Assembly: GCA_028874985.1 (NCBI GenBank)
Contig: JAPPGI010000052.1
Location: 1 to 64,000 of the forward strand
From: Gemmatimonadota bacterium
Lineage (GTDB): Bacteria; Gemmatimonadota; Gemmatimonadetes; Longimicrobiales; Gaopeijiaceae
Reading direction: 5' to 3'
DNA length: 64,000 nt
Under the pieces are notes generated by a model that saw only the letters and a list, made by a program, of their open reading frames with translations, had not been told where the DNA came from and ran no database searches. Position numbers and translations under genes: made by a program. Shown here one piece after another: positions 1-64,000 of this stretch (position 1 is the stretch's first letter; the number at the start of each line of letters is the position of its first letter).

Positions 1-125
1 CCTATGATTCAGCTTCGGATCCTCCCCACCCACCACGACAGGTGAAGAGCCCGGATGAGCTGCTCGGGCGCGCGGCGGCATCTTGCCCTGACGGAATCGA
101 GCGCGCGACGTTGCGGTGGCTCGCA

Positions 126-143
126 GGGACCTTGTGGGGTCCC
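126..143 (+). promoter_or_regulatory. Leader hairpin before the three-gene operon
   Basis: A perfect 6-bp inverted repeat (GGGACC / GGTCCC) with a 6-base loop ends 22 bases before the first gene's ATG. A Shine-Dalgarno-like GGAG lies 8 bases before that ATG. No convincing promoter could be picked out in bases 1-125, so the true operon promoter may lie outside the window. The hairpin is seen directly; any regulatory role is inference. Confidence 0.3.
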
Positions 144-165
144 GTACCCCAGACTGGAGTGACAC

Positions 166-1320
166 ATGAAGGTTGCTGATCCTCGTAGCGAAGTCCCCGA
201 CGTCCCGGTCGGTCAGACCCTGACGCACGAAGGACGCTCAATCGCCGTGGTCGACCTCGGACGGGACGCCAGCGTCGCACTGCGGGAATCCTGGCCCGCT
301 GACCGGCCCTTCCAGTCCGGCGGAGCGGTGGACAGCAAGTGGCTCCTTCCGATGCTGGGCACAGGGAGCACCGCCGCGTCGTCCCTGCTCGCTGGCAACG
401 TCTTCCTGGCGACCGCCAATCCCGCGACGCTGATGACCATCGGCACCGGGGTGGGATCGGCGGTCATGGGTCCGACCGGGATCGTTGCGCAGGCGCCGTT
501 CGTTGCCGCCACCAGTGCCCTGGTGCCGGTTGTCGCACCCATGATGCTCTTCGCGACCGTTTCGTCGGTCATGCTGTGTGCACGCCTCGATCGAGCACAG
601 CAGACGCTCGGCCGTCTCTCCGAAGTGGTAGAGCGCGTTCGAGCCCTCCTGGACGCCGAAGATTACGCACGGCTCGAAGCCGCGGCCGAACGGATTGATC
701 AAGTCCGGTCCGAATTCGAACACTCCCGCCGGTTCGCCAGCGACGTATCGGCCAGACTGGCAAAGATCGATCACGACGTGAGTGTCGTGCGCTCCAAGTA
801 CGGGCTCCTTATGAGCGGGGATGTGAAGTCGGAGGACGGCGCACGGGCCGCGGTTTCGGATCTCAACCGGTTCTTCTTGGCCAGTCTTCAGGATGTCCAG
901 ATCGATGTGCTCCAACTGCTCTTGGCGATCCAGAACGATCCCGATGTCGTCGAGTTCCGTCTCTCCCAGCTCCGGGAGAAGCTCCAACGGTACGCCGAGC
1001 GATTCCGGCAGGTCCGCGATGACGACCGGATCGGAGCCTACCACAGGGAGTTGAAGGAGCAACTGGGCAAGTCAAAGTTGGGCATCATTCCGCCCCCTCG
1101 CCTGTGGTTAGGGAAGACGTCCGCGAGGATACGCAGGGTTCGCGAGATTCGGAGGGATTTCGAGGCGGCGCAGACGCGTGCCGCGCAGTGGATCGATGCG
1201 ACCGATGCCGTCAGGGACGAGTCACGGCGGCCATCCCTCGTATTCCATCGCGAGCCCGGCGGCGAGCGAGCGTTGCGGGCTCGTCACACGCACGATGTTC
1301 GTCTGGAACGGGTGGCGTAG
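166..1320 (+). CDS. Hydrophobic-core, coiled-coil protein of unknown function (BrxL operon gene 1)
   Basis: I do not recognise the family. The 384-residue product has a polar N-terminus, a long Gly/Ala/Val-rich hydrophobic block at about residues 59-139 that could form two or three membrane helices, then helical, heptad-like segments at about 140-215 and 260-345, and a basic tail. This layout resembles membrane-inserting effectors or alpha-helical pore-forming proteins, but that is architecture only. The start at 166 has GGAG 8 bases upstream. The stop TAG shares its last base with the GTG start of the next gene, so the two are probably translationally coupled and act together with BrxL downstream. 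It could equally be a structural or scaffold subunit. Confidence 0.7.
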   Translation: MKVADPRSEVPDVPVGQTLTHEGRSIAVVDLGRDASVALRESWPADRPFQSGGAVDSKWLLPMLGTGSTAASSLLAGNVFLATANPATLMTIGTGVGSAVMGPTGIVAQAPFVAATSALVPVVAPMMLFATVSSVMLCARLDRAQQTLGRLSEVVERVRALLDAEDYARLEAAAERIDQVRSEFEHSRRFASDVSARLAKIDHDVSVVRSKYGLLMSGDVKSEDGARAAVSDLNRFFLASLQDVQIDVLQLLLAIQNDPDVVEFRLSQLREKLQRYAERFRQVRDDDRIGAYHRELKEQLGKSKLGIIPPPRLWLGKTSARIRRVREIRRDFEAAQTRAAQWIDATDAVRDESRRPSLVFHREPGGERALRARHTHDVRLERVA

Positions 1321-4300
1321 TGCGCGGTAGACGGGCGGGCGAACGCATCGTCAGGGAACGGGCCCGCCGTCAGGTGCGCACCTTCCTCGACGAGCTGAGG
1401 AACGGGACGACGAACTACCGGACCGTCGCCAGCCTGGGCGATCAGGTGGCGCAGGAGTACAGGGAACGGGCCGTCCTGGAGTTGTTGCAGAACGCCCACG
1501 ATGTTCTGGGGGGCAGCGACGATCCCGGGCAGGTCTCCTTCGTCCTGACCTCGTCTCCCGGATTGCCCGAGCTGCTGATCGCCAACAGCGGGCGGCCCTT
1601 TCGCCGCGAGGACTTCAGCGGAATCTGTGAACTCGCCCAGAGCCCCAAGGACCCGAACGAGAGCGTAGGCAACAAGGGGCTTGGCTTTCAGAGCGTGCTG
1701 GAGCTCTCAACTTGCCCGGAGGTGTGGTCGACCGCCCCTTCACACGGCGAGCCCGCCTTCACGTTTGGGTTTCACCCCGAGGTGCGCGAACCGATTGGCC
1801 GAGTGGCGCAGTCGCTATTCAAGGACGGTTTGTCGACCGACCCGGAGTTCGGTGAGGAGCCGGTTGTGGACTGGTCGGAGAGGCAGATCGAGGAATATCG
1901 TCGCCGCGTGTCCGGGAACGGCGGGTCCGCGGCAAAGATCGGGAAGTGGCTCGCGGAGGAGGTCAGGTACCTCTCGCCCTATGTGATTCCGCGCACTCTG
2001 GGTAGTGCCCCGTCCTGGGTCGCGAGGCTGCTCGACGACGGCCATGTGACGGTCATCCGCCTCCCGTTGGACGGAGGACGGATGGGCAGTCGGAAGAAAG
2101 CCGTCAATTCGGTCAGAAGCCAACTTGAGGCGCTGGACGAAGCAGCGATGGTGTTCCTCCAACACCTTTCCGTGCTCCGCACCGAGGTGGTGGACGGCGA
2201 AGTGGTCGAACTCACGCGGCGGGTGGAGCCCACGCAGGGGCTTCCCGGCCATGGGAGGGATGAAGACCAAGCGGTTCGCGGTGCACTTCACACGCGACTT
2301 CGGGTAGCGAGGACGACGGCGAACGAGAGCGGGGCTCCCGGACGCTTGTTCCATGTCTGGAGCCGCATCGCAGGCGGCAAGGACCAGCCCGGAGAGGCGG
2401 AGCGGATCAAGAAAGCCGTCGAACACCTGCCCAACCGATGGCCCGAGATGCGGAGAGTGGACGTCTCTGTAGCGGTGGAGGACGCACGGGAGGCACCGGG
2501 GGGCGCATTCGTCATCTTCCTGCCAACCACGATAAAGACCGGGCTGCGAGCCCACGTCAATGCCCCGTTCTACGGCACGTTGGACAGGAAACACATCGAC
2601 TTCGGCGACGAATACAACGATCTCATCCTCGAATTCCTGACAGACCTGATGCTCGATGCGGTCGTCGAGCTCGTCGAAGGTCCGGCAGAACGCTGGCAGG
2701 GCAGGGCTGTGGTCGATCTGCTGGGGCAGGCCGGTCCGCCGCCGGCCGACGACCCTGAGCTGGCGCGCCGACTTCGCGAACGCGCTCGTGGCCGCGAGCG
2801 CGTTCTTCCCCTCGAACAGCTGGCTCTTATCCTGTGCGACGGAGGCTGGCAGCGGTCGGATGTCGCACGAACGATGCCGAAGATTCCGTGCGACGATCCC
2901 TTCGGCGAGGCGGAGTGGCGCAGACACGCCGGATTCGTGGTGGCTTCGTCCGCGCTGGACGAACGGCGCGAAGCCGTGGAGGACCTCCTGCGAGCGCTTG
3001 AAGGCTCGCCGGACCCGACGGAGGCGGAGTGGGCGGAGACTCTGGCCGAAATGGCCAGATGGGTCGGTGACGGCCAGCCGGAACCGGCCTGGGACGACTT
3101 TCTCCGGAGCGCGCTGGCCGTTCTTCCCTGGGAGCTGACGTCCGAGCCGGCCAAGCCTGAGGCCGATCCGCTTCGTGCGGCGAGGTTCCTGCCCACCTCG
3201 GACGGTAGACTGTGCGCTGTGGACGACGATGTCCGGGTGTTCTTTCGTCCACGCCAAGGTGACGACACGGCGGGTTTCGCCGATTCGATCCCCGACTGGT
3301 TGAGAGCGGGGATCGCATTTCTCCATTCCGGCGTGAAGACGCTTTCGCTTGTCGTTGACGGGAACAAGATGCTGAACACGCCGGTGCAGAAGTTTCTCGA
3401 CGGACGGTTCGTGCGGAGCTTCCGCAGAGAGGACATTCTCCGTGCGGTAGTCGACCTGTCGCCGAAGCTTCGGGTTGCGCACGGAACGACCGAAGCGATC
3501 GCGTGTGCCGAGATCCTGAGCTGGACGTTGAAGCTGGTGGGCGAAGAGGAGCAGGAGGGGCTGGTGCCGCTTCTCGGCCAACTTCCGGTCGCTTGCATCG
3601 GCGGCTGGTTTGCAATGAAAGATGCCGTCTTCGGACCGGGGTGGGACGGACGCTCTGGCGACCATTTGGCGCATCTGGCCGCATGCCTGCCCGAAGGGGA
3701 AGGTGAGGGGCTGCTTGGCACTGCGCTGCTTCCGCCTGGCGATTCGAAGTGGAATGGGGCCGAGGCGGCATCTGCCAAAGACGACCCGGAGACAGAGACG
3801 GCCGAAGTGACGGTGCGATGTAACATGTTAGCGCGCGCCGGCGTGGTGGAGGGGCTTCGGCTCATCAAGCTCGAGCCAACGATAGTCTTCTGGATGAAGA
3901 AGGCGAATCCGGAGCTGCCGGAAGAGGCTCCGGAGAGGATACCGCAGGGCTCGTGGGACCATTGGAGAGATTCGGTTCGGGCCCAGATCGACCTTGTCTT
4001 TGTCGATTGGCACGAGTATGAACTCGATGAAATCAGGCAGCTTCCAGTACGCGACCTGCTCCATCGCGAGGATCTTGCGGACTCCGCGCGCCGGGCCGTG
4101 GCCAAGCTGATTCTAAGCTCAATGGCGAATTGGGAGGTGGGTTGGGACAAAGTCACGCTCAGGAAGAAGAGCGGCCGTACCTGGTCACAGCAAATCACAT
4201 CACCCCTCAAACACTGGCTCTCGACCCTCCCCTGGCTGGATGACCGTACAGGCAAAGAGCACACGCCCCAGCGAGAGCCGCAACCACTGCACCAACGATG

Positions 4301-7154
4301 GCTCGTGCCGGAGTCCCTACTGCGGTTGAACAAGGGGCACTTTCGCCACCTGTCGCCGCTGTCGCAGGGGTTGGCCCGTCGGCTGGCGGAAGACGAGGAG
4401 CTGCTTGAGGCTCTGGCCGGGCGGCGACGTGGGCCTACTGCGGACCGAGGGGAAGGGCTCGGCCTCAACATCTACCCCACCGAGGAGGACGAGCGCACAG
4501 GTCCGGCTCTGCTCGACGCTCTTGCGCGCGTCGTCCAGCTGCTCACCCGCGATGGGCCGAAGAACGGTGGAATGGGCCCGGTGGATGAAGCCGAGGCGGA
4601 TGTCGCGATGCCCGCCGGCGGGTTCGACGTACTCCTTGGCCAGATTCGTCATGCCTGGAGTCACTTCGACCCGAGCCCGGAGCCTCCCAAGCGCTTGAAG
4701 CTCCCGGAGCGCTTCGTGGTTCGGACAAGGCCGTACAGATTCCAGATTCGCACCGCCGCCGACCTGGGGGACGTCTACCTGCCGGACCACACTGCACGCA
4801 CAAGGTCTCTCCGCGAGCATCATCATCCGATCCTCGCGATGTGGCCCAAGGAAGCCCGCGGCGCAATCGGCGACCTCCTTCACGAAAATGGAGCAAGGCG
4901 AGCATCCGAGCTTGAGGAGCAATGCCTAGTCGATGGCCACCATGCCGCCGGTCTCGCCGGCAGAGCGCAGGGGCTCGAGCGGCGCTTCGAGTGGCTCCCG
5001 GTGGTCCTGCTTTCTCTGGCCGCGCACGGCGGAAACAACCCGCGAGGACCCACGACCGAGCGTTGGATGAAGGCTAGGGAACGCCTCCAGCGTGCTCGGG
5101 TGCTCCTCTGCGACTCCATCAATGTGGAGCTCTTGGATTCCAAGGGAGAGAGTGTTGCTCGCAGTGAACCGGACGCCTATTGGTGGCGTCAAGACGATAA
5201 GTCCGCCAGCGCAGGTCCCGGTGTGTCCGGGATCCTCCTTCTGAATCGGGACTTCGCCGCCTCCGGCCTATATGAGAGATTCGCACCCGCCGCTCAAGCG
5301 ATGCTTGGGCGTCAGGACCTACTCAAGGACCTCCGTCTCGTTCTCGGTGCGTTGGCTGGAAGTCCCCAACCAACCCACTCTCAGGTCGGAAAGGCCCTGG
5401 GCCGGGCGGAAATCGACGGATTCGACGTAGCCAACATTCGGGGTCAGTGCGGCATCGGGCCGCTGCGCGACCGCATTCGGCCTGTCTTGGCGCTCTTGAG
5501 CGTTTCCGACGGTGGTTTCGACGAGGTGTCGGACCTCGCCGGTTTGACCGCATGGCTGGCCCACAAATTCGAAGTCCCGCAGTGGTCCGCCGAGGAACTG
5601 TTGGCGGCCGCTAGGGAGTGCTACGACGACGCTGACATGGGGTATCGGGCCTGGCAGGCGCTGGGCGATGCCGCCGAGCTACCGAAGTGGAACGAGGCGC
5701 TGAAAGCGCTTGGCGGCGACTACGAGCCGTGCCGCAACGAGCACGCCGAGGCTCAGGCGAAGCGGTGCCTGTCCGAATCTGCGCCTTTGCTCCGGGCCTT
5801 CGCCCGACATGTCGCCACGAGAGACACCGAGGTGGCCATCAAGGTTCAGGGCGCGCTGTTCGAGAGGGTCGTCCATGTGCACGAGGGTGCCGTGAACGAT
5901 CCGCAACCGCGCCATGTCGACGGATGGACCGAGAAATTCTGGCAGGTGCCGTTCGAGGCGGTCCTCGGGGTGCTGCGCGCAGGCTACGACGGAATCCCCG
6001 AGGCCAAGGGGCACCTTGACCTTTTCGAAGGTGTGCGGAACACGCATGAGTTGCGATCGGCCCTGGAGCGGTTGGACGCGGACCTTGACCAGGACCCGCG
6101 CGAGGTGGCTCGGAACAACCGGGACCGGCTCGATCGGGTGGTCCGCAGAGTGCGGGAGTGCCATGCGGCATGGCTCATGAGGACGAGGGGCGAATCAACT
6201 TCGAGCGCGAAGGATGCCGATCTGTTCCATGCCTCCATGTATCTGCGCGACTGGTCGGACGACGAATTGTTCGAGAGCGCGAAGCAGGTGGTCGCCGATG
6301 ACGACTTCCGGGACAGGGTTGGGGAATGCGCGACAATAGAGGAGATGCTCGACACGCTTGGCCTCACTCGTAAGGACTTGGAGGAGGCGAGGCGGAGGCA
6401 TGAGAAGCGGGATGCCGTCGACGAGCGCGAGAAGAGAACCGTCGAGGTCGCGGGAGAACCCTTCGAAATCGGCGGCCCTGTGTCGTACCGTGAGCTCTTT
6501 GTCCGACTAAGGAACCTCCCGGACCTCCCCGAGCAAGTCGAGGGGATTGGCCCTCCGCCGCCAGGACCAGACAGCGGCGGCGCCACTCGGCCCGGCGTAT
6601 CGGGGGGAAGCGAACTCTCCCGCCGCCGACCCAAGACCGGGCACCTGCACGGCCCGCCCGACCTCCCTGAACTGGTGGGAATCGTCGGTGAAATGCACGC
6701 TTTCCGTTTCCTCCATGACAAGGACAAGTTCGGCATAGACGAGAGCGCATGGGTCTCCGAATCCAGAACCAAGGTCGTGCCCCTGCTCGACGGCGAGGAG
6801 GACCTTGCCAGCGACAGCCTGGGCTACGACTTCCGGTTCACGCACGACCAGGTGACCTGGTGCGTCGAGGTCAAGGCGACAACCGGCGACGGCACGGGAT
6901 TCGACCTGCCGCCGAGCGAAGTCGATGCCGCAACCCGAATTGCCCCGAGGAGGAACGAGCGGTGGCGCATCCTGCGCGTTACGAAAGCGCTCACTAGGAA
7001 GCCCGAGTGCTATTGGCTTCCGAACCCCTTTGAGCCGGGTCCTGGGGAGCGACTCCGACTTCGTCGAGAGGGGGGCGCGACTGTGGAGTACTCTTTGCCG
7101 AAGTCCGCGAAAGGCGACAGCCAACAAAAGACCCGCACCGGAGAGAACGCATGA
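1320..7154 (+). CDS. Giant GHKL-type ATPase with C-terminal DUF3883-like domain
   Basis: This is a 1,944-residue protein. The N-terminus carries the sacsin/NO VEIN version of the GHKL (Hsp90-like) ATP site: ELLQNAHD at 54-61 (N box), NSGRPF at 89-94 (G1) and SVGNKGLGFQSVL at 115-127 (G2). The last ~110 residues look like DUF3883/NOV_C, a domain I recall as related to PD-(D/E)xK nucleases, with YDF near 1836-1838 and ExK at E1850/K1852. The ~1,650 residues between show no domain I can name. I chose GTG at 1320 because it overlaps the upstream stop (TAGTG); an open frame reaching 1104 would overlap gene 1 by 217 bases and adds low-complexity Arg-rich sequence. The stop overlaps the brxL start as ATGA. 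Proteins of this type occur in defence islands; the exact role here is inferred. Confidence 0.85.
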   Translation: MRGRRAGERIVRERARRQVRTFLDELRNGTTNYRTVASLGDQVAQEYRERAVLELLQNAHDVLGGSDDPGQVSFVLTSSPGLPELLIANSGRPFRREDFSGICELAQSPKDPNESVGNKGLGFQSVLELSTCPEVWSTAPSHGEPAFTFGFHPEVREPIGRVAQSLFKDGLSTDPEFGEEPVVDWSERQIEEYRRRVSGNGGSAAKIGKWLAEEVRYLSPYVIPRTLGSAPSWVARLLDDGHVTVIRLPLDGGRMGSRKKAVNSVRSQLEALDEAAMVFLQHLSVLRTEVVDGEVVELTRRVEPTQGLPGHGRDEDQAVRGALHTRLRVARTTANESGAPGRLFHVWSRIAGGKDQPGEAERIKKAVEHLPNRWPEMRRVDVSVAVEDAREAPGGAFVIFLPTTIKTGLRAHVNAPFYGTLDRKHIDFGDEYNDLILEFLTDLMLDAVVELVEGPAERWQGRAVVDLLGQAGPPPADDPELARRLRERARGRERVLPLEQLALILCDGGWQRSDVARTMPKIPCDDPFGEAEWRRHAGFVVASSALDERREAVEDLLRALEGSPDPTEAEWAETLAEMARWVGDGQPEPAWDDFLRSALAVLPWELTSEPAKPEADPLRAARFLPTSDGRLCAVDDDVRVFFRPRQGDDTAGFADSIPDWLRAGIAFLHSGVKTLSLVVDGNKMLNTPVQKFLDGRFVRSFRREDILRAVVDLSPKLRVAHGTTEAIACAEILSWTLKLVGEEEQEGLVPLLGQLPVACIGGWFAMKDAVFGPGWDGRSGDHLAHLAACLPEGEGEGLLGTALLPPGDSKWNGAEAASAKDDPETETAEVTVRCNMLARAGVVEGLRLIKLEPTIVFWMKKANPELPEEAPERIPQGSWDHWRDSVRAQIDLVFVDWHEYELDEIRQLPVRDLLHREDLADSARRAVAKLILSSMANWEVGWDKVTLRKKSGRTWSQQITSPLKHWLSTLPWLDDRTGKEHTPQREPQPLHQRWLVPESLLRLNKGHFRHLSPLSQGLARRLAEDEELLEALAGRRRGPTADRGEGLGLNIYPTEEDERTGPALLDALARVVQLLTRDGPKNGGMGPVDEAEADVAMPAGGFDVLLGQIRHAWSHFDPSPEPPKRLKLPERFVVRTRPYRFQIRTAADLGDVYLPDHTARTRSLREHHHPILAMWPKEARGAIGDLLHENGARRASELEEQCLVDGHHAAGLAGRAQGLERRFEWLPVVLLSLAAHGGNNPRGPTTERWMKARERLQRARVLLCDSINVELLDSKGESVARSEPDAYWWRQDDKSASAGPGVSGILLLNRDFAASGLYERFAPAAQAMLGRQDLLKDLRLVLGALAGSPQPTHSQVGKALGRAEIDGFDVANIRGQCGIGPLRDRIRPVLALLSVSDGGFDEVSDLAGLTAWLAHKFEVPQWSAEELLAAARECYDDADMGYRAWQALGDAAELPKWNEALKALGGDYEPCRNEHAEAQAKRCLSESAPLLRAFARHVATRDTEVAIKVQGALFERVVHVHEGAVNDPQPRHVDGWTEKFWQVPFEAVLGVLRAGYDGIPEAKGHLDLFEGVRNTHELRSALERLDADLDQDPREVARNNRDRLDRVVRRVRECHAAWLMRTRGESTSSAKDADLFHASMYLRDWSDDELFESAKQVVADDDFRDRVGECATIEEMLDTLGLTRKDLEEARRRHEKRDAVDEREKRTVEVAGEPFEIGGPVSYRELFVRLRNLPDLPEQVEGIGPPPPGPDSGGATRPGVSGGSELSRRRPKTGHLHGPPDLPELVGIVGEMHAFRFLHDKDKFGIDESAWVSESRTKVVPLLDGEEDLASDSLGYDFRFTHDQVTWCVEVKATTGDGTGFDLPPSEVDAATRIAPRRNERWRILRVTKALTRKPECYWLPNPFEPGPGERLRLRREGGATVEYSLPKSAKGDSQQKTRTGENA

Positions 7155-9214
7155 GCGCACCCGGATTCCAGATGGACCCCCTGGACCACGCTGCCAACGA
7201 GGCCTTCCCCGGCTACTTGGTGCGGAAGGACCTGGTTCGGCGCTACGCCCGCCAGTACCCCGTCCCCACCTACGTCGTCGAGTTCCTGCTCGGCCGCTAC
7301 TGTGCGAGCGTCGATCAGGAAGAAATCGACGAGGGTCTCGCGATCGTTAAGAACCAGCTTGAAGGGCGCACAGTCCGCGCCGCCGAGCGGGAGATCTTCA
7401 AGATGAGGGCGCGCGAGGAGGGCTCCGTCCGCCTCATCGACATCCTGCGCGCCCGCCTGGACGCCAGGAACGACTGCTACCTCGCCGAACTCCCCAGCCT
7501 CGGCCTCCGCGACATCCGCATCGAAAGCGGGTTCGTCACCGACCACCAGCGGATGCTTGCCGATGGACTCTACGCCGAGGTCACCCTGGAGTACGACCCG
7601 GTGATCGCCCAGGAGAAACAGGGACGCCCGTTCAGCATCGCCGCCATGCGCCCCATCCAGATGTCGAGCCCATCGGTCCTCAAGGTGCTGGCCAAGGGAC
7701 GGCGCCGCTTCAACACCGACGATTGGACCGACTTCCTCCTCCGGTCGACCGGCCTGGAGCCGTCCGCGCTGGACGATCGGGCCAAGCGTGTCGCGCTGCT
7801 GCGCCTGATCCCCTTCGTCGAGCGCAACTACAACCTCGTCGAACTCGGCCCCCGCGGCACGGGCAAGAGTCACGTCTACCAGCAGCTCTCCCCGCACTCC
7901 CACCTGCTCTCGGGCGGCAAGGCCACCGTCGCGAAGATGTTCGTCAACATGGCGAACGGACAGCGCGGCCTGGTCTGCCAGTACGACGTGGTGTGCTTCG
8001 ACGAGGTCGCCGGCGTCTCCTTCGACCAGAAGGACGGCGTCAACATCATGAAAGGGTACATGGCGTCGGGCGAGTTCAGCCGGGGCAAGGAGAGCATCCG
8101 CGCGGAGGGGTCGCTGGTGCTGGTCGGCAACTTCGACGTTTCGGTGGAGCAGCAGCAGCGCATCGGCCACCTGTTGAGCCCGTTGCCGAAGCAGATGCGG
8201 GACGACACGGCCTTCCACGACCGGATCCACGGCTACGCTCCGGGCTGGGACTTCCCCAAGCTCAATCCCAGCGAGCACCTCACCGACCATTTCGGCCTCG
8301 TCAACGACTTCCTGAGTGCATGCTGGACGAAGCTGAGGGACACGACGCGTCTTCCGCTCCTGCAGAATCGGGTTTTCTGGGGCGGCGCGCTGTCCGGACG
8401 GGACATCGAGGCGGTCCATAAGACGGTCTCCGGGCTGATCAAGCTGTTGTTCCCGGATGGCGGGATGGAGGTGGACGACGAGGATCTGGAGTGGATGGTG
8501 CGGCTGGCGCTGGAGTCGCGGCGGCGCGTGAAGGAGCAGCAGAAGCGGTGTCTTAAGGCCGAGTTCCGGAGCACCCACTTCTCGTACACGCTGGGTGTGG
8601 ACGGGACGGAGCAGTTCGTGGCGACGCCAGAGCTTCGCAGCGACGAGGTGATCGATAGCGACCCGTTGCCTCCCGGGCAGGTGTGGGCGATCGGGCCGGG
8701 GGTCGAGGGTACCGGGCCGGGGCTCTACCGCATCGAGGTAGTCGTGGGGCCGGGGGCGGGCGGCGCGAAGATCCTCAACCAGCCGGTGCCGCCGGCGTTC
8801 AGGGAGAGTGTCCGGGTGGGGGAGCAGAATCTGTACACGGGGGGGAAGGCGTTGGTGGGGGACCGCGACGCGCGGGCGCACCAGTACACGGTTCAGATGC
8901 AGCCGCGGGACAACGACAAATCGGGGACCGGGCTGGGGTTGCCGGTGCTGGCGGTGATGGTGGGGGGGTTGCTGGACAGGAAGACTCGTGGCGCGACCAT
9001 CATCGTGGGGCCGCTGAACCTGGGGGGATCGCTCGAGCGGATCGCAGATCCAGTGGCGATGGCGGAGCTGGCGGTGGACAAGCAGGCGACGGTGCTGCTG
9101 ATGCCGGTCGGGGCGCGGCGGGAGCTGATGAATCTCGAGGACGATGTCTGGACGAAGGTGAACATCGAGTTCTACCGGGACGCGCAGGACGGGGTGTTCA
9201 GGGTGTTGGAGTAA
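7151..9214 (+). CDS. brxL: BrxL-like AAA+ protein with Lon-like C-terminal domain
   Basis: The 687-residue protein matches BrxL (COG4930), the AAA+ DNA-binding factor of BREX phage-defence systems. Walker A is GPRGTGKS at 233-240, Walker B is VVCFDEVAG at 280-288, a sensor-1-like Asn is at 327, and an Arg-containing DRIHGY follows at 357-362. A Lon-protease-like fold spans about 535-687. Around KSGTGLG (590-596) the usual GPSAG serine motif is altered, and the position expected for the Lon lysine is not Lys, so peptidase activity is doubtful. GGAGAG lies 7 bases before the ATG, which overlaps the previous stop (ATGA). None of brxA, brxB, brxC, pglX or pglZ is in the window, so the GHKL/DUF3883 giant is the evident partner. 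Confidence 0.9.
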   Translation: MSAPGFQMDPLDHAANEAFPGYLVRKDLVRRYARQYPVPTYVVEFLLGRYCASVDQEEIDEGLAIVKNQLEGRTVRAAEREIFKMRAREEGSVRLIDILRARLDARNDCYLAELPSLGLRDIRIESGFVTDHQRMLADGLYAEVTLEYDPVIAQEKQGRPFSIAAMRPIQMSSPSVLKVLAKGRRRFNTDDWTDFLLRSTGLEPSALDDRAKRVALLRLIPFVERNYNLVELGPRGTGKSHVYQQLSPHSHLLSGGKATVAKMFVNMANGQRGLVCQYDVVCFDEVAGVSFDQKDGVNIMKGYMASGEFSRGKESIRAEGSLVLVGNFDVSVEQQQRIGHLLSPLPKQMRDDTAFHDRIHGYAPGWDFPKLNPSEHLTDHFGLVNDFLSACWTKLRDTTRLPLLQNRVFWGGALSGRDIEAVHKTVSGLIKLLFPDGGMEVDDEDLEWMVRLALESRRRVKEQQKRCLKAEFRSTHFSYTLGVDGTEQFVATPELRSDEVIDSDPLPPGQVWAIGPGVEGTGPGLYRIEVVVGPGAGGAKILNQPVPPAFRESVRVGEQNLYTGGKALVGDRDARAHQYTVQMQPRDNDKSGTGLGLPVLAVMVGGLLDRKTRGATIIVGPLNLGGSLERIADPVAMAELAVDKQATVLLMPVGARRELMNLEDDVWTKVNIEFYRDAQDGVFRVLE

Positions 9215-9253
9215 GGTGAGGCGGTGATTGGGTTGACATCCTTCGCAATCGGG

Positions 9254-9645
9254 TTATCGCGGACCGGCAGTCGGAAACCATCCTCGCAGTGTGTTCAGGA
9301 GCTTCCTGAAAGCAGGATCCTCACAACCCTCGACGGAGACGCTCGCGGCGATCTCACCGAATCGCCTTCCATGGCAGCCTCGATCTCTTCACGGGATGCA
9401 TCGCTACCGCAGCCGTGCCGGTCCAACACCACCAAGCCGTATCGATGTGTGCGCAGAAACTGTCCGAGGAAATTGGTGGCGTCTCCCCTGCAACCGGCAT
9501 CACGACCTGGGTGCCGGGTGATGTCGCACCGCAGCTCTCCGACGCCGAGAGCAGCGGTGCGCCGAAACAACTTGGCCAGGGCCTCTTCGATGTCCCTGTC
9601 CGCAACGAGTGCGACAAGCTTGTCGGATCCAGCTTCGTGCCTCAC
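9254..9645 (-). pseudogene. Broken partner gene of the AAA ATPase (internal deletion and frameshift)
   Basis: A GTG start at 9645 overlaps the ATPase stop as GTGA, and the first ~94 codons read like the small acidic protein usually paired with such ATPases: VALVADRDIE, then HPGRDAGC and LVVLDRHGCG. This frame then runs into 23 unrelated codons and stops at 9295. The adjacent frame, starting near 9361 and ending at a TAA at 9254, encodes a plausible conserved C-terminus (FGEIAASVSV, DPAFRKLLNTLRGWFP). I recall full-length relatives at roughly 200 residues, so about 70 residues of the middle appear to be missing at the junction near 9361. A short functional 116-residue product cannot be excluded. 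The gene converges with brxL, leaving only 39 bases between them. Confidence 0.6.
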
Positions 9646-10940
9646 CCAACCACGCCCTTGGCGAAGAGCACATCCATATTGATCGATCCCTGCCAATCCG
9701 CCAGCACCGGATGCTCGTTTCCCCGAATTATGTCCGTCGCGCCCTCCCGGTTCTTCTCGAAGCACAGTACCTCGCGTGGATCCACCGACGCGAGCAGCGT
9801 CGGCGAATGCGTGGCCACGAGGACCTGGGCATCATACGCCGACGACAGCGAATCGCGGATTCCATCCACCGCCAGCGGGTGGACCCCGTTCTCCGGCTCT
9901 TCGAGCAGATAGATTTCACGGTTGTCCGGCAGATAGGCGAGTAGTGTCAACGCCAGGAGCCTCATGGTTCCGTCCGACGCCATCCAGGACGGCACGTCCA
10001 CACCGGTATCGTAGCGCAGTCGCAAGTACGCGTGCCGGTCCTCCGGCCGGTCGATTACGCGAATACCCCGAAGATCCGCGAGTACGGTCCGAACATGGCC
10101 AAGCCATTCCTCGAAGTCGGCTGGGTGCTCATCCTGAAGCCGCTTGATGACCCACGGCAGGTTGGAACCGTCGGTTGCGAAACCGTTCCTGCCGTATTCA
10201 GGGGGACTCGCTCGGCGCATCTTGACGCTGTCAAGGAAGACCGGCTTCACACCGTTCTCCAGCTTTCGCTTCACGAGAGTGGCCATCGGGAACTTCTCGG
10301 GAGATTCCGGCAGGTTCCCCAACGTGGACCGGTTGGGGCCGAACGCGATGGTCGTCACCCATCCCTTCCCCGCTCTACTCTCGGTCTCGACGCTGAACGC
10401 GTCTGTTCCCCGAGCCGATTTGCTGAGTATGGTCCTCTTTCCACGCCGCCCACCGCCCACGAGTATTGTGGACGGAGGTGCTGGGGGAGCGGGGAACAAG
10501 GTCCTTTGCACGCTTTGCTGGCGCCTCCGCGCGGGCATCAGCAGCCCCCGCTCCGACGCGATACGCATTCCCCGTTCGTCTTCGCTGATCCCCACCTCAT
10601 ACCGAAAGACTCGAAAGTTCTTCTCGGCAGGCAGCCGCTTCCGCAACTCCTCCGGCACCTCCAATTCGATGGCCAGCTCGAACCCCATGTCGCGCTCAGG
10701 CCGCCCCCAGACCAGATCCTGGAAATTCGCGGTTCGGCTTCCGACCGCCATCTCCAGCCCGTCCCGAACCAAATCACCCAGAAAGGCGATGGCGTCAAAG
10801 AGCGTACTCTTGCCGCTCGCGTTGGGGCCGATCAACACGTGGAATCTGTCGAGCGAGACATCTACGTACCGCAGACAACGGTGGTTGCGGCAGCGATGAG
10901 CGACCCATCTGCGCTTGACAGGCAAGACGAACATGGCCAT
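9642..10940 (-). CDS. AAA (ABC-type) ATPase, SMC/OLD-like defence family
   Basis: The 432-residue predicted ATPase is of the COG4637/AAA15 type. Walker A is GPNASGKST at 38-46, an ABC-signature-like SDGTMR lies at 322-327, Walker B is IYLLEEPENG at 343-352, and the switch histidine is in ATHSP at 376-380. There is no Toprim nuclease domain, unlike OLD proteins, so its activity would normally be supplied by the downstream partner, which is broken here. Starts are ATG at 10940 or 10934; both lie inside the palindrome of the divergent antitoxin gene, whose own ATG is only 9 bases away. Its promoter would therefore have to sit within the antitoxin gene, or translation begins further in. Substrate unknown; a role in phage or plasmid defence is inferred from family and context. 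Confidence 0.8.
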   Translation of the reverse strand: MAMFVLPVKRRWVAHRCRNHRCLRYVDVSLDRFHVLIGPNASGKSTLFDAIAFLGDLVRDGLEMAVGSRTANFQDLVWGRPERDMGFELAIELEVPEELRKRLPAEKNFRVFRYEVGISEDERGMRIASERGLLMPARRRQQSVQRTLFPAPPAPPSTILVGGGRRGKRTILSKSARGTDAFSVETESRAGKGWVTTIAFGPNRSTLGNLPESPEKFPMATLVKRKLENGVKPVFLDSVKMRRASPPEYGRNGFATDGSNLPWVIKRLQDEHPADFEEWLGHVRTVLADLRGIRVIDRPEDRHAYLRLRYDTGVDVPSWMASDGTMRLLALTLLAYLPDNREIYLLEEPENGVHPLAVDGIRDSLSSAYDAQVLVATHSPTLLASVDPREVLCFEKNREGATDIIRGNEHPVLADWQGSINMDVLFAKGVVG

Positions 10941-10943
10941 TAT
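10915..10943 (+). promoter_or_regulatory. Predicted promoter of the toxin-antitoxin pair (leaderless)
   Basis: A perfect -35 TTGACA (10915-10920), a 17-base spacer and a -10-like CATTAT (10938-10943, 4 of 6 to consensus) would start transcription at about 10949-10951. That is the antitoxin ATG itself, so the mRNA would have no leader. The promoter lies inside the first codons of the divergent ATPase. Seen in sequence; activity is inferred. Confidence 0.55.
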
Positions 10944-10948
10944 GGCCA
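10934..10948. promoter_or_regulatory. Palindromic operator candidate (TGGCCAT-T-ATGGCCA)
   Basis: A perfect 7-bp inverted repeat with one central base overlaps the -10 element and ends one base before the antitoxin ATG. Phd/YefM antitoxins typically repress their own operon by binding such dyads, so this is the obvious autoregulation site. It also contains both possible start codons of the opposite-strand ATPase. Confidence 0.55.
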
Positions 10949-10949
10949 G

Positions 10950-11249
10950 ATGAAAAGGGCTAGCGTCAGCGAGGCGAAGAACGGGCTCAGCGGATTACTG
11001 AGCGAGGTTCGGCGCGGCGAGTCGGTGCTGATCACGCACCGCGGGCGGCCCGTTGCGCGAATCGAACCGTGCCGGGTTGCCGGCCCGGACGCGGAGGACG
11101 CGATTTCCGAGCTCCTGCAGCGGGGCGTCGCAGCCCCGCCTCGCGCCCCACTCGATGTCGAGCGCTTCCTGGGTGTCCCCGCCGCTCGGCTGACCGGAGG
11201 TGTCAGCGCCAGCGGGATCGTCGTGGCCGAGCGCGGCGCACGGCGTTGA
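10950..11249 (+). CDS. Type II antitoxin, Phd/YefM family
   Basis: The 99-residue protein opens with a typical Phd/YefM DNA-binding fold: MKRASVSEAK, then SGLLSEVRRGESVLITHRG and VARIEP. The disordered C-terminal half (about residues 45-99) would wrap the toxin. The stop TGA overlaps the TTG start of the PIN-domain toxin (TTGA), so the pair is coupled. The start at 10950 matches the family N-terminus exactly; no Shine-Dalgarno sequence precedes it, in line with a leaderless transcript. The antitoxin should neutralise the adjacent toxin and repress the operon through the palindrome at its own start. Confidence 0.85.
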   Translation: MKRASVSEAKNGLSGLLSEVRRGESVLITHRGRPVARIEPCRVAGPDAEDAISELLQRGVAAPPRAPLDVERFLGVPAARLTGGVSASGIVVAERGARR

Positions 11250-11665
11250 AATACTGGGACTCCTCGGCGCTGGTGGCGCTCGTCGTGGACGAGCCGCGGA
11301 GCGCCGAGCGCCGGGCGACGATCCGCCGCGATCCGGCCATCGTGACGTGGTGGGGCAGCCGGATCGAATGCGCGTCGGCACTGAACCGCCTGGAGCGGGA
11401 CAACCGCTTCGAGAGCGACGGGTTCGACCGGTCGTTGGACCAGCTCGGGCTGCTGGCCGGGAGTTGGATCGAGATCGAGCCCCTGGAGCAGGTGCGCAGG
11501 CGCGCGATCAGGCTGCTGCGGCTTCATCGGCTGCGGGCGGCGGACGCGCTGCAGCTGGCGGCGGCCCTCGCCGCTTCGGGCGAAGACCCCCGGCGGCTGG
11601 ATCTGGTCAGCAGCGATGATCGTCTCTCGGCCGCGGCGCGCCGCGAGGGGTTCACGGTTCTGTGA
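11246..11665 (+). CDS. vapC: PIN-domain ribonuclease toxin, VapC family
   Basis: The 139-residue PIN-domain protein has all four acidic residues expected of an active VapC nuclease: D5 in KYWDSSALV, E41 in RIECASAL, D100 in RAADALQL and D124 (or D125) in SSDDRL. VapC toxins cleave RNA, often initiator tRNA or rRNA. I chose the TTG at 11246 because it overlaps the antitoxin stop and gives the canonical N-terminus; the open frame extends further upstream only as a shadow of the antitoxin gene. The paired antitoxin is Phd/YefM-like rather than VapB AbrB-like, a common mixed pairing. Confidence 0.85.
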   Translation: MKYWDSSALVALVVDEPRSAERRATIRRDPAIVTWWGSRIECASALNRLERDNRFESDGFDRSLDQLGLLAGSWIEIEPLEQVRRRAIRLLRLHRLRAADALQLAAALAASGEDPRRLDLVSSDDRLSAAARREGFTVL

Positions 11666-11702
11666 GTCGCGCGGCGACCGGTCGGGTGCGGCGTTTCCCA
11701 AC

Positions 11703-13343
11703 GTGAGCGCCCGACCGCGGCCGCCGGACTTCCACAAGGAACTCACCGCCCGGATCCTGGCGGCTCTCAGGAAGGGCGTGGTTCCCTGGCGGCGGCCATG
11801 GCGCTCGTTGACGCCGACTCGGTACACCGGGCTCCCGTTCACGGGAACCAACGGTCTCGTGCTGTCGCTCGCGGCCGACTCGAAGGGCTACGCGAATCCG
11901 TTCTGGCTGACCAGGGCCCAGGGACGCCGGTGCGGCGCGAAGGTCCTGGACGGCGAGGAGGGCACGCGGGTGCTGCGGCCGCTCCCGTTCCCGGTCCACG
12001 ATCGCACGAAGGGTGCGCGGGACCGTCCACCCATCCCGCTCATGGTGCCCTACGAGGTGTTCAACGGCGAACAGTTCGACCGGCTGCCGCCCAGGTTCCG
12101 CGTCGATGAGGAGAGTCCCGCTCCCGGTCCGGAAGACAGGATCGGCGTCGCCGAGGACTTCTTCGCGGCGGTCGGAGCGAAGATCGCGCCGGGCGGCGAC
12201 AGCGCGGCCTACGATCGCGCCGGGGACATCATCAGGATGCCGATTCTCTCCCGCTTCGACGATCCGGTCGGCTACTACTCCACACTCGCGCACGAGGCCA
12301 TCCACTGGACCGGCCACCGCAGCCGGATGGGTCGCGAGTCCGGCGTCCGCTTCGGCGACCCGGCCCACGCCTTCGAGGAGATCGTCGCCGAGCTCGGCGC
12401 CTCCTTCGTCATGGGCGGTCTCGGCCTGCCCTGCCGGGTCGAACGGGATCACGCGCCGTACATCGGTCACTGGATATCGGCGTTGCAGAATGACGAGAGG
12501 GCGATCCACCGCGCCGCCTCCCACGCGCAGAGGGCCGCCGACTTTCTCCTCATCAAGACGGTCGCCGGGCGCGTGCGAGAGCTCGCGGAGCGACCTCTGG
12601 ACCACCGCGCCTGGATCGTGGTCTACCTGGACGTCGTGGAGATCGGGCCACATCCGCTCGTCGGCGCGGTCGGAGTGGACGCCGAGGGAACCAAGCGAGT
12701 GCTGGGGCTGCGCCAGGCCGGGAGCGACCCGTACGACCGGTCGGCCGCCGCCGAAGAGCTGCTGCGGGACGTTGTGCGCCGTGGCGTCCGCACGGACCGG
12801 CGGCGCCTCGTCGTGACCGACGGGTCCGCGCAATTGCGAGACGCGGCGGTCGCGGCGCTCGGCGGGGACACCTACGTGCAGGCGTGCCGGCCGCACCGCG
12901 AGCGCGAAGTCCTTTCGCGCCTGCGCCCGGGGAACGAGCGCGACAAGGCCAGGAAGGCGCTCCGGGAGGCGTGGGCGGGTGGGGCGGACGGAGGACCGCG
13001 GCTGCTGCAGCGGCTGGCCGGACGGCTCGCCCGGGATGGACGGGACGGGGCGGCGAACCGGCTCCGTGCCGGATCGGGCGAACTCTTCACGGTGGACCGG
13101 TTCGGACTGGACCCGAGGCTGGCCGCGAGCCTCGTCACCACCGGCGTGATCGACTGCGCGAGCTCGGGGCTGCCGCGCCAGATCTGCGGAGTGCCGAGCT
13201 GGGGCGACCGCGAGATGGCGCTCGCGTGGGCGGCCGCATCGTTTCTGGAAACGGAGCGCCGATACATGAGAATCCGCGGCCACCGGCGCCTTCAGCTCCT
13301 CAAGGACCACCTGGACCAGATCGAGATGCCGTTCGGCCCGTAG
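11703..13343 (+). CDS. ArdC-type antirestriction/zincin protein fused to IS256-family transposase core
   Basis: The 546-residue chimera (GTG start) has an ArdC-like N-terminus, the ssDNA-binding domain of plasmid antirestriction proteins, with FHKELTARILAAL then VPWRRPW at about 10-33. A zincin domain follows, with HEAIHWTGH at 197-205 and a downstream EEIVAELGA helix near 225-233 that should supply the third ligand. The ArdC match runs through AQRAADFL (275-282). From about 283 the sequence becomes an IS256-type transposase: VVYLDVVEIG (D310), AVGVDAEGTKRVLGL, VVTDGS (D373), CRPHRERE and a C-terminal GDREMALAWAAASFLETERR. The acid expected in the family's IES motif is Asp (D484) instead of Glu. 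The transposase N-terminal DNA-binding half is absent. The frame is open throughout. It follows vapC by 37 bases. Confidence 0.75.
   Translation: MSARPRPPDFHKELTARILAALRKGVVPWRRPWRSLTPTRYTGLPFTGTNGLVLSLAADSKGYANPFWLTRAQGRRCGAKVLDGEEGTRVLRPLPFPVHDRTKGARDRPPIPLMVPYEVFNGEQFDRLPPRFRVDEESPAPGPEDRIGVAEDFFAAVGAKIAPGGDSAAYDRAGDIIRMPILSRFDDPVGYYSTLAHEAIHWTGHRSRMGRESGVRFGDPAHAFEEIVAELGASFVMGGLGLPCRVERDHAPYIGHWISALQNDERAIHRAASHAQRAADFLLIKTVAGRVRELAERPLDHRAWIVVYLDVVEIGPHPLVGAVGVDAEGTKRVLGLRQAGSDPYDRSAAAEELLRDVVRRGVRTDRRRLVVTDGSAQLRDAAVAALGGDTYVQACRPHREREVLSRLRPGNERDKARKALREAWAGGADGGPRLLQRLAGRLARDGRDGAANRLRAGSGELFTVDRFGLDPRLAASLVTTGVIDCASSGLPRQICGVPSWGDREMALAWAAASFLETERRYMRIRGHRRLQLLKDHLDQIEMPFGP
12549..13343 (+). 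mobile_element. IS256-family transposase remnant within the chimeric gene
   Basis: These bases encode the catalytic and C-terminal part of an IS256/mutator-type transposase, from just before the first catalytic Asp to the usual C-terminus. The 5' half of the transposase gene is missing, and I found no clear terminal inverted repeats or target duplication around it. It is either an old insertion that fused to ardC or a domain that has been kept for a new use. Confidence 0.65.
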
Positions 13344-13499
13344 CGCCAGCGCCGGTGCGACGTCGGTTTCGGCCCCCCCGCCTCGTTCGGCGATGCCGGC
13401 GGACGACCGTGACCGCCGCCCGCGGCGATCCACCCGCCGCCCGCCGCAAGCTCACACACCTTGAGCACCGCCGCATTTCGACCCCCCGACCCAACCCCG

Positions 13500-13505
13500 T
13501 AGATT
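13500..13505 (+). promoter_or_regulatory. TAGATT promoter-like element before relA/spoT
   Basis: TAGATT lies 6 bases before the ATG at 13512 and fits the TAnnTT pattern found before other operon heads here. If it is the -10/-7 element, transcription would start at or next to the ATG, making this mRNA leaderless. No ribosome binding site precedes the ATG. Bases 13344-13499 otherwise show nothing recognisable. Confidence 0.35.
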
Positions 13506-13511
13506 AGCCAC

Positions 13512-15710
13512 ATGGCGACCACGGCAACCCCAGCACGCACCGATACCATCCGGGGCCTCCCCCGCCCCCTGGCCCGCGCCCTCGAGGTGTACGCCGCCCG
13601 TCTCGACGTCGACGCGATCCGGTCCGCCTACGAACTCGCCGCCGAGGCCCACTCCGAGCAGCGCCGCGCCTCGGGCGAACCGTACATCAACCACGCCGTC
13701 GAGGTGGCCACGATCGTCGCCGAGCTCCAGCTCGACACGGCTTCCGTGGTCTCCGCCCTGGTCCACGACGTCCCCGAGGACACGGTCGTCTCGCTGCAGG
13801 GCATCCGCGAACTCTTCGGCGACGAGGTGGGCGCGATCGTCGACGGCGTCACCAAGATCGGACGGGTGCGCTTCCGCTCCAGCACCGAGCGCCAGGTCGA
13901 GAACTACCGCAAGCTGCTGCTCTCGATGGCGCACGACGCGCGGGTCATCCTGGTCAAGCTGGCCGACCGCCTGCACAACATGCGCACCCTCGAGCACCTG
14001 CCGGACAGGAAGCAGGGTCCGATCGCGCGCGAGACCCGGGAGATCTACGCCCCCCTGGCGCACCGCCTGGGCATGGCCGCGATCAAGTGGGAGCTGGAGG
14101 ATCTTGCCTTCAAGTTCCTGGACCCGGACGCCTACGCCGACCTGAGGAAGCTGGTCCGGCAGCGGCGCCGGGCCCGGGAGCGGCACATTCTGGAGATGCA
14201 GCGGCCGCTGGAGGACGCCCTGGCCGGAGCGGACGTACCCGCCGACGTCACGGGGCGCCCGAAGCACCTGTGGTCGATCCACCGCAAGATGATCACCCAG
14301 GACCGCAGCTACGACGAGATCTACGACCTCATGGCGCTCAGGGTCATCACCGATTCGGTGCAGCACTGCTACGCGGCGCTGGGGATCATCCACAGCCGCT
14401 GGACGCCCATCCAGGAACGCTTCCACGACTACGTGGCCACGCCCAAGTCGAACATGTACCAGTCGATCCACACGACGGTGTACGGTCCGGGCGGACGCCG
14501 GTTCGAGGTGCAGATCCGCACCGAGGAGATGCACCGCACCGCCGAGTTCGGGATCGCCGCGCACTGGCGCTACAAGGCGGACGGCAGGGAGAGCGGGGTC
14601 GACGATGCGCTCACCTGGTTCCGGCAGGTGCTCGAGTGGCAGAAGGACGCCAGCGAGCCGGAGGAGTTCATGGAGTTCCTCCGCATGGATCTCTTCCAGG
14701 GCGAGATCTTCGTCTTCACGCCGAGAGGCGACGTGAAACAGCTTCCGGTCGGTGCCACGCCGATCGACTTCGCCTTCTCGGTTCACACTGAGGTGGGTCT
14801 CCACTGCGCGGGGGCGAAGGTCAACGGCCGGATTGCGCCGCTCTCGCGGGAGCTGACCAGCGGTGACTCGGTCGAGATCATCACCAACCCGCGCCAGTGG
14901 CCCAACCGGGACTGGCTGGGGTTCGTGAAGACATCGCGCGCGCGCCAGAGGATCCGCCAGTGGATCCGGCGCCGGGAGTTCGACACCGCGCTCCGGCTCG
15001 GCCAGGAACTCTTCGCGCGGGCGCTGCGCAAGGGGCGCCTCGCCAGGCCGGACGACGACGAGGCGCAGCGGGTGGCGCGCAAGCTCGGCTACAGGAGCTT
15101 CGACGAGACGCTGGCGGCGCTGGCCCGGGGGGACATCGGCCCGTCCGCGGTCATCCGGGGCTTCTACCCCGAGGAGGATCCCTCGCAGGTGGTGAAGCGG
15201 TCGCCCTCGGCGCTGGAGCGCATCGCCGACAAGATCCGCAAGTCGAACCGCGGCGTGACCATCCACGGGATGGACAACATGATGATCCGCTACTCGCAGT
15301 GCTGCCAGCCGGTTCCGGGGGACGGGGTGATCGGGTACATCACGCGCGGGAGGGGGATCTCGATCCACCGGACCGACTGCCCCAACGTCCTCAACCTGAA
15401 GAAGGACCCGGACCGCAGGGTGGAGATCGAGTGGAAGGCGGAGCGGGGGGACCGCTTCTTCGTGCACCTGCACATGGAGGGCACCGACCGGCGCGGCCTC
15501 CTGGGCGACGTGGCGCGCACGATCAGCGAGACGGCCACGGACATCCAGCACGCCGACATGCGCGCCAACGACGGCGGGATGACGGCGGCGTTCGTCGTCG
15601 AGGTCCAGGACCTGAACCACCTCAAGCGGATCATGCAGGCGGTGCAGCGGGTCAAGGGCGTGGTCTCGGTGGTGCGCCGCGAGAGCTTCCACGAGAGCGA
15701 CCTCGTGTGA
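13512..15710 (+). CDS. relA/spoT (rel): Bifunctional (p)ppGpp synthetase/hydrolase
   Basis: The 732-residue Rel/SpoT protein makes and degrades the stringent-response alarmone ppGpp. The HD hydrolase domain looks intact: H61 in YINHAVEVA, H85-D86 with E89-D90 in VHDVPEDT, and LADRLHNMRTL near 150. The synthetase domain follows, with YDLMALRVIT, RFHDYVATPKSNMYQSIHT and EVQIRTEEMH. Next come a TGS domain (about 405-460), the conserved cysteine segment CCQPVPGDG and a C-terminal ACT domain. Length is normal for the family. It is the first clear core gene after the accessory island and appears to be transcribed on its own; uvrB follows after 80 bases. Confidence 0.97.
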   Translation: MATTATPARTDTIRGLPRPLARALEVYAARLDVDAIRSAYELAAEAHSEQRRASGEPYINHAVEVATIVAELQLDTASVVSALVHDVPEDTVVSLQGIRELFGDEVGAIVDGVTKIGRVRFRSSTERQVENYRKLLLSMAHDARVILVKLADRLHNMRTLEHLPDRKQGPIARETREIYAPLAHRLGMAAIKWELEDLAFKFLDPDAYADLRKLVRQRRRARERHILEMQRPLEDALAGADVPADVTGRPKHLWSIHRKMITQDRSYDEIYDLMALRVITDSVQHCYAALGIIHSRWTPIQERFHDYVATPKSNMYQSIHTTVYGPGGRRFEVQIRTEEMHRTAEFGIAAHWRYKADGRESGVDDALTWFRQVLEWQKDASEPEEFMEFLRMDLFQGEIFVFTPRGDVKQLPVGATPIDFAFSVHTEVGLHCAGAKVNGRIAPLSRELTSGDSVEIITNPRQWPNRDWLGFVKTSRARQRIRQWIRRREFDTALRLGQELFARALRKGRLARPDDDEAQRVARKLGYRSFDETLAALARGDIGPSAVIRGFYPEEDPSQVVKRSPSALERIADKIRKSNRGVTIHGMDNMMIRYSQCCQPVPGDGVIGYITRGRGISIHRTDCPNVLNLKKDPDRRVEIEWKAERGDRFFVHLHMEGTDRRGLLGDVARTISETATDIQHADMRANDGGMTAAFVVEVQDLNHLKRIMQAVQRVKGVVSVVRRESFHESDLV

Positions 15711-15752
15711 TGACGTGATGCGGCGATGCGGTGATGTTGCGATGACACGATC
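15708..15752 (+). repeat. Short imperfect GATG-rich direct repeats
   Basis: The bases just after the rel stop consist of loosely repeated GTGATG/GCGATG hexamers. They form most of the 80-base gap before uvrB. They look like slippage products; no function is apparent. Confidence 0.35.
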
Positions 15753-15790
15753 TTCCGAACCGGCCGCCGGGACCCGCACGGACACCGCCC

Positions 15791-17776
15791 GTGCCTGACT
15801 TCGAGATCAGGGCACCCTTCGAGCCTCACGGGGACCAGCCCTCCGCCATCGCCGAGCTGGGGGCCGGGCTTCGCGACGGCACCCGCTTCCAGACGCTGCT
15901 GGGTGCGACGGGGACGGGCAAGACGCTCACCATGGCCCACGTCATCGCGCGGTCGGGCCGCCCGGCGCTGGTCATGTCGCACAACAAGACGCTGGCGGCG
16001 CAGCTCTACGGCGAGCTCAAGTCGCTGCTCCCGGGCAACGCCGTCGAGTACTTCGTCTCCTACTACGACTACTACCAGCCCGAGGCGTACATACCCTCCA
16101 CCGACACGTACATCGAGAAGGACGCCTCGATCAACGAGGACATCGAGCGGCTGCGGCTCAGGGCCACCTCGTCGCTGATCGAGCGGCGTGACGTGGTCGT
16201 GGTGGCTTCGGTCTCGTGCATCTACGGCCTAGGCAACCCGGCCGACTACCGGGGCCTCATGCTGCACCTCGAGGTCGGCGAGGAGGTCCCCCGCCAGCAG
16301 ATCCTGCGCGGCCTCGTCGACATTCTCTACAAGCGCAACGACATCGCCTTCGAGCGCGGCACCTTCCGGGTGCGCGGCGACACGGTCGAGGTCTTCCCCG
16401 CGTACGAGGAACAGGCGGTCCGGATCGAGCTCTGGGGGGACGAGGTGGAGCGCATCACCCGCTTCGACCCGCTCACGGGGGACACGATCGCGGTGCTGGA
16501 CCGGACCGCGATCTACCCCGCGTCCCACTACGTCACGCGCCGCCGCACGATCGAGGAGATGGCGCCGCTGATCCGCGAGGAGATGACGGAGCAGGTCGCG
16601 AGGTTCAGGGAGGAGGGACGGCTGCTGGAGGCCCAGCGGATCGAGACGCGCACCAACTTCGACCTGGAGATGATGCTCGAGATGGGCACCTGCCCGGGGA
16701 TCGAGAACTACAGCCGCTACACGAGCGGCCGCCGCCCGGGTGAGCGGCCCGCCTGCCTGCTGGACTTCTTCCCGGAGGACTTCCTGATCATCGTCGACGA
16801 GTCCCATGTGACCGTTCCCCAGATCCACGGGATGTACCGGGGCGACCGGTCGCGCAAGATCACCCTCGTCGAGCACGGGTTTCGCCTCCCTTCGGCGGTC
16901 GACAACCGTCCTCTCACCTTCGACGAGTGGAGTTCGCTGCTGAACCAGGTCCTCTTCGTGTCGGCCACGCCGGGGGACTACGAGCTGGAGCTCTGCGGCG
17001 GAGTGGTGACCGAGCAGATCATCCGGCCCACCGGGCTCGTGGACCCGCCGATCGACGTGCGCCCGGTGCGCGGCCAGGTCGACGACCTCCTCGCCGAGAT
17101 CCGCGAGCGCGCCGCCCGCGACGAGCGGGTGCTGGTGACCACCCTGACGAAGCGCATGGCCGAGGACCTGTCGGAGTACCTGCAGTCGGTGGGGGTGCGG
17201 GTCCGCTACATGCACGCCGACATCGACACGATCGAGCGGATGGAGATCCTGCGCACGCTGCGCCTGGGGCGAATCGACGTGCTGGTGGGGATCAACCTGC
17301 TGCGGGAGGGGCTCGACCTGCCCGAGGTGTCGCTGGTGGCGATCCTGGACGCCGACAAGGAGGGGTTCCTGCGCAACGCCCGCTCCCTGATCCAAACGGT
17401 GGGCCGCGCGGCCCGCAACGCCAACGGCGGGGCGATCCTGTACGCGGACAGGATCACGGGCTCGATGCGAATGTGCATCGATGAGACCGAGCGGCGCCGG
17501 CGCGTGCAGCTCGCGCACAACGAACGGCACGGAATCGTGCCCAGGACGATCCGCAAGAGCGTGGAGGAGATCGAGCGGGCCACCCGCGTGGCCGACGCGC
17601 GCGAGAAGCCGGTCGCGAAGGTGGCCGAGCCCGTGCCCGGGTACGCGGACGAGATCGACTCCGAGGCCTTCATGAAGATCATCGAGGAGGAGATGGCGAA
17701 GGCGGCCGAGGCGCTCGACTTCGAGCGGGCGGCGGCGCTCAGGGACCAGCTGTTCGACCTGAGGGCGGCGCGGTGA
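15791..17776 (+). CDS. uvrB: Excinuclease ABC subunit B
   Basis: The 661-residue UvrB is the helicase-like damage-verification subunit of nucleotide excision repair. Walker A GATGTGKT lies at 38-45. The DNA-clamping beta-hairpin region with [12 protein letters not shown] is present. The SF2 motifs DESHVT and the C-terminal GRAARN follow, and a UVR motif ([20 protein letters not shown]) for UvrA/UvrC contact closes the protein. The start is GTG at 15791, which gives the usual UvrB N-terminus. The stop overlaps the tsaE start (GTGA). Confidence 0.97.
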
Positions 17777-18237
17777 AGGGGGGTGGGGCCGGGGTGACGG
17801 AAGGGGAGTTGACGGCCTGGGGGCGCCGGGTAGGCGCCGGAGTGCTCCCGCCGGTCTTCATCGGGCTGAAGGGGCCGCTGGGCGCGGGGAAGTCGGCCTT
17901 CGCCCGGGCGGTGGCGCGCGGGGCGGGGGTGGAGGGGGCGCTGCCGTCGCCGACCTTCAACCTGGTGTTCCGGTATGCGCTGCCGGGCGGCCGGGCGGTG
18001 ATCCACGCCGACCTCTTCCGGATCGAGGCCGCGGGGGAGCTGGCCGGGATCGGCTGGGAGGAGCTGCTCGGCGACGAAGGCGCGATCGTGCTGGTGGAGT
18101 GGTGCGGGCGGGCGGGGGAGGCGCTTCCGCCGGATCGCTGGGAGGTGCGTCTCGGATTCGTGCCGGGCGAGACGGGGAGGCGCGGGGTGGAGGTCGAGCG
18201 CTTCGGAGAGCCTGCGCCTCTGCCGGGGGTTGGGTGA
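17773..18237 (+). CDS. tsaE: tRNA threonylcarbamoyladenosine biosynthesis ATPase TsaE
   Basis: The 154-residue P-loop protein has GPLGAGKS at 34-41, SPTF at 59-62, HADLFRI at 78-84 and VEWCGR near 109-114, the signature set of TsaE/YjeE. TsaE works with TsaB, TsaC and TsaD to put the t6A modification on tRNAs that read ANN codons. GTG at 17773 overlaps the uvrB stop; another GTG at 17794 is possible. The stop overlaps the tsaB start (GTGA), so the two partners are coupled. Confidence 0.9.
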
Positions 18238-19007
18238 GCGGGACTGCGGGGGGGGCGGGGGGGCCGGGGAGCTGCTTGCTCGGCATCGAGACCTCCTGGC
18301 GGGTGGGTTCGGTGGCGGTGGCCATCGACGGCACCGTGGCTGCCCGGCGCTTTCTGACGACGCCCTCCGAACACGCTTCCGGGCTGATCCCCGCGGTCCG
18401 CCGGGTCCTTCACGAGGCCGCAGCCGGCCTCGACGAGCTCACCGGAATCGTGGTCGGTGCGGGACCGGGGTCGTTCACGGGGGTGCGCATCGGGGGTGCG
18501 GCGGCCAAGGGGCTGGCCACGAGCCTGGACGTGCCGCTGTACGCCACCTCGAGTCTGCGGGCCGCGTGCTGCGCGGAGGAGGTGGTGGGGACGGGGGCCG
18601 GCCTGCCTCCGGAGCTTCGCGACGAGGGCGATCCGCCGGGGCGGGCAGCGAAGCCGCGCGACCTGGCCGGCGACGAGCGCGAACACCGCTACGTGCTTCT
18701 GGATGCGCGCCACGGACGGGTCTACGGGGCCAGCTACGATGTGGGCGCGGACGGGCCGGTGGAGGTTACCGCGCCGCACGGGGGCACCGTTGTGGAAGTG
18801 ATCAACGCGCGGCCGTCGCGGGGTGTGGTCTTCGTGGGCGAGGGCGCCCGGGCGTACCGGACCCTGCTCCGGGCGGCGGGCTACGGGACGCGCCCATACC
18901 CCGCGGGAGTGCCCCTGGCCGATGCCGTCCTGTCGTATTGCTCGTGGGATCCCGTGGACGCGAGCGCCTGGGAGCCCGAGTACGTCAGGCGGTGGCGGCC
19001 CGGATGA
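18234..19007 (+). CDS. tsaB: tRNA threonylcarbamoyladenosine biosynthesis protein TsaB
   Basis: The 257-residue protein of the ASKHA fold carries the TsaB signature GPGSFTGVRIG at 77-87, preceded by LGIETSWRVGSVAV. TsaB dimerises with TsaD and recruits TsaE for t6A synthesis. I placed the start at GTG 18234, which overlaps the tsaE stop; a longer frame to 18099 would sit inside tsaE. The central region (about 115-150) is a Pro/Arg-rich insertion that interrupts an otherwise conserved fold. The next 168 bases hold a promoter-like element and no gene. Confidence 0.9.
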   Translation: MSGTAGGAGGPGSCLLGIETSWRVGSVAVAIDGTVAARRFLTTPSEHASGLIPAVRRVLHEAAAGLDELTGIVVGAGPGSFTGVRIGGAAAKGLATSLDVPLYATSSLRAACCAEEVVGTGAGLPPELRDEGDPPGRAAKPRDLAGDEREHRYVLLDARHGRVYGASYDVGADGPVEVTAPHGGTVVEVINARPSRGVVFVGEGARAYRTLLRAAGYGTRPYPAGVPLADAVLSYCSWDPVDASAWEPEYVRRWRPG

Positions 19008-19143
19008 CCGCACCGGCATGAGGTTGTCCCGGAGCCGGTCGAAGCTCTGCCGCCTCTCCCGGTCAGCTCCTGGGCCCGGCCCGAACCCGGGCGCTCCGGT
19101 CGCCGGAGCCCACCGGGGGACTTCTCGTTTTCGCCTGAGCGGC

Positions 19144-19151
19144 TACCTTTG
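19144..19151 (+). promoter_or_regulatory. TACCTTTG element before the epimerase gene
   Basis: TACCTTTG is an exact match to the Bacteroidota -7 consensus TAnnTTTG. It ends 24 bases before the ATG of the epimerase gene, which heads the envelope cluster. Promoter activity is inferred from position and from recurrence of the motif in this window. Confidence 0.4.
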
Positions 19152-19175
19152 TGAAACAGAGGCTACACGACCCCT

Positions 19176-20153
19176 ATGGAGAACATGCCCCAAGAGAGCC
19201 GCAAGGTCCTGGTAACCGGCGGTGCCGGCTTCATTGGGAGCCATGTCGCCGACGCCCATGTCGACCACGGCGACCGGGTCTGGGTTGTGGACGACCTCTC
19301 TTCCGGGCGGCTGGGAAACGTTCCCGCCGGCGCCGAGTTCCACCGGCTCGACATCGCCGACGAAGCGGTGGGGGACCTCATCCGGAGCGTCGGCTTCGAC
19401 CTCATCAACCACCACGCCGCGCAGATCGACGTGCGTGTCTCGGTGGACGATCCGGTGCGGGACGCGCGCGTCAACGTGGCGGGGCTCCTGAACGTCCTGG
19501 AGGCGGCGCGCGCCGGCGGAACCGGCAGGTTCGTCTTCGTGTCGAGCGGCGGCGTGGTTTACGGCGAACCCCGCGGATTCCCCACGCCGGAACGGGCCCC
19601 GAAGGAGCCCCTGTCTCCCTACGGCGTCACCAAGCTGGCGGGCGAGCACTACCTCAACTACTACCGGGAGGTGTACGGGATGGAGTACGTGGCCCTGCGC
19701 TACGGGAACGTCTACGGCCCCAGGCAGGATCCGCGCGGCGAGGCCGGCGTCGTGGCGATGTTCTCGCGGCGGCTGCTCCGGGGCGAGCCGCTGGTGGTCT
19801 ACGGCGACGGAGAGCAGACCCGCGACTACGTCTACGTCGGGGATGTGGTGAATGCCAACCTGCTCGCGGCCCGCATGGAGCTCTCATGCGCTCCCGGGAT
19901 CGACGCGCGTGCCTACAACGTGGCGACGGGGACGGAGACGTCGGTGAACCGGCTGGCCGCCGCGCTGGAGGACGCCGCCGCGATCCGCACCGGCCGTGTC
20001 TTCCGGGATGCGCGGCCGGGTGAGCTTCGCCGCAGCGCCCTGGCCACGGAGAAAATCGGTGAGCGGGGCTGGGCGCCCTCGTCGAGCCTGCGCGAGGGGC
20101 TGGCCGCGACCTTCGAGGCCATCGCCTCCACAGAAGCCGTGCGGGTCGCATGA
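19176..20153 (+). CDS. NAD-dependent sugar-nucleotide epimerase (GalE-like)
   Basis: The 325-residue short-chain dehydrogenase/reductase of the extended type has a Rossmann motif GGAGFIG at 15-21 and catalytic Ser near 123-124 with Y149/K153 in SPYGVTK. The conserved YGNVYGPRQDP segment then binds the nucleotide sugar. It most resembles UDP-glucose 4-epimerases or dTDP-glucose dehydratase relatives; the exact substrate cannot be told. The product probably feeds cell-surface polysaccharide synthesis. The stop overlaps the tolQ start (ATGA). Confidence 0.85.
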   Translation: MENMPQESRKVLVTGGAGFIGSHVADAHVDHGDRVWVVDDLSSGRLGNVPAGAEFHRLDIADEAVGDLIRSVGFDLINHHAAQIDVRVSVDDPVRDARVNVAGLLNVLEAARAGGTGRFVFVSSGGVVYGEPRGFPTPERAPKEPLSPYGVTKLAGEHYLNYYREVYGMEYVALRYGNVYGPRQDPRGEAGVVAMFSRRLLRGEPLVVYGDGEQTRDYVYVGDVVNANLLAARMELSCAPGIDARAYNVATGTETSVNRLAAALEDAAAIRTGRVFRDARPGELRRSALATEKIGERGWAPSSSLREGLAATFEAIASTEAVRVA

Positions 20154-20860
20154 ACGGAGCAGTCCTGCAGACCCAGACGCCGCGCAACCCGGCGGACATG
20201 ATCCTTGGAGCCAGCGTACCCACACAGGTCGTCCTCGTGGTGCTGGTGCTCTTCTCGATCCTCTCGCTCTGGGTGATCATCTCGAAGGTGCGGCACTTCC
20301 GGGGCGTGCGCCGGGAGGGGGACCGGTTCCTGGGCCGGATGGAGGAGGTGGCCAACCTTACCGGGGCGTCGGAGGCGCTGATCGGGCTGCCCGAGTCGCC
20401 CTACACGCGCCTGTTCCGGGGTGGGCTGTCCTTCTTTGCCGAACTCAGTCCGGGGGCGCTCTTCGGTGCCAGCCAGGCGGCCGGTCTCTCGCTCACCCAG
20501 CTGGAGGCGTTGCGGCTGGTGATGGACAAGGTCCAGGCCGAAGAGATCGACGAACTCGCGCACGGCCTGAACTGGCTCGCCATCATCGGATCGGTGTCGC
20601 CGCTGCTGGGTCTGATGGGAACGGTCATCGGCATCATGAACACCTTCCTGGGCATCACGGCCCACGGTTCGGCGAACATCAGCGCGGTGGCTCCCGGGGT
20701 GGCCGAGGCGCTCATCACCACGGTCGCGGGACTGGCCGTCGCAATCCCGTCGGTGATCGCCTACAACCACTTCGCGTCCCGCCTCAACCTCGTGCGCGGG
20801 GAGTTCGAGGGATTCGCCAGCGAGTTCATCGGGACCCTGGCCAAGGAGCGGCACGTGTGA
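20150..20860 (+). CDS. tolQ: TolQ/ExbB-type proton channel subunit
   Basis: The 236-residue MotA/TolQ/ExbB protein has a membrane helix at about 22-47, a large cytoplasmic stretch, and two more helices at about 138-162 and 182-204 containing LLGLMGTVIGIMNTF. With TolR it forms the motor that uses the proton gradient to drive the Tol-Pal system linking inner and outer membranes. The ATG overlaps the epimerase stop. tolR follows after 49 bases, then a TonB/TolA-like gene, tolB and pal in the standard order. Confidence 0.92.
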   Translation: MNGAVLQTQTPRNPADMILGASVPTQVVLVVLVLFSILSLWVIISKVRHFRGVRREGDRFLGRMEEVANLTGASEALIGLPESPYTRLFRGGLSFFAELSPGALFGASQAAGLSLTQLEALRLVMDKVQAEEIDELAHGLNWLAIIGSVSPLLGLMGTVIGIMNTFLGITAHGSANISAVAPGVAEALITTVAGLAVAIPSVIAYNHFASRLNLVRGEFEGFASEFIGTLAKERHV

Positions 20861-20909
20861 TGGGGCCTGAGCCGGCTGGGAGAGGACTCCGCATGAGGAG
20901 GCGGGACCC

Positions 20910-21326
20910 GTGAAACGGCGGGAGCGGCAGCGTGTCGGGCTTCCGGTCCGCGCGGAGATCAACGTCACCAGCCTGGTCGATGTCGCCTTCACCCTCCTGG
21001 TCATCTTCATCATCACCGCTCCGGTCCTGCAGGGGGGGATCGAGGTGAACGTGCCCCCGGGGCCGGTCAGCGTGATCGAGGCGTCGGACGAGCAGATCAT
21101 CGTGACCGTCGACTCCGCGGGGACGTACTACGTGGGAGAAGCCCCGGTGGCACCGGACATGCTGGACGTCACCCTGGCGGAGCTGATCGAGAGGCGCGAC
21201 GCCGACATCGTCTTCGTGAAGGGCGACTCATCGGCCGTGTACGGGCGCGTCACCCGCGCGATCGCCGCCGCGGTCGCCAACGAAGGTGTGCGCCTGTCGC
21301 TGGTCATCCGGGAGATGCAGCGATGA
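20910..21326 (+). CDS. tolR: TolR/ExbD-type motor subunit
   Basis: The 138-residue protein has a basic N-terminus, one membrane helix (about 22-40) with the proton-carrying Asp at D24 in SLVDVAFTLL, and a periplasmic domain ending in the usual VRLSLVI strand. The start is GTG at 20910. It pairs with TolQ in the inner membrane. Its stop overlaps the start of the next gene (ATGA). Confidence 0.92.
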   Translation: MKRRERQRVGLPVRAEINVTSLVDVAFTLLVIFIITAPVLQGGIEVNVPPGPVSVIEASDEQIIVTVDSAGTYYVGEAPVAPDMLDVTLAELIERRDADIVFVKGDSSAVYGRVTRAIAAAVANEGVRLSLVIREMQR

Positions 21327-22063
21327 CAGGCCCGGCGGGGGGCGTCGAGGAAACCGGGAGCGTCCGGCGCCGTCCGCTGGACAGGGGCGCCCTGGGAGTT
21401 TCGCTCTCGGTGCATTTCGGGGCGCTCGTCTTCCTTTTCGGGATCATTCCGGCGCTTCAGGAACCGGTCATCATCTACGAGGTCGTGCAGCTCGACATGG
21501 TGGCGGCGGCCCTCGCACCCGAGGACGAACTCGTCGTCGAGACCCCGGAGGATCCGCCTCCCGCGGAGGAGGAGGCCCCGATTCCGGAGCCCGAACCGGA
21601 ACCCGAACCCGAGCCCGACTCCGCCGAGACGCCTCTGCCCGCCGAAGAGCCGCCGCCCCCGGACCCCGAGGAGGCCGCCCCGACGGCGGAGCCCGAAGAC
21701 GGCGATGACGCGGTGACCCGCCGCGTCGAGGCGTTCCGCAGGGACTACCCGGAGTACTACGAGAACATCCAGAACCAGATCGAGCGCTGTTTCCGCTGGC
21801 AGGGCTCCGGGCGGCTCGAAGTTCTGGTGACGTTCCGGATTCGCCGGGACGGCACCACGACCGGAATGGAGGTCGCCGAGCCTTCCGGGAACCACGCCTT
21901 CGACATCGATGCGTTGGGAGCGGTCGAATGCGCCGGCATGAACGACCGCCTGGGTCCGCTGCCCGACGAGTACCCGTTTTCCATACTTCCCGTCCGGTTC
22001 ACCATCACCTCGAGGGTTGGAGGACAGGAGTCTGCGGACACACCGGTGGAGGGATCCCATTGA
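21323..22063 (+). CDS. TonB/TolA-like periplasm-spanning protein
   Basis: The 246-residue protein has a membrane anchor (about 20-38) and then a long linker (about 60-125) made of Glu-Pro and Pro-rich repeats, typical of TonB. The C-terminal domain (about 135-240) resembles the TonB/TolA fold, with VLVTFRIRRDGTTTGMEV. Two cysteines, in ERCF and VECAG, could form a disulfide. Sitting between tolR and tolB it occupies the place of tolA, though the linker is TonB-like rather than the TolA coiled coil. The stop overlaps the tolB start (TTGA). Confidence 0.8.
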   Translation: MTGPAGGVEETGSVRRRPLDRGALGVSLSVHFGALVFLFGIIPALQEPVIIYEVVQLDMVAAALAPEDELVVETPEDPPPAEEEAPIPEPEPEPEPEPDSAETPLPAEEPPPPDPEEAAPTAEPEDGDDAVTRRVEAFRRDYPEYYENIQNQIERCFRWQGSGRLEVLVTFRIRRDGTTTGMEVAEPSGNHAFDIDALGAVECAGMNDRLGPLPDEYPFSILPVRFTITSRVGGQESADTPVEGSH

Positions 22064-23454
22064 GAAGATCGACGATACTTGCGGGGGTTTTCCTGCCGGC
22101 GCTGTCGGCCGTGGCCGCCGGCGGGCTTGCGGCCCAGGAGGAGGAGGGGACGATTCCGGGTGTCGAACTCGGGATCGTCCTGGAGAACCGGTATGTGCCG
22201 CCCATCGCGGTGCACCCGTTCACGCTGTCGATCGCGGGGGATGATGCGCTGGGGCGGGAGATCGAGCTGATCATCGCGCGGGACCTCGACCTGAGCGACC
22301 GCTTCCTGGTGCGCGATACGCTGCCGGCGGAGTTCGCGGGAGGAGGTGTCCAGTACGCGCTCTGGGAGCAGTTCGAGGTGGACTGGCTTCTTACCGGAAC
22401 CCTCGAGGGCGACACGGCCGGCGATGGCAGGATTCTGGCGGTGGAACTGCACGACGTGGTCTACGGCAGCCTGCACGAACGGGAGCGCTTCCGGGTTCCC
22501 GAGCGGGGCAGCGCGAGTTTCCGGATGGCGGTGCACGCGGTGTCGGACGCGGTGGTGGGGTGGGTGACCGGCGAACGGGGCGCCGCGGCGACCCGCATCG
22601 TGCTCGCCATGCGCGCCTTCGGGGAAGAGAGGGGCAAGGAACTGTACGTCGTGGATTCCGATGGGGAGAACCTGCGGCGCCTGACGTGGGACCAGAGCAT
22701 CGTGGCGTCGCCGGTGTGGTCGCCGGACGGCAAGCGGATCGCGTACACCTCCTGGAAGTCGGGCGTGCCCAGGATCTACGAATTCGACCTGGAGACGGGA
22801 CGGGACCGGGCCCTGATCCCCGATGGCCACGGCCACCAGTTGACACCGTCCTATCATCCGGACGGACACACGATCATCTTCTCGGTGATCGGCGCGGAGC
22901 CGAAGGGCATCTTCACCTTCAACATCCGTGACGGGTGCTGCCTGACCCGCCTGGAAGGGGGCCCCCATCAGAACCTCTCGCCCGGCTACTCGCCCGATGG
23001 CTCGAGCTTCTCCTTCCTGTCGAGCCGTCTGGGAACGGCGACGCCGCAGATCTATGTGCGTCCCGCCAGGGGCGGCAGTGCCGAGCTCCTCTCGCCGTAC
23101 CGTTTCGGAGCAGGCGGCTACTTCGCTGACCCGGACTGGTCTCCCGGCTCGAGCAAGGTCGCCTTCGCGGGCGGAATCAAGGGCAGGCGCCAGGCCAACC
23201 GCTACAACATCTTGGTTGCCGACGTCGCGAAGGGTGACAACCGGCTTGTTCAGCTTACGCGGGAAGGCAACAACGAAGATCCCAGCTGGGCGCCGGATGA
23301 CAGGCACATCGTCTTCAAGGGGCAGCGCACCTACGGAACCGGGGTCTTCATTGTCGACACCGCCACCGGACGGACCCGGCTCCTGGTGGGCAACGTGCTT
23401 GCCGAAGACCCCGACTGGTCTCCGCTGCTCGCCGGAAACGGTGTGGGTGGGTGA
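22060..23454 (+). CDS. tolB: Tol-Pal system beta-propeller protein TolB
   Basis: The 464-residue periplasmic protein has a cleavable signal peptide (RRSTILAG through LAAQ, about 1-26), an N-terminal alpha/beta domain (30-175) and a six-bladed TolB propeller. The propeller shows repeated WSPDGKRIAYTS, YSPDGSSFSFLS and WAPDDRHIVFKG motifs. It binds Pal and signals between motor and outer membrane. I chose the TTG at 22060 because it overlaps the previous stop and gives a clean signal peptide; the open frame reaches 21928 only by running through the upstream gene. Confidence 0.93.
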   Translation: MRRSTILAGVFLPALSAVAAGGLAAQEEEGTIPGVELGIVLENRYVPPIAVHPFTLSIAGDDALGREIELIIARDLDLSDRFLVRDTLPAEFAGGGVQYALWEQFEVDWLLTGTLEGDTAGDGRILAVELHDVVYGSLHERERFRVPERGSASFRMAVHAVSDAVVGWVTGERGAAATRIVLAMRAFGEERGKELYVVDSDGENLRRLTWDQSIVASPVWSPDGKRIAYTSWKSGVPRIYEFDLETGRDRALIPDGHGHQLTPSYHPDGHTIIFSVIGAEPKGIFTFNIRDGCCLTRLEGGPHQNLSPGYSPDGSSFSFLSSRLGTATPQIYVRPARGGSAELLSPYRFGAGGYFADPDWSPGSSKVAFAGGIKGRRQANRYNILVADVAKGDNRLVQLTREGNNEDPSWAPDDRHIVFKGQRTYGTGVFIVDTATGRTRLLVGNVLAEDPDWSPLLAGNGVGG

Positions 23455-23520
23455 GTCGGGTGCCCTCCCTGATTAGTCGTTCCGGGGCCCGCGGATCCCC
23501 CACTCGTCTTCGAATTCGCC

Positions 23521-23528
23521 TATATTTT
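23521..23528 (+). promoter_or_regulatory. TATATTTT promoter-like element before pal
   Basis: An AT-rich octamer matching TAnnTTT stands out in GC-rich surroundings, 59 bases before the pal ATG. It may allow pal and cpoB to be expressed independently of the upstream tol genes. Confidence 0.4.
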
Positions 23529-23587
23529 ACCGGTGTCCGGTCCGGACGCCTTGCCGACACGCTCATCTTCACTCACCGGGAGAAGGG

Positions 23588-24175
23588 ATGTTCAACCCAC
23601 GGTTGGTCCTAACCGCTTTCGTCGCCGTCTTCATCGCCGCCGCCTGCCGTCCGGAGCCGCCGCCGCCGCCGCCGGCGCCGACGGGGCCCACGCCCGAGGA
23701 ACTGGAGGCGAAGCGGATCGCCGACTCGATTGCATCGGCCGAGGCGGAAGCTCTCCGGCTGGCCGCAGAGAAGGCCCGCCTCGATAGGGAACGGATGGAG
23801 CGCGCGCGGCAACTGCGGGCGACCCTCGAGGAAATGGTCTTCTTCGACTACGATGAGGCGAACATTCGGACCGACGCCAGGAGCAGACTCGAGGCCAAGC
23901 TTGAAATCCTGCGCGACTACCCGAGCGTTCTCATGCGAATGGAGGGACATGCCGATGAGCGGGGAACATCGGAATACAACGTCGCACTGGGAAACGAACG
24001 CGCCGAGTCCGTCATACTGTTCCTCACCGGCTACGGCCTGGACGGGGTGCGCTTCGAGTCGGTGTCCTATGGGGAGGAGAGCCCGATTGCCAGCGGATCC
24101 AACGAGGCGGCATGGGCGCAGAACCGGCGGGTCGAGTTTGTCATTACGGGCGGCGCCGGCGACCTCGGGCGATAG
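23588..24175 (+). CDS. pal: Peptidoglycan-associated lipoprotein Pal
   Basis: The 195-residue outer-membrane lipoprotein has a lipobox ending at C20 (FIAAAC), then a Pro-rich stretch and a charged helical linker (36-80). An OmpA-like peptidoglycan-binding domain (about 83-190) contains GHADERGTSEYNVALGNERA, in which D123 and R138 are the diaminopimelate-contacting residues. GGAGAAGG precedes the ATG. Pal anchors the outer membrane to the cell wall and is the end point of the Tol motor. Confidence 0.95.
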   Translation: MFNPRLVLTAFVAVFIAAACRPEPPPPPPAPTGPTPEELEAKRIADSIASAEAEALRLAAEKARLDRERMERARQLRATLEEMVFFDYDEANIRTDARSRLEAKLEILRDYPSVLMRMEGHADERGTSEYNVALGNERAESVILFLTGYGLDGVRFESVSYGEESPIASGSNEAAWAQNRRVEFVITGGAGDLGR

Positions 24176-24194
24176 GGGCCGGGAGGGACGGGGC

Positions 24195-24214
24195 TCCCCG
24201 CAACGGAGCGGGGA
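24195..24214 (+). terminator. Hairpin between pal and cpoB
   Basis: A perfect 7-bp stem (TCCCCGC / GCGGGGA) with a 6-base loop is followed by TTCTCC. The T content is poor, so it may be an attenuator or mRNA-end hairpin rather than a strong terminator. Confidence 0.35.
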
Positions 24215-24335
24215 TTCTCCCTCGCCGCGCGGGGCCTGCCGCCGAAGTCCGGTTGGCATGGCAGCGTTGGCGGTGGCCGCACGGCTCGGCCGGGAGCGGT
24301 CCGAAACCGCGGAGGCACGACGAGGAGGGCGAATA

Positions 24336-25148
24336 ATGCGCACCGCAACCAACCGCGGCGCACTCACATTGCTACTGCTCATGCCGGCGGCGTGCGCCAC
24401 CAGGGGCGACCTGTCGGAGTTGCGGAGCGAGGTGCGGGCGCTGTCCGCCCGGCAGGATTCGGCCTTCGCCGAACTGCGCCGTTCGCTCCTGGAACAGAAC
24501 AGGGCCGCAATGGACTCCGTGCGCATGCTGTCGGACGTGTTGTTCGACTTCAGGGGAGACGCGAACAACCGTCTGCTCGCGATCCACAAACAGCAGGTCC
24601 GCCTCAACGAGATCCTGGGGCAGAGCCAGCGCAGTCTGGACCAGCTCAGCCAGGACATGGACGACCAGTTGCAGCGGATGCAGCAACGGATTCGGACACG
24701 CGAGGAAGCAGGGGCGGACACGCTCGGCGGTGACTCGGCCGAACCGCCGGAGTCGGGCGCACAGGGTGGCACGGCTGCGGAACAGGCACTGTACGACGCT
24801 GCCGTGAGCAACCTCGAGAGGGACCTGCGGACTTCGGCCCGCCGGGGATTCACGCAGTTTCTGGACGAGTACCCGCGCAGTGTGCTGGCTCCGGCCGCGC
24901 ATCTGCATCTGGGGGAGCTCCTCACCCTGGAGGGTCTGCGGGAAGAGGCCGTCGACAACTACCTCGAGGTCCCCAAGCTGTTTCCGACATCGGAGCACAT
25001 TCCCGCGGCCCTTTACCGGGCCGGTGTGCTCTGCATCGAACTGGAGGACCACGACCGGGCCCGCGAGTTCCTGGAGCGGGTGATCAACACCTATCCGGAC
25101 GACAGGTACGCCGAGCTGGCACGGGAAGAACTCGGGAAGATCCCTTGA
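24336..25148 (+). CDS. cpoB: Tol-Pal associated TPR protein CpoB (YbgF), lipoprotein form
   Basis: The 270-residue protein has a lipobox ending at C20 (LMPAAC), a coiled-coil segment at about 25-125 (LSELRSEV, then RSLDQLSQDMDDQLQRMQQR) and tetratricopeptide repeats at about 150-265. The order matches YbgF/CpoB, which coordinates peptidoglycan synthesis with outer-membrane constriction. The start is ATG 24336 with GAGGAGGG upstream; the longer open frame overlaps pal and is a shadow. E. coli CpoB is not a lipoprotein, so the Cys anchor differs from that model. Confidence 0.85.
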   Translation: MRTATNRGALTLLLLMPAACATRGDLSELRSEVRALSARQDSAFAELRRSLLEQNRAAMDSVRMLSDVLFDFRGDANNRLLAIHKQQVRLNEILGQSQRSLDQLSQDMDDQLQRMQQRIRTREEAGADTLGGDSAEPPESGAQGGTAAEQALYDAAVSNLERDLRTSARRGFTQFLDEYPRSVLAPAAHLHLGELLTLEGLREEAVDNYLEVPKLFPTSEHIPAALYRAGVLCIELEDHDRAREFLERVINTYPDDRYAELAREELGKIP

Positions 25149-25157
25149 CGGGCGGCC

Positions 25158-25682
25158 GTGCTCTGTCCCGTCTGTGACTCCGCCTCGAAGGTCGTGGATT
25201 CGCGCACGGCCCGCGGGGGCCGCGCCATTCGCAGGCGGCGCGAATGTCTGGAGTGCCGCAGCCGCTTCACGACCTACGAACGCGTCGAGGAACGGCCCCT
25301 GCAGGTCGTCAAGCGGGACGGCAGCGCCGAGGATTTCCAGCGCGACAAGCTGGAAGCGAGTATCGCCGTCGCGTGCGCCAAGCGTCCGGTCTCGCCGGGC
25401 GACATCGAGACGCTGGTGGACCGCATCGAGGATCGTTTCTCGGCTTCGGCCCGCAAGGAGGTGGCGTCCGCGCGGATCGGCGAAGAGGTCATGGAGGGAC
25501 TCAAGCCGCTTGACCGCGTGGCCTACGTTCGCTACGCGTCGGTGTACCGGAATTTCGAGGACATCGACGAGTTCCAGGAAGTCGTGGACGAGCTGATCAT
25601 AAGGGAGCGGCACGAGGACCTGAGGCGCTTCCAGGCCGAGCTTCCGCTCCCGCCGGGCGACAGTCGGAGTGGCGAAGGCTGA
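25158..25682 (+). CDS. nrdR: Transcriptional repressor NrdR
   Basis: The 174-residue NrdR has an N-terminal zinc ribbon with C3, C6, C30 and C33, then an ATP-cone domain (VVKRDGSAEDFQRDKL onward, about 49-140). It senses ATP/dATP and represses ribonucleotide reductase genes. The start is GTG at 25158, giving the canonical LCPVC N-terminus. No reductase gene is in the window. The stop shares a base with the tatC ATG (TGATG). Confidence 0.95.
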   Translation: MLCPVCDSASKVVDSRTARGGRAIRRRRECLECRSRFTTYERVEERPLQVVKRDGSAEDFQRDKLEASIAVACAKRPVSPGDIETLVDRIEDRFSASARKEVASARIGEEVMEGLKPLDRVAYVRYASVYRNFEDIDEFQEVVDELIIRERHEDLRRFQAELPLPPGDSRSGEG

Positions 25683-26551
25683 TGCGGAGGTTGCGCGACG
25701 GCCTTCTGTCGCGGGGGAAAGGGAATCCGAAGGCGGAGATGCCCTTCCTGGACCACCTGGAGGAGCTGCGCCGGCGGATCCTGTGGAGCCTGCTCGCGGT
25801 CATCCTGGGTTTCGCCGTGGGCCTGTTCCTCGTCACCAACCCGAGAATCGACGCAATGCAGATCCTGCTCGATCCGGGCCAGGACCTGTTCGGAGCGGAG
25901 TGGCTGCCCCAGGCACTGTCACCCACCGACCACTTCTTCGTCCTTCTGAAGGTCTCCCTGTGGATCGGCCTCATCCTGGCTTCGCCCACCCTGGTATATC
26001 AGGCGTGGTCCTTCCTCGCCCCCGCCCTGGAAAGACACGAAAAGCGGGCCATCGTTCCGGCGCTGTACATGGGGCTCGTCCTCTTCCTGACCGGCGTGGC
26101 GGTGGCCTACTTCGTCGTCCTGCCGGTCTCCCTGCGTTTCCTGGTCGGCATAGGGACCGAGTTCATGACCCAGGGATGGACGGCCAACCTTTACTACAGC
26201 TTCATCGTCAAACTACTGCTGGCCATGGGGTTGGTCTTCGAGTTGCCGGTCGTGATCCTGGTGCTGAGCGTGCTGGGGCTGGTCACGCCCCGCTTTCTCC
26301 GAACCAAGAGGCGGCATGCGATCGTGGCGGGCGCGATCCTGGCCAGCATGATTTCGCCGGGCGACATGCTGCTGGCGACGGTAATCATGACGGGTTCTCT
26401 GATCCTTCTCTACGAGTTCAGTATCTTCCTTTCGGTGCTGGTCTGGAGGAAGCGGGAAGCTCGAGGCCGCGGCCCCCTGGCGGGGACCGGGCCGGAAGAT
26501 GCCGTTGCGGCGGACACGCCGGAGCCCCCGGAAACCCGGGAAGAGGAGTAG
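25682..26551 (+). CDS. tatC: Sec-independent protein translocase TatC
   Basis: The 289-residue protein of the inner membrane has six predicted helices and the TatC N-terminal signature MPFLDHLEELRRRI at 20-33, which binds twin-arginine signal peptides. The loop with SFLAPALERHEKR is also typical. It forms the Tat receptor; the tatA gene is about 7 kb downstream at 33558 rather than adjacent. The C-terminal tail is charged and Pro/Gly-rich. Confidence 0.95.
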   Translation: MRRLRDGLLSRGKGNPKAEMPFLDHLEELRRRILWSLLAVILGFAVGLFLVTNPRIDAMQILLDPGQDLFGAEWLPQALSPTDHFFVLLKVSLWIGLILASPTLVYQAWSFLAPALERHEKRAIVPALYMGLVLFLTGVAVAYFVVLPVSLRFLVGIGTEFMTQGWTANLYYSFIVKLLLAMGLVFELPVVILVLSVLGLVTPRFLRTKRRHAIVAGAILASMISPGDMLLATVIMTGSLILLYEFSIFLSVLVWRKREARGRGPLAGTGPEDAVAADTPEPPETREEE

Positions 26552-26552
26552 A

Positions 26553-29459
26553 GTGAGAAAGCCGAGCCGGATGCGATTCCGGGCCCTTGCCGGATCGATG
26601 GCCCTCGCGGCCCTCGCGGGGATCCCGGCGCCGGCGCACGCCCAGGAGCTCAACGACTCGCTGCGCGATGTGGTCCGGGGAAGGCTGGAGCGGCTCACCC
26701 GCGCGCTGGGGGACTCGACCGACCTGTTGCCGGACACCCTCCCGCGGGATTCCGCCGACGTGAGCATGGTCGGGGACTCCGTGCTCAAGCTGCTGCTCGG
26801 CCTGGACGGTTACAGTGTGGTCCAGTATCGGGCGGAAGGGGCCGTCTTCGAGCCCGAAACCGGGTTGCTCACGCTGACGGGCTCGGAAGGGAACAGCGCC
26901 CTCCTCAATCGCGAGGGCCTCGAACTGAAGGCCGACTCGGCGCTGGTCATCGACGAGAACGCCGGACGGCTGGTGACGAAGGGCGAGGCGGCCACGTTCA
27001 CCCCGGAGGACGGAGATTCGGTCCTCACGCGGCGGATCATCTTCGACCTCGATCAGGACCGCGCAACCGCCGTGGACGCCCGGACCACGATGGACGCCGG
27101 GGCGGGCAAATGGATCGTGCGCGGCGACTGTCCCTGGGTCGACGGAGACCTGTCGTACTGCCACCGGCTGCGGTTCACAAGCTGCGAGGAGGAGGAGCCC
27201 CACTACCACTTTCTCGCGCGTGAGATCAAGATCACTCCGGGAGGTACGATGGTCGCCCGGAACGTGGTCCTCTACTTTGCGGATGTCGGGGTGTTCTGGC
27301 TCCCCTTCATCGCGCAGAGCACCGAGACGGAGCGTCGCTCCGGTCTGCTTCCGGTTCGCTTCTCCGTGAACGATGTCGTGCGCAGCTCGGACAACTATTC
27401 GCGACGGGTCTCCAACATCGGCTACTACTGGGCGATCAGCGACTACGCCGACGCCGAGATGGGGCTGGACTGGTGGAGCGGCAACTACATGGCCATGACG
27501 GGTGCGCTGCGCTACGAATGGACTCGGCAGTTCCTGGCGGGCGGTGCCAACCTACGGCAGTTCTGGAGGGAGGAAGGGGGGTCCGAACTCGCCGTCGATA
27601 CGCGGCACAGATGGGAGATCTCGGAGCGGACCAAGGCGCAGGCCTCCTTCCGCTACGCCTCCAGCGCGTCCTTCGTGCGCCGGAATTCGTTCGATCCCAG
27701 GGAGGTCACCCAGTCGATCGACTCGGAGGGGGGGTTCAGCCGGCGCTTCGACTGGGGCAACCTCTCGGTGAACGCCAACCGCAGGCAGTTCCTGTCCGAT
27801 GACAAGGTCGAGATGACGCTTCCCACGGTGAACCTCTCCGTTTCGCCGATCACCCTGTTTGACGCGCCGCCCAACCGGGCCCGGTTCTACAACAACCTGA
27901 CGTGGTCGGGTTCCGGCCGCTTGTCGCGGTCGATACGCGATCTTCCGGCCCAGGCGCCCGACTCGTTCCGGCTGAAGTCCGCGGACTCCGAGGCGTTGCG
28001 CGGCAGCTTCTCCACGAGCCTGTCGGCGGGCGCCCTCTCGGTTTCACAGAGTGTCAACCTGAACCGGAACACCTCAAGAGACCTGCCGGCGGACTTCTTC
28101 GACCCCGACACCGCGGCCCCCCAGGCCGGGATCGGGAGCGTGGGGGAACTGCGGCAACCCGCCTTCTACCCCCGGGCCGCCGCCGACGGCATGGATCACC
28201 GGGAGGAGGAGCTGACCTGGTCCACCGGCGTCAACTACCAGGTGAACCTGGTGGGGTCCACCTCGCTCACCCCGAACCTCTCCGTGTCGGGCCGCTCCAT
28301 CCGGTCCGATACCGCCACGGTGGGCGACGGCGGCTTCTTCGCCGCCCCGAGTCGTGTTTCCTTCGGGGCCAACCTGAAGGTCGATCTGTACGGCTTCTAC
28401 TACGGAGACCGGATCCGGCACAAGTGGTCGCCGAGCTTCTCGTACTCGTACTCCCCCGAGACGAAGCCGACGGATCAGCAAAAGCTGGTCTTCGGTGACC
28501 GTGCGGTCCAGCCGAAGAACGAGATTCGTCTCGGGATGACCCAGACCTTCGAGATGAAGGTCTCGGACGCGGCAGCGGATTCGGCGGCCGCGGAGAGCCC
28601 GGCGCCCAATCGGTCCGCAGGTCCCCGCAGGCTGCCGCGGGCGCGAAAGGTCACGCTGCTGGGACTGCGCACCAGCGCGGTAACCTACGACTTCGAGCAG
28701 GCCAAGGAAGCGGGCCACTTCAGCCGGGGTTTCGCCGAAAACCTGCGCGTCTCCAACCGGATCAGTTCGGACTACCTTCGCGGTCTGTCCGTTTCGGTGG
28801 AACACGACATCTTCGACGCCTCCGCCGACGAGGGCGGCGGGGCGGCCGCGCTCGCCTTCGCTCCGTTCCTTTCCAGCACGAACCTCGCCTTCTCGTTGAG
28901 CAACAAGTCCGCGCTGTTCGGGTGGCTGGGACGGCTGATGGGTGGTGAAGCGGACGAGGGATCCGCATCCGCGGCGACCGGCGGCGAGGAAGAGGCGACC
29001 GACCCGACGGGGCTGGAGTCGGCGGACCTGGGGGAATCGACGATCGTGCCGCGGTCCGGCGACCGGCGCAGACGGCCCCGAGGCTCCCAGCGCGGAGGCC
29101 GGGTCGGCGAATGGTCCGCCTCCCTTTCCTACTCCCTGGCCCGCACCCGGGGGGTCGAAACCGGTGGCAACCAGATGCTGCAGGCGAACGTGCGGTTTCG
29201 GCCCACGGAAAAATGGTCGGTGGACTGGAGGACTTCGTACGACATCGTGGCGGGAGCGTTCAACGACCACGTGATCAACCTCAAGCGGGAGATGCACCGC
29301 TGGGAAGCCGACTTCGCCTTCCAGCAGACGGCGACCGGCAACTGGACGTTCGTCTTCGAGGTGGCGTTGACGGACAACCGGGACCTGCACTTCGACTACG
29401 AGCAGCGAACAGGGGGGCGGCAGAGCGGGGGGCGGAGCACCGGCGGGACCCGCCGGTAG
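26553..29459 (+). CDS. lptD: LptD-like LPS-assembly outer-membrane protein
   Basis: The 968-residue protein has a signal peptide ending near AHAQ, an OstA/LptA-like N-terminal jellyroll (about 70-200; repeated LTGSEGNSALL and GRLVTKGEA strands) and a large beta-barrel. The segment FLAREIKITPGGTMVARNVVLYFADVGVFWLPFI is characteristic of LptD/OstA. Cysteines in GDCPW, YCHR and SCEEE may form the disulfides that activate the barrel. The start is GTG 26553 with AGAGGAG upstream; ATG 26571 is an alternative. LptD inserts lipopolysaccharide into the outer leaflet. Confidence 0.82.
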   Translation: MRKPSRMRFRALAGSMALAALAGIPAPAHAQELNDSLRDVVRGRLERLTRALGDSTDLLPDTLPRDSADVSMVGDSVLKLLLGLDGYSVVQYRAEGAVFEPETGLLTLTGSEGNSALLNREGLELKADSALVIDENAGRLVTKGEAATFTPEDGDSVLTRRIIFDLDQDRATAVDARTTMDAGAGKWIVRGDCPWVDGDLSYCHRLRFTSCEEEEPHYHFLAREIKITPGGTMVARNVVLYFADVGVFWLPFIAQSTETERRSGLLPVRFSVNDVVRSSDNYSRRVSNIGYYWAISDYADAEMGLDWWSGNYMAMTGALRYEWTRQFLAGGANLRQFWREEGGSELAVDTRHRWEISERTKAQASFRYASSASFVRRNSFDPREVTQSIDSEGGFSRRFDWGNLSVNANRRQFLSDDKVEMTLPTVNLSVSPITLFDAPPNRARFYNNLTWSGSGRLSRSIRDLPAQAPDSFRLKSADSEALRGSFSTSLSAGALSVSQSVNLNRNTSRDLPADFFDPDTAAPQAGIGSVGELRQPAFYPRAAADGMDHREEELTWSTGVNYQVNLVGSTSLTPNLSVSGRSIRSDTATVGDGGFFAAPSRVSFGANLKVDLYGFYYGDRIRHKWSPSFSYSYSPETKPTDQQKLVFGDRAVQPKNEIRLGMTQTFEMKVSDAAADSAAAESPAPNRSAGPRRLPRARKVTLLGLRTSAVTYDFEQAKEAGHFSRGFAENLRVSNRISSDYLRGLSVSVEHDIFDASADEGGGAAALAFAPFLSSTNLAFSLSNKSALFGWLGRLMGGEADEGSASAATGGEEEATDPTGLESADLGESTIVPRSGDRRRRPRGSQRGGRVGEWSASLSYSLARTRGVETGGNQMLQANVRFRPTEKWSVDWRTSYDIVAGAFNDHVINLKREMHRWEADFAFQQTATGNWTFVFEVALTDNRDLHFDYEQRTGGRQSGGRSTGGTRR

Positions 29460-29541
29460 GAGCCGGTGGAAAGCCCGGGCGACCCGCCCCCGACTGTCCC
29501 CAAACGGATGCCGCTTCGTCCCAGTGTGAGGACAGGATCGC

Positions 29542-29569
29542 CGGACGCGCGTCCGTCGAGTTCCTTTTT
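29542..29569 (+). terminator. Candidate terminator after lptD
   Basis: A 14-base perfect palindrome (CGGACGCGCGTCCG) that can fold as a 5-bp stem with a GCGC loop is followed 9 bases later by TTTTT. It lies 83 bases after the lptD stop. The rest of the 275-base gap up to 29734 shows no gene. Confidence 0.4.
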
Positions 29570-29734
29570 CGGCGTGGCATTCCCAACCTGGTACGGAAAT
29601 TGCTGTAATCCACTCGTGGCGGCTTCGACCAGGGGTGCTCGGCCCGGCTCTGCGGTGTGACCATTCCAATCCGGCCGGCGCCTGCCGAGGTAGCTATCGG
29701 GAGCTGCTGCAACGGAACCGAAACGAGGGGTCAT

Positions 29735-30841
29735 ATGCGATACTGGCTGTTGGGTGTGGCGGCGGCGTGTCTGGGGGGGTGTGACGGAAGGCTGACGATG
29801 GTGGACGAGCCCGCCCCGCCGCGCAATCTGGACGGTGACTACTTCAACCGGGGAGTGGACCTGTGGTGGGAGCTGGATTCCCAATGGGACGGGGAGGCCT
29901 TTCGCGTCTACGGAAAACGGACCGGTGACACGGAGTACTTCTTCATCGCCGAAGTGACGAGCTGTGCCCAGGGTGGGTGCGTGTACCGGGACATCAACGT
30001 CAGTCCCAAGCGCATGTACGAGTATTACGTTGCGTCGGTGGATCCCGAAACGGGAATGGAGGGGGCCAGCCCGTATTCGGTCGAGGTCTTCGTGCCCCTG
30101 CCCGATCCGCCGCCGATACCCGCCGAGGTCGATGCCGTGGCGCTGGACGACGCGGTCTACCTCCGATGGGACGACAACGGCGCCACAGCCGAGGATTTCT
30201 CCGTGTACCGGGTCTACCAGGACGGCGCGGACGAAGACTACCTGCTGGGAGAGACCGACTCTCCGGCGTTTCTCGACATTCTGGCCGAGAACGGCAAGAC
30301 GGCGGCGTATTACGTCACTTCCGTCGACGTTCAGGGCCACGAAAGCGCCGCCAGCCGGGTCGTCGAGAGCACGCCCCGCCCGGACTACACGGGCGAAGTC
30401 GCGTACACCTATCAGGGCGTCCCGGAATCTTCCGGCTTCCGCTTCCAGGAGTCGGATGACCACGACGCCGTCATGGACGGGGACGACGCCGACCGGCACT
30501 TCAGGATCGAGTACGACGACGGCAGGTACTGGTTCGTTCCCGGACCCGGCGCCTACATCCACCCGACGCGCAAGAAGACCTCGGCCCTGAAGTGCGGTCC
30601 GGGGGCGGATCCGGATTGCGTATCCTGGGAGACGGCGCCGACGGCGGGGTATTTGTCCGAAGACCTGCAGCTCGAGCTCGGCTACACCTACATGTTCTAC
30701 GTTCCCGGAGACGACGACAAGATGCGGTACGGAGCGGTGCGTCCCACGCACACCGGTGCTTGCCCCAACCACTTCAGCATCTTCGACTGGGCATATCAGA
30801 CCCAGGCGGGCAACCCGGGCCTCTCGCCACCGGAGGGTTAG
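29735..30841 (+). CDS. Lipoprotein with fibronectin type III-like domains
   Basis: The 368-residue protein has a short lipoprotein signal with Cys at 16 (ACLGGC) and GAGGGG before the ATG. Two fibronectin type III-like beta-sandwiches are likely: about 30-125, with VDLWWELDSQWDGEAFRVYG, and 128-215, with AVYLRWDDNGATAEDFSVYR. A C-terminal region of about 140 residues contains a Cys pair (KCGPGADPDC) that I cannot assign. The protein is probably surface- or periplasm-facing. No enzymatic motif is seen. Confidence 0.75.
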   Translation: MRYWLLGVAAACLGGCDGRLTMVDEPAPPRNLDGDYFNRGVDLWWELDSQWDGEAFRVYGKRTGDTEYFFIAEVTSCAQGGCVYRDINVSPKRMYEYYVASVDPETGMEGASPYSVEVFVPLPDPPPIPAEVDAVALDDAVYLRWDDNGATAEDFSVYRVYQDGADEDYLLGETDSPAFLDILAENGKTAAYYVTSVDVQGHESAASRVVESTPRPDYTGEVAYTYQGVPESSGFRFQESDDHDAVMDGDDADRHFRIEYDDGRYWFVPGPGAYIHPTRKKTSALKCGPGADPDCVSWETAPTAGYLSEDLQLELGYTYMFYVPGDDDKMRYGAVRPTHTGACPNHFSIFDWAYQTQAGNPGLSPPEG

Positions 30842-30850
30842 CAGGCCGGC

Positions 30851-31786
30851 GTGGTACCGGTAGTGGAGGCTGTCCCGAACTTCAGCGAGGGGCGGGATCC
30901 GGGATTCGTTTCGGAAGTGGCGCGGAGATTCAGCCGCACGGGGTGCGAGGTCCTTCACACCACCTCGGATCCCGATCACAATCGCAGCGTCGTGACCGTG
31001 GTCGGCCCGCCCGAGGCCGTGGAGGACGGGGCGGTTGAGGCTGCCCGGTTCGCCCACCGACACATCGACCTGCGCGCCCATCGGGGCGTTCATCCACGCA
31101 TAGGCGCCCTGGATGTTCTGCCCTTCGTACCCCTGGCGGGAATGGACATGTCGCAGGCCGCGAAGATGGCCCGCCGCGCGGGAGGCCGGATCAGCAGGCT
31201 GGGCGTCCCCGTCTACCTGTACGGGATGGCCTCGCGGCCGCCCGGCCGGGGACTCGCTTCCATCCGCCGGGGCGGCTTCGAGGCGCTCGTTGCGGAGGAG
31301 CCGACCGGCCGGCCGCCGGCCGACTTCCCCGGGGTGGACGAAAACGGGAAACCCGCCCACCTCTTCGCCCACCCCACGGCAGGCGGCGCCTGCGTGGGAG
31401 CCAGAAGGGTCCTTCTGGCCTGGAACGTGGATGTCGAAGGGGTTTCCCTCGAGGAGGCCGGCAAGGTCGCGTCGGGCATCCGGGAGTCCGGAGGGGGTTT
31501 TCGAGGTCTTCGCGCGCTCGCGCTCTTTCTGCCGGGACAGGGCCGGACGCAGATTTCCATGAGCCTTGAGACACCGGATGAGACCGGCCCGATGGAGGTG
31601 TTCGCGGCCATCGAGTCCGGAGTTGAGCGGCTTGGCGGGCGAGTGGTGGGGACCGAGGTCGTCGGCATGGCGCCCGACGCCATTACGAGCGTGGTTGCCG
31701 GTGCAATGGCCATCCGGGACTGGTCGACGGATCGAATCCTGAGTCGCCGGGTCGCTGCATATGTGGGGACCGATCCGATGGCGTGA
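30851..31786 (+). CDS. ftcD: Glutamate formimidoyltransferase-like protein
   Basis: The 311-residue protein matches the formiminotransferase half of FtcD, which moves the formimino group of N-formimino-glutamate to tetrahydrofolate in histidine breakdown. Signatures are VVEAVPNFSEGRD at the N-terminus, HRGVHPRIGALDVLPFVPL and FAHPTAGGACVGARRVLLAWNV. There is no cyclodeaminase domain and no other hut gene nearby, so a role in histidine use is not supported by context. The start is GTG 30851, with GGAGGG about 14 bases upstream. Confidence 0.88.
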   Translation: MVPVVEAVPNFSEGRDPGFVSEVARRFSRTGCEVLHTTSDPDHNRSVVTVVGPPEAVEDGAVEAARFAHRHIDLRAHRGVHPRIGALDVLPFVPLAGMDMSQAAKMARRAGGRISRLGVPVYLYGMASRPPGRGLASIRRGGFEALVAEEPTGRPPADFPGVDENGKPAHLFAHPTAGGACVGARRVLLAWNVDVEGVSLEEAGKVASGIRESGGGFRGLRALALFLPGQGRTQISMSLETPDETGPMEVFAAIESGVERLGGRVVGTEVVGMAPDAITSVVAGAMAIRDWSTDRILSRRVAAYVGTDPMA

Positions 31787-31866
31787 CGTGGAGGCCTCGT
31801 GCTCTCCCGGCGCGGGCGGAACCGGTCCGGCCCCGCTGCACAATGTGCCTTTCCCGCTCCTCGTGC

Positions 31867-31873
31867 TAACTTG
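31867..31873 (+). promoter_or_regulatory. TAACTTG element before the polyprenyl synthase gene
   Basis: The heptamer, preceded by GC as in several other instances here, lies 76 bases before the ATG at 31950 and fits the TAnnTTg pattern. Confidence 0.35.
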
Positions 31874-31949
31874 TTCCCGATATGAGGCGGCGGTGTACGA
31901 TCGGGGATCCGACACGAGCCGCCAGCGCAATGCTTCCTTCAACGCACCC

Positions 31950-32954
31950 ATGACCGACACCACGACGGTTCCGCAAGGAGCGACGACAGGGCTGCATGGG
32001 ATCCAGGCTCCCGTCAGGGACCGCCTCGACCTGGTGCTGGAGGAATTGCGCGGGATCGCGGTCTCGGACTTCTCCATGATCGAGGAAGTCAACGCCTACC
32101 TGCTCAACGTGCCCGGAAAGCTGTTTCGGCCCACGCTGCTGCTGCTCGCTAGCGATGTCGGGGGCCGGTCCTCCGACGACGCGGTGACCCTGGGGGCTGT
32201 TGTGGAACTCGTTCACGTTGCGACGCTCGTGCACGACGATGCCGTGGATCACTCGGCGCTCCGGCGGGGGATGCCTACCGTCAATTCGCTGTGGACCCAC
32301 CAGATCGCGATCATCATGGGTGACTACCTGTACAGTCGTGCAGTGACCGAGCTGGCGCGGATCGGGAATCTGGAGGCGGTGCGGGTTCTCGGGTCCGCGG
32401 CCAACACCATGAGCGTCGGAGAAATGCGCCAGCTCCTCTCCTACGACGACATAACCTTCTCCGAGACCGAATACTACCGGCTCATCGCGGCCAAGACGGC
32501 ATCGCTGATCTCGGCGGCGTGCGAAATGGGAGCCCTGGCCGGGGTGCAGTCCTATCGCGTCGCCCTCAAGCGCTTCGGACATTTTCTCGGGATGGCCTTC
32601 CAGATCGCCGACGACATGCTCGACTACGCCGGTTCCGAAGATGTGACGGGGAAGCCCGCCGGCCTCGACCTGCGGGAACGCAAGGTCACGCTGCCGCTGG
32701 TGGGCGCGCTGCGGGAGATGTCGCCCGCCGAGGTTGACCAGATCCGGCACATGTTCACGCTGGTGGAGCCCGGTGACGACGAGGTTCGGGACGCAATCGC
32801 GTTGGTGGTTCGCAATGGCGGACTGGAATACGCCCGGCGCAAGGCGCTCTCCTACGCAAGAACGGCCGAAGCGGAGATCGCTCGGCTCGCGCCGGGCCCG
32901 GCGCTCGAGGCTCTCGCCGACGCCGTGGTCTACGCCGTCGACCGGTCACGATAG
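31950..32954 (+). CDS. Trans-isoprenyl diphosphate synthase
   Basis: The 334-residue polyprenyl synthase has both aspartate-rich magnesium sites: HDDAVD at 95-100 (first DDxxD) and DDMLD at 221-225 (second). GKLFRP at 56-61 binds isopentenyl diphosphate. It resembles long-chain (octaprenyl/heptaprenyl) synthases that make quinone side chains more than farnesyl synthases; chain length cannot be read with certainty. The start is ATG 31950, which gives the expected N-terminus; the longer open frame runs into upstream non-coding sequence. Confidence 0.9.
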   Translation: MTDTTTVPQGATTGLHGIQAPVRDRLDLVLEELRGIAVSDFSMIEEVNAYLLNVPGKLFRPTLLLLASDVGGRSSDDAVTLGAVVELVHVATLVHDDAVDHSALRRGMPTVNSLWTHQIAIIMGDYLYSRAVTELARIGNLEAVRVLGSAANTMSVGEMRQLLSYDDITFSETEYYRLIAAKTASLISAACEMGALAGVQSYRVALKRFGHFLGMAFQIADDMLDYAGSEDVTGKPAGLDLRERKVTLPLVGALREMSPAEVDQIRHMFTLVEPGDDEVRDAIALVVRNGGLEYARRKALSYARTAEAEIARLAPGPALEALADAVVYAVDRSR

Positions 32955-32960
32955 ACTGAT

Positions 32961-33236
32961 ATGGAATCCAGTTACAAGCGAAGCATAACGCGTGGGCTCT
33001 GGACTCTGGTTTTAGGACTGTTTCTGGGTGGACTCCTCACGGCGCTCGCCGAGAAATTCCTGCTGGAGAGCACGGCCCGTTCGTTCCTGACGACCGCGGT
33101 AAGCGGGTCCTTCGGTCCGGTGTCCGTGGATCTCGGGGCCATGGCCTTCACTCTGGGACCCGTTTCGTTCGTGTTGAACGTGCTCACCCTGGTGGGCATT
33201 GCGCTGGTGGCGCTGGTGGTCCGCTCCTGGTTGTAA
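32961..33236 (+). CDS. Small membrane protein, DUF4321 type
   Basis: The 91-residue protein has two hydrophobic helices, at about 12-32 (LWTLVLGLFLGGLLTALAE) and 66-90, joined by a short polar loop. Size and pattern fit DUF4321, a small uncharacterised inner-membrane family often found near tat or cell-envelope genes. It begins 6 bases after the polyprenyl synthase stop, so it is probably co-transcribed. Function unknown. Confidence 0.75.
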   Translation: MESSYKRSITRGLWTLVLGLFLGGLLTALAEKFLLESTARSFLTTAVSGSFGPVSVDLGAMAFTLGPVSFVLNVLTLVGIALVALVVRSWL

Positions 33237-33327
33237 CGGCCTCTTTCGGCGACGACATGCCGCGGCCCCGAAATGGGCCGATGCGCCGGGGGGTTCCTTC
33301 CCGGCACCGCCGGGCCTGGCGGCCCTT

Positions 33328-33448
33328 GGCGGAACCCGCCTGTCCCTTGGCGGAACCCGCCCTGGTGGAACCCGCCCCGGTGGAACCCGCCCTGGTGGAA
33401 CCCGCTCCTGGTGGAACCCGCCCTGGTGGCACCCACCTGGAACCCGCC
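33328..33448 (+). repeat. Array of eight ~15-bp hairpin-forming repeats
   Basis: Eight units of the form GGyGGAACCCGCC start at 33328, 33349, 33364, 33379, 33394, 33410, 33425 and 33439 (the last one partial). Spacing is 15-21 bases, mostly 15. Each unit can fold as a 5-bp stem around AAC or CAC. Units 1-2 pair GGCGG with CCGCC; unit 7 pairs GGTGG with CCACC; units 3, 4 and 6 use a G-U wobble. This compensatory pattern suggests selection for RNA structure. The array fills the middle of the 321-base gap (33237-33557) between the DUF4321 gene and tatA; no gene is seen in that gap. Confidence 0.8.
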
Positions 33449-33478
33449 CTGGTCTTTCGCCGGCGGCGGGGAAGGGGT

Positions 33479-33485
33479 TAGCTTC
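33479..33485 (+). promoter_or_regulatory. TAGCTTC element before tatA
   Basis: A TAnnTT match lies 73 bases before the tatA ATG and directly after the hairpin repeats, so tatA probably has its own promoter here. Confidence 0.35.
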
Positions 33486-33557
33486 ATCCAGCCCGTCGCA
33501 GGCGGGTTGCCCCGGGGAACGACCCCGGGTGTTCCCGGACACGAGGAGGCAGCGGAA

Positions 33558-33812
33558 ATGCCCTTCCAATTCGGCATGATGGAGATGATCTTCGTCTTCC
33601 TTGTGGTGTTGCTTCTCTTCGGAGCAAAGAGGCTTCCCGAGATCGGGACCTCGCTCGGCAAGGGAATACGGGAGTTCAAGTCCTCGGTGCGGGAAATCGA
33701 GTCCTCGGTCCGGGCCGAGGGGGAGTTGAACCCTCCATCCGACAACGTGTCCGCGGCTCAGACACAGGACGCCGGGGACAAGGGTTCACCGCGGCGCCTG
33801 ACGCAGGGGTGA
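33558..33812 (+). CDS. tatA: Twin-arginine translocase subunit TatA
   Basis: The 84-residue protein has the TatA layout: a short N-terminus, one membrane helix (about 9-22, MIFVFLVVLLLFG), then the hinge FGAKRLPEIGTSLGKGIREFK forming the amphipathic helix, and a polar tail. It oligomerises into the Tat protein-export pore with TatC (gene at 25682). GAGGAGG lies upstream of the ATG. The longer open frame covers the repeat array and is not real. Confidence 0.95.
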   Translation: MPFQFGMMEMIFVFLVVLLLFGAKRLPEIGTSLGKGIREFKSSVREIESSVRAEGELNPPSDNVSAAQTQDAGDKGSPRRLTQG

Positions 33813-33833
33813 TCCCGGCGCGGCCGGCGACCC

Positions 33834-35672
33834 TCAGAACACCGGTGGCAGCCGGATCTGATCCTCTTCGGGCGGGTTGAGGACCTCCTCGCGACGGTCG
33901 ACGATTTCGGCGATTTCCCGCAGCGCCGCGATCCACTGGAAGAACCGCTGCTCCCGCAGAGCTCCGCCCAGCTGGAGGCGCTGGGAGCCGATCTGGTCCC
34001 GCCAGGCCATACTGTCGGCGGCTTCCGAAGCCGTACGTTCGATGACGAAGGCGTTCTGGTTCGCCCGCACCGCGTCGGACACCTCTCCGACCTCCAGCCC
34101 GAATGCGGTCCCGATCGCGGCGTTGTACCGTCCCAGCCCGGGCACGTTGTCGTTCCTCGTGAACGGGCCGGCCTCCCGCACCTCGTCCAGGCCCATCTCC
34201 CGGGCGACTTCGTCCAGCGGGCGGCCGCTCCGAACCTCCTCGGCCAGGGTCCGTGCCTCCGCCATGGCGACCTCGACCTTCCTGACGGTGCTGATCGAGG
34301 ACCGGATGGCCGGTTCGGCTTCCTCCTGAGTCAGATACCGGGAGGAGTCGACGGCGATCAGCTCCATGGTGTAGAACGCGGTCCGGTTCTCGAAGACCGG
34401 ACTCACTTCGCCGGGTGACGTCTGGGGCTCGAAGGCCCACTCGCCTCCTTCCGTCACGTCGCCCGCTCCGGGGGCAAGGGGGAAGGACTCCAGGAACTCG
34501 ATCGTATCGGCCTCCAGTCCCAGCATGGCCGCCGCTTCGGGCAGGGCGATGGATTCGCCCAGTTCCTCCAGGGAGTCCGCCAGGGTGAACAACTCGATTT
34601 CGGAGTCATCCGTGCGCTCGAGGGGGAGCAGGATGTGGCGGGCCTGGGCCGAATCCCGGCCCCAGCGGCGAGTGACTTCGATGAGGTGGACCCCGAAGCT
34701 GGTTCTCACGGGGCTGGTCACCCGGTTCAGCCGGCTGGCGAACACCGCGGAGTCGAAGGTGTGGACCATCCCCCCGCTGGGGAAGACACCCAGGTCGCCT
34801 CCCTCGGGGACGGTGCTGGAATCCGAGGATTCCCTGCGCGCCACCGCGGCGAAGTCCCCTCCGTCGGCGATCTCCTGCCGCAGCGCCTCGGCCCTGGCGT
34901 AGACGGCTGCGGTATCGGCCGCGGTCGGTGCCTTGGAAATGGACACCACTATGACTTCGGCGCTGGCGGGATCGAAGAAACTCTCGCGGTTTTCGTCGTA
35001 GTAGTCGCGGATTTCGTCGGCCGTGATCTCGATCTCGTCGTCCGAAATCCGCCTTAGCGGGTCGAAGGTCACGTAACGTACGCTCGCCTTCTCGTTAGCG
35101 GCCCTGTAGGTGTTCCACAGGTCGTTCTCGGACACGTGGATCCCGGAACCCACCTGGCGCAGCAGCTTGGCCCGCGGGATGATGTTCCGGTAGTAGGCTT
35201 CGAGCCGCACCAGCCAGTCACGACCCGCTACCGAGATGAACTGCTGGTACTTCGTGAGGTCGAACTGGCCGTCCGTCTGAAATGCCGGGTCGCCCATCAT
35301 CTCCGGCGGCGGGCTGAAGCGCGCCGCGTTCAGGATCTCCTCGTCGGTCACGACGATCCGCCTCCGGTCCAGTTCCTGCTGGATCAGGATGCCGTTGACC
35401 ACTTCGTCCCAGGCCTGGTCCTCCAGCCGGGAATTCTGCGCCCCTGTAACCGGTTCCTCCTGGCTCAGCGCCGCCTGGTCGTACAGTCTGCGGTAGGTTC
35501 CCTGGTAATCGTCGTACATCACGGGTGTGCCGTTGACCCTCCCGATCTCCCCCTGGGAGCCGGATGTCTGGCCGGTGATATCCATCCCCCACTCGAAGAA
35601 CATGAGTCCGCCGAAGGCCAGGACCGCGAGGATCATGATCCACTTCGTATTCCTGCGCAGTTGCTGCATCAT
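33834..35672 (-). CDS. ppiD: PpiD-like periplasmic peptidyl-prolyl isomerase chaperone
   Basis: The 612-residue protein is anchored by one N-terminal helix (about 11-28), followed by a SurA-type chaperone domain (IGRVNGTPV, then ILIQQELDRRRIVV). A parvulin rotamase domain (about 210-345, with GGDFAAVARRESSD, GGDLGVFPSGGMV and FGVHLIEV) and a second, degenerate one follow. It assists folding of exported proteins at the inner membrane. AAGGAGGT lies 14 bases before the first of two consecutive ATGs. It is convergent with tatA and divergent from aroQ. Confidence 0.88.
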   Translation of the reverse strand: MMQQLRRNTKWIMILAVLAFGGLMFFEWGMDITGQTSGSQGEIGRVNGTPVMYDDYQGTYRRLYDQAALSQEEPVTGAQNSRLEDQAWDEVVNGILIQQELDRRRIVVTDEEILNAARFSPPPEMMGDPAFQTDGQFDLTKYQQFISVAGRDWLVRLEAYYRNIIPRAKLLRQVGSGIHVSENDLWNTYRAANEKASVRYVTFDPLRRISDDEIEITADEIRDYYDENRESFFDPASAEVIVVSISKAPTAADTAAVYARAEALRQEIADGGDFAAVARRESSDSSTVPEGGDLGVFPSGGMVHTFDSAVFASRLNRVTSPVRTSFGVHLIEVTRRWGRDSAQARHILLPLERTDDSEIELFTLADSLEELGESIALPEAAAMLGLEADTIEFLESFPLAPGAGDVTEGGEWAFEPQTSPGEVSPVFENRTAFYTMELIAVDSSRYLTQEEAEPAIRSSISTVRKVEVAMAEARTLAEEVRSGRPLDEVAREMGLDEVREAGPFTRNDNVPGLGRYNAAIGTAFGLEVGEVSDAVRANQNAFVIERTASEAADSMAWRDQIGSQRLQLGGALREQRFFQWIAALREIAEIVDRREEVLNPPEEDQIRLPPVF

Positions 35673-35696
35673 GGTTTGGTATTACCTCCTTGTCAG

Positions 35697-35704
35697 GGAA
35701 GCTA
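35697..35704 (-). promoter_or_regulatory. TAGCTTCC element before ppiD
   Basis: On the minus strand TAGCTTCC lies 24 bases before the ppiD ATG and just upstream of its Shine-Dalgarno sequence, another instance of the TAnnTT element. Confidence 0.35.
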
Positions 35705-35903
35705 ACAGTCCGTGGACAAAGCCGCCCGAGCACCCACGGGCTGCCAACCTACCGCGGAATCCGGCTTCAAGGAACCGGCTGGAACCACCTGCAGCGGGAT
35801 TTCCGGCCGTTTCCGCTTCCGCGTGGGCGTCGCCTGCGTGCCGTTGGAGGGCGGTCCCCCGGCGGGATGTCCCTGTCCTCGGGCAGGGACCGCCGGGAAC
35901 TCG

Positions 35904-35935
35904 TTGACGACCGTGCGACGCGAAAACTAACTTTC
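35904..35935 (+). promoter_or_regulatory. Promoter of the aroQ-efp-acc operon
   Basis: TTGACG (35904-35909), an 18-base spacer and TAACTTTC (35928-35935) form the most convincing housekeeping-type promoter in the core region. It would give a leader of about 110 bases before the aroQ GTG. Confidence 0.5.
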
Positions 35936-36050
35936 GCACGCGGGCTTCCGGGTCCGTCACCTGACCTTGGCGGCCGTGTCGGCGTTGCCGCTTCGAAACC
36001 GGGGCGGCAGCGCTGTCGCGAGCCGCCGAATCAACCCAGGAGGGCCCACT

Positions 36051-36503
36051 GTGCGGATCGCCGTTGTCCACGGCCCCAATCTGAATCTCCTGGGCGTTCG
36101 CGAGCCCGAGATCTACGGTGCGGCCACCCTCGGCGACGTGAACCGGGCACTGGCCGACCTCGCGGCGGAACTCGGCGCCGAGGTGGAACCCTTTCAATCG
36201 AACAGCGAGGGCAGGATCCTGGACTTCCTTGCCGATGTCCGTGACCGCGCGGACGGCATGCTGGTCAATCCGGCCGGACTGGGGCACACTTCGGTCGCGC
36301 TTCTCGACGGGCTGCTGGCGATTTCCCGGCCGTTCGTCGAAGTCCACCTTAGCAATCCCGCGGCAAGGGAGTCGTTCCGCCGGCAGTCCCTCCTCACGCC
36401 GGCGGCGGTGGGGGTGGTCGCCGGTTTCGGAATGGACAGCTATCTTTCGGGCTTTCGCTGCCTCCACAACCACCTTCTACGAGCCGATGCCGAGCACCGC
36501 TGA
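36051..36503 (+). CDS. aroQ: Type II 3-dehydroquinate dehydratase
   Basis: The 150-residue enzyme of the shikimate pathway removes water from 3-dehydroquinate. The signature N-terminus HGPNLNLLG is followed by the catalytic Tyr (Y22 in EIYG) and His (H79 in GLGHTSVALLD), with EVHLSN at 97-102. The start is GTG 36051 with CAGGAGGG about 8 bases upstream. The 3' end overlaps the first codons of efp by 17 bases. Confidence 0.93.
   Translation: MRIAVVHGPNLNLLGVREPEIYGAATLGDVNRALADLAAELGAEVEPFQSNSEGRILDFLADVRDRADGMLVNPAGLGHTSVALLDGLLAISRPFVEVHLSNPAARESFRRQSLLTPAAVGVVAGFGMDSYLSGFRCLHNHLLRADAEHR
36441..36448 (+). promoter_or_regulatory. TATCTTTC element before efp
   Basis: The TAnnTTT match lies inside the 3' end of aroQ, 38 bases before the efp ATG, so efp may also be transcribed from its own start. 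It sits within codons, which limits how far it can be interpreted. Confidence 0.3.
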
Positions 36504-37053
36504 CTTCCGCAACGGGATGGTGCTGGAGATCGACGGGGTACTCTGGACGATCACCTACTTCCAGCACGTCAAGCCCGGAAAGGGCGGCGCCTTCGTGCGC
36601 ACCAAGCTCAAGAACGTCCTTTCGGGGGCGGTCGTGGACCGCACGTACCGGGCCGGTGAAAGGGTGACGAGCGTCAGGCTGGAGCGCCGTCCCGTCGACT
36701 ACTCGTACACCGATGGTGGCCTGTACTACTTCATGGACCAGGAGACCTACGACCTGATCCCGATCAGCCGGGAGATGCTGGGGGACGAACAGCTCAAGTA
36801 CCTGAAGGAGAACATGGAGTGCGAGGGGCTGGTTCACGATGGCAACGTGATCAGCGTCGAACTCCCCGCGTTCGTCGAACTGGAAGTCACCGACGCGGAT
36901 CCCGGCTTCAGGGGTGACACGGCCCAGGGCGCGACCAAGCCCGCCACACTGGAGACCGGCGCGGTCGTGCAGGTTCCGCTCTTTGTGGAGGTCGGCGACG
37001 TCTTGAAGATCGACCGCCGCGAGGACAAGTATCTGACCCGGGTGAGCGCATGA
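36487..37053 (+). CDS. efp: Translation elongation factor P
   Basis: The 188-residue EF-P rescues ribosomes stalled at proline runs. The three beta-barrel domains are recognisable, and the loop HVKPGKGGAF places Lys32 at the tip that contacts the peptidyl-transferase centre. The start is ATG 36487, overlapping aroQ; the upstream open frame is a shadow of aroQ. No EpmA/EpmB modification gene is seen in the window. The stop overlaps the accB start (ATGA). Confidence 0.95.
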   Translation: MPSTADFRNGMVLEIDGVLWTITYFQHVKPGKGGAFVRTKLKNVLSGAVVDRTYRAGERVTSVRLERRPVDYSYTDGGLYYFMDQETYDLIPISREMLGDEQLKYLKENMECEGLVHDGNVISVELPAFVELEVTDADPGFRGDTAQGATKPATLETGAVVQVPLFVEVGDVLKIDRREDKYLTRVSA

Positions 37054-37529
37054 TCGATATCGACTTCGTGGAGTCCCTGATTCGGATGCTGGACGAGTCC
37101 GCGCTCGACAGCCTGGAGATCAGGCGCGGAGGGACCCGCATCCGGCTGTCCAAGTCGCCCGATGGGCATGCGGCCGTCGCGAGCCCGCCGGCGAACAACG
37201 CCGCCCCGGAACGCGCCGCGGTCGCCGATCCGGCCCAGCCCGCGGCCGGGCCCGAGCCGGAGGTGCCGGACCGGGCTTCCTCCGCCGGGCTGCTGGAGGT
37301 CACCTCGCCGATGGTGGGGACCTTCTACCGGGCCCCCTCCCCCGAGGCGGCTCCGTACGTGGAGGTCGGCAGCACCGTTGCGGCGGGCGAGGTCCTCTGC
37401 GTGATCGAAGCGATGAAGCTCATGAACGAGCTTGAATGCGAAACGGCCGGCCGGATCGTCGAAGTCTGCGTCGACAACGCGGAACCGGTCGACTTCGGAC
37501 AGGTTCTCTTCCGCGTCGATCCCGCCTGA
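37050..37529 (+). CDS. accB: Biotin carboxyl carrier protein of acetyl-CoA carboxylase
   Basis: The 159-residue BCCP has a helical N-terminus, a Pro/Ala-rich linker (about 40-80) and a biotinyl domain ending in the motif EAMKLMNE, with the biotinylated Lys at 123. It carries carboxyl groups from AccC to the transferase in the first step of fatty acid synthesis. accC follows after 25 bases. Confidence 0.96.
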
Positions 37530-37554
37530 GGCGTCGTTTTCGGAAGCCCGCAGG

Positions 37555-38907
37555 ATGTTCTCGAAGCTCCTGATCGCCAACCGGGGCGAGATCGCGTTGC
37601 GGATCGTCCGGGCCTGCCGCGAACTGGACATCGCCACCGTGGCGGTCTACTCGGAGGCCGACCGGGAATCGCTGCATGTGCGCTTCGCCGACGAGGCCGT
37701 CTGCATCGGCCCCGCCCAGGCGGCGGAGTCCTACCTGAAGGTGCCGCGCATCGTGGCCGCGGCCGAGGTGACGGGTGCGGAAGCCGTGCATCCCGGGTAC
37801 GGCTTTCTGGCGGAGAACGCGGAGTTCGCCGAGATCTGCGACCGCTCGGGCCTCGTCTTCGTGGGGCCGACCCCGCACCAGATCCGCACCATGGGTGACA
37901 AGGCGGTGGCGCGGGAGACGATGCGTGGCGCCCGCGTGCCGGTCGTGCCGGGTTCGGACGGGATCGTGGGGGACGCGGGCGAGGCGCTGGAACGGGCCCG
38001 CGAAATCGGGTTCCCCGTCATGATCAAGGCCGCGGCGGGCGGAGGGGGGAAGGGGATGCGCGTCGCCGCGGACGAAGAGTCCTTCCCGCGTCACCTTGCG
38101 GCAGCCCGCGCCGAGGCGGGAGCCGCCTTCGGGGAGGAGGGCGTCTACCTGGAGCGCTGCCTGGTGAGGCCCCGTCACATCGAGTTTCAGATCTTCGGCG
38201 ACAGGCACGGCCGGGTGGTGCACGTGGGTGAACGGGACTGCTCGATTCAGCGCCGCCACCAGAAGCTGGTCGAGGAAGCGCCTTCGCCCGGCCTCTCCCC
38301 CGAGCTGCGTGAACGCATGGGAGACGCGGCCGTCGCAGCCGCGCGCGCCATCGACTACGTGGGCTCGGGCACGGTGGAATTCCTGCTCGACGGCTCCGGG
38401 GAGTTCTACTTCATCGAAATGAACACGCGCATCCAGGTCGAGCACACGGTTACCGAAGTCGTCACCGGCCTGGACCTCGTGAAGGAGCAGATCCGGGTGG
38501 CCGCCGGCGAGCCGCTGTCGTTCCCGGAGGGTCCGCCGCGGCTGCGCGGACACGCCATCGAGTTTCGCATCAACGCCGAAGACCCGTCGCGTGGTTTCGC
38601 CCCGTCGCCGGGGAGCATCGCCACCTTCCACCAGCCCGGAGGACCGGGTGTGCGCGTGGACACGCACGTCTACTCGGGATACCGCGTACCCCCCTTCTAC
38701 GATTCGCTGATCGGCAAGCTGATAGTGTGGGGAAACACACGCGAAGAGGCGGTGGTGAGGGGACGCGAGGCGCTGGAGTCCTTTATCGTGGAAGGGATCC
38801 CGACCACGATCGGCTACCTGTCGCGCATCACGCGCGATGACGCCTTCCGGGCCGGGGGCGTCGACACCGGCTTCGTCGAACGGTTCATGAACAGCGGGGA
38901 GCCTTGA
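37555..38907 (+). CDS. accC: Biotin carboxylase subunit of acetyl-CoA carboxylase
   Basis: The 450-residue ATP-grasp enzyme carboxylates biotin on AccB. It has the N-terminal [13 protein letters not shown], the Gly-rich loop [10 protein letters not shown] (about 160-169), and the catalytic regions with [10 protein letters not shown] and [14 protein letters not shown]. Length is normal. The start is ATG 37555; the open frame upstream overlaps accB in another frame. The stop overlaps the next start (TTGA). Confidence 0.97.
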
Positions 38908-39650
38908 GCGGGGGGATGCTCCTCCGGGTGTACGCCACTCCCCGGGAGGTTCATGCCGGTGACCTTGCGGGTGCCACCGCGGTGGTCATCGACGTCGTGC
39001 GCGCCACCTCCTGCATCGTCGAGGCGATCGCTAACGGGGCCGCGGCCATCCATCCGGCCGTCTCGGTCGAAGAGGCCGCGAGATTGCGGACCACGCTGGA
39101 CGGCGCGGCTGCCGGCACCCGCCCGCTCCTGTGCGGCGAGCGCGGCGGGATCCGTCCCGACGGATTCGACCTCGGCAACTCCCCCGCCGAATTCACGACG
39201 GCGGCCGTCGGCGGTCGCACGCTGGTCATGACCACCACCAATGGCACGAAGGCGTTCGCGGCCGCCGCCGACGCCCACCGCGTCATCGCGGCTTCCTTCC
39301 TCAACCAGCGCGCGGTTGCGGACGCGGTTCGCTCCGAGCGCTCGGTCGCGGTCGTGTGCGCGGGCAGGAAGGGCCGCTTCGCCCTCGACGACGCGGTGTG
39401 CGCGGGACACCTCGTGCGCGCCGTGCTCGACCGGGCGACCGGTACGGTGATCCCCGATGACGGAGCGGTCGCGGCCGCCGATCTGGCGGGCCGGCACGGC
39501 GTGTCGGCGGAGATGTTGTCGGGGACCGCGGCCGGCCGAGCCCTGGTCGAGGTGGGGCTCGGCGCCGATCTGGCACTGTGCGCGCAGGCCGACAGGCACC
39601 AGATTGTACCCATGATGTACGATCGCGTGATAACGGCCCCGCACGGGTAG
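38904..39650 (+). CDS. comB: 2-phosphosulfolactate phosphatase family protein
   Basis: The 248-residue protein resembles ComB, first described in archaeal coenzyme M synthesis. Signatures are [20 protein letters not shown] near the N-terminus, [28 protein letters not shown] and a DDAVCAG segment. Bacterial relatives are widespread in organisms without coenzyme M, so the in vivo substrate here is uncertain. The start is TTG 38904, overlapping the accC stop. It sits between accC and ftsK with no obvious functional link. Confidence 0.88.
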
Positions 39651-39657
39651 ACGATCA

Positions 39658-42048
39658 GTGGCCAGCCCGCGCGGCCGGCGGGGACCGGCGAAGGGAAGGG
39701 CGGGCCGGAAGCGCATCGCGGCGAAGAGGCGGACGGCCCGGCCGGCGAGGTCTTCCGGGGCGCGGCTGCGCCGGCGGCGCACGCTCTCCGCCGTGACCGC
39801 GGTGCTGGCCTTCCTGGTTGCCGCCGCGCTCTTTCCCCTGGACCGGCTGGGGTCCCGCGCGGCCGGCGTGTTCCCGTCCGGCAACCCGGTCGGGGCCGTC
39901 GGCGAAGTGGTGAACCGGGGGCTCCTGGCGGCCCTCGGGATCGGGTCCGTGGCGGTTCCCCTGGCGATATTCGCGGCCGCCGCTTCGGTGGGAGGGTGGT
40001 GGGCGTCCGAGCGCCGGAAGAGTCTCTGGATTGTGGCCGGGGCGTTGCTTGTGCTGCTGCCGGTGTCCGCCTTCCTGGCGGGGGCGACGGGTACGCCGAG
40101 CGGTTTCCTGGGGAGGTTTGTGGGGGGCCCGCTGGGGGAAAGCCTCGGTCCGGTGGGCGGGTGGGTCGTTGTCGCCGGGGCGGCGGTGACCGCCTGGATG
40201 AGCGCCTTTACGTTCAACCCGCTGGCGCCGCCGGCCAGGGCCGTCGCGAAGGTCGCGCGGGGGACCGGTCGCGGCGTGCGCGCGGCGGCCCGGGCAGGGA
40301 AGGGGTGGGGGAACCGGCGCCGGGCCCGCCGGGAGTTGAAGCGCGCCCGGGCGGAAGCCGTGTCGAGCGCCGCCCGGCGCCCCGGCGGGGATGCCGTCGG
40401 GCCCGTCCGCGAGACCGGCGTACCGGACGAGGGTCTCGTCCGCGATCGCGAACCGGTGCACCCCCAGCCGCCCGAGCCGGGCCAGGACCTCCTCCCCGAA
40501 GGCCCGCTGCCCCCACCCGGCTATCCGCTGCCGACCCCGGAGTTCCTGCGCTCGCCGAACCGGGGCAACCGCCTGGGAATGGAGCGTGAACTCGACCGCC
40601 TCGGCGAGATTCTCATGGAGACACTCACCACCTTCAAGATCGAGGGTCGCATATCGGGCCGCACCACCGGCCCTGCCGTAACCCGGTACGAGGTGGTGCC
40701 CCGACCCGGCGTCAAGGTCAACCGGATCGCCAACCTGGACGCCGACCTGGCGCTGGCCATGAAGGCGAAGAGCGTCCGCATCGTGGCGCCAATCCCCGGA
40801 AGAGGCGCGGTGGGTGTCGAAATCCCCAATCCGCGCCCCGAAGTGGTACTCCTGCGCGAAATCCTGGAGGCGCCCCTCTTCGTCCGTTCCCGGGGCGTCC
40901 TTCCCCTGGCCCTGGGCAGGGATCTTACCGGCAAGCCTTTCGTTGCCGACCTTGCCAAGATGCCCCACGCCCTGATCGCCGGCGCCACCGGTTCGGGGAA
41001 GTCGGTCTGCCTCAACACCGTCATCACCAGTCTCGTGTACCGGCACGGGCCCGACCGTCTCCGCTTCCTCCTGATCGATCCCAAGATGGTCGAACTCTCC
41101 GCCTACGCCGACCTCCCGCACCTGCGCCATCCGGTGGTCACGGACCCCGGGGACGCCGCCGGGGTCCTGAAATGGGCGGTAATGGAGATGGAGCGGCGCT
41201 ACGGCCTCCTGAGCGCCAACGGAGTCCGGTCTGTTGGGGAGTTCAACGAGCGGGTCGAGCAGGGGATCGAGATGAAGCCGGGCACGACGGAAGAACCCGG
41301 GGAGGATCCGGACCGGTGGCGGTACAGGGAAGGGCCGCTCCCCTGGATCGTAGTGGTGGTCGACGAGTTGGCCGACCTGATGATGACCGTGCAGGCGGAA
41401 GTCGAGAAGCCGTTGACGCAGCTCGCGCAGAAGGCCCGCGCCATCGGCATCCACCTCCTGGTGGCAACCCAGAGACCGAGCGTCAATGTGATTACGGGAC
41501 TGATAAAGGCCAACTTTCCTTGCCGCATCGCTTTCCGTGTCGCATCAAAGACCGATTCAAGGACGATTCTCGACCAGAACGGCGCCGATTCCCTGCTGGG
41601 CGCGGGGGACATGCTCTTTCTCCCCCCCGGTCAGAGCGAGCTGGTGCGGATGCAGGGTGCGTTCATCTCCACCGCCGAGACCGAGGCGCTGATGGGGTGG
41701 TATCGAGAGCAGGCCGATACCCTGGAGGCGCTCAAGGCGCGGGTGAAGAGCGACGAAGGCGACATACTGGAGGCGGTGAAGGCGTTGGAGCGAGAGGACG
41801 GAGCCGGCGACGACGCGGCCATCCGCGGCGACTGGGACCCGCTCTTCCGGGAAGCCGCGCAGGCGTGCATGCAGCAGGGAGCCGGGTCCACCTCCCTGCT
41901 GCAGCGCCGCTTGCGCATCGGCTACGGGAGGGCGGCGCGTATCGTGGATCAGTTGCACGATGCGGGCGTGCTCGGCCCCCCCGACGGCTCCAAGCCGCGC
42001 GAGGTGCTTGTGGGGGCCGCGGGCCTGGACGAGATATGTCCGTCATGA
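39658..42048 (+). CDS. ftsK: DNA translocase FtsK/SpoIIIE
   Basis: The 796-residue protein has a basic N-terminus and an inner-membrane domain with about four helices (45-190), followed by a short linker. The RecA-like motor has Walker A GATGSGKS at 442-449 and Walker B VVVVDELADLMM. The C-terminal winged-helix gamma domain (about 725-790, LLQRRLRIGYGRAARIVDQL) reads KOPS-type sequences. It pumps chromosome ends through the division septum. The start is GTG 39658. The stop lies within the first codons of lolA. Confidence 0.95.
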   Translation: MASPRGRRGPAKGRAGRKRIAAKRRTARPARSSGARLRRRRTLSAVTAVLAFLVAAALFPLDRLGSRAAGVFPSGNPVGAVGEVVNRGLLAALGIGSVAVPLAIFAAAASVGGWWASERRKSLWIVAGALLVLLPVSAFLAGATGTPSGFLGRFVGGPLGESLGPVGGWVVVAGAAVTAWMSAFTFNPLAPPARAVAKVARGTGRGVRAAARAGKGWGNRRRARRELKRARAEAVSSAARRPGGDAVGPVRETGVPDEGLVRDREPVHPQPPEPGQDLLPEGPLPPPGYPLPTPEFLRSPNRGNRLGMERELDRLGEILMETLTTFKIEGRISGRTTGPAVTRYEVVPRPGVKVNRIANLDADLALAMKAKSVRIVAPIPGRGAVGVEIPNPRPEVVLLREILEAPLFVRSRGVLPLALGRDLTGKPFVADLAKMPHALIAGATGSGKSVCLNTVITSLVYRHGPDRLRFLLIDPKMVELSAYADLPHLRHPVVTDPGDAAGVLKWAVMEMERRYGLLSANGVRSVGEFNERVEQGIEMKPGTTEEPGEDPDRWRYREGPLPWIVVVVDELADLMMTVQAEVEKPLTQLAQKARAIGIHLLVATQRPSVNVITGLIKANFPCRIAFRVASKTDSRTILDQNGADSLLGAGDMLFLPPGQSELVRMQGAFISTAETEALMGWYREQADTLEALKARVKSDEGDILEAVKALEREDGAGDDAAIRGDWDPLFREAAQACMQQGAGSTSLLQRRLRIGYGRAARIVDQLHDAGVLGPPDGSKPREVLVGAAGLDEICPS

Positions 42049-42824
42049 TCCCTCTCTCCCGTATGGCGCGCGGGGCGGCGGGGACCGCCCTCCTCTGGCT
42101 GCTGGCATCCGCTCCGCCGACCCTTGCCCAGACGTCCGCGGTGGGTCTCCGTGCGCTCGAGGCCGCGGCCGGGCGCTACCGGGAGGTGCACGCCCTCTGC
42201 GCGAACTTCGAGCAGGTGATAGAGGTGCGGCTGCTCGGTCGCCGGGTCGAGAGCGCCGGCAGGGTGTGCCAGCAGCGCCCCAACCTCTTCTCCATGCGCT
42301 TCACCGACCCCGAGGGCGACATGGTGATCTCCGACGGCCGGTACTTCTGGGTCTACTACCCGAGCATCGACGAGGAACAGGTTGTGCGCCATCCGGTGGC
42401 GGACTCGCCCGGACGCCACGATTTCTTCCGCGAGTTCCTGGAGGACCCGGCCGGAAAATACTCGGCTGCGGACGGGGGCACCGAGCGCGTGGGCGGCCGG
42501 GAGTGCCGGGTCGTGTCCCTGGCCCCCGGGGCCGGGGCGGCCTACCGCCGGGCGCGGCTGTGGCTGGACATCGAGAGCAGCCTCATTCGGCGGCTGGAGC
42601 TGCACGAGGAGAGCGGCAACGTCCGCACGCTGACGCTGACCAACCTCGACCTCTCGCCGGTGCCGGACCCCGATCTCTTCACCTTCACGGTGCCGGAAGG
42701 GGCACGGGTGAGTGGCCCGCCGCGCCCCGCGTCCCCCGGTGTCGAGACCGCTGACATGGCGCGGAGCCGACGGCCTTCGGCATCCGCCCGCCTTGGGCCG
42801 CGTCTTCCGATGTCAAGCGGATGA
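42036..42824 (+). CDS. lolA: Outer-membrane lipoprotein carrier protein LolA
   Basis: The 262-residue periplasmic protein has a signal peptide (about 1-31, ending LAQT) and a LolA half-barrel: LCANFEQVIEV, PNLFSMRFTDPEGDMVISDG, YFWVYYPSIDEEQV and LWLDIESSLIRRLEL. LolA ferries lipoproteins from the inner membrane to the outer. The last ~40 residues are Pro/Arg-rich and not conserved. Starts at 42036 or ATG 42045 are possible; either overlaps ftsK. Confidence 0.85.
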   Translation: MSVMIPLSRMARGAAGTALLWLLASAPPTLAQTSAVGLRALEAAAGRYREVHALCANFEQVIEVRLLGRRVESAGRVCQQRPNLFSMRFTDPEGDMVISDGRYFWVYYPSIDEEQVVRHPVADSPGRHDFFREFLEDPAGKYSAADGGTERVGGRECRVVSLAPGAGAAYRRARLWLDIESSLIRRLELHEESGNVRTLTLTNLDLSPVPDPDLFTFTVPEGARVSGPPRPASPGVETADMARSRRPSASARLGPRLPMSSG

Positions 42825-44278
42825 GGCTGCGCACGCGCGAGCTGCCGGTCTTCCCGGTGGCGGCCGGACCCGTGCGACCCGGGGTGGATCCCGGTGTGCA
42901 GGCGGTCGATCCGCGCTCCTTCGACATCGGCCCCAAGGACGGCCCGCGGCTGGGGCTGGTCACCCTGGGGTGCGACAAGAACACGGTCGATTCGGAGCAC
43001 ATGATGGCCGCCCTGGTGGCGGCCGGAGCCCGCGTTACCGGCGACGTCGAGAAGGCGGACGTGGTGGTGGTCAACACCTGCGGCTTCATCGACGCCGCCA
43101 AGGAGCAGTCGATCGACACGATTCTGAACGCCTGCGAGCTCAAGGCGCGGGGACGGGTGAGGGCCGTGGCCGCCGTCGGCTGCATGGTCCAGCGCTACCG
43201 TGAGGAGCTGGAGCGGGAGATCCCGGAGGTGGACCTGTTCCTGGGGATCGCCGAGATGTCGCGCCTGGTTCCCGAGCTGCGGGCGCGCGGACACATCCGC
43301 GACGACATCGTGCACAACATGGAGCGGCCGCTGCGCATTCTGGCAACCGAGACGCGCCATGTCTCCTTTCTCAAGATCAGCGAGGGGTGCGACCACCGCT
43401 GCGCCTTCTGCGCCATTCCCCACATGCGCGGACTCCACCGCTCGGCCGACCTCGAGAGCCTCGTGGCCGAGGCGCGCGCGCTGGGAGAGCAGGGGGTGCG
43501 CGAGCTGAACCTGGTTTCACAGGACACCACCTGGTACGGGCGGGACCGGTGGCGCCGGGACCGCTCGGCCCCGCTCCTCGAAGACCTGCTCGAGGCGCTG
43601 CTGGACGGCACCGGGGTCGACTGGTACCGGCTCCTCTACATGTACCCGTCGGGGATCACCCCCGCGCTGGTCTCGCTCCTCGCGCGCGAACCGCGTCTGC
43701 TCCCGTACCTGGACATGCCGCTCCAGCACGGTAGCGACCGCGTACTCGCGCGCATGCGCCGCCCCGAGCGGCGAAGGACGGTTCGCGAGCGCGTACGGTG
43801 GCTCCGCGCCGAGATCGAGGACCTGACGCTGCGCACCACCGTCATCGTGGGCTTCCCCGGCGAGACCGAGGAGGACGTGCAGGCCATGCTGGACTTCCTC
43901 GCAGAGATCCGCTTCGACAGGTTGGGCGCCTTCGCGTACTCGATCGAGGAGGGCACACCCGCGGCCGCCATGCCGGACCAGGTCCCGGACGAGGTGAAGG
44001 CCGAGCGTCTGGACCGGGTCATGGAACTCCAGCGCGGGATCTCGTGGCGGTCGAACCGGGATTGGGTGGGGCGACGCGCACAGGTGATGGTGGACGGGCC
44101 GGCTCCGGAGGAGACAGGCCACGATGCCGTGGGGCGCACGGGTGGACAGGCCCCGGAGGTCGACGGGCGCACCTTCCTGACCGGGTTCGGATCGGCGTCC
44201 GTGCGCGCCGGCGACATCGTGGAGGTGGAAATCGTGGACGCCGACGACTACGATCTGACCGGGAGACCGATCGCATGA
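42821..44278 (+). CDS. rimO: Ribosomal protein S12 methylthiotransferase RimO
   Basis: The 485-residue radical-SAM enzyme of the MiaB family adds a methylthio group to an aspartate of ribosomal protein S12. The auxiliary 4Fe-4S cluster cysteines are C51, C87 and C121; the radical-SAM cluster is C190, C194 and C197 (CDHRCAFC). The C-terminal TRAM domain is present but carries a 20-residue insertion near 425-445. The first ~40 residues extend beyond the usual start, so an internal start is possible. The stop overlaps the following gene (ATGA). Confidence 0.93.
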   Translation: MRLRTRELPVFPVAAGPVRPGVDPGVQAVDPRSFDIGPKDGPRLGLVTLGCDKNTVDSEHMMAALVAAGARVTGDVEKADVVVVNTCGFIDAAKEQSIDTILNACELKARGRVRAVAAVGCMVQRYREELEREIPEVDLFLGIAEMSRLVPELRARGHIRDDIVHNMERPLRILATETRHVSFLKISEGCDHRCAFCAIPHMRGLHRSADLESLVAEARALGEQGVRELNLVSQDTTWYGRDRWRRDRSAPLLEDLLEALLDGTGVDWYRLLYMYPSGITPALVSLLAREPRLLPYLDMPLQHGSDRVLARMRRPERRRTVRERVRWLRAEIEDLTLRTTVIVGFPGETEEDVQAMLDFLAEIRFDRLGAFAYSIEEGTPAAAMPDQVPDEVKAERLDRVMELQRGISWRSNRDWVGRRAQVMVDGPAPEETGHDAVGRTGGQAPEVDGRTFLTGFGSASVRAGDIVEVEIVDADDYDLTGRPIA

Positions 44279-45300
44279 CTGCAGGAGACCGCCGCAGAGT
44301 TCGCATCGGTGTCATCGGCACGGGAGCGGTGAGCCAGCTCATGCACCTGCCGATTCTCTCCGAACGGCGCGACGTGGAGGTGGCCGCGGTAGCCGATCTC
44401 GACGATCTCAAGGCACGCAACGTCGCACGCAGGTTCGGGGTCCCCAGGGTGTTGGACGATGATGCCCTGGTGGCGGACGAAGAGATCCAGGGTGTGGTGA
44501 TCTGCGCGCCCAGCTTCCTCCACGAGAGCTTTGCCGCGGCCTGCCTGCAAGCCGGCAAACATGTGCTGGTGGAGCGCCCGCTGGCGTTGTCGGCGGGGGG
44601 GGTGCGCTGGGTGACCAGGGCCGCCGCCGCGGCCGACCGGGCTGTACTGCTGGGCATGGCCCACCGGTATCGGCCCGATGTGCGCGCCTTCCGGGCCGCG
44701 GTTGCCGACGGGGTGCTCGGGACGCCCGGCTCGGTTCGGCTGACATGGCTCAACCGCGCCGTACGCCGTCCCCGCGGAGGGTGGCGGCGGAGAGCGCTGG
44801 AATCGGGGGGCGGTGTGCTCATGGACCTCGGTGTGCCCGCGCTGGACCTGGCCCTCTGGGTCCTCGGCTACCCGGCGGTAGCGCGGGTTTCCGCAGTGAC
44901 CCTCGGCGACGAGGCCGACGTGGAGGAGGAGGCGTACCTGCAGGCGGTCACCCGCGACGGGGCCACGCTTTCGCTTGCCGCGAGCTGGCGACTGCACGCC
45001 CCCGACGACCGGCACGAACTCGAGGTGTTCGGTTCCGAAGGCTCGGCGGCGCTGTCGCCCCTGTCCATCTTCAGGGAAGAATCGGGACGCACAATCGAGG
45101 CCACCCCCCGCTACCCCGCACCCCGCGGCGGCGAGACCCTCTTCGCGAACGGCTACCGGCGTCTGCTGGACCACTTTGTGGCGGTCGTCGCGGGCAGGGC
45201 CCCCGCGGAGTCGCCGGCCGGGCAGGCCACGCTCATGCAGCTCGTCGAGGCCGCCTACGAATCGGCGCGGGAGGGGCGCGAGGTCGAATTGCCGTCCTGA
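44275..45300 (+). CDS. Gfo/Idh/MocA-family oxidoreductase
   Basis: The 341-residue NAD(P)-dependent dehydrogenase has an N-terminal Rossmann fold (RIGVIGTGAVSQLMHLP, about 9-26). CAPSFLHESFAAACLQAGKHVLVERPLAL contains ERP where most members have EKP, so the usual active-site lysine is Arg. The C-terminal alpha/beta domain includes GGGVLMDLGVPALDLALWVLG. The substrate is unknown, probably a sugar or cyclitol. It overlaps rimO and shares a base with the lnt start (TGATG). Confidence 0.85.
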   Translation: MTAGDRRRVRIGVIGTGAVSQLMHLPILSERRDVEVAAVADLDDLKARNVARRFGVPRVLDDDALVADEEIQGVVICAPSFLHESFAAACLQAGKHVLVERPLALSAGGVRWVTRAAAAADRAVLLGMAHRYRPDVRAFRAAVADGVLGTPGSVRLTWLNRAVRRPRGGWRRRALESGGGVLMDLGVPALDLALWVLGYPAVARVSAVTLGDEADVEEEAYLQAVTRDGATLSLAASWRLHAPDDRHELEVFGSEGSAALSPLSIFREESGRTIEATPRYPAPRGGETLFANGYRRLLDHFVAVVAGRAPAESPAGQATLMQLVEAAYESAREGREVELPS

Positions 45301-47009
45301 TGCGGCCCGGATGGCGGCTGCGGGCCGGCCCGCGCGGGAGCTTGCTCGCGGCCATGTCCGGCCTGGCGCTCGGTGCGACCTTTTCGCCGTACGGCGGGCC
45401 GATTCTACCCTTTCTGGCCTTCGCGCCGCTGGGGGCGGCTCTCGAGCGGTTGGGTGGCGACGAACGGGGTGACGGGCGGGGGAAGCCCGCGGTCGGGTTC
45501 GCCCCGGGGTTCGTCGCGGCGACCGTGGCCCACGCGGCCGGCCTGTACTGGATGGTGCCCGCGCTGTGGTGGAGGACTCCGCTCGCCGTTCCCCTGTACG
45601 TGCTGATGGTGGCCCTGCTGGGCCTTCTGGGGGGAGTTGCGTGCACGGCCGCGACCGCGCTCCGCCGCCGCCGCTGGCCGGTGCCGGTGGCGCTGGCGTG
45701 CTGCTGGACCGGGTTCGAGTGGGCGGCGGCGCACGTGCCGGGGATTTCGTACGCGTGGTTGAACGCGGGTGGGTCGCTGGCGTGGTATCCGGCGGTGGCC
45801 GCGGGGGCCGAGGTCCTGGGTGCCCGGTTCCTGACCTTCTGGACGGTGGCGGTGGGGGGGCTGGCGGGGGTGGTCGTCGGGCGGTTCCGGCTTGCGCGGC
45901 GCGGCGTGCCGGTCCGTTCCGTCCTGCTGCTGCTGGGGGTGGTCGCGCTTCCGCTGGCGGCCGGTCACCTGCGCCAGCGGGCTTTCGAGCGGCTTGAAGT
46001 GGTCGCGACGGCGGCGGCCGTGCAGGCCGGTCGCGCGGAGGCGGCGGCCGCGAGGGGGGAGCTGTGGCAATGGCACGCGCCGCTCAGGGACCTTGCCGCG
46101 GAAGGGCCCTTCGACGTGGCCATCTTTCCGGAGCGCTTCCTGGCAGCCCCGCTGAGGGACGTGGACGGCGGCCGCTCCACCGATGCCGGCCGGGAGATGG
46201 CGGACTTCGCCGCCGCCCTTGGTTCGCCCGTACTGATCGGTGCCCTGGACGCGGACCTGCGGGAGGACGACCGCGACACCCTGTGGTACAACGCAGCCTT
46301 CGTGCAGGCGCCCGGCGAGTCCCTTTCGCGGGCCTACCGGAAGATCCGCCCGGTTCCGGGAGTTGAAGGGATCGGATGGTTTCCCGGCAACGTCTTCGGA
46401 CTCGCCAACCGCGGGTATGCGCCAGGTCGAAGCCCGCGCCCCCTTCCCCTCGGCGGGGGAGCCGTGGGCGCCATGGTCTGCTACGATTCGGCGTACGGCG
46501 AGACGGCCCGCGCCCTGGTGCGAGGCGGCGCGGACTGGCTGGCCGTGATCTCCAACGACGACTGGCTGGACCCGCGGCGGCCTTTTCGCACGACATGGGC
46601 TTACTGGCAGCACGCCACCCACGGGCGCCTGCGCGCCCTCGAGAACCGTATCTCGCTGGTCCAGGTGGCCGCCACGGGTCACACCTTCGCGGTGTCGGCG
46701 GGGGGGAGGGGAGCCGCATTCGTGCTGGGCCCCGGCGAGGAGGGCGTAGCAGCCCTGGCCGTCGGCCGCCGCGGAGCCGTCACGCTGTTCACCCGTATCG
46801 GAGACGTACTGGGACTGGGCTGCTTCCTCATCTTCGCCCTGGTGGCGGGAGTGACCGCCATCGCGGCCCGCGCGCACCGGCCGGTCCGGGGTCGTGGCCC
46901 GGTCGCGTTCGCAGGGAGCCCGCAAAGGCCGCCTGGCGACGAGCCGATTTGCGTCCCGGTCACAGGCAACCGTCCCTTCGGTTCCGGGTCGCAGCCCGCA
47001 GGGCGCTGC

Positions 47010-47017
47010 TATCTTGA
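47010..47017 (+). promoter_or_regulatory. TATCTTGA element before prfA
   Basis: A TAnnTTg match preceded by GC lies 77 bases before the presumed prfA start, inside the extended lnt frame. If real it supports lnt ending earlier. Confidence 0.35.
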
Positions 47018-47080
47018 GGGCTGGTGTCCCGCCTCGTCCGGGCGGGCGCCGCCACTCCGACACCCTTCACCCGCCACACC

Positions 47081-47094
47081 GGAGGAGTACCGTC

Positions 47095-47097
<3 letters not shown>
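47081..47097 (+). promoter_or_regulatory. Strong Shine-Dalgarno followed by an ATC start codon
   Basis: GGAGGAG (47081-47087) is followed after 7 bases by ATC (47095-47097), the codon at the position of the expected prfA initiator. No ATG, GTG or TTG occurs at this distance in the prfA frame. Confidence 0.55.
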
Positions 47098-48179
<1,082 letters not shown>

Positions 48180-48180
<1 letters not shown>

Positions 48181-49280
48181 TGACCTCGAGCGTCTCGGCA
48201 CCGAAGCAGCGCATCTGGACCGTCATGGAGGTCGTCCGCGTCAGTGGCGACTACCTGCACGAAAGGGGGGTGGAGCAGGGGAGACTCGATGCCGAACACC
48301 TCCTTGCCCACGTCCTCGGGACGGGGCGGCTTCAACTCTACCTGCACTTCGACCGCCCCCTCACCCGGGACGAGCTGGCGCGCTTCAAGCCGCTCCTGCG
48401 CCGGCGCGGGGCCCGGGAACCCCTGCAGTACGTCCTGGGCTCGGCCCCGTTCCGGACGCTGCACCTCCATGTCGACCGCCGGGTGGCGATCCCCCGTCCC
48501 GAGACCGAGTACCTGATCGATGTCCTGTTGCGGCTGGCCGGCACCGACCGCGTCTTCGAGTCGGCCCTGGATGTGGGCACGGGCTCGGGAGCCATCGCCC
48601 TGGCTCTGGCCGCGGAGCGCATGGCCCGGTCGGTGACCGCCACCGACATTTCCGCCGGCGCCCTGGCCACCGCCACGCGGAATGCCGCGGAGGCGGGGAT
48701 CACCGGGATCGACTTCCGGCGCGGCCCGCTGCTCGAACCGGTCCGGGACCGGAGCTTCGACCTGGTGCTTTCGAACCCCCCCTACCTGAGCGACGCGGAT
48801 TGGCGGAGCGCCGCGCCCGAGGTGAGGGAGTGGGAGCCGCGCGCCGCGATGGCCGCCGGCGAGGACGGGCTGGACGTGATCCGCGGGCTGGTGTCCGGTC
48901 TGGACCCCGTACTGCGGCCCGGAGGCTGGGTCGGGCTGGAGGTGGGAAGCGCCCATGCGGCCACCGTCGCCGAAATGCTGGAAACCGTTTCCGTGCTGGA
49001 GTCCGTAGGTGTGCATGACGACCTGGCGGGGAGGCGGCGCTATGTTTTTGCACGCGGGAGCGGGGGAGGACGGGTCGAACAGGTATCCTCACAGGAAGGC
49101 GGAAATGGCGGAGATTCAGGAGATGGCGGAGTCGCTCGGCCGGGTGCTGGGCCGGACTCCGGAGTACCGGACGCTGGCGCGGGCCATCGAGAGCGCGGAC
49201 GGCGACCGCGAGGTCGTGGCGCTGAGAAACGAGGTGCAGGCGCTTCAGGAGGTGCTCGAAGCGGCCGCCCGCAAGGGTGA
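48180..49280 (+). CDS. prmC: Release factor glutamine methyltransferase PrmC
   Basis: The protein has an N-terminal helical domain (LDAEHLLAHVLG), a conserved PRPETEYLID, SAM-binding LDVGTGSGAIAL, and the catalytic NPPY at 199-202. It methylates the GGQ glutamine of RF1/RF2. The family usually ends near residue 290-300 (here about VHDDLAGRRRYVFARG). The open frame continues to residue 366 with Gly/Arg-rich sequence that overlaps the next gene by 176 bases. The tail is probably a by-product of scarce stop codons at high GC. Confidence 0.9.
49041..49048 (+). promoter_or_regulatory. TATGTTTT element before ylbF
   Basis: A TAnnTTT match sits in the last conserved prmC codons, 56 bases before the ylbF ATG. 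It is consistent with a separate start for the downstream genes. Confidence 0.3.
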
Positions 49281-49464
49281 AGAGCCCCCGGAGGCGGAGA
49301 TGGAACGACTGCAGACGGCCCTGGGACGGCTTCAGGCCTCGTCGGTGTACCAGAGCGTGGTGGCGGCACAGGCCAATTTCGACCGCGTCATGTACCGGGT
49401 GGACGCAGCCCTGCAGGAGGGGATGCGGAGGGGTGCCGAGTCCCGCATCATCGTCACCTCATGA
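49105..49464 (+). CDS. YlbF/YmcA-family protein
   Basis: The 119-residue, entirely helical protein has the DUF964 layout: MAEIQEMAESLGRVLGRTPEYRTL, long helices rich in Glu/Ala/Leu, and a C-terminal SVVAAQANFDRVMYRVD. In Bacillus, YlbF and YmcA act with YaaT on RNA processing and development; in this kind of organism the role is unknown. AGGAAGGCGG lies before the ATG. The stop overlaps the start of the next gene (ATGA). Confidence 0.75.
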   Translation: MAEIQEMAESLGRVLGRTPEYRTLARAIESADGDREVVALRNEVQALQEVLEAAARKGEEPPEAEMERLQTALGRLQASSVYQSVVAAQANFDRVMYRVDAALQEGMRRGAESRIIVTS

Positions 49465-50186
49465 GCGATTCCAGGAGCGATTCCGTATCCGGGACCGGAG
49501 CCGCGGCCGGGTCTGCCGTCAAGCCCTCGAAGCCGACGGGGATCAGCAGCCTTGCGGAGCCCGTCTATCGCATCATCGAACCCGTCACGCAGTGGCTGAT
49601 CCGGCGGCGCGTCCACCCGAACACGATCACGGTCATGGGGTTCGCCCTGACCGTGGCCGCAGCGTTCATGTACTCCCTCGACCATGTGCGCGAGGCGGGG
49701 CTGCTGTTGCTTCTCGGAGCGCTCTGCGACGTCTTCGACGGCCGGGTGGCCCGCGTGTCCGGACTGGCCTCCAAGTTCGGGAGCTTCTTCGACTCGACCC
49801 TGGACCGCATATCCGAGATCGCGATGTACATCGGGCTCATGACCCTCTACAACGCCTACCAGCTCGAGTTCATCGACATCTGGATGATCTACATCATCGC
49901 GTTGGCGCTGGGCGGGTCGCTGATGGTGAGCTACACGCGGGCCAAGGCGGAATCGCTCGGGTTCGACTGTTACGTGGGGCTCATGCAGCGCGGCGAACGC
50001 ATCCTGCTCCTAGGCCTCGGGTCGCTCTTCTTCGGCCTGGCCTGGGACGGGATGGTTCTCACCGCGATCATCGTGATAGTGGCGGTACTCACCAACGCGA
50101 CCGCCGTGCAACGCATGTTCTGGGTGTACAAGCGCGGAAAGGGTGTCCCCCTCGACGGCGGTGGCGGGGCTTCCGGAAAGGCATAG
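49461..50186 (+). CDS. CDP-alcohol phosphatidyltransferase, probably inositol-lipid synthase
   Basis: The 241-residue membrane enzyme has the full family motif: D90xxDGxxAR, G107, D111 and D115 (residues 90-115). About six helices are predicted. These enzymes join a CDP-diacylglycerol to an alcohol head group. The gene directly downstream makes inositol 3-phosphate, so the likely product is phosphatidylinositol phosphate; this is inference from the neighbour. The residue pattern alone cannot exclude phosphatidylglycerol-phosphate or phosphatidylserine synthesis. Confidence 0.85.
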   Translation: MSDSRSDSVSGTGAAAGSAVKPSKPTGISSLAEPVYRIIEPVTQWLIRRRVHPNTITVMGFALTVAAAFMYSLDHVREAGLLLLLGALCDVFDGRVARVSGLASKFGSFFDSTLDRISEIAMYIGLMTLYNAYQLEFIDIWMIYIIALALGGSLMVSYTRAKAESLGFDCYVGLMQRGERILLLGLGSLFFGLAWDGMVLTAIIVIVAVLTNATAVQRMFWVYKRGKGVPLDGGGGASGKA

Positions 50187-50193
50187 GTGTCCT

Positions 50194-51510
<1,317 letters not shown>

Positions 51511-51532
51511 GCCCGGACCCCGGAAGCAATCG

Positions 51533-52210
51533 GTGCCGCGGGAAGCGTCCCCGATGAGCCGCGGCCGGTTCATCGTCGTGGAGGGCGGCGAAGGAGTCGG
51601 GAAGAGCACCCAGGTACGGCGGTTGCGCGTCTTCCTGGAGGACGGGGGCGTTCCCGTCGTCGTCACCCGCGAGCCGGGGGGTACGGCGCTCGGGGAAGGA
51701 ATCCGCAAGCTGGTTCTGCATGGGCGCGGGGCTTCCGTCGATCCGGAGACCGAACTGTTGCTCATACTCGCGGCGCGTGCGGCCCTGGTCCGCGAAGTGG
51801 TCGGGCCCGCTCTCGCGGCCGGGACGTGGGTGCTTTCGGACCGATATGATCTGAGTTCGCTCGCATACCAGGGATACGGCCGGGGCATCGGGGTGAGCAG
51901 GGTCGGGCGCCTCAATTCGTTCGCAACAGGTGGACTGGCCGCCGACCTGTGCGTGGTCCTCGACCTCCCGGTGGAAGAGGGTATTGCGAGGCAGGGGCGC
52001 GCGGGCAAGTCGCGCGACCGGTTCGAGTCGGAGGGGAGCGCCTTTCTCGGCAGGGTGCGGCGCGGGTATGTTGAGTTGGCCCGGTCCCGTCCCGGCGTGG
52101 TGCTTGTGTCCGCCGGCGGAAGTCCGGCCGATGTCGAGGGCCGGATTCGCCGGGAAGTCGCGCTGGCGTTCCCCGATGCCTTCGGAACGGCCGGGCCGGG
52201 AGGCCGGTAG
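51533..52210 (+). CDS. tmk: Thymidylate kinase
   Basis: The 225-residue dTMP kinase has a P-loop GGEGVGKS at 18-25, the DR(Y) motif in LSDRYDLSSLAYQG, TREPGGT at about 46-52 and a LID-region RFESEG. It converts dTMP to dTDP. The start is GTG at 51533 or ATG at 51554; the latter is closer to the usual N-terminus (SRGRFIVVEGGEG). ctpA follows after 67 bases. Confidence 0.92.
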   Translation: MPREASPMSRGRFIVVEGGEGVGKSTQVRRLRVFLEDGGVPVVVTREPGGTALGEGIRKLVLHGRGASVDPETELLLILAARAALVREVVGPALAAGTWVLSDRYDLSSLAYQGYGRGIGVSRVGRLNSFATGGLAADLCVVLDLPVEEGIARQGRAGKSRDRFESEGSAFLGRVRRGYVELARSRPGVVLVSAGGSPADVEGRIRREVALAFPDAFGTAGPGGR

Positions 52211-52277
52211 AGGGACCGGCCGACGGCGGGACCCGGGGGCAACGCGAACGGGGGCCGGGAGCGGCGAAGGAGATAGA

Positions 52278-53939
52278 ATGAAAAAGGGAAAAATGCTGGC
52301 AGTGCCGGGAGCGGTGGTCGTTCTGGCGGTCATCAGCGGCGGCTGGTTCCTGCAGAAGGACCTGGGACTGGGTGCCAACCTCTACGTGCAGACGCGGGTC
52401 CTGGATGAGGTGGTGGTGCGCATCGAGCAGCACTTCGTGGACGAGATTGACACGGAGGAGCTCTACGACGCCGCGCTCGAGGGGGTGGTCGCCAGGCTGG
52501 GCGATCCCAATTCCAGTCTTCTGCAGGCGCCGGACTGGGAGGACATGCGGATTCGCACCCAGGGCGAGTACGGGGGCGTGGGGCTCGAAGTGGCCGACCG
52601 GGACAGCTTCGTCACGGTCGTCGCGCCGATCCCCGGGACGCCCGGGTCGAGGGCGGGGCTCCGACCCGGCGACCGGATAGTCGAGGTGGAGGGGCGGTCG
52701 GTTGAGGGAATGGGGACGGACGAAGTCGCGCAGATACTGAGGGGGAAGCCCGGCACCAGTGTTCGAATGGGCGTGCGGCGCCACGGGGTGGAGCGGATCA
52801 TTCCGTTCGAGATCACCCGCGCCGTGATCCAGTTGAAGGCCGTTCCCTTCGCGGTCCTGCTGGAGGGCGGCGTGGGGTACGTGCCGGTCGAGATCTTCAA
52901 CGAGACCACGACCGAGGAGGTGCAGGCCCGGCTCGACTCGCTGGGCGCGGAGGGGATGACATCGCTGATCCTGGACCTGCGCCGCAACCGTGGCGGCCTG
53001 CTCCTGGAGGGCGTGGGTCTGTCCGACCTGTTTCTGGACGCCGGATCGGACATCGTCGAGGTGCGCGGACGCGCGACACCGCCGGAGAGGTACCGGGCCG
53101 GGGCGGCCCAGGCTCGCCCGGAGTTGCCGATCGTCGTCCTCGTGGACCACGGGAGCGCCTCGGCGGCCGAGATCGTCGCCGGCGCGCTGCAGGACCACGA
53201 CCGGGCCCTCCTGATCGGTGCGCCCACCTTCGGCAAGGGATCGGTTCAGTCCCTGTTCCCGGTTGCGGGCGGGCGTGTCCTGAAGCTCACCACGGCGCGC
53301 TGGTACACGCCCTCGGGCCGTTCCATCCAGAAGGACGTGCGCGAGCAGCTGATCGACGTGGAGAACGGGGTCATCTCCCTGCGGGGAGAGGTGGTCCGCT
53401 ACCCCGACTTCTCGGATCGGCCCCTCCACACCTCGGCGGGAGGACGGGTACTCCGGGGCGGGGGCGGGATAATGCCGGACCTGTGGATCCTGCCCGACAC
53501 CCTGGCCGGTTCCGAGGGCGAAGCGGTGCGCAAGCTGTTCGCCGTGGGCAGCGGGTACGTGCGGACGCTTCAGAACTGGGCGGTGCTCTACCTGCAGGAA
53601 CACCCGGACCTCAAGCCCGGATTCACCATAACCGACGCCGATCTGGCCAGCTTCCACGCCTCCCTCTCCGAACGAGGGGTCGGGCTGAGCCTCGCGGACC
53701 TCAACCGGGCCGGGCGCACCGTGAAGTACCATCTGGGAAGTGAGATCGCGCTGCAGGCGTGGGAGGACCGCGGCCGCTTTCAGCGCAACGCGAGCCGCGA
53801 TGCCCAGCTGCGGAAGGCGCTCGGCTTGCTGCTCGCGGCCGGAAGCCAGCGGGATCTCTTCAGGATGGCCGGCACGCCCCTGGAGGGATCGCGGCCGGGC
53901 GAAGACGTGGCGGCCGGCGGCAGTGGCCCCTCCCGCTGA
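52278..53939 (+). CDS. ctpA: S41-family C-terminal processing protease
   Basis: The 553-residue periplasmic protease is anchored by an N-terminal helix (about 8-25). It has a PDZ domain (about 90-180, with GEYGGVGLEV and GLRPGDRIVEVEG), then the tail-specific protease core with DLRRNRGGLL. The catalytic dyad is S295 (in GSASAAEI) and K320 (in TFGKGSVQS). GAAGGAGAT precedes the ATG. The C-terminal 150 residues form an extra helical domain. Relatives trim cell-envelope proteins and peptidoglycan hydrolases. Confidence 0.93.
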   Translation: MKKGKMLAVPGAVVVLAVISGGWFLQKDLGLGANLYVQTRVLDEVVVRIEQHFVDEIDTEELYDAALEGVVARLGDPNSSLLQAPDWEDMRIRTQGEYGGVGLEVADRDSFVTVVAPIPGTPGSRAGLRPGDRIVEVEGRSVEGMGTDEVAQILRGKPGTSVRMGVRRHGVERIIPFEITRAVIQLKAVPFAVLLEGGVGYVPVEIFNETTTEEVQARLDSLGAEGMTSLILDLRRNRGGLLLEGVGLSDLFLDAGSDIVEVRGRATPPERYRAGAAQARPELPIVVLVDHGSASAAEIVAGALQDHDRALLIGAPTFGKGSVQSLFPVAGGRVLKLTTARWYTPSGRSIQKDVREQLIDVENGVISLRGEVVRYPDFSDRPLHTSAGGRVLRGGGGIMPDLWILPDTLAGSEGEAVRKLFAVGSGYVRTLQNWAVLYLQEHPDLKPGFTITDADLASFHASLSERGVGLSLADLNRAGRTVKYHLGSEIALQAWEDRGRFQRNASRDAQLRKALGLLLAAGSQRDLFRMAGTPLEGSRPGEDVAAGGSGPSR

Positions 53940-54083
53940 ACCTCCCGTTGCCGGAATGGTCCCGTCCGGCCATGGAGACGCCCATTTCGCCTCCCCATCA
54001 TTGCCTGTCCATGCCTTGAGTCACGGATCGCCCGTGGTTCGAATGCCGCGGGATCCGCGCCCGGCCCGCCGGTAGCCGACGCC

Positions 54084-55097
54084 ATGTCGCAATCGACGGT
54101 GGGTGACCCGCGCCTGGAGGTGCAGGTCTTCCGGGGGCGGCTCGTCGAATCGACGCACAGGGTCCACGCGGTGGTTGCCGACCGGACGGGGCGGGTGGTC
54201 GCAGCGTGGGGCGACAGGCGACTGGCCACCGTGGTCCGGTCGGCGGCCAAGCCCTTTCAGGCTCTGCCGCTCATCGCGGACGGCGCGGCGAAGCACTTTG
54301 GTCTCTCCGAGGAGGAAATCGCCCTTTGCAGCGGATCCCACAACTCCGAAGAAGTGCATGTCGAGATGGCCCGGTCCATCCTGGCCAAGGCCGGTGTGGC
54401 CGAGGAGCTGCTGGCATGTGGCGCGCACCCGCCGCTGCTGGCCGAACGTCGCGACGCGCTGGCGGCGGCTGGGAAGGCGCCCACGGCGGTGATGAGCAAC
54501 TGTTCGGGCAAGCACGCCGGGATGCTGGCACTCGCCGCCTTCCACGGTTGGCCCCCGCGGGGCTACGAAAGGCGGGAGCACCCGGTGCAGAAGCGCATAG
54601 GAAGTGAGGTGTCCCGCTGGATGGGGACGGATGCCGGCGAGATGGCGTGGGAGACGGACGGATGCGGCGTACCCACGTTCGGGGTACCGCTCGTGAACCT
54701 GGCGGGGGCCGCGGCACGTCTGGCCGGGGCGGCCGCCCGGGATGGAGCTCCGCGGCGCATCGTGCGCGCAATGACCCGTTTCCCTTTCATGGTCGCCGGG
54801 AGCGGCCGGCTGTGCACCCGGCTCATGGAAGTGGAGGACGGCCGGGTGTTCAGCAAGGTCGGTGCGGAGGCGGTCCACGTGGCCGGCGATGTGGACCGGG
54901 GGCTGGGGGTGGCGCTGAAGGTGGAGGACGGGGCCCGGCGCGCTGCGGACCCCGCCCTGTTGTGGGTCATGCGGCGCGCCGGCATTCTCTCCGCCGCGGC
55001 CGAGCGGTCGCTCCGCGACAATGCCCGTCCGGTGCGCCGCAACACCCTGGGCGAAGAGGTGGGTCGGCTGGTCGTAGTGGAGTTCCCGTGTTCATAG
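54084..55097 (+). CDS. Asparaginase, type II (AnsA/ReAV-like, PF06089 family)
   Basis: The 337-residue protein belongs to the Rhizobium-type asparaginase family, which is unrelated to the E. coli enzymes and resembles serine beta-lactamases. The SxxK motif is S53-K56 in VVRSAAKPFQ. GSHNSEEVHV, SNCSGKHAGMLA (with the conserved Cys and Lys) and TDGCGVPTFGVPL follow. It hydrolyses L-asparagine to aspartate and ammonia. The stop lies 10 bases inside obg, so the two are probably coupled. The 144 bases before it hold nothing recognisable. Confidence 0.88.
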   Translation: MSQSTVGDPRLEVQVFRGRLVESTHRVHAVVADRTGRVVAAWGDRRLATVVRSAAKPFQALPLIADGAAKHFGLSEEEIALCSGSHNSEEVHVEMARSILAKAGVAEELLACGAHPPLLAERRDALAAAGKAPTAVMSNCSGKHAGMLALAAFHGWPPRGYERREHPVQKRIGSEVSRWMGTDAGEMAWETDGCGVPTFGVPLVNLAGAAARLAGAAARDGAPRRIVRAMTRFPFMVAGSGRLCTRLMEVEDGRVFSKVGAEAVHVAGDVDRGLGVALKVEDGARRAADPALLWVMRRAGILSAAAERSLRDNARPVRRNTLGEEVGRLVVVEFPCS

Positions 55098-56101
55098 ACT
55101 CGGTGACGATCGAGGTCGAAGGCGGACGAGGCGGCTCCGGAGCGGAGGCCTTCCGGCGCGAGAAGGGGGTGCCGCGCGGGGGGCCGGCCGGGGGGGACGG
55201 GGGTGACGGCGGGGACGTGGTACTGGTGGCCGACGAAGGGCTTGCGACCCTCAGCGACTATCGCTACAACCGGCACCACCGGGCGGAGCGGGGCCGGCAC
55301 GGCGAGGGCTCCAAACGCACGGGCAGGAGCGGGTGCGATCTGGAGCTGCGCGTCCCTCCGGGCACGATCGCCGTGGACGACGGGAGTGGGGAGGTGCTGG
55401 GCGAAATGCTCGCCGCGGACGTGCGGCTGATCGTGGCGCGGGGGGGGCGGGGTGGGAGGGGGAATGCAAGCTTCACCTCGCCCACGCACCAGGCGCCGCG
55501 GCGGTGGGAGCCGGGCGGGGACGGGGAGCGCCGGGTGGTTCGCCTCGAGCTCAAGCTGCTTGCCGACGTGGGCCTGGTGGGCGAGCCCAACGCGGGAAAG
55601 TCCACCCTCCTCTCCCGGATCAGCCGGGCGAGGCCGAAGATCGCGGAATACCCGTTCACCACGCTCACCCCCAACCTGGGTGTGGTCGAGTTGCCGGACT
55701 TTCGTTCCTTCGTCGTGGCCGACATCCCCGGCATCATCGAGGGGGCGCACCGGGGCAGGGGCCTCGGCCACCGCTTCCTCCGCCACATCGAACGGACGCG
55801 GGCGCTGGCCATCCTGCTCCCGGCGGACGACGAGAACCCCGCGTCGGTCCTGGCGGGGCTGCGCGAGGAGCTGGCGAGGTACTCGGCCGTGCTCGCCGAA
55901 CTGCCCTACGCGGTGGTGTTCTCCAAGATGGATCTCCACCCCTCCGACACGGCCAGGCCGGCGGTCGACGCGCCTGGAGCCTGGGGCACGTATCACGTCA
56001 GCGCGGTGACCGGCGCGGGGCTGAAGGCCCTGCTGGAGGGGTGCTGGAGCCAGCTGCGGGCGGCGCGGCGCGCAGCCGGGAGTACGGACGACTTGTGGTA
56101 G
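55088..56101 (+). CDS. obgE: Ribosome-associated GTPase Obg
   Basis: The 337-residue Obg has the glycine-rich N-terminal domain (VEGGRGGSGAEAFRREKG, about 9-26), then the G domain with GEPNAGKS at 165-172 (G1), FTTLTPNLG (G2), DIPGIIEGAH (G3) and SKMD (G4, where NKxD is usual). There is no OCT domain, as in short Obg forms. It assists large-subunit assembly. The start is GTG 55088 inside the 3' end of the asparaginase gene. The stop overlaps the dprA start. Confidence 0.95.
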   Translation: MFIDSVTIEVEGGRGGSGAEAFRREKGVPRGGPAGGDGGDGGDVVLVADEGLATLSDYRYNRHHRAERGRHGEGSKRTGRSGCDLELRVPPGTIAVDDGSGEVLGEMLAADVRLIVARGGRGGRGNASFTSPTHQAPRRWEPGGDGERRVVRLELKLLADVGLVGEPNAGKSTLLSRISRARPKIAEYPFTTLTPNLGVVELPDFRSFVVADIPGIIEGAHRGRGLGHRFLRHIERTRALAILLPADDENPASVLAGLREELARYSAVLAELPYAVVFSKMDLHPSDTARPAVDAPGAWGTYHVSAVTGAGLKALLEGCWSQLRAARRAAGSTDDLW

Positions 56102-57198
56102 CGGCGGGTCTGCCGTCCGGGCCGGAGCTCTCGCCGGAGGCGGTGGCCGCCCTCACCCTGCGCGGCCTCCCCGGTGTGGGCGCGGCACGTTTCCGGGGGC
56201 TGGTCGACCGGTTCGGAAGCTCCCGGGCGGCCCTGGAGGCCGACCACGCCGACTTCGCGGAGGTGACGGGGCACGCCGCGGCCGGGAGACGCCGGAGCGG
56301 CGCGCCCGGGCGGCGGGCCCGGCTCACGGCGGAACGGTGCGTGGCCGCGGGCATCGGGCTGCTGGTATATGGCGATCCCGGGTACCCGCCCGCCCTGGGA
56401 GACCTGAACGCGCCCCCCTCCCTGCTCTTTGCGCTGGGGAGAACCGAACTGCTGCGCAGTCCGGGCACGGCGATCGTGGGGTCGCGGCGTGCAACGGCGT
56501 ACGGGCGTCGTGTCTCGCGGCGGCTGGGGGCGCGTCTCGCGGGGCAGGGGCGGTGCGTCGTATCGGGGATGGCGATGGGGATCGACGCCGAGGCCCATCG
56601 CGGCGCGCTCCCGGGGCCCACGGCGGCGGTGCTGGGGTCCGGGGTGGATGTGGTGTCGCCGCCGCGCAACGAGCGCCTCTACCGGGAGATCGTCGAACGC
56701 GGCGTCGTGGTCTCGGAGTACGCCCCGGGCGTACGGGCCGAGTCCCACCACTTCCCCACGCGCAACCGCATCATCGCCGCGCTCGCCCGCGAGGTGGTGA
56801 TCGTCGAGGCGTCGCAGCGCAGCGGGGCCCTGATCACGGCCGGGATCGCGCTCGACCTGGGGCGCGAGGTGCTCGCCGTGCCGGGGCCCATCGACCGCCC
56901 GACCAGCGAAGGTACGAATCGCCTGATCGCCGACGGCGCGGGCGTGATCGTCGACACGGGTTTGGAAGACGCGTTCGTGCACGGCGCGCCGCCGCCGGAG
57001 GAACCCGGCCTGCGCGAACTGCTCGAGGCGATCCCGGCGGCGCCGGTCACGGTGGAGGAGGTCGCACTTGCCGCCGGCCGCCCGGTGGAGGAGGTCGCGA
57101 CCTCGTTGACGGTGCTGGAAATCCGCGGTTACCTGACACCGACCCGCGACGGCCGGGTCATGAGGACGCCGGGCCGCGCCGGCATCCTGGCCCGGTGA
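56095..57198 (+). CDS. dprA: DNA processing protein DprA
   Basis: The 367-residue DprA/Smf has an N-terminal helix-hairpin region (LRGLPGVGAARFRGLVDRFG), the Rossmann-like core (YPPALGDLNAPPSLLFALG, IVGSRRATAYG, SGMAMGIDAEAH, ITAGIALDLGREVLAVPG) and a C-terminal winged helix. It loads RecA on incoming single-stranded DNA in natural transformation. A charged insertion at about 55-80 is unusual. I chose GTG 56095, which overlaps the obg stop by 7 bases. Confidence 0.93.
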   Translation: MVAAGLPSGPELSPEAVAALTLRGLPGVGAARFRGLVDRFGSSRAALEADHADFAEVTGHAAAGRRRSGAPGRRARLTAERCVAAGIGLLVYGDPGYPPALGDLNAPPSLLFALGRTELLRSPGTAIVGSRRATAYGRRVSRRLGARLAGQGRCVVSGMAMGIDAEAHRGALPGPTAAVLGSGVDVVSPPRNERLYREIVERGVVVSEYAPGVRAESHHFPTRNRIIAALAREVVIVEASQRSGALITAGIALDLGREVLAVPGPIDRPTSEGTNRLIADGAGVIVDTGLEDAFVHGAPPPEEPGLRELLEAIPAAPVTVEEVALAAGRPVEEVATSLTVLEIRGYLTPTRDGRVMRTPGRAGILAR

Positions 57199-57226
57199 GC
57201 GGCTGTCGCGCGCTGGCTGTTCAATA

Positions 57227-57244
57227 TGTAATGTCAACATTACA
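57227..57244. promoter_or_regulatory. Dyad operator candidate upstream of hemW
   Basis: TGTAATGT-CA-ACATTACA is a perfect 8-bp inverted repeat with a 2-base spacer. It lies in an AT-rich pocket (about 57220-57275) of an otherwise very GC-rich region, 33 bases before hemW. It looks like a repressor site; the cognate regulator is unknown. Confidence 0.5.
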
Positions 57245-57259
57245 GTGTGTCATGTCTAC

Positions 57260-57265
57260 TATACT
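57260..57265 (+). promoter_or_regulatory. TATACT -10 candidate before hemW
   Basis: TATACT ends 12 bases before the hemW ATG, so any transcript from it would have a leader of about 5 bases or less. A well-spaced -35 was not found. Confidence 0.35.
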
Positions 57266-57277
57266 CACTAGCCGGAT

Positions 57278-58411
57278 ATGCCCTCCGAACTTCGCAGAAT
57301 CACGAACATCTACGTGCATGCGCCCTTCTGCGCGCGCCGTTGCTGCTACTGCGACTTCGCGGTGAAGGTCGGCCGCAACCCGGCCGCCGCCCGCTGGCTG
57401 GCCGCGATTCGCAGGGAATTCGGTACCCTGCGTTCCTCGGGAGAGGCCCCCGTGGCACCGGTGCTCGAGACACTCTACGTGGGCGGCGGCACCCCGTCGC
57501 TGCTCGAGCCGCGGTTCATCGCCGGATTGGCCGGCGTGATCGGCCGGGAGCGGCTGGCGAGCCCGGCCCTCGAGTGGACGGTCGAGGCCAACCCGGAGTC
57601 CTTCGGCGATCGGACGGCGGAGGTGTGGGCGGCCGCGGGAGTGAACCGGATTTCCTTCGGGGTGCAGAGCTTCCATAGGGGTGCGCTCGGCTGGATGGGA
57701 CGGCTGCATTCGCCCGCCGATGCGGCGGCTGCCGTGGACAGCGCCCGGGCCGCGGGGGTGGCCAACCTGTCCGTCGACCTCATTTTCGGGCTTCCCGACC
57801 ACGTCACCCGTTCATGGGAAGTCGACATTGCACGCGCCCTGGAGCTGTCCGTGCCGCACATCTCGCTGTACGGCCTCACGGTGGAGAAGGGGACCCCCCT
57901 CCACCGCGCCGTGAGCGAGGGCCGCGCGCGGGTGGCCGCCGGGAGTCGGTACCGGGACGAGTATCTCTTCGCGGCGGAGGCCCTGGCGAACGCCGGCTAC
58001 GAGCACTACGAAGTCTCCAGCTTCGCACTCCCGGGCTTCGCCTCGCGGCACAACCGCGCCTGCTGGCGGGGCGCACCCTATCTGGGTCTGGGCAACGGGG
58101 CCCACAGCTACCACGGGGGACGCCGCTGGTGGAACGAGCGGGACTGGGACGCCTACGCGAAGCGCGTGCGCAAGTCGGGCCGGGCCGTGGTGGGCGAGGA
58201 GGTATTGGGCGCCGGGCAAATCCGCCTGGAGACCCTGTGGCTGGGGTTGCGCACGAGGGAAGGGTTGGAGGAGGCGGCCCTGGGAGGGCCGGCCCGGCTG
58301 GCCGTGCGCCGCTGGGAGGCCGCCGGATGGGCATCGCGCCGCGCGGGCCGGACGCGTCTGACTCCGGAGGGTTGGCTCATCCTGGACGATCTAACGCTGG
58401 AACTGGCTTGA
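57278..58411 (+). CDS. hemW: HemW-like radical-SAM heme chaperone
   Basis: The 377-residue radical-SAM protein has the cluster motif C18xxxC22xxC25 followed by DF (YVHAPFCARRCCYCDF). GGGTPSLL, VEANPESF, GVQSFHRGALGWMGR, DLIFGLPDHV and YEVSSFALPG follow. Members with CxxxCxxC are HemW heme chaperones rather than the coproporphyrinogen dehydrogenase HemN. The start is ATG 57278. hrcA follows 71 bases downstream, a gene order common in many phyla. Confidence 0.92.
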   Translation: MPSELRRITNIYVHAPFCARRCCYCDFAVKVGRNPAAARWLAAIRREFGTLRSSGEAPVAPVLETLYVGGGTPSLLEPRFIAGLAGVIGRERLASPALEWTVEANPESFGDRTAEVWAAAGVNRISFGVQSFHRGALGWMGRLHSPADAAAAVDSARAAGVANLSVDLIFGLPDHVTRSWEVDIARALELSVPHISLYGLTVEKGTPLHRAVSEGRARVAAGSRYRDEYLFAAEALANAGYEHYEVSSFALPGFASRHNRACWRGAPYLGLGNGAHSYHGGRRWWNERDWDAYAKRVRKSGRAVVGEEVLGAGQIRLETLWLGLRTREGLEEAALGGPARLAVRRWEAAGWASRRAGRTRLTPEGWLILDDLTLELA

Positions 58412-58482
58412 CGTCCTCGTCCTAAAGGGGATTTTCAAGTTGCGGGAGAAACCGGAACGGCATCACGACGAACGATCCAATC

Positions 58483-59541
58483 ATGGCTTTGAGGCGGCGT
58501 ATCGACGACGGCCCGCTTTCGCAGCGGGAACGCAACGTGCTGGAGGCCGTGGTGCGTACCTACGTCGAGACCGCCGAACCCGCCGGCAGCCGCACGCTGG
58601 CCAGACGCTACAGTTTCGGAGTGTCCGCGGCCACGATCCGCAACACCATGGCGGATCTGGAGGAGGAGGGCTACCTGACCCATCCCCACACCTCGGCGGG
58701 CCGCGTCCCGACCGACATGGCCTACCGCTTCTTCGTGGACCGGGTGGTGCGGCCCGAAGCGTTGACGCCGGCCGAGAAGAACCTGATCGAAGGGGAGCTC
58801 TCGGCGGGTGACTCGACGCTGGAGCAGATCCTCCGCAGGGCAACGCGCGCCCTGGGGATTCTGGTCAACGAACTCGGCGTGGGTTCCGTTCCGCAGCTGG
58901 ACAACGCGTACCTGGAGAAGATCGACCTGATCCGCGTGTCCGCGAGCAGGGTGCTGATGGTGTTCACCGTTCGGAGCGGCATGGTGCGGACCGTCTACGT
59001 GGACCTCCCGGGGGATGTCCCCTCCGATGTCCTCGGTGGACTGCAGAGAGTCCTGAACGAACGCCTCGCCGGCCTGACCTTCGTGGAGATCCGCCGGTCG
59101 TTCGGCGAGCGGCTGCGCGACGCCGTCGAGGATCCGGCGGCGAGGGACATCCTCAACATCTTCGTCGAGTCCGGCGACGAGTTCTTCGGAACCCCGCCGG
59201 GAGCGCAGGACCAGGTCGTGCTCGGGCAGACCTCGGCCATCGCGGCGCAGCCCGAATTCTCGACCAGTGAGAGTTTGAAGGACCTTATCGCGTTGACGGA
59301 GCAGAAGGAGCTGTTGGCGAAGGTCCTCGGGAAACGCGTCTCGGGCGGAGGTCCGTATGTGACCATAGGCGGCGAGCACGCCCCGGAGCTGGCCGGCTTC
59401 ACGCTGGTCACCTCCGGATACCGGCTCGGCGGCCTCCGGGGCGTGGTGGGCGTCATCGGGCCGACACGGATGCCGTACGAGAAGGTGATCGCAATCGTGG
59501 ACTACACCTCGTCCCTCGTAACACGCATGCTGGAGCCCTGA
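58483..59541 (+). CDS. hrcA: Heat-inducible transcription repressor HrcA
   Basis: The 352-residue HrcA has an N-terminal winged helix ([18 protein letters not shown]-like, [18 protein letters not shown]-like, then [10 protein letters not shown], about 1-75) and a GAF-like domain ending in [20 protein letters not shown]. It represses chaperone genes through the CIRCE element. I found no CIRCE (TTAGCACTC-N9-GAGTGCTAA) upstream of hrcA or dnaJ in the window, and no grpE or dnaK here, so its targets are probably elsewhere. Confidence 0.95.
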
Positions 59542-59560
59542 GGGCCCCGGCCGGAGTCGT

Positions 59561-60703
59561 ATGGCCGACTACTACGAGTTGCTCCGCGTCGCGCGCGACG
59601 CGGGCCAGGAAGAGATAAAGAAGGCGTACCGCAAGGTCGCCCTGGAGTACCATCCGGACCGCAACGCCGGATCCAGGGAGGCCGAGGAGCGCTTCAAGGA
59701 GGTAACGGAAGCGTACGAAGTGCTCAGGGACCCGCAGAAGCGTGCCCGTTACGACCGGTACGGCAGGGAGGGGCTGCGGGGGCAGGGCGGTTTCGGGGGC
59801 GGCTTCGAGTTTTCCGACGCGCTGGAGGTCTTCATGCGTGACTTCGGGAACTTCGGCGGGTTCGAGAGCCTCTTCGGCGGGCGCCGCACAGGCAACCGGC
59901 CCGTGCGCGGCAAGTCGCTGCGGCTTCGCCTTCCCCTCACGCTGAAGGACGTTCGCACCGGCGCGTCGAAGAAGGTGCGCGTGGCGGTACTCGAGGGTTG
60001 CGACTCATGTGGCGGAACCGGGGTGAAGGGCGGCGCGAGCGCAATGCCGTGCGGCACGTGCCGGGGGTCCGGCGAGGAGCGCCGGGTCGAGCGGTCCGTC
60101 TTCGGCCAGTTCGTGAGCGTGGCCCCGTGCCGCCGCTGCCGCGGCGAAGGAACGGTGATCGCCGACTACTGCCCGGAGTGCAACGGCGACGGACGCGTGC
60201 GGGCTGACAGGCATATTCGGGTGAACGTGCCGGCCGGCGTGTCGTCCGAGAACTACCTGACGCTGCGCGGAGAGGGAAACGTGGGACCTCGCGGCGGACC
60301 CCGCGGGGATATTGTCGTCCTGCTCGAAGTCTCCGGGGACGAGCGCTTCAGGCGCGACGGGGATGACCTGGTCGTGGAGGTGCCGCTCACATTCGGCCAG
60401 GCAACGCTCGGAACCAGCCTGGAAGTGCCGACCGTGGAGGGGGGCACCACCCGGGTGGAGGTCCCGGCCGGTGTGCAGAGCGGCGAGGTGGTCCGCGTGA
60501 AGGGAGAAGGGCTCCCCGAGCTCAACGGGCGCCGCTGCGGCGACCTTCTGGTCCGGCTGGTCGTGTGGATCCCCGAGCGCCTCACCTCGGAGCAGGAACG
60601 GATCATCCGCAGGTTGCGCGAGGTAGAGGACTCGGCGCCGGAGAAGATCGATCCGGGGGGGCGGCGCGGGTTCTGGTCGAGGGTGAGGGAGGCGCTGGGG
60701 TAG
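59561..60703 (+). CDS. dnaJ: Chaperone protein DnaJ
   Basis: The 380-residue type I DnaJ has a J domain with HPD at 31-33, a Gly/Phe-rich segment (about 65-110), four CxxCxGxG zinc repeats ([32 protein letters not shown], about 147-212) and the C-terminal peptide-binding beta-domains. It stimulates DnaK and binds unfolded protein. It follows hrcA by 19 bases and converges with the next gene. Confidence 0.96.
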
Positions 60704-60737
60704 GAGTCCGTGCCGCGAAGGGGCGCGTGGGTTCGCC

Positions 60738-61148
60738 TCAACGCCTCCACGGATTCTCTTCGGCCCCCAGTCTCCGGGCCTGCTCGGCCTTTATGGCCCA
60801 TCTGCATACCTCGACCCGCGACGAGGGATCGAGGTCGACGGCCAGCGCCGCGAGGCTCTCCCACAGTGTCCGGGCAAGCCGGGGGCGGTCGGGCGCGTCC
60901 CCGGGGTCCGCCAGCACCACCCAGCTCTCCAGCAGCGGCGGGTCCGCACCTTCCTCGAGTCGCTCGAGTTTCACCTGCAGAAAGCGCAGGCGGTCTTGCG
61001 ACTCGCCCGCCAACCTGCGGAGCTTTTCCACACTCAACGCAATGGCCGGCCGGCGGCGAAGGAGTTCCGCCCGCAGCTGCCGGACCGAGAGCAGGCCGGG
61101 GCCGCACCGCCGCAGGATGTCCACTACGCACTCGGTTGTTCCCGTCAT
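60738..61148 (-). CDS. Hypothetical protein, helical
   Basis: The 136-residue opposite-strand gene lies between dnaJ and yqeY. I do not recognise the family. The N-terminus (CVVDILRRCGPGLLSVRQLRAELLRR) reads like a small winged-helix or helix-turn-helix, followed by a long helix (VEKLRRLAGESQDRLRFLQVKLERL) and an acidic/aliphatic C-terminus with a WAIKAEQARRLG segment. Amino-acid composition and amphipathic pattern support a real gene more than the plus-strand alternatives. Confidence 0.6.
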   Translation of the reverse strand: MTGTTECVVDILRRCGPGLLSVRQLRAELLRRRPAIALSVEKLRRLAGESQDRLRFLQVKLERLEEGADPPLLESWVVLADPGDAPDRPRLARTLWESLAALAVDLDPSSRVEVCRWAIKAEQARRLGAEENPWRR

Positions 61149-61471
61149 GTTCCCTTGCGGTCTGGAGGGTGGTCGACAAAGGGGAGGAGGGCTACCGCCC
61201 GCGCCCGGTGGACCCGGCGGTGCGCCAGGCTCTTCTCCCGGGGGCCGCTGGTACTCTACCGGGTACCCGCCGTTGTCTCCATGCCAGAATGGGACCGCCG
61301 ATGGATGGGACGCTGATTCGGGGCGGTATCCTGCCGTGCCTTCCCGCCTTCCGGTGCCCGGGGAGGGACATGCGCCGCCGGAGGCCGGGCTGCGCGCTGA
61401 TCCGCGCCGCCCGATCTTTGGCCATATTGAAGGATTCGGGACACCACCAGCTGCCGCGTACGGAGGACACG
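61149..61471. other. Gene-free stretch before yqeY
   Basis: No supported gene lies in these 323 bases. They should hold the promoters of the opposite-strand hypothetical gene and of yqeY-mutS2; a TTTGGCCATATTGA segment near 61417-61430 is AT-richer than its surroundings, but no clear -35/-10 pair is visible. I looked for rpsU, often found here in other bacteria, and did not see it. Confidence 0.5.
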
Positions 61472-61915
61472 GTGAAGAACTCGCTCAAGGACGCATTGCG
61501 ATCGGATCTCAACGGCGCGCGGCGAGGAAGGGACCGGGAACGCACCCTGGTTCTTTCCACGGCGCTGGCCGAGGTGCGCAACAGGGAGATCGAGATGGGG
61601 GCCTCCCTGGACGACGAAGGCGTTCGCGGCGTCCTCGCCCGCGCCGTCAAGCAGCGTCTGGATGCGGCCGCGCAGATGAGGAGCGGCGGGCGGCCGGAGC
61701 TGGCCGAAAGGGAGGAGGCCCAGGCGACGATCCTGCGGGCCTACCTGCCGGAGGAGCTCTCCGCGGACGAGGTCCGCGAGATGGTGCGGGAGATCGTGGC
61801 CGGGGGCGCCGGGCACATCGGCGCGGTCATGTCCGCGCTGATGCCGCGGATCCGCGGGCGTTTCGAGGGCGGGGCCGCCTCCGCGATCGTCCGTGAGGAA
61901 CTGAGCGGCGGCTGA
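61472..61915 (+). CDS. yqeY: GatB/YqeY-domain protein
   Basis: The 147-residue helical protein matches YqeY: LKDALRSDLNGARRGRDRERTLVLSTALAEV, then EEAQATILRAYLPEELS and a C-terminal GHIGAVMSALMPRIRGRFEGG. The fold is shared with the tail of GatB and GlnRS and binds tRNA; its cellular role is not settled. The start is GTG 61472 with CGGAGGA upstream; the longer open frame is non-coding. Confidence 0.9.
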   Translation: MKNSLKDALRSDLNGARRGRDRERTLVLSTALAEVRNREIEMGASLDDEGVRGVLARAVKQRLDAAAQMRSGGRPELAEREEAQATILRAYLPEELSADEVREMVREIVAGGAGHIGAVMSALMPRIRGRFEGGAASAIVREELSGG

Positions 61916-61929
61916 GCCGGGCAGTCAGG

Positions 61930-64000
61930 ATGTCCCGCCGCGCCCTCCACATCCTCGAATTCCGGAAGGTGCTGGAGTACGTGGCCCGGTTCGCCGCCAC
62001 GCCCGGGGGCAGGGAAGCGGTGGTCGCCCTCCAACCGTTCGCGGACATCGATGAGGTTCGGATCCGGCTGGCCTCGGTGGATGAGACCGCACGATTCCTC
62101 ACGGCGCACGACGACTGGGTGTTTCCGCCTGTCCCCGAGACCGCGGCGGCGATCGGACGTCTCGCCGTGGAAGGCTCGGTCCTGCCGTCGGAGGAACTGG
62201 CGGCGCTGGGCGGACTGCTGGGGGCGGGGAGCGCGGTGCGGAAAGCTCTTGCCGAGGGAGCCGGCGGATTGCCGACGCTCCTGGCGTTGAAGGACGTGCT
62301 CCTTGCCGTGCCCGGGCTCGAGACGGCGATCGGCCGTGCCGTGGATCCCCAGGGCGTCGTACTGGACGGTGCCAGCAGGGAGCTGGCACGTATCCGCGGA
62401 CAGCTCGCCGGGGCCCACAACCGGGTCGTGGCCCATCTGGAGGGGTTGCTCGAAGGCGTGGACGAGCGGCACCGCGTCCCGGGGGCATCGGTCAGCATTC
62501 GCGAGGGCCGGTATGTGATCCCCCTGCGCCGGGAAGGCCGTCGCGCGGTGGGGGGATACGTCCACGACGAATCGTCTTCCGGGGCCACGCTCTTCGTGGA
62601 GCCGCCTTCTGCCATCGAGATGATGAATCGGGTGCGCGGACTGGAGCGCGCCGAAGCGCGGGAGGTCCTGAGGATTCTGCGCGACCTGAGCGAGCGGTGC
62701 CGCCCCTTGGCCGGCGCAATGGCCGATTCGCTCGGCGCACTGACCGAGATGGACCGGCGGGTGGCGCTGGCCCGGGCCGCGGGCCGCTGGGATGGGTGCG
62801 TCCCGGAAATGACGGACGGTCCCGTGTGCATCCGGGGTGGACGGCACCCTCTGCTGGTTGCCGCCGGGATCGAACCCGTCCCCTTCGACCTGGAGCTGGA
62901 CCAGGATGAGGGAGTCGTGGTCGTGACCGGCCCCAACACCGGCGGCAAGACGGTCTTTCTTAAGTCGGTGGGGCTGGTGTCGGCCCTGGCCCAGTCGGGG
63001 GTGGTTCCCCCGACGGGCCCCGGAACCCGTCTGCCGGTCTTCACTTCCTTTTTCGCCGAGTCGGGGGACGGTCAGTCCATTGCCGACAGCCTGTCCACCT
63101 TCTCCGCCCACCTCCGCAGCCTCCGGACCATCCTCGAGAACGCGGAGTCCCGGTCTCTCGTCCTCATTGACGAACCCGGCGCGGGCACGGATCCGAGGGA
63201 GGGTGAGGCGCTGGCGCGGGCCCTCGTCGAGACGCTGGCCGAGCGCGGATGCACGGCGGTGGTGACTTCGCATCTGGGCGCTCTCAGGCGGCTCGCCGCT
63301 CCCGGCAACCGGATCGTCAACGCATCACTGCACTTCGACGGGGAGCGCCTGGCTCCCACGTACCACTTCACGAAGGGGCGTCCCGGGCGCAGCTACGGCC
63401 TGGCGATCGCCCGCGGCCTGGGCTTCCCCGAAGAGGTGCTGGACCGTGCGGAGGGCTACAGGGACCGTAGGGAAGCGCGGCTGGACGAGCTTCTGGACAG
63501 CCTGCAGGCGAAGGAGCGGAGAGTCTCGCGGACGCTTGCGGAACTCGACGGGGAGCGCGGCCGCACCGCCGCCCTGCGCGCCGAGGTGGAGGAGCGGGAG
63601 AAGCACCTCCGCCGCACCGAGCGCGAGCACTCCTCGCGGGCGCGGCGCCGGGCCCGCCGCATGCTCCTCGAAGCGCGTGCGAAGGTGGAAGCCGCGATCG
63701 CGGGTTTCGAGGAGCGGGCAAGGGAGGGCGTGGCGCTGCGAGAGGCAGCGCGCGCGGCGCGCAGGGAGGTGGAAGAGGCCGCCAGGGAGTTGGAGGAGTC
63801 CGCCGCCCCCGGGGCGGGCGGTGGTCTCCGCGCCGGGCCCGCCGCCGATTCCCGTGCGAACCCGGGCCTCGAGCCGGGCGCAAGGGTCCGCGTGGTCGAT
63901 TCGGGAGCCCGCGGCACCGTGGTGGATGTGGAGGGGAGACGCGTCGTGGTGAACGTGGGTGGGATGCGGCTCAGGGTGGGATGTGCCCGGGTGGTCCGCG
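61930..64000 (+). CDS. mutS2: MutS2-family endonuclease/ribosome rescue ATPase (partial)
   Basis: The gene runs off the window's end; 690 codons are visible. It starts with RRALHILEFRKVLEYVARFA. The core domain carries an inserted SGATLFVEP segment. The ABC ATPase domain has Walker A GPNTGGKT at 334-341, STFSAHLRS and Walker B LVLIDEPGAGTDP. The MutS2-specific coiled coil (about 500-620) and KOW-like GARVRVVDSGARGTVV follow. The Smr nuclease domain should lie beyond the window. MutS2 acts on recombination intermediates and in Bacillus splits collided ribosomes. It follows yqeY by 14 bases. Confidence 0.95.
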   Translation, partial: MSRRALHILEFRKVLEYVARFAATPGGREAVVALQPFADIDEVRIRLASVDETARFLTAHDDWVFPPVPETAAAIGRLAVEGSVLPSEELAALGGLLGAGSAVRKALAEGAGGLPTLLALKDVLLAVPGLETAIGRAVDPQGVVLDGASRELARIRGQLAGAHNRVVAHLEGLLEGVDERHRVPGASVSIREGRYVIPLRREGRRAVGGYVHDESSSGATLFVEPPSAIEMMNRVRGLERAEAREVLRILRDLSERCRPLAGAMADSLGALTEMDRRVALARAAGRWDGCVPEMTDGPVCIRGGRHPLLVAAGIEPVPFDLELDQDEGVVVVTGPNTGGKTVFLKSVGLVSALAQSGVVPPTGPGTRLPVFTSFFAESGDGQSIADSLSTFSAHLRSLRTILENAESRSLVLIDEPGAGTDPREGEALARALVETLAERGCTAVVTSHLGALRRLAAPGNRIVNASLHFDGERLAPTYHFTKGRPGRSYGLAIARGLGFPEEVLDRAEGYRDRREARLDELLDSLQAKERRVSRTLAELDGERGRTAALRAEVEEREKHLRRTEREHSSRARRRARRMLLEARAKVEAAIAGFEERAREGVALREAARAARREVEEAARELEESAAPGAGGGLRAGPAADSRANPGLEPGARVRVVDSGARGTVVDVEGRRVVVNVGGMRLRVGCARVVR

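Follow-up and report, generated by a model that had tools for sequence, protein, structure and literature searches.

How does an antirestriction protein of the ArdC type come to share a single chain with part of a transposase, and what might such a protein do for the bacterium that carries it? The question is posed by a gene at 11703..13343 on the plus strand of a 64,000-nucleotide stretch of Gemmatimonadota DNA (hereafter the window, meaning that whole stretch), in which a preliminary description had noticed ArdC joined in frame to the core of an IS256-family transposase.

One gene joining ArdC to an IS256 catalytic core

The gene encodes 546 aa from a GTG start, with an alternative upstream ATG at 11616, and is supported by the open-reading-frame list, by Pfam, and by the same gene in three further genomes (G020, G014, and G010). 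From the GTG at 11703 to the stop at 13343 it is one open frame with neither internal stops nor frameshifts, as had been claimed. Its product begins with (i) an ArdC-N domain of ssDNA-binding type (residues 9-103; 11727..12011, plus strand), matched by Pfam PF08401 (ArdcN) at 1.3e-18, continues with (ii) an ArdC zincin metallopeptidase domain (residues 150-274; 12150..12524, plus strand), assigned through Pfam PF18818 (MPTase-PolyVal) at 2.7e-41 and alignment to R388 ArdC (6sna), and ends, from residue ~284, with (iii) a complete IS256 transposase catalytic domain, RNase-H-like and bearing a helical insertion (12552..13340, plus strand), assigned through Pfam and NCBIfam, alignment, and Foldseek comparison with ISCth4. 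In phmmer, 6sna aligned to residues 9-289 (1.7e-52), and Pfam placed Transposase_mut on residues 284-422 (4.5e-9) of the same chain as both ArdC domains; the NCBIfam IS256 model covered residues 284-512 with 75 bits, i.e., below its equivalog cut-off of 150 bits. The transposase match starts only at profile position 141 of 379 (Pfam) or 102 of 338 (NCBIfam), and the fusion is without the N-terminal dimerisation, DNA-binding, and helix-turn-helix (HTH) domains of IS256 transposases.

An AlphaFold2 model (mean pLDDT 71, with low values over the C-terminal stretch beginning at about residue 463) places ArdC ahead of a β1-β2-β3-α-β4-α-β5 RNase-H core plus helical insertion, with D310 in strand 1 and D373 after strand 4. 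Foldseek searches with this model returned R388 ArdC (6i89) first (E 2e-18) and the IS256-family transposase ISCth4 (6xg8) next (E 1e-7); the transposase half alone matched no PDB sequence, the relation to ISCth4 requiring fold comparison. Pfam, NCBIfam, and AlphaFold2/Foldseek thus confirm the claimed architecture in one chain, and the fusion of ArdC with an IS256 catalytic core is real and a single gene. An assembly chimera is ruled out, the junction being common to four separate assemblies.

Pfam domain borders and the AlphaFold2 secondary structure set the junction at about residues 281-286 (12543..12560, plus strand), within a continuous modelled helix (267-296) that leads from the last ArdC helix into the helix before transposase strand 1. 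The transposase part begins about 26 residues before its first Asp, D310, which bears out the claim that it starts just ahead of the first catalytic Asp, and lies near the start of the catalytic domain of ISCth4, whose domains are given as dimerisation (1-56), DNA-binding (56-108), HTH (108-165), and catalytic (from 165) (PMC7780238). All of ArdC therefore stands in the place of the three N-terminal transposase domains, joined at about a domain border. The preliminary view that ArdC's ssDNA-binding domain had replaced the transposase's DNA-binding half is therefore right in that the N-terminal half is gone, but three domains were lost and the ArdC protease domain came too.

The ArdC of plasmid R388/pSa (6i89, 6sna) has the same two domains over its first ~283 residues, with HExxH, glutamate helix, and Tyr conserved; however, R388 ArdC extends no further (297 aa in all) and is encoded on a plasmid, whereas the fusion adds the transposase core and lies in a chromosomal BREX island. 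With IS256-family transposases (ISCth4, 6xg8, and the nearest full-length relatives in G104, G052, and G116) the fusion shares the RNase-H-like domain, the helical insertion, the acidic-triad spacing, and CxxH; unlike them, it is without the three N-terminal domains, has substituted signature residues, and stands where no terminal repeats were found.

Catalytic and signature residues

On the ArdC side, the gluzincin site is intact in the window (H197-E198-x-x-H201, E225-E226, and Y253), corresponding to H201/E202/H205, E228/E229, and Y255 of the R388 protease site (PMC7213743); in G010 it is deleted. For R388 ArdC, antirestriction did not need the protease function (PMC7213743).

On the transposase side, D310, D373, C395/H398, and D484 correspond to ISCth4 D175, D241, C262/H265, and E348 (PMC7780238), with alike spacing in the two proteins, and all are kept in the four copies found within the genus; the copy from outside it (G190) has lost all catalytic acids. 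The notion that the catalytic Glu was mutated away in the fusion was rejected, as the nearest full-length transposases (G104, G052, and G116) also have Asp in the third acid position (TTNxID).

Other signature residues have been replaced. Across 17 regional IS256 transposases 36 residues do not vary; the fusions retain 25-27 of them (27 in the window) and have lost 9-11, as against a loss of at most 4 in leave-one-out controls. Near the active site, DG has become DV, DF, or DI, RCxxHKxxN has become ACxxHRxxE, and TTN has become TTG, and the replacements R394A, K399R, N402E, and N481G are identical in 4/4 genus copies. Within 500 nt of the fusion no clear terminal inverted repeats were seen, only weak, shifted 16-mer matches. 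The fusion is probably not a working transposase; a replaced DNA-binding half, as in the preliminary description, would imply one, and the eroded IS256 residues argue against that implication. Since signature residues were lost with common replacements, we read from the alignments an altered but maintained function other than transposition, although, with the catalytic acids still in place, some catalysis may persist.

Descent of the fusion and its BREX island

The junction was looked for in independent genomes, as the preliminary description had proposed, and is present in at least four others. Among 23 genomes of the genus, four carry the fusion, each a separate assembly: the window's own, G020 (81% identity), G014 (82%), and G010 (80%), the last three being Gemmatimonadota MAGs. 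Judging from their isolate names, these three would be sponge symbionts, the carriers as a whole being related to such symbionts. The fifth carrier among the 394 genomes of the class, G190, belongs to another family and aligns over 348 residues at 43% identity, open across the junction; its copy has decayed, with at least two frameshifts outside the junction stretch. The junction is likewise open in frame in G020 and G014, and in G010 it is present with an internal deletion. Each genome has one copy. G190 groups with the genus copies in both the transposase-half tree (FastTree support 0.98) and the ArdC-half tree (0.977), such that both halves of all five copies form one clade; a single fusion event thus probably preceded their common ancestor, and two independent fusions in two families are not favoured.

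Among 72,556 plasmids and 50,697 phages the fusion was absent, no record covering 80% of the protein, and a scan of viral contigs for the junction found none. The scan of genome contigs used transposase-half patterns and found only the three close copies, missing G190, so that its count leaves room for more remote fusions in other phyla. On G014 contig 49 (L030, 2413-3177) an IS256 catalytic core stands alone, with no N-terminal domains; at 49% identity it is closest to the fusion, and it falls inside the transposase clade. It has lost the second Asp and the third acid while its frame remains open, a DUF3667 gene adjoins it, and it is possibly a second domesticated core.

The genomic setting, missing from the preliminary description, is a BREX island of which the fusion is the 3'-terminal gene in four species of the genus, with brxL close upstream in every case. 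In the window, the order on the plus strand is a TmtA-like protein of sacsin-type ATPase with a NO VEIN C-terminus (1104..7154; 2016 aa; PADLOC TmtA 1.9e-194, NCBIfam P_loop_sacsin), then brxL (7151..9214; PADLOC BrxL 8.7e-275, Pfam BrxL_ATPase 1.1e-124), and, ending 38 nt before the fusion start, a PIN-domain (VapC-like) gene (11249..11665; Pfam PIN 2.2e-7) that is a conserved neighbour and likely forms, with an upstream antitoxin-like frame, a toxin-antitoxin pair transcribed in the direction of the fusion. Between brxL and that pair, an AAA_21/HEC-01A-like ATPase gene occupies the minus strand (9642..10940; Pfam, PADLOC HEC-01A 1e-44). This ATPase gene and the PIN toxin-antitoxin pair separate brxL from the fusion in the window, G014, and G010. 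Directly upstream of brxL stands the TmtA-like gene in the window and pglZ in G014, G010, and G020; the contig begins about 1.1 kb upstream of the TmtA-like gene, placing the rest of the BREX operon outside the view. G014 has brxB, brxC, pglX, pglZ, brxL, and other defence-type genes upstream of the fusion, and G010 and G020 have pglZ and brxL with it.

In every pair, the shared DNA block stops at the fusion stop codon or no more than about 6 nt from it. What follows differs: in the window relA directly follows the fusion on its 3' side, in G014 it comes only after 7.4 kb, and in G010 and G020 the two lie on different contigs, so that the BREX block with its fusion occupies more than one chromosomal address. 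Window positions 9360-10887, the ATPase segment, are 99.3% identical to G014 as against 90-95% in the flanks, which suggests recent exchange of this segment within the island. In G014, the stretch separating the ATPase gene from the toxin-antitoxin pair contains fragments of relA (L028, 8276-8582), the intact relA being the one downstream. In G020, a 53-codon piece of brxL (aa 388-440; L027, 10948-11106, minus strand) lies just before the fusion start and may be left over from either a second brxL copy or a rearrangement that placed the fusion.

Of the 394 genomes, 16 encode a close BrxL (65% or more), and all five fusion carriers are among these 16 (hypergeometric chance of the overlap <1e-6, a value inflated by shared ancestry). 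The fusion is thus consistently linked to BREX, lying next to it in four of five carriers; in G190 the remnant is unlinked, not beside either of that genome's two brxL genes. It is located there between PQQ-dehydrogenase and beta-lactamase-family genes (L054, 9038-10803). Like BREX accessory genes, the fusion is linked to brxL (four species), to pglZ in three, and to pglX/brxC in G014, but it matches no PADLOC model and is present in only 5/16 of the genomes with a close BrxL.

Selection, damage, and the readings of function

The Ka/Ks analysis proposed for the transposase part gave purifying selection and no neutral decay. By NG86, the transposase half has an omega of 0.30-0.47, all bootstrap intervals lying below 1, and the ArdC half one of 0.46-0.80; by YN00, which allows for codon bias, the ranges are 0.14-0.28 and 0.23-0.30, respectively. 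One maximum-likelihood fit gave 0.78 for the G014-G010 pair; we take this fit to have failed, as YN00 gave 0.137 for the same two genomes. When substitution positions were randomised, the transposase half had fewer amino-acid changes than any of 2000 randomisations in 6/6 pairs; for the ArdC half the window-G020 pair was likewise never matched, and the window-G014 pair gave 0.03. Neutral decay of the transposase half is thus rejected for the four genus copies by NG86, YN00, and randomisation alike, and both halves are under purifying selection in these copies, the transposase half slightly more. The fusion gene is constrained yet evolves faster than its neighbour brxL, whose NG86 omega of 0.04-0.07 is several-fold lower than that of the whole fusion gene.

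Recurrence in other genomes and purifying selection uphold the earlier suggestion of domestication, and the reading we favour, tentatively and with slightly less than even confidence, is that of a domesticated IS256 core joined to ArdC, which a mobile BREX island would use as an accessory for antirestriction or DNA handling. An ArdC gene would have been joined once, in frame, to an IS256 catalytic domain without its dimerisation, DNA-binding, and HTH domains, and the product would serve the island as an antirestriction or DNA-escort factor. ArdC-N would bind single-stranded or entering DNA, and the transposase core would serve chiefly to bind dsDNA or a partner and not as a transposase. The fusion may thus shield the island, or cell DNA made vulnerable in its transfer, from restriction. 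Consistent with this are the single frame and one junction in several species, selection on both halves, the kept ArdC protease residues, the shared loss of IS256 signature residues, and a place as last gene of the BREX island, seen in four species and in more than one location. Domestication sits less easily with the three catalytic acids kept in 4/4 genus copies and with a whole-gene omega that far exceeds the brxL value; to find ArdC in a host's defence island would also be functionally odd unless the island itself were mobile.

Damage to the gene weighs against it as well. Three of five copies are damaged, those of the window and G020 being intact: the G014 copy is frameshifted near residue 45-50, where C3 has become C4, an in-frame deletion has removed the protease part (residues 174-290) from that of G010, and that of G190 has its frameshifts and no catalytic acids. 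The damage in G014 and G010 is concentrated in the ArdC half, and this N-terminal damage in two copies keeps decay a serious rival; i.e., a once-useful fusion hitch-hiking with the BREX island and now decaying, with no present function in most carriers. This possibility, which the omega several times that of brxL also favours, we nonetheless consider rather unlikely, given two intact copies, an omega clearly below 1 in both halves, an in-frame deletion in G010, and a transposase frame open in 4/4 genus copies.

An accessory defence role as a regulator or trap directed against transposons or against BREX itself, in which the inert core would compete with genomic IS256 transposases or sense mobile DNA, and the ArdC protease would act on bound proteins in the manner of Spartan, whose protease domain ArdC's resembles (PMC7213743), would suit the defence-island position, the intact protease site, and the IS256 elements in the same genomes. 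It appears unlikely, as the dimerisation domain that would permit trapping is absent, identity between the genomic IS256 copies and the fusion core is only 39-43%, and G010 does without the protease. Doubtful to a slightly greater degree is a working recombinase, in which the ArdC domains would replace the DNA-binding half and a DDD core would cut or join DNA, possibly so as to move the BREX island or with entering ssDNA as its substrate: the conserved acids and C395/H398, an Asp that is normal in the nearest transposases, an island at different addresses, and a shared block ending at the fusion gene are in its favour, but invariant residues beside the active site have changed, no dimerisation domain is left, clear terminal repeats were not seen, and each genome has one copy. 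Least probable of all would be a new class of DNA-processing enzyme, in which an ArdC ssDNA-binding/protease module steers a still-catalytic DDD core, mobilising or installing BREX islands through a single-stranded or protein-linked intermediate.

Our literature search found no description of an ArdC-IS256 architecture, subscription papers and full protein databases lying outside its scope, and ArdC in this form seems not to have been described before. Polyvalent proteins of phages and conjugative elements likewise carry ArdC-N and MPTase domains N-terminally, fused to further domains (PMC5512222), but the carrier here is a BREX island and not a recognised phage or conjugative element; the word "transposase" is absent from the main text of that survey. 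In primates, CSB-PGBD3 also joins a host gene to a transposase domain and is conserved, although it is eukaryotic, derives from piggyBac, and is formed by splicing (PMC3459987).

Ultimately, the fusion appears to be an instance, in bacteria, of a transposase domesticated through the fusion of domains, and its link to a mobile BREX island would place antirestriction and restriction-type defence on the same element. This raises the question as to whether defence islands may carry their own antirestriction factors in order to enter new hosts.
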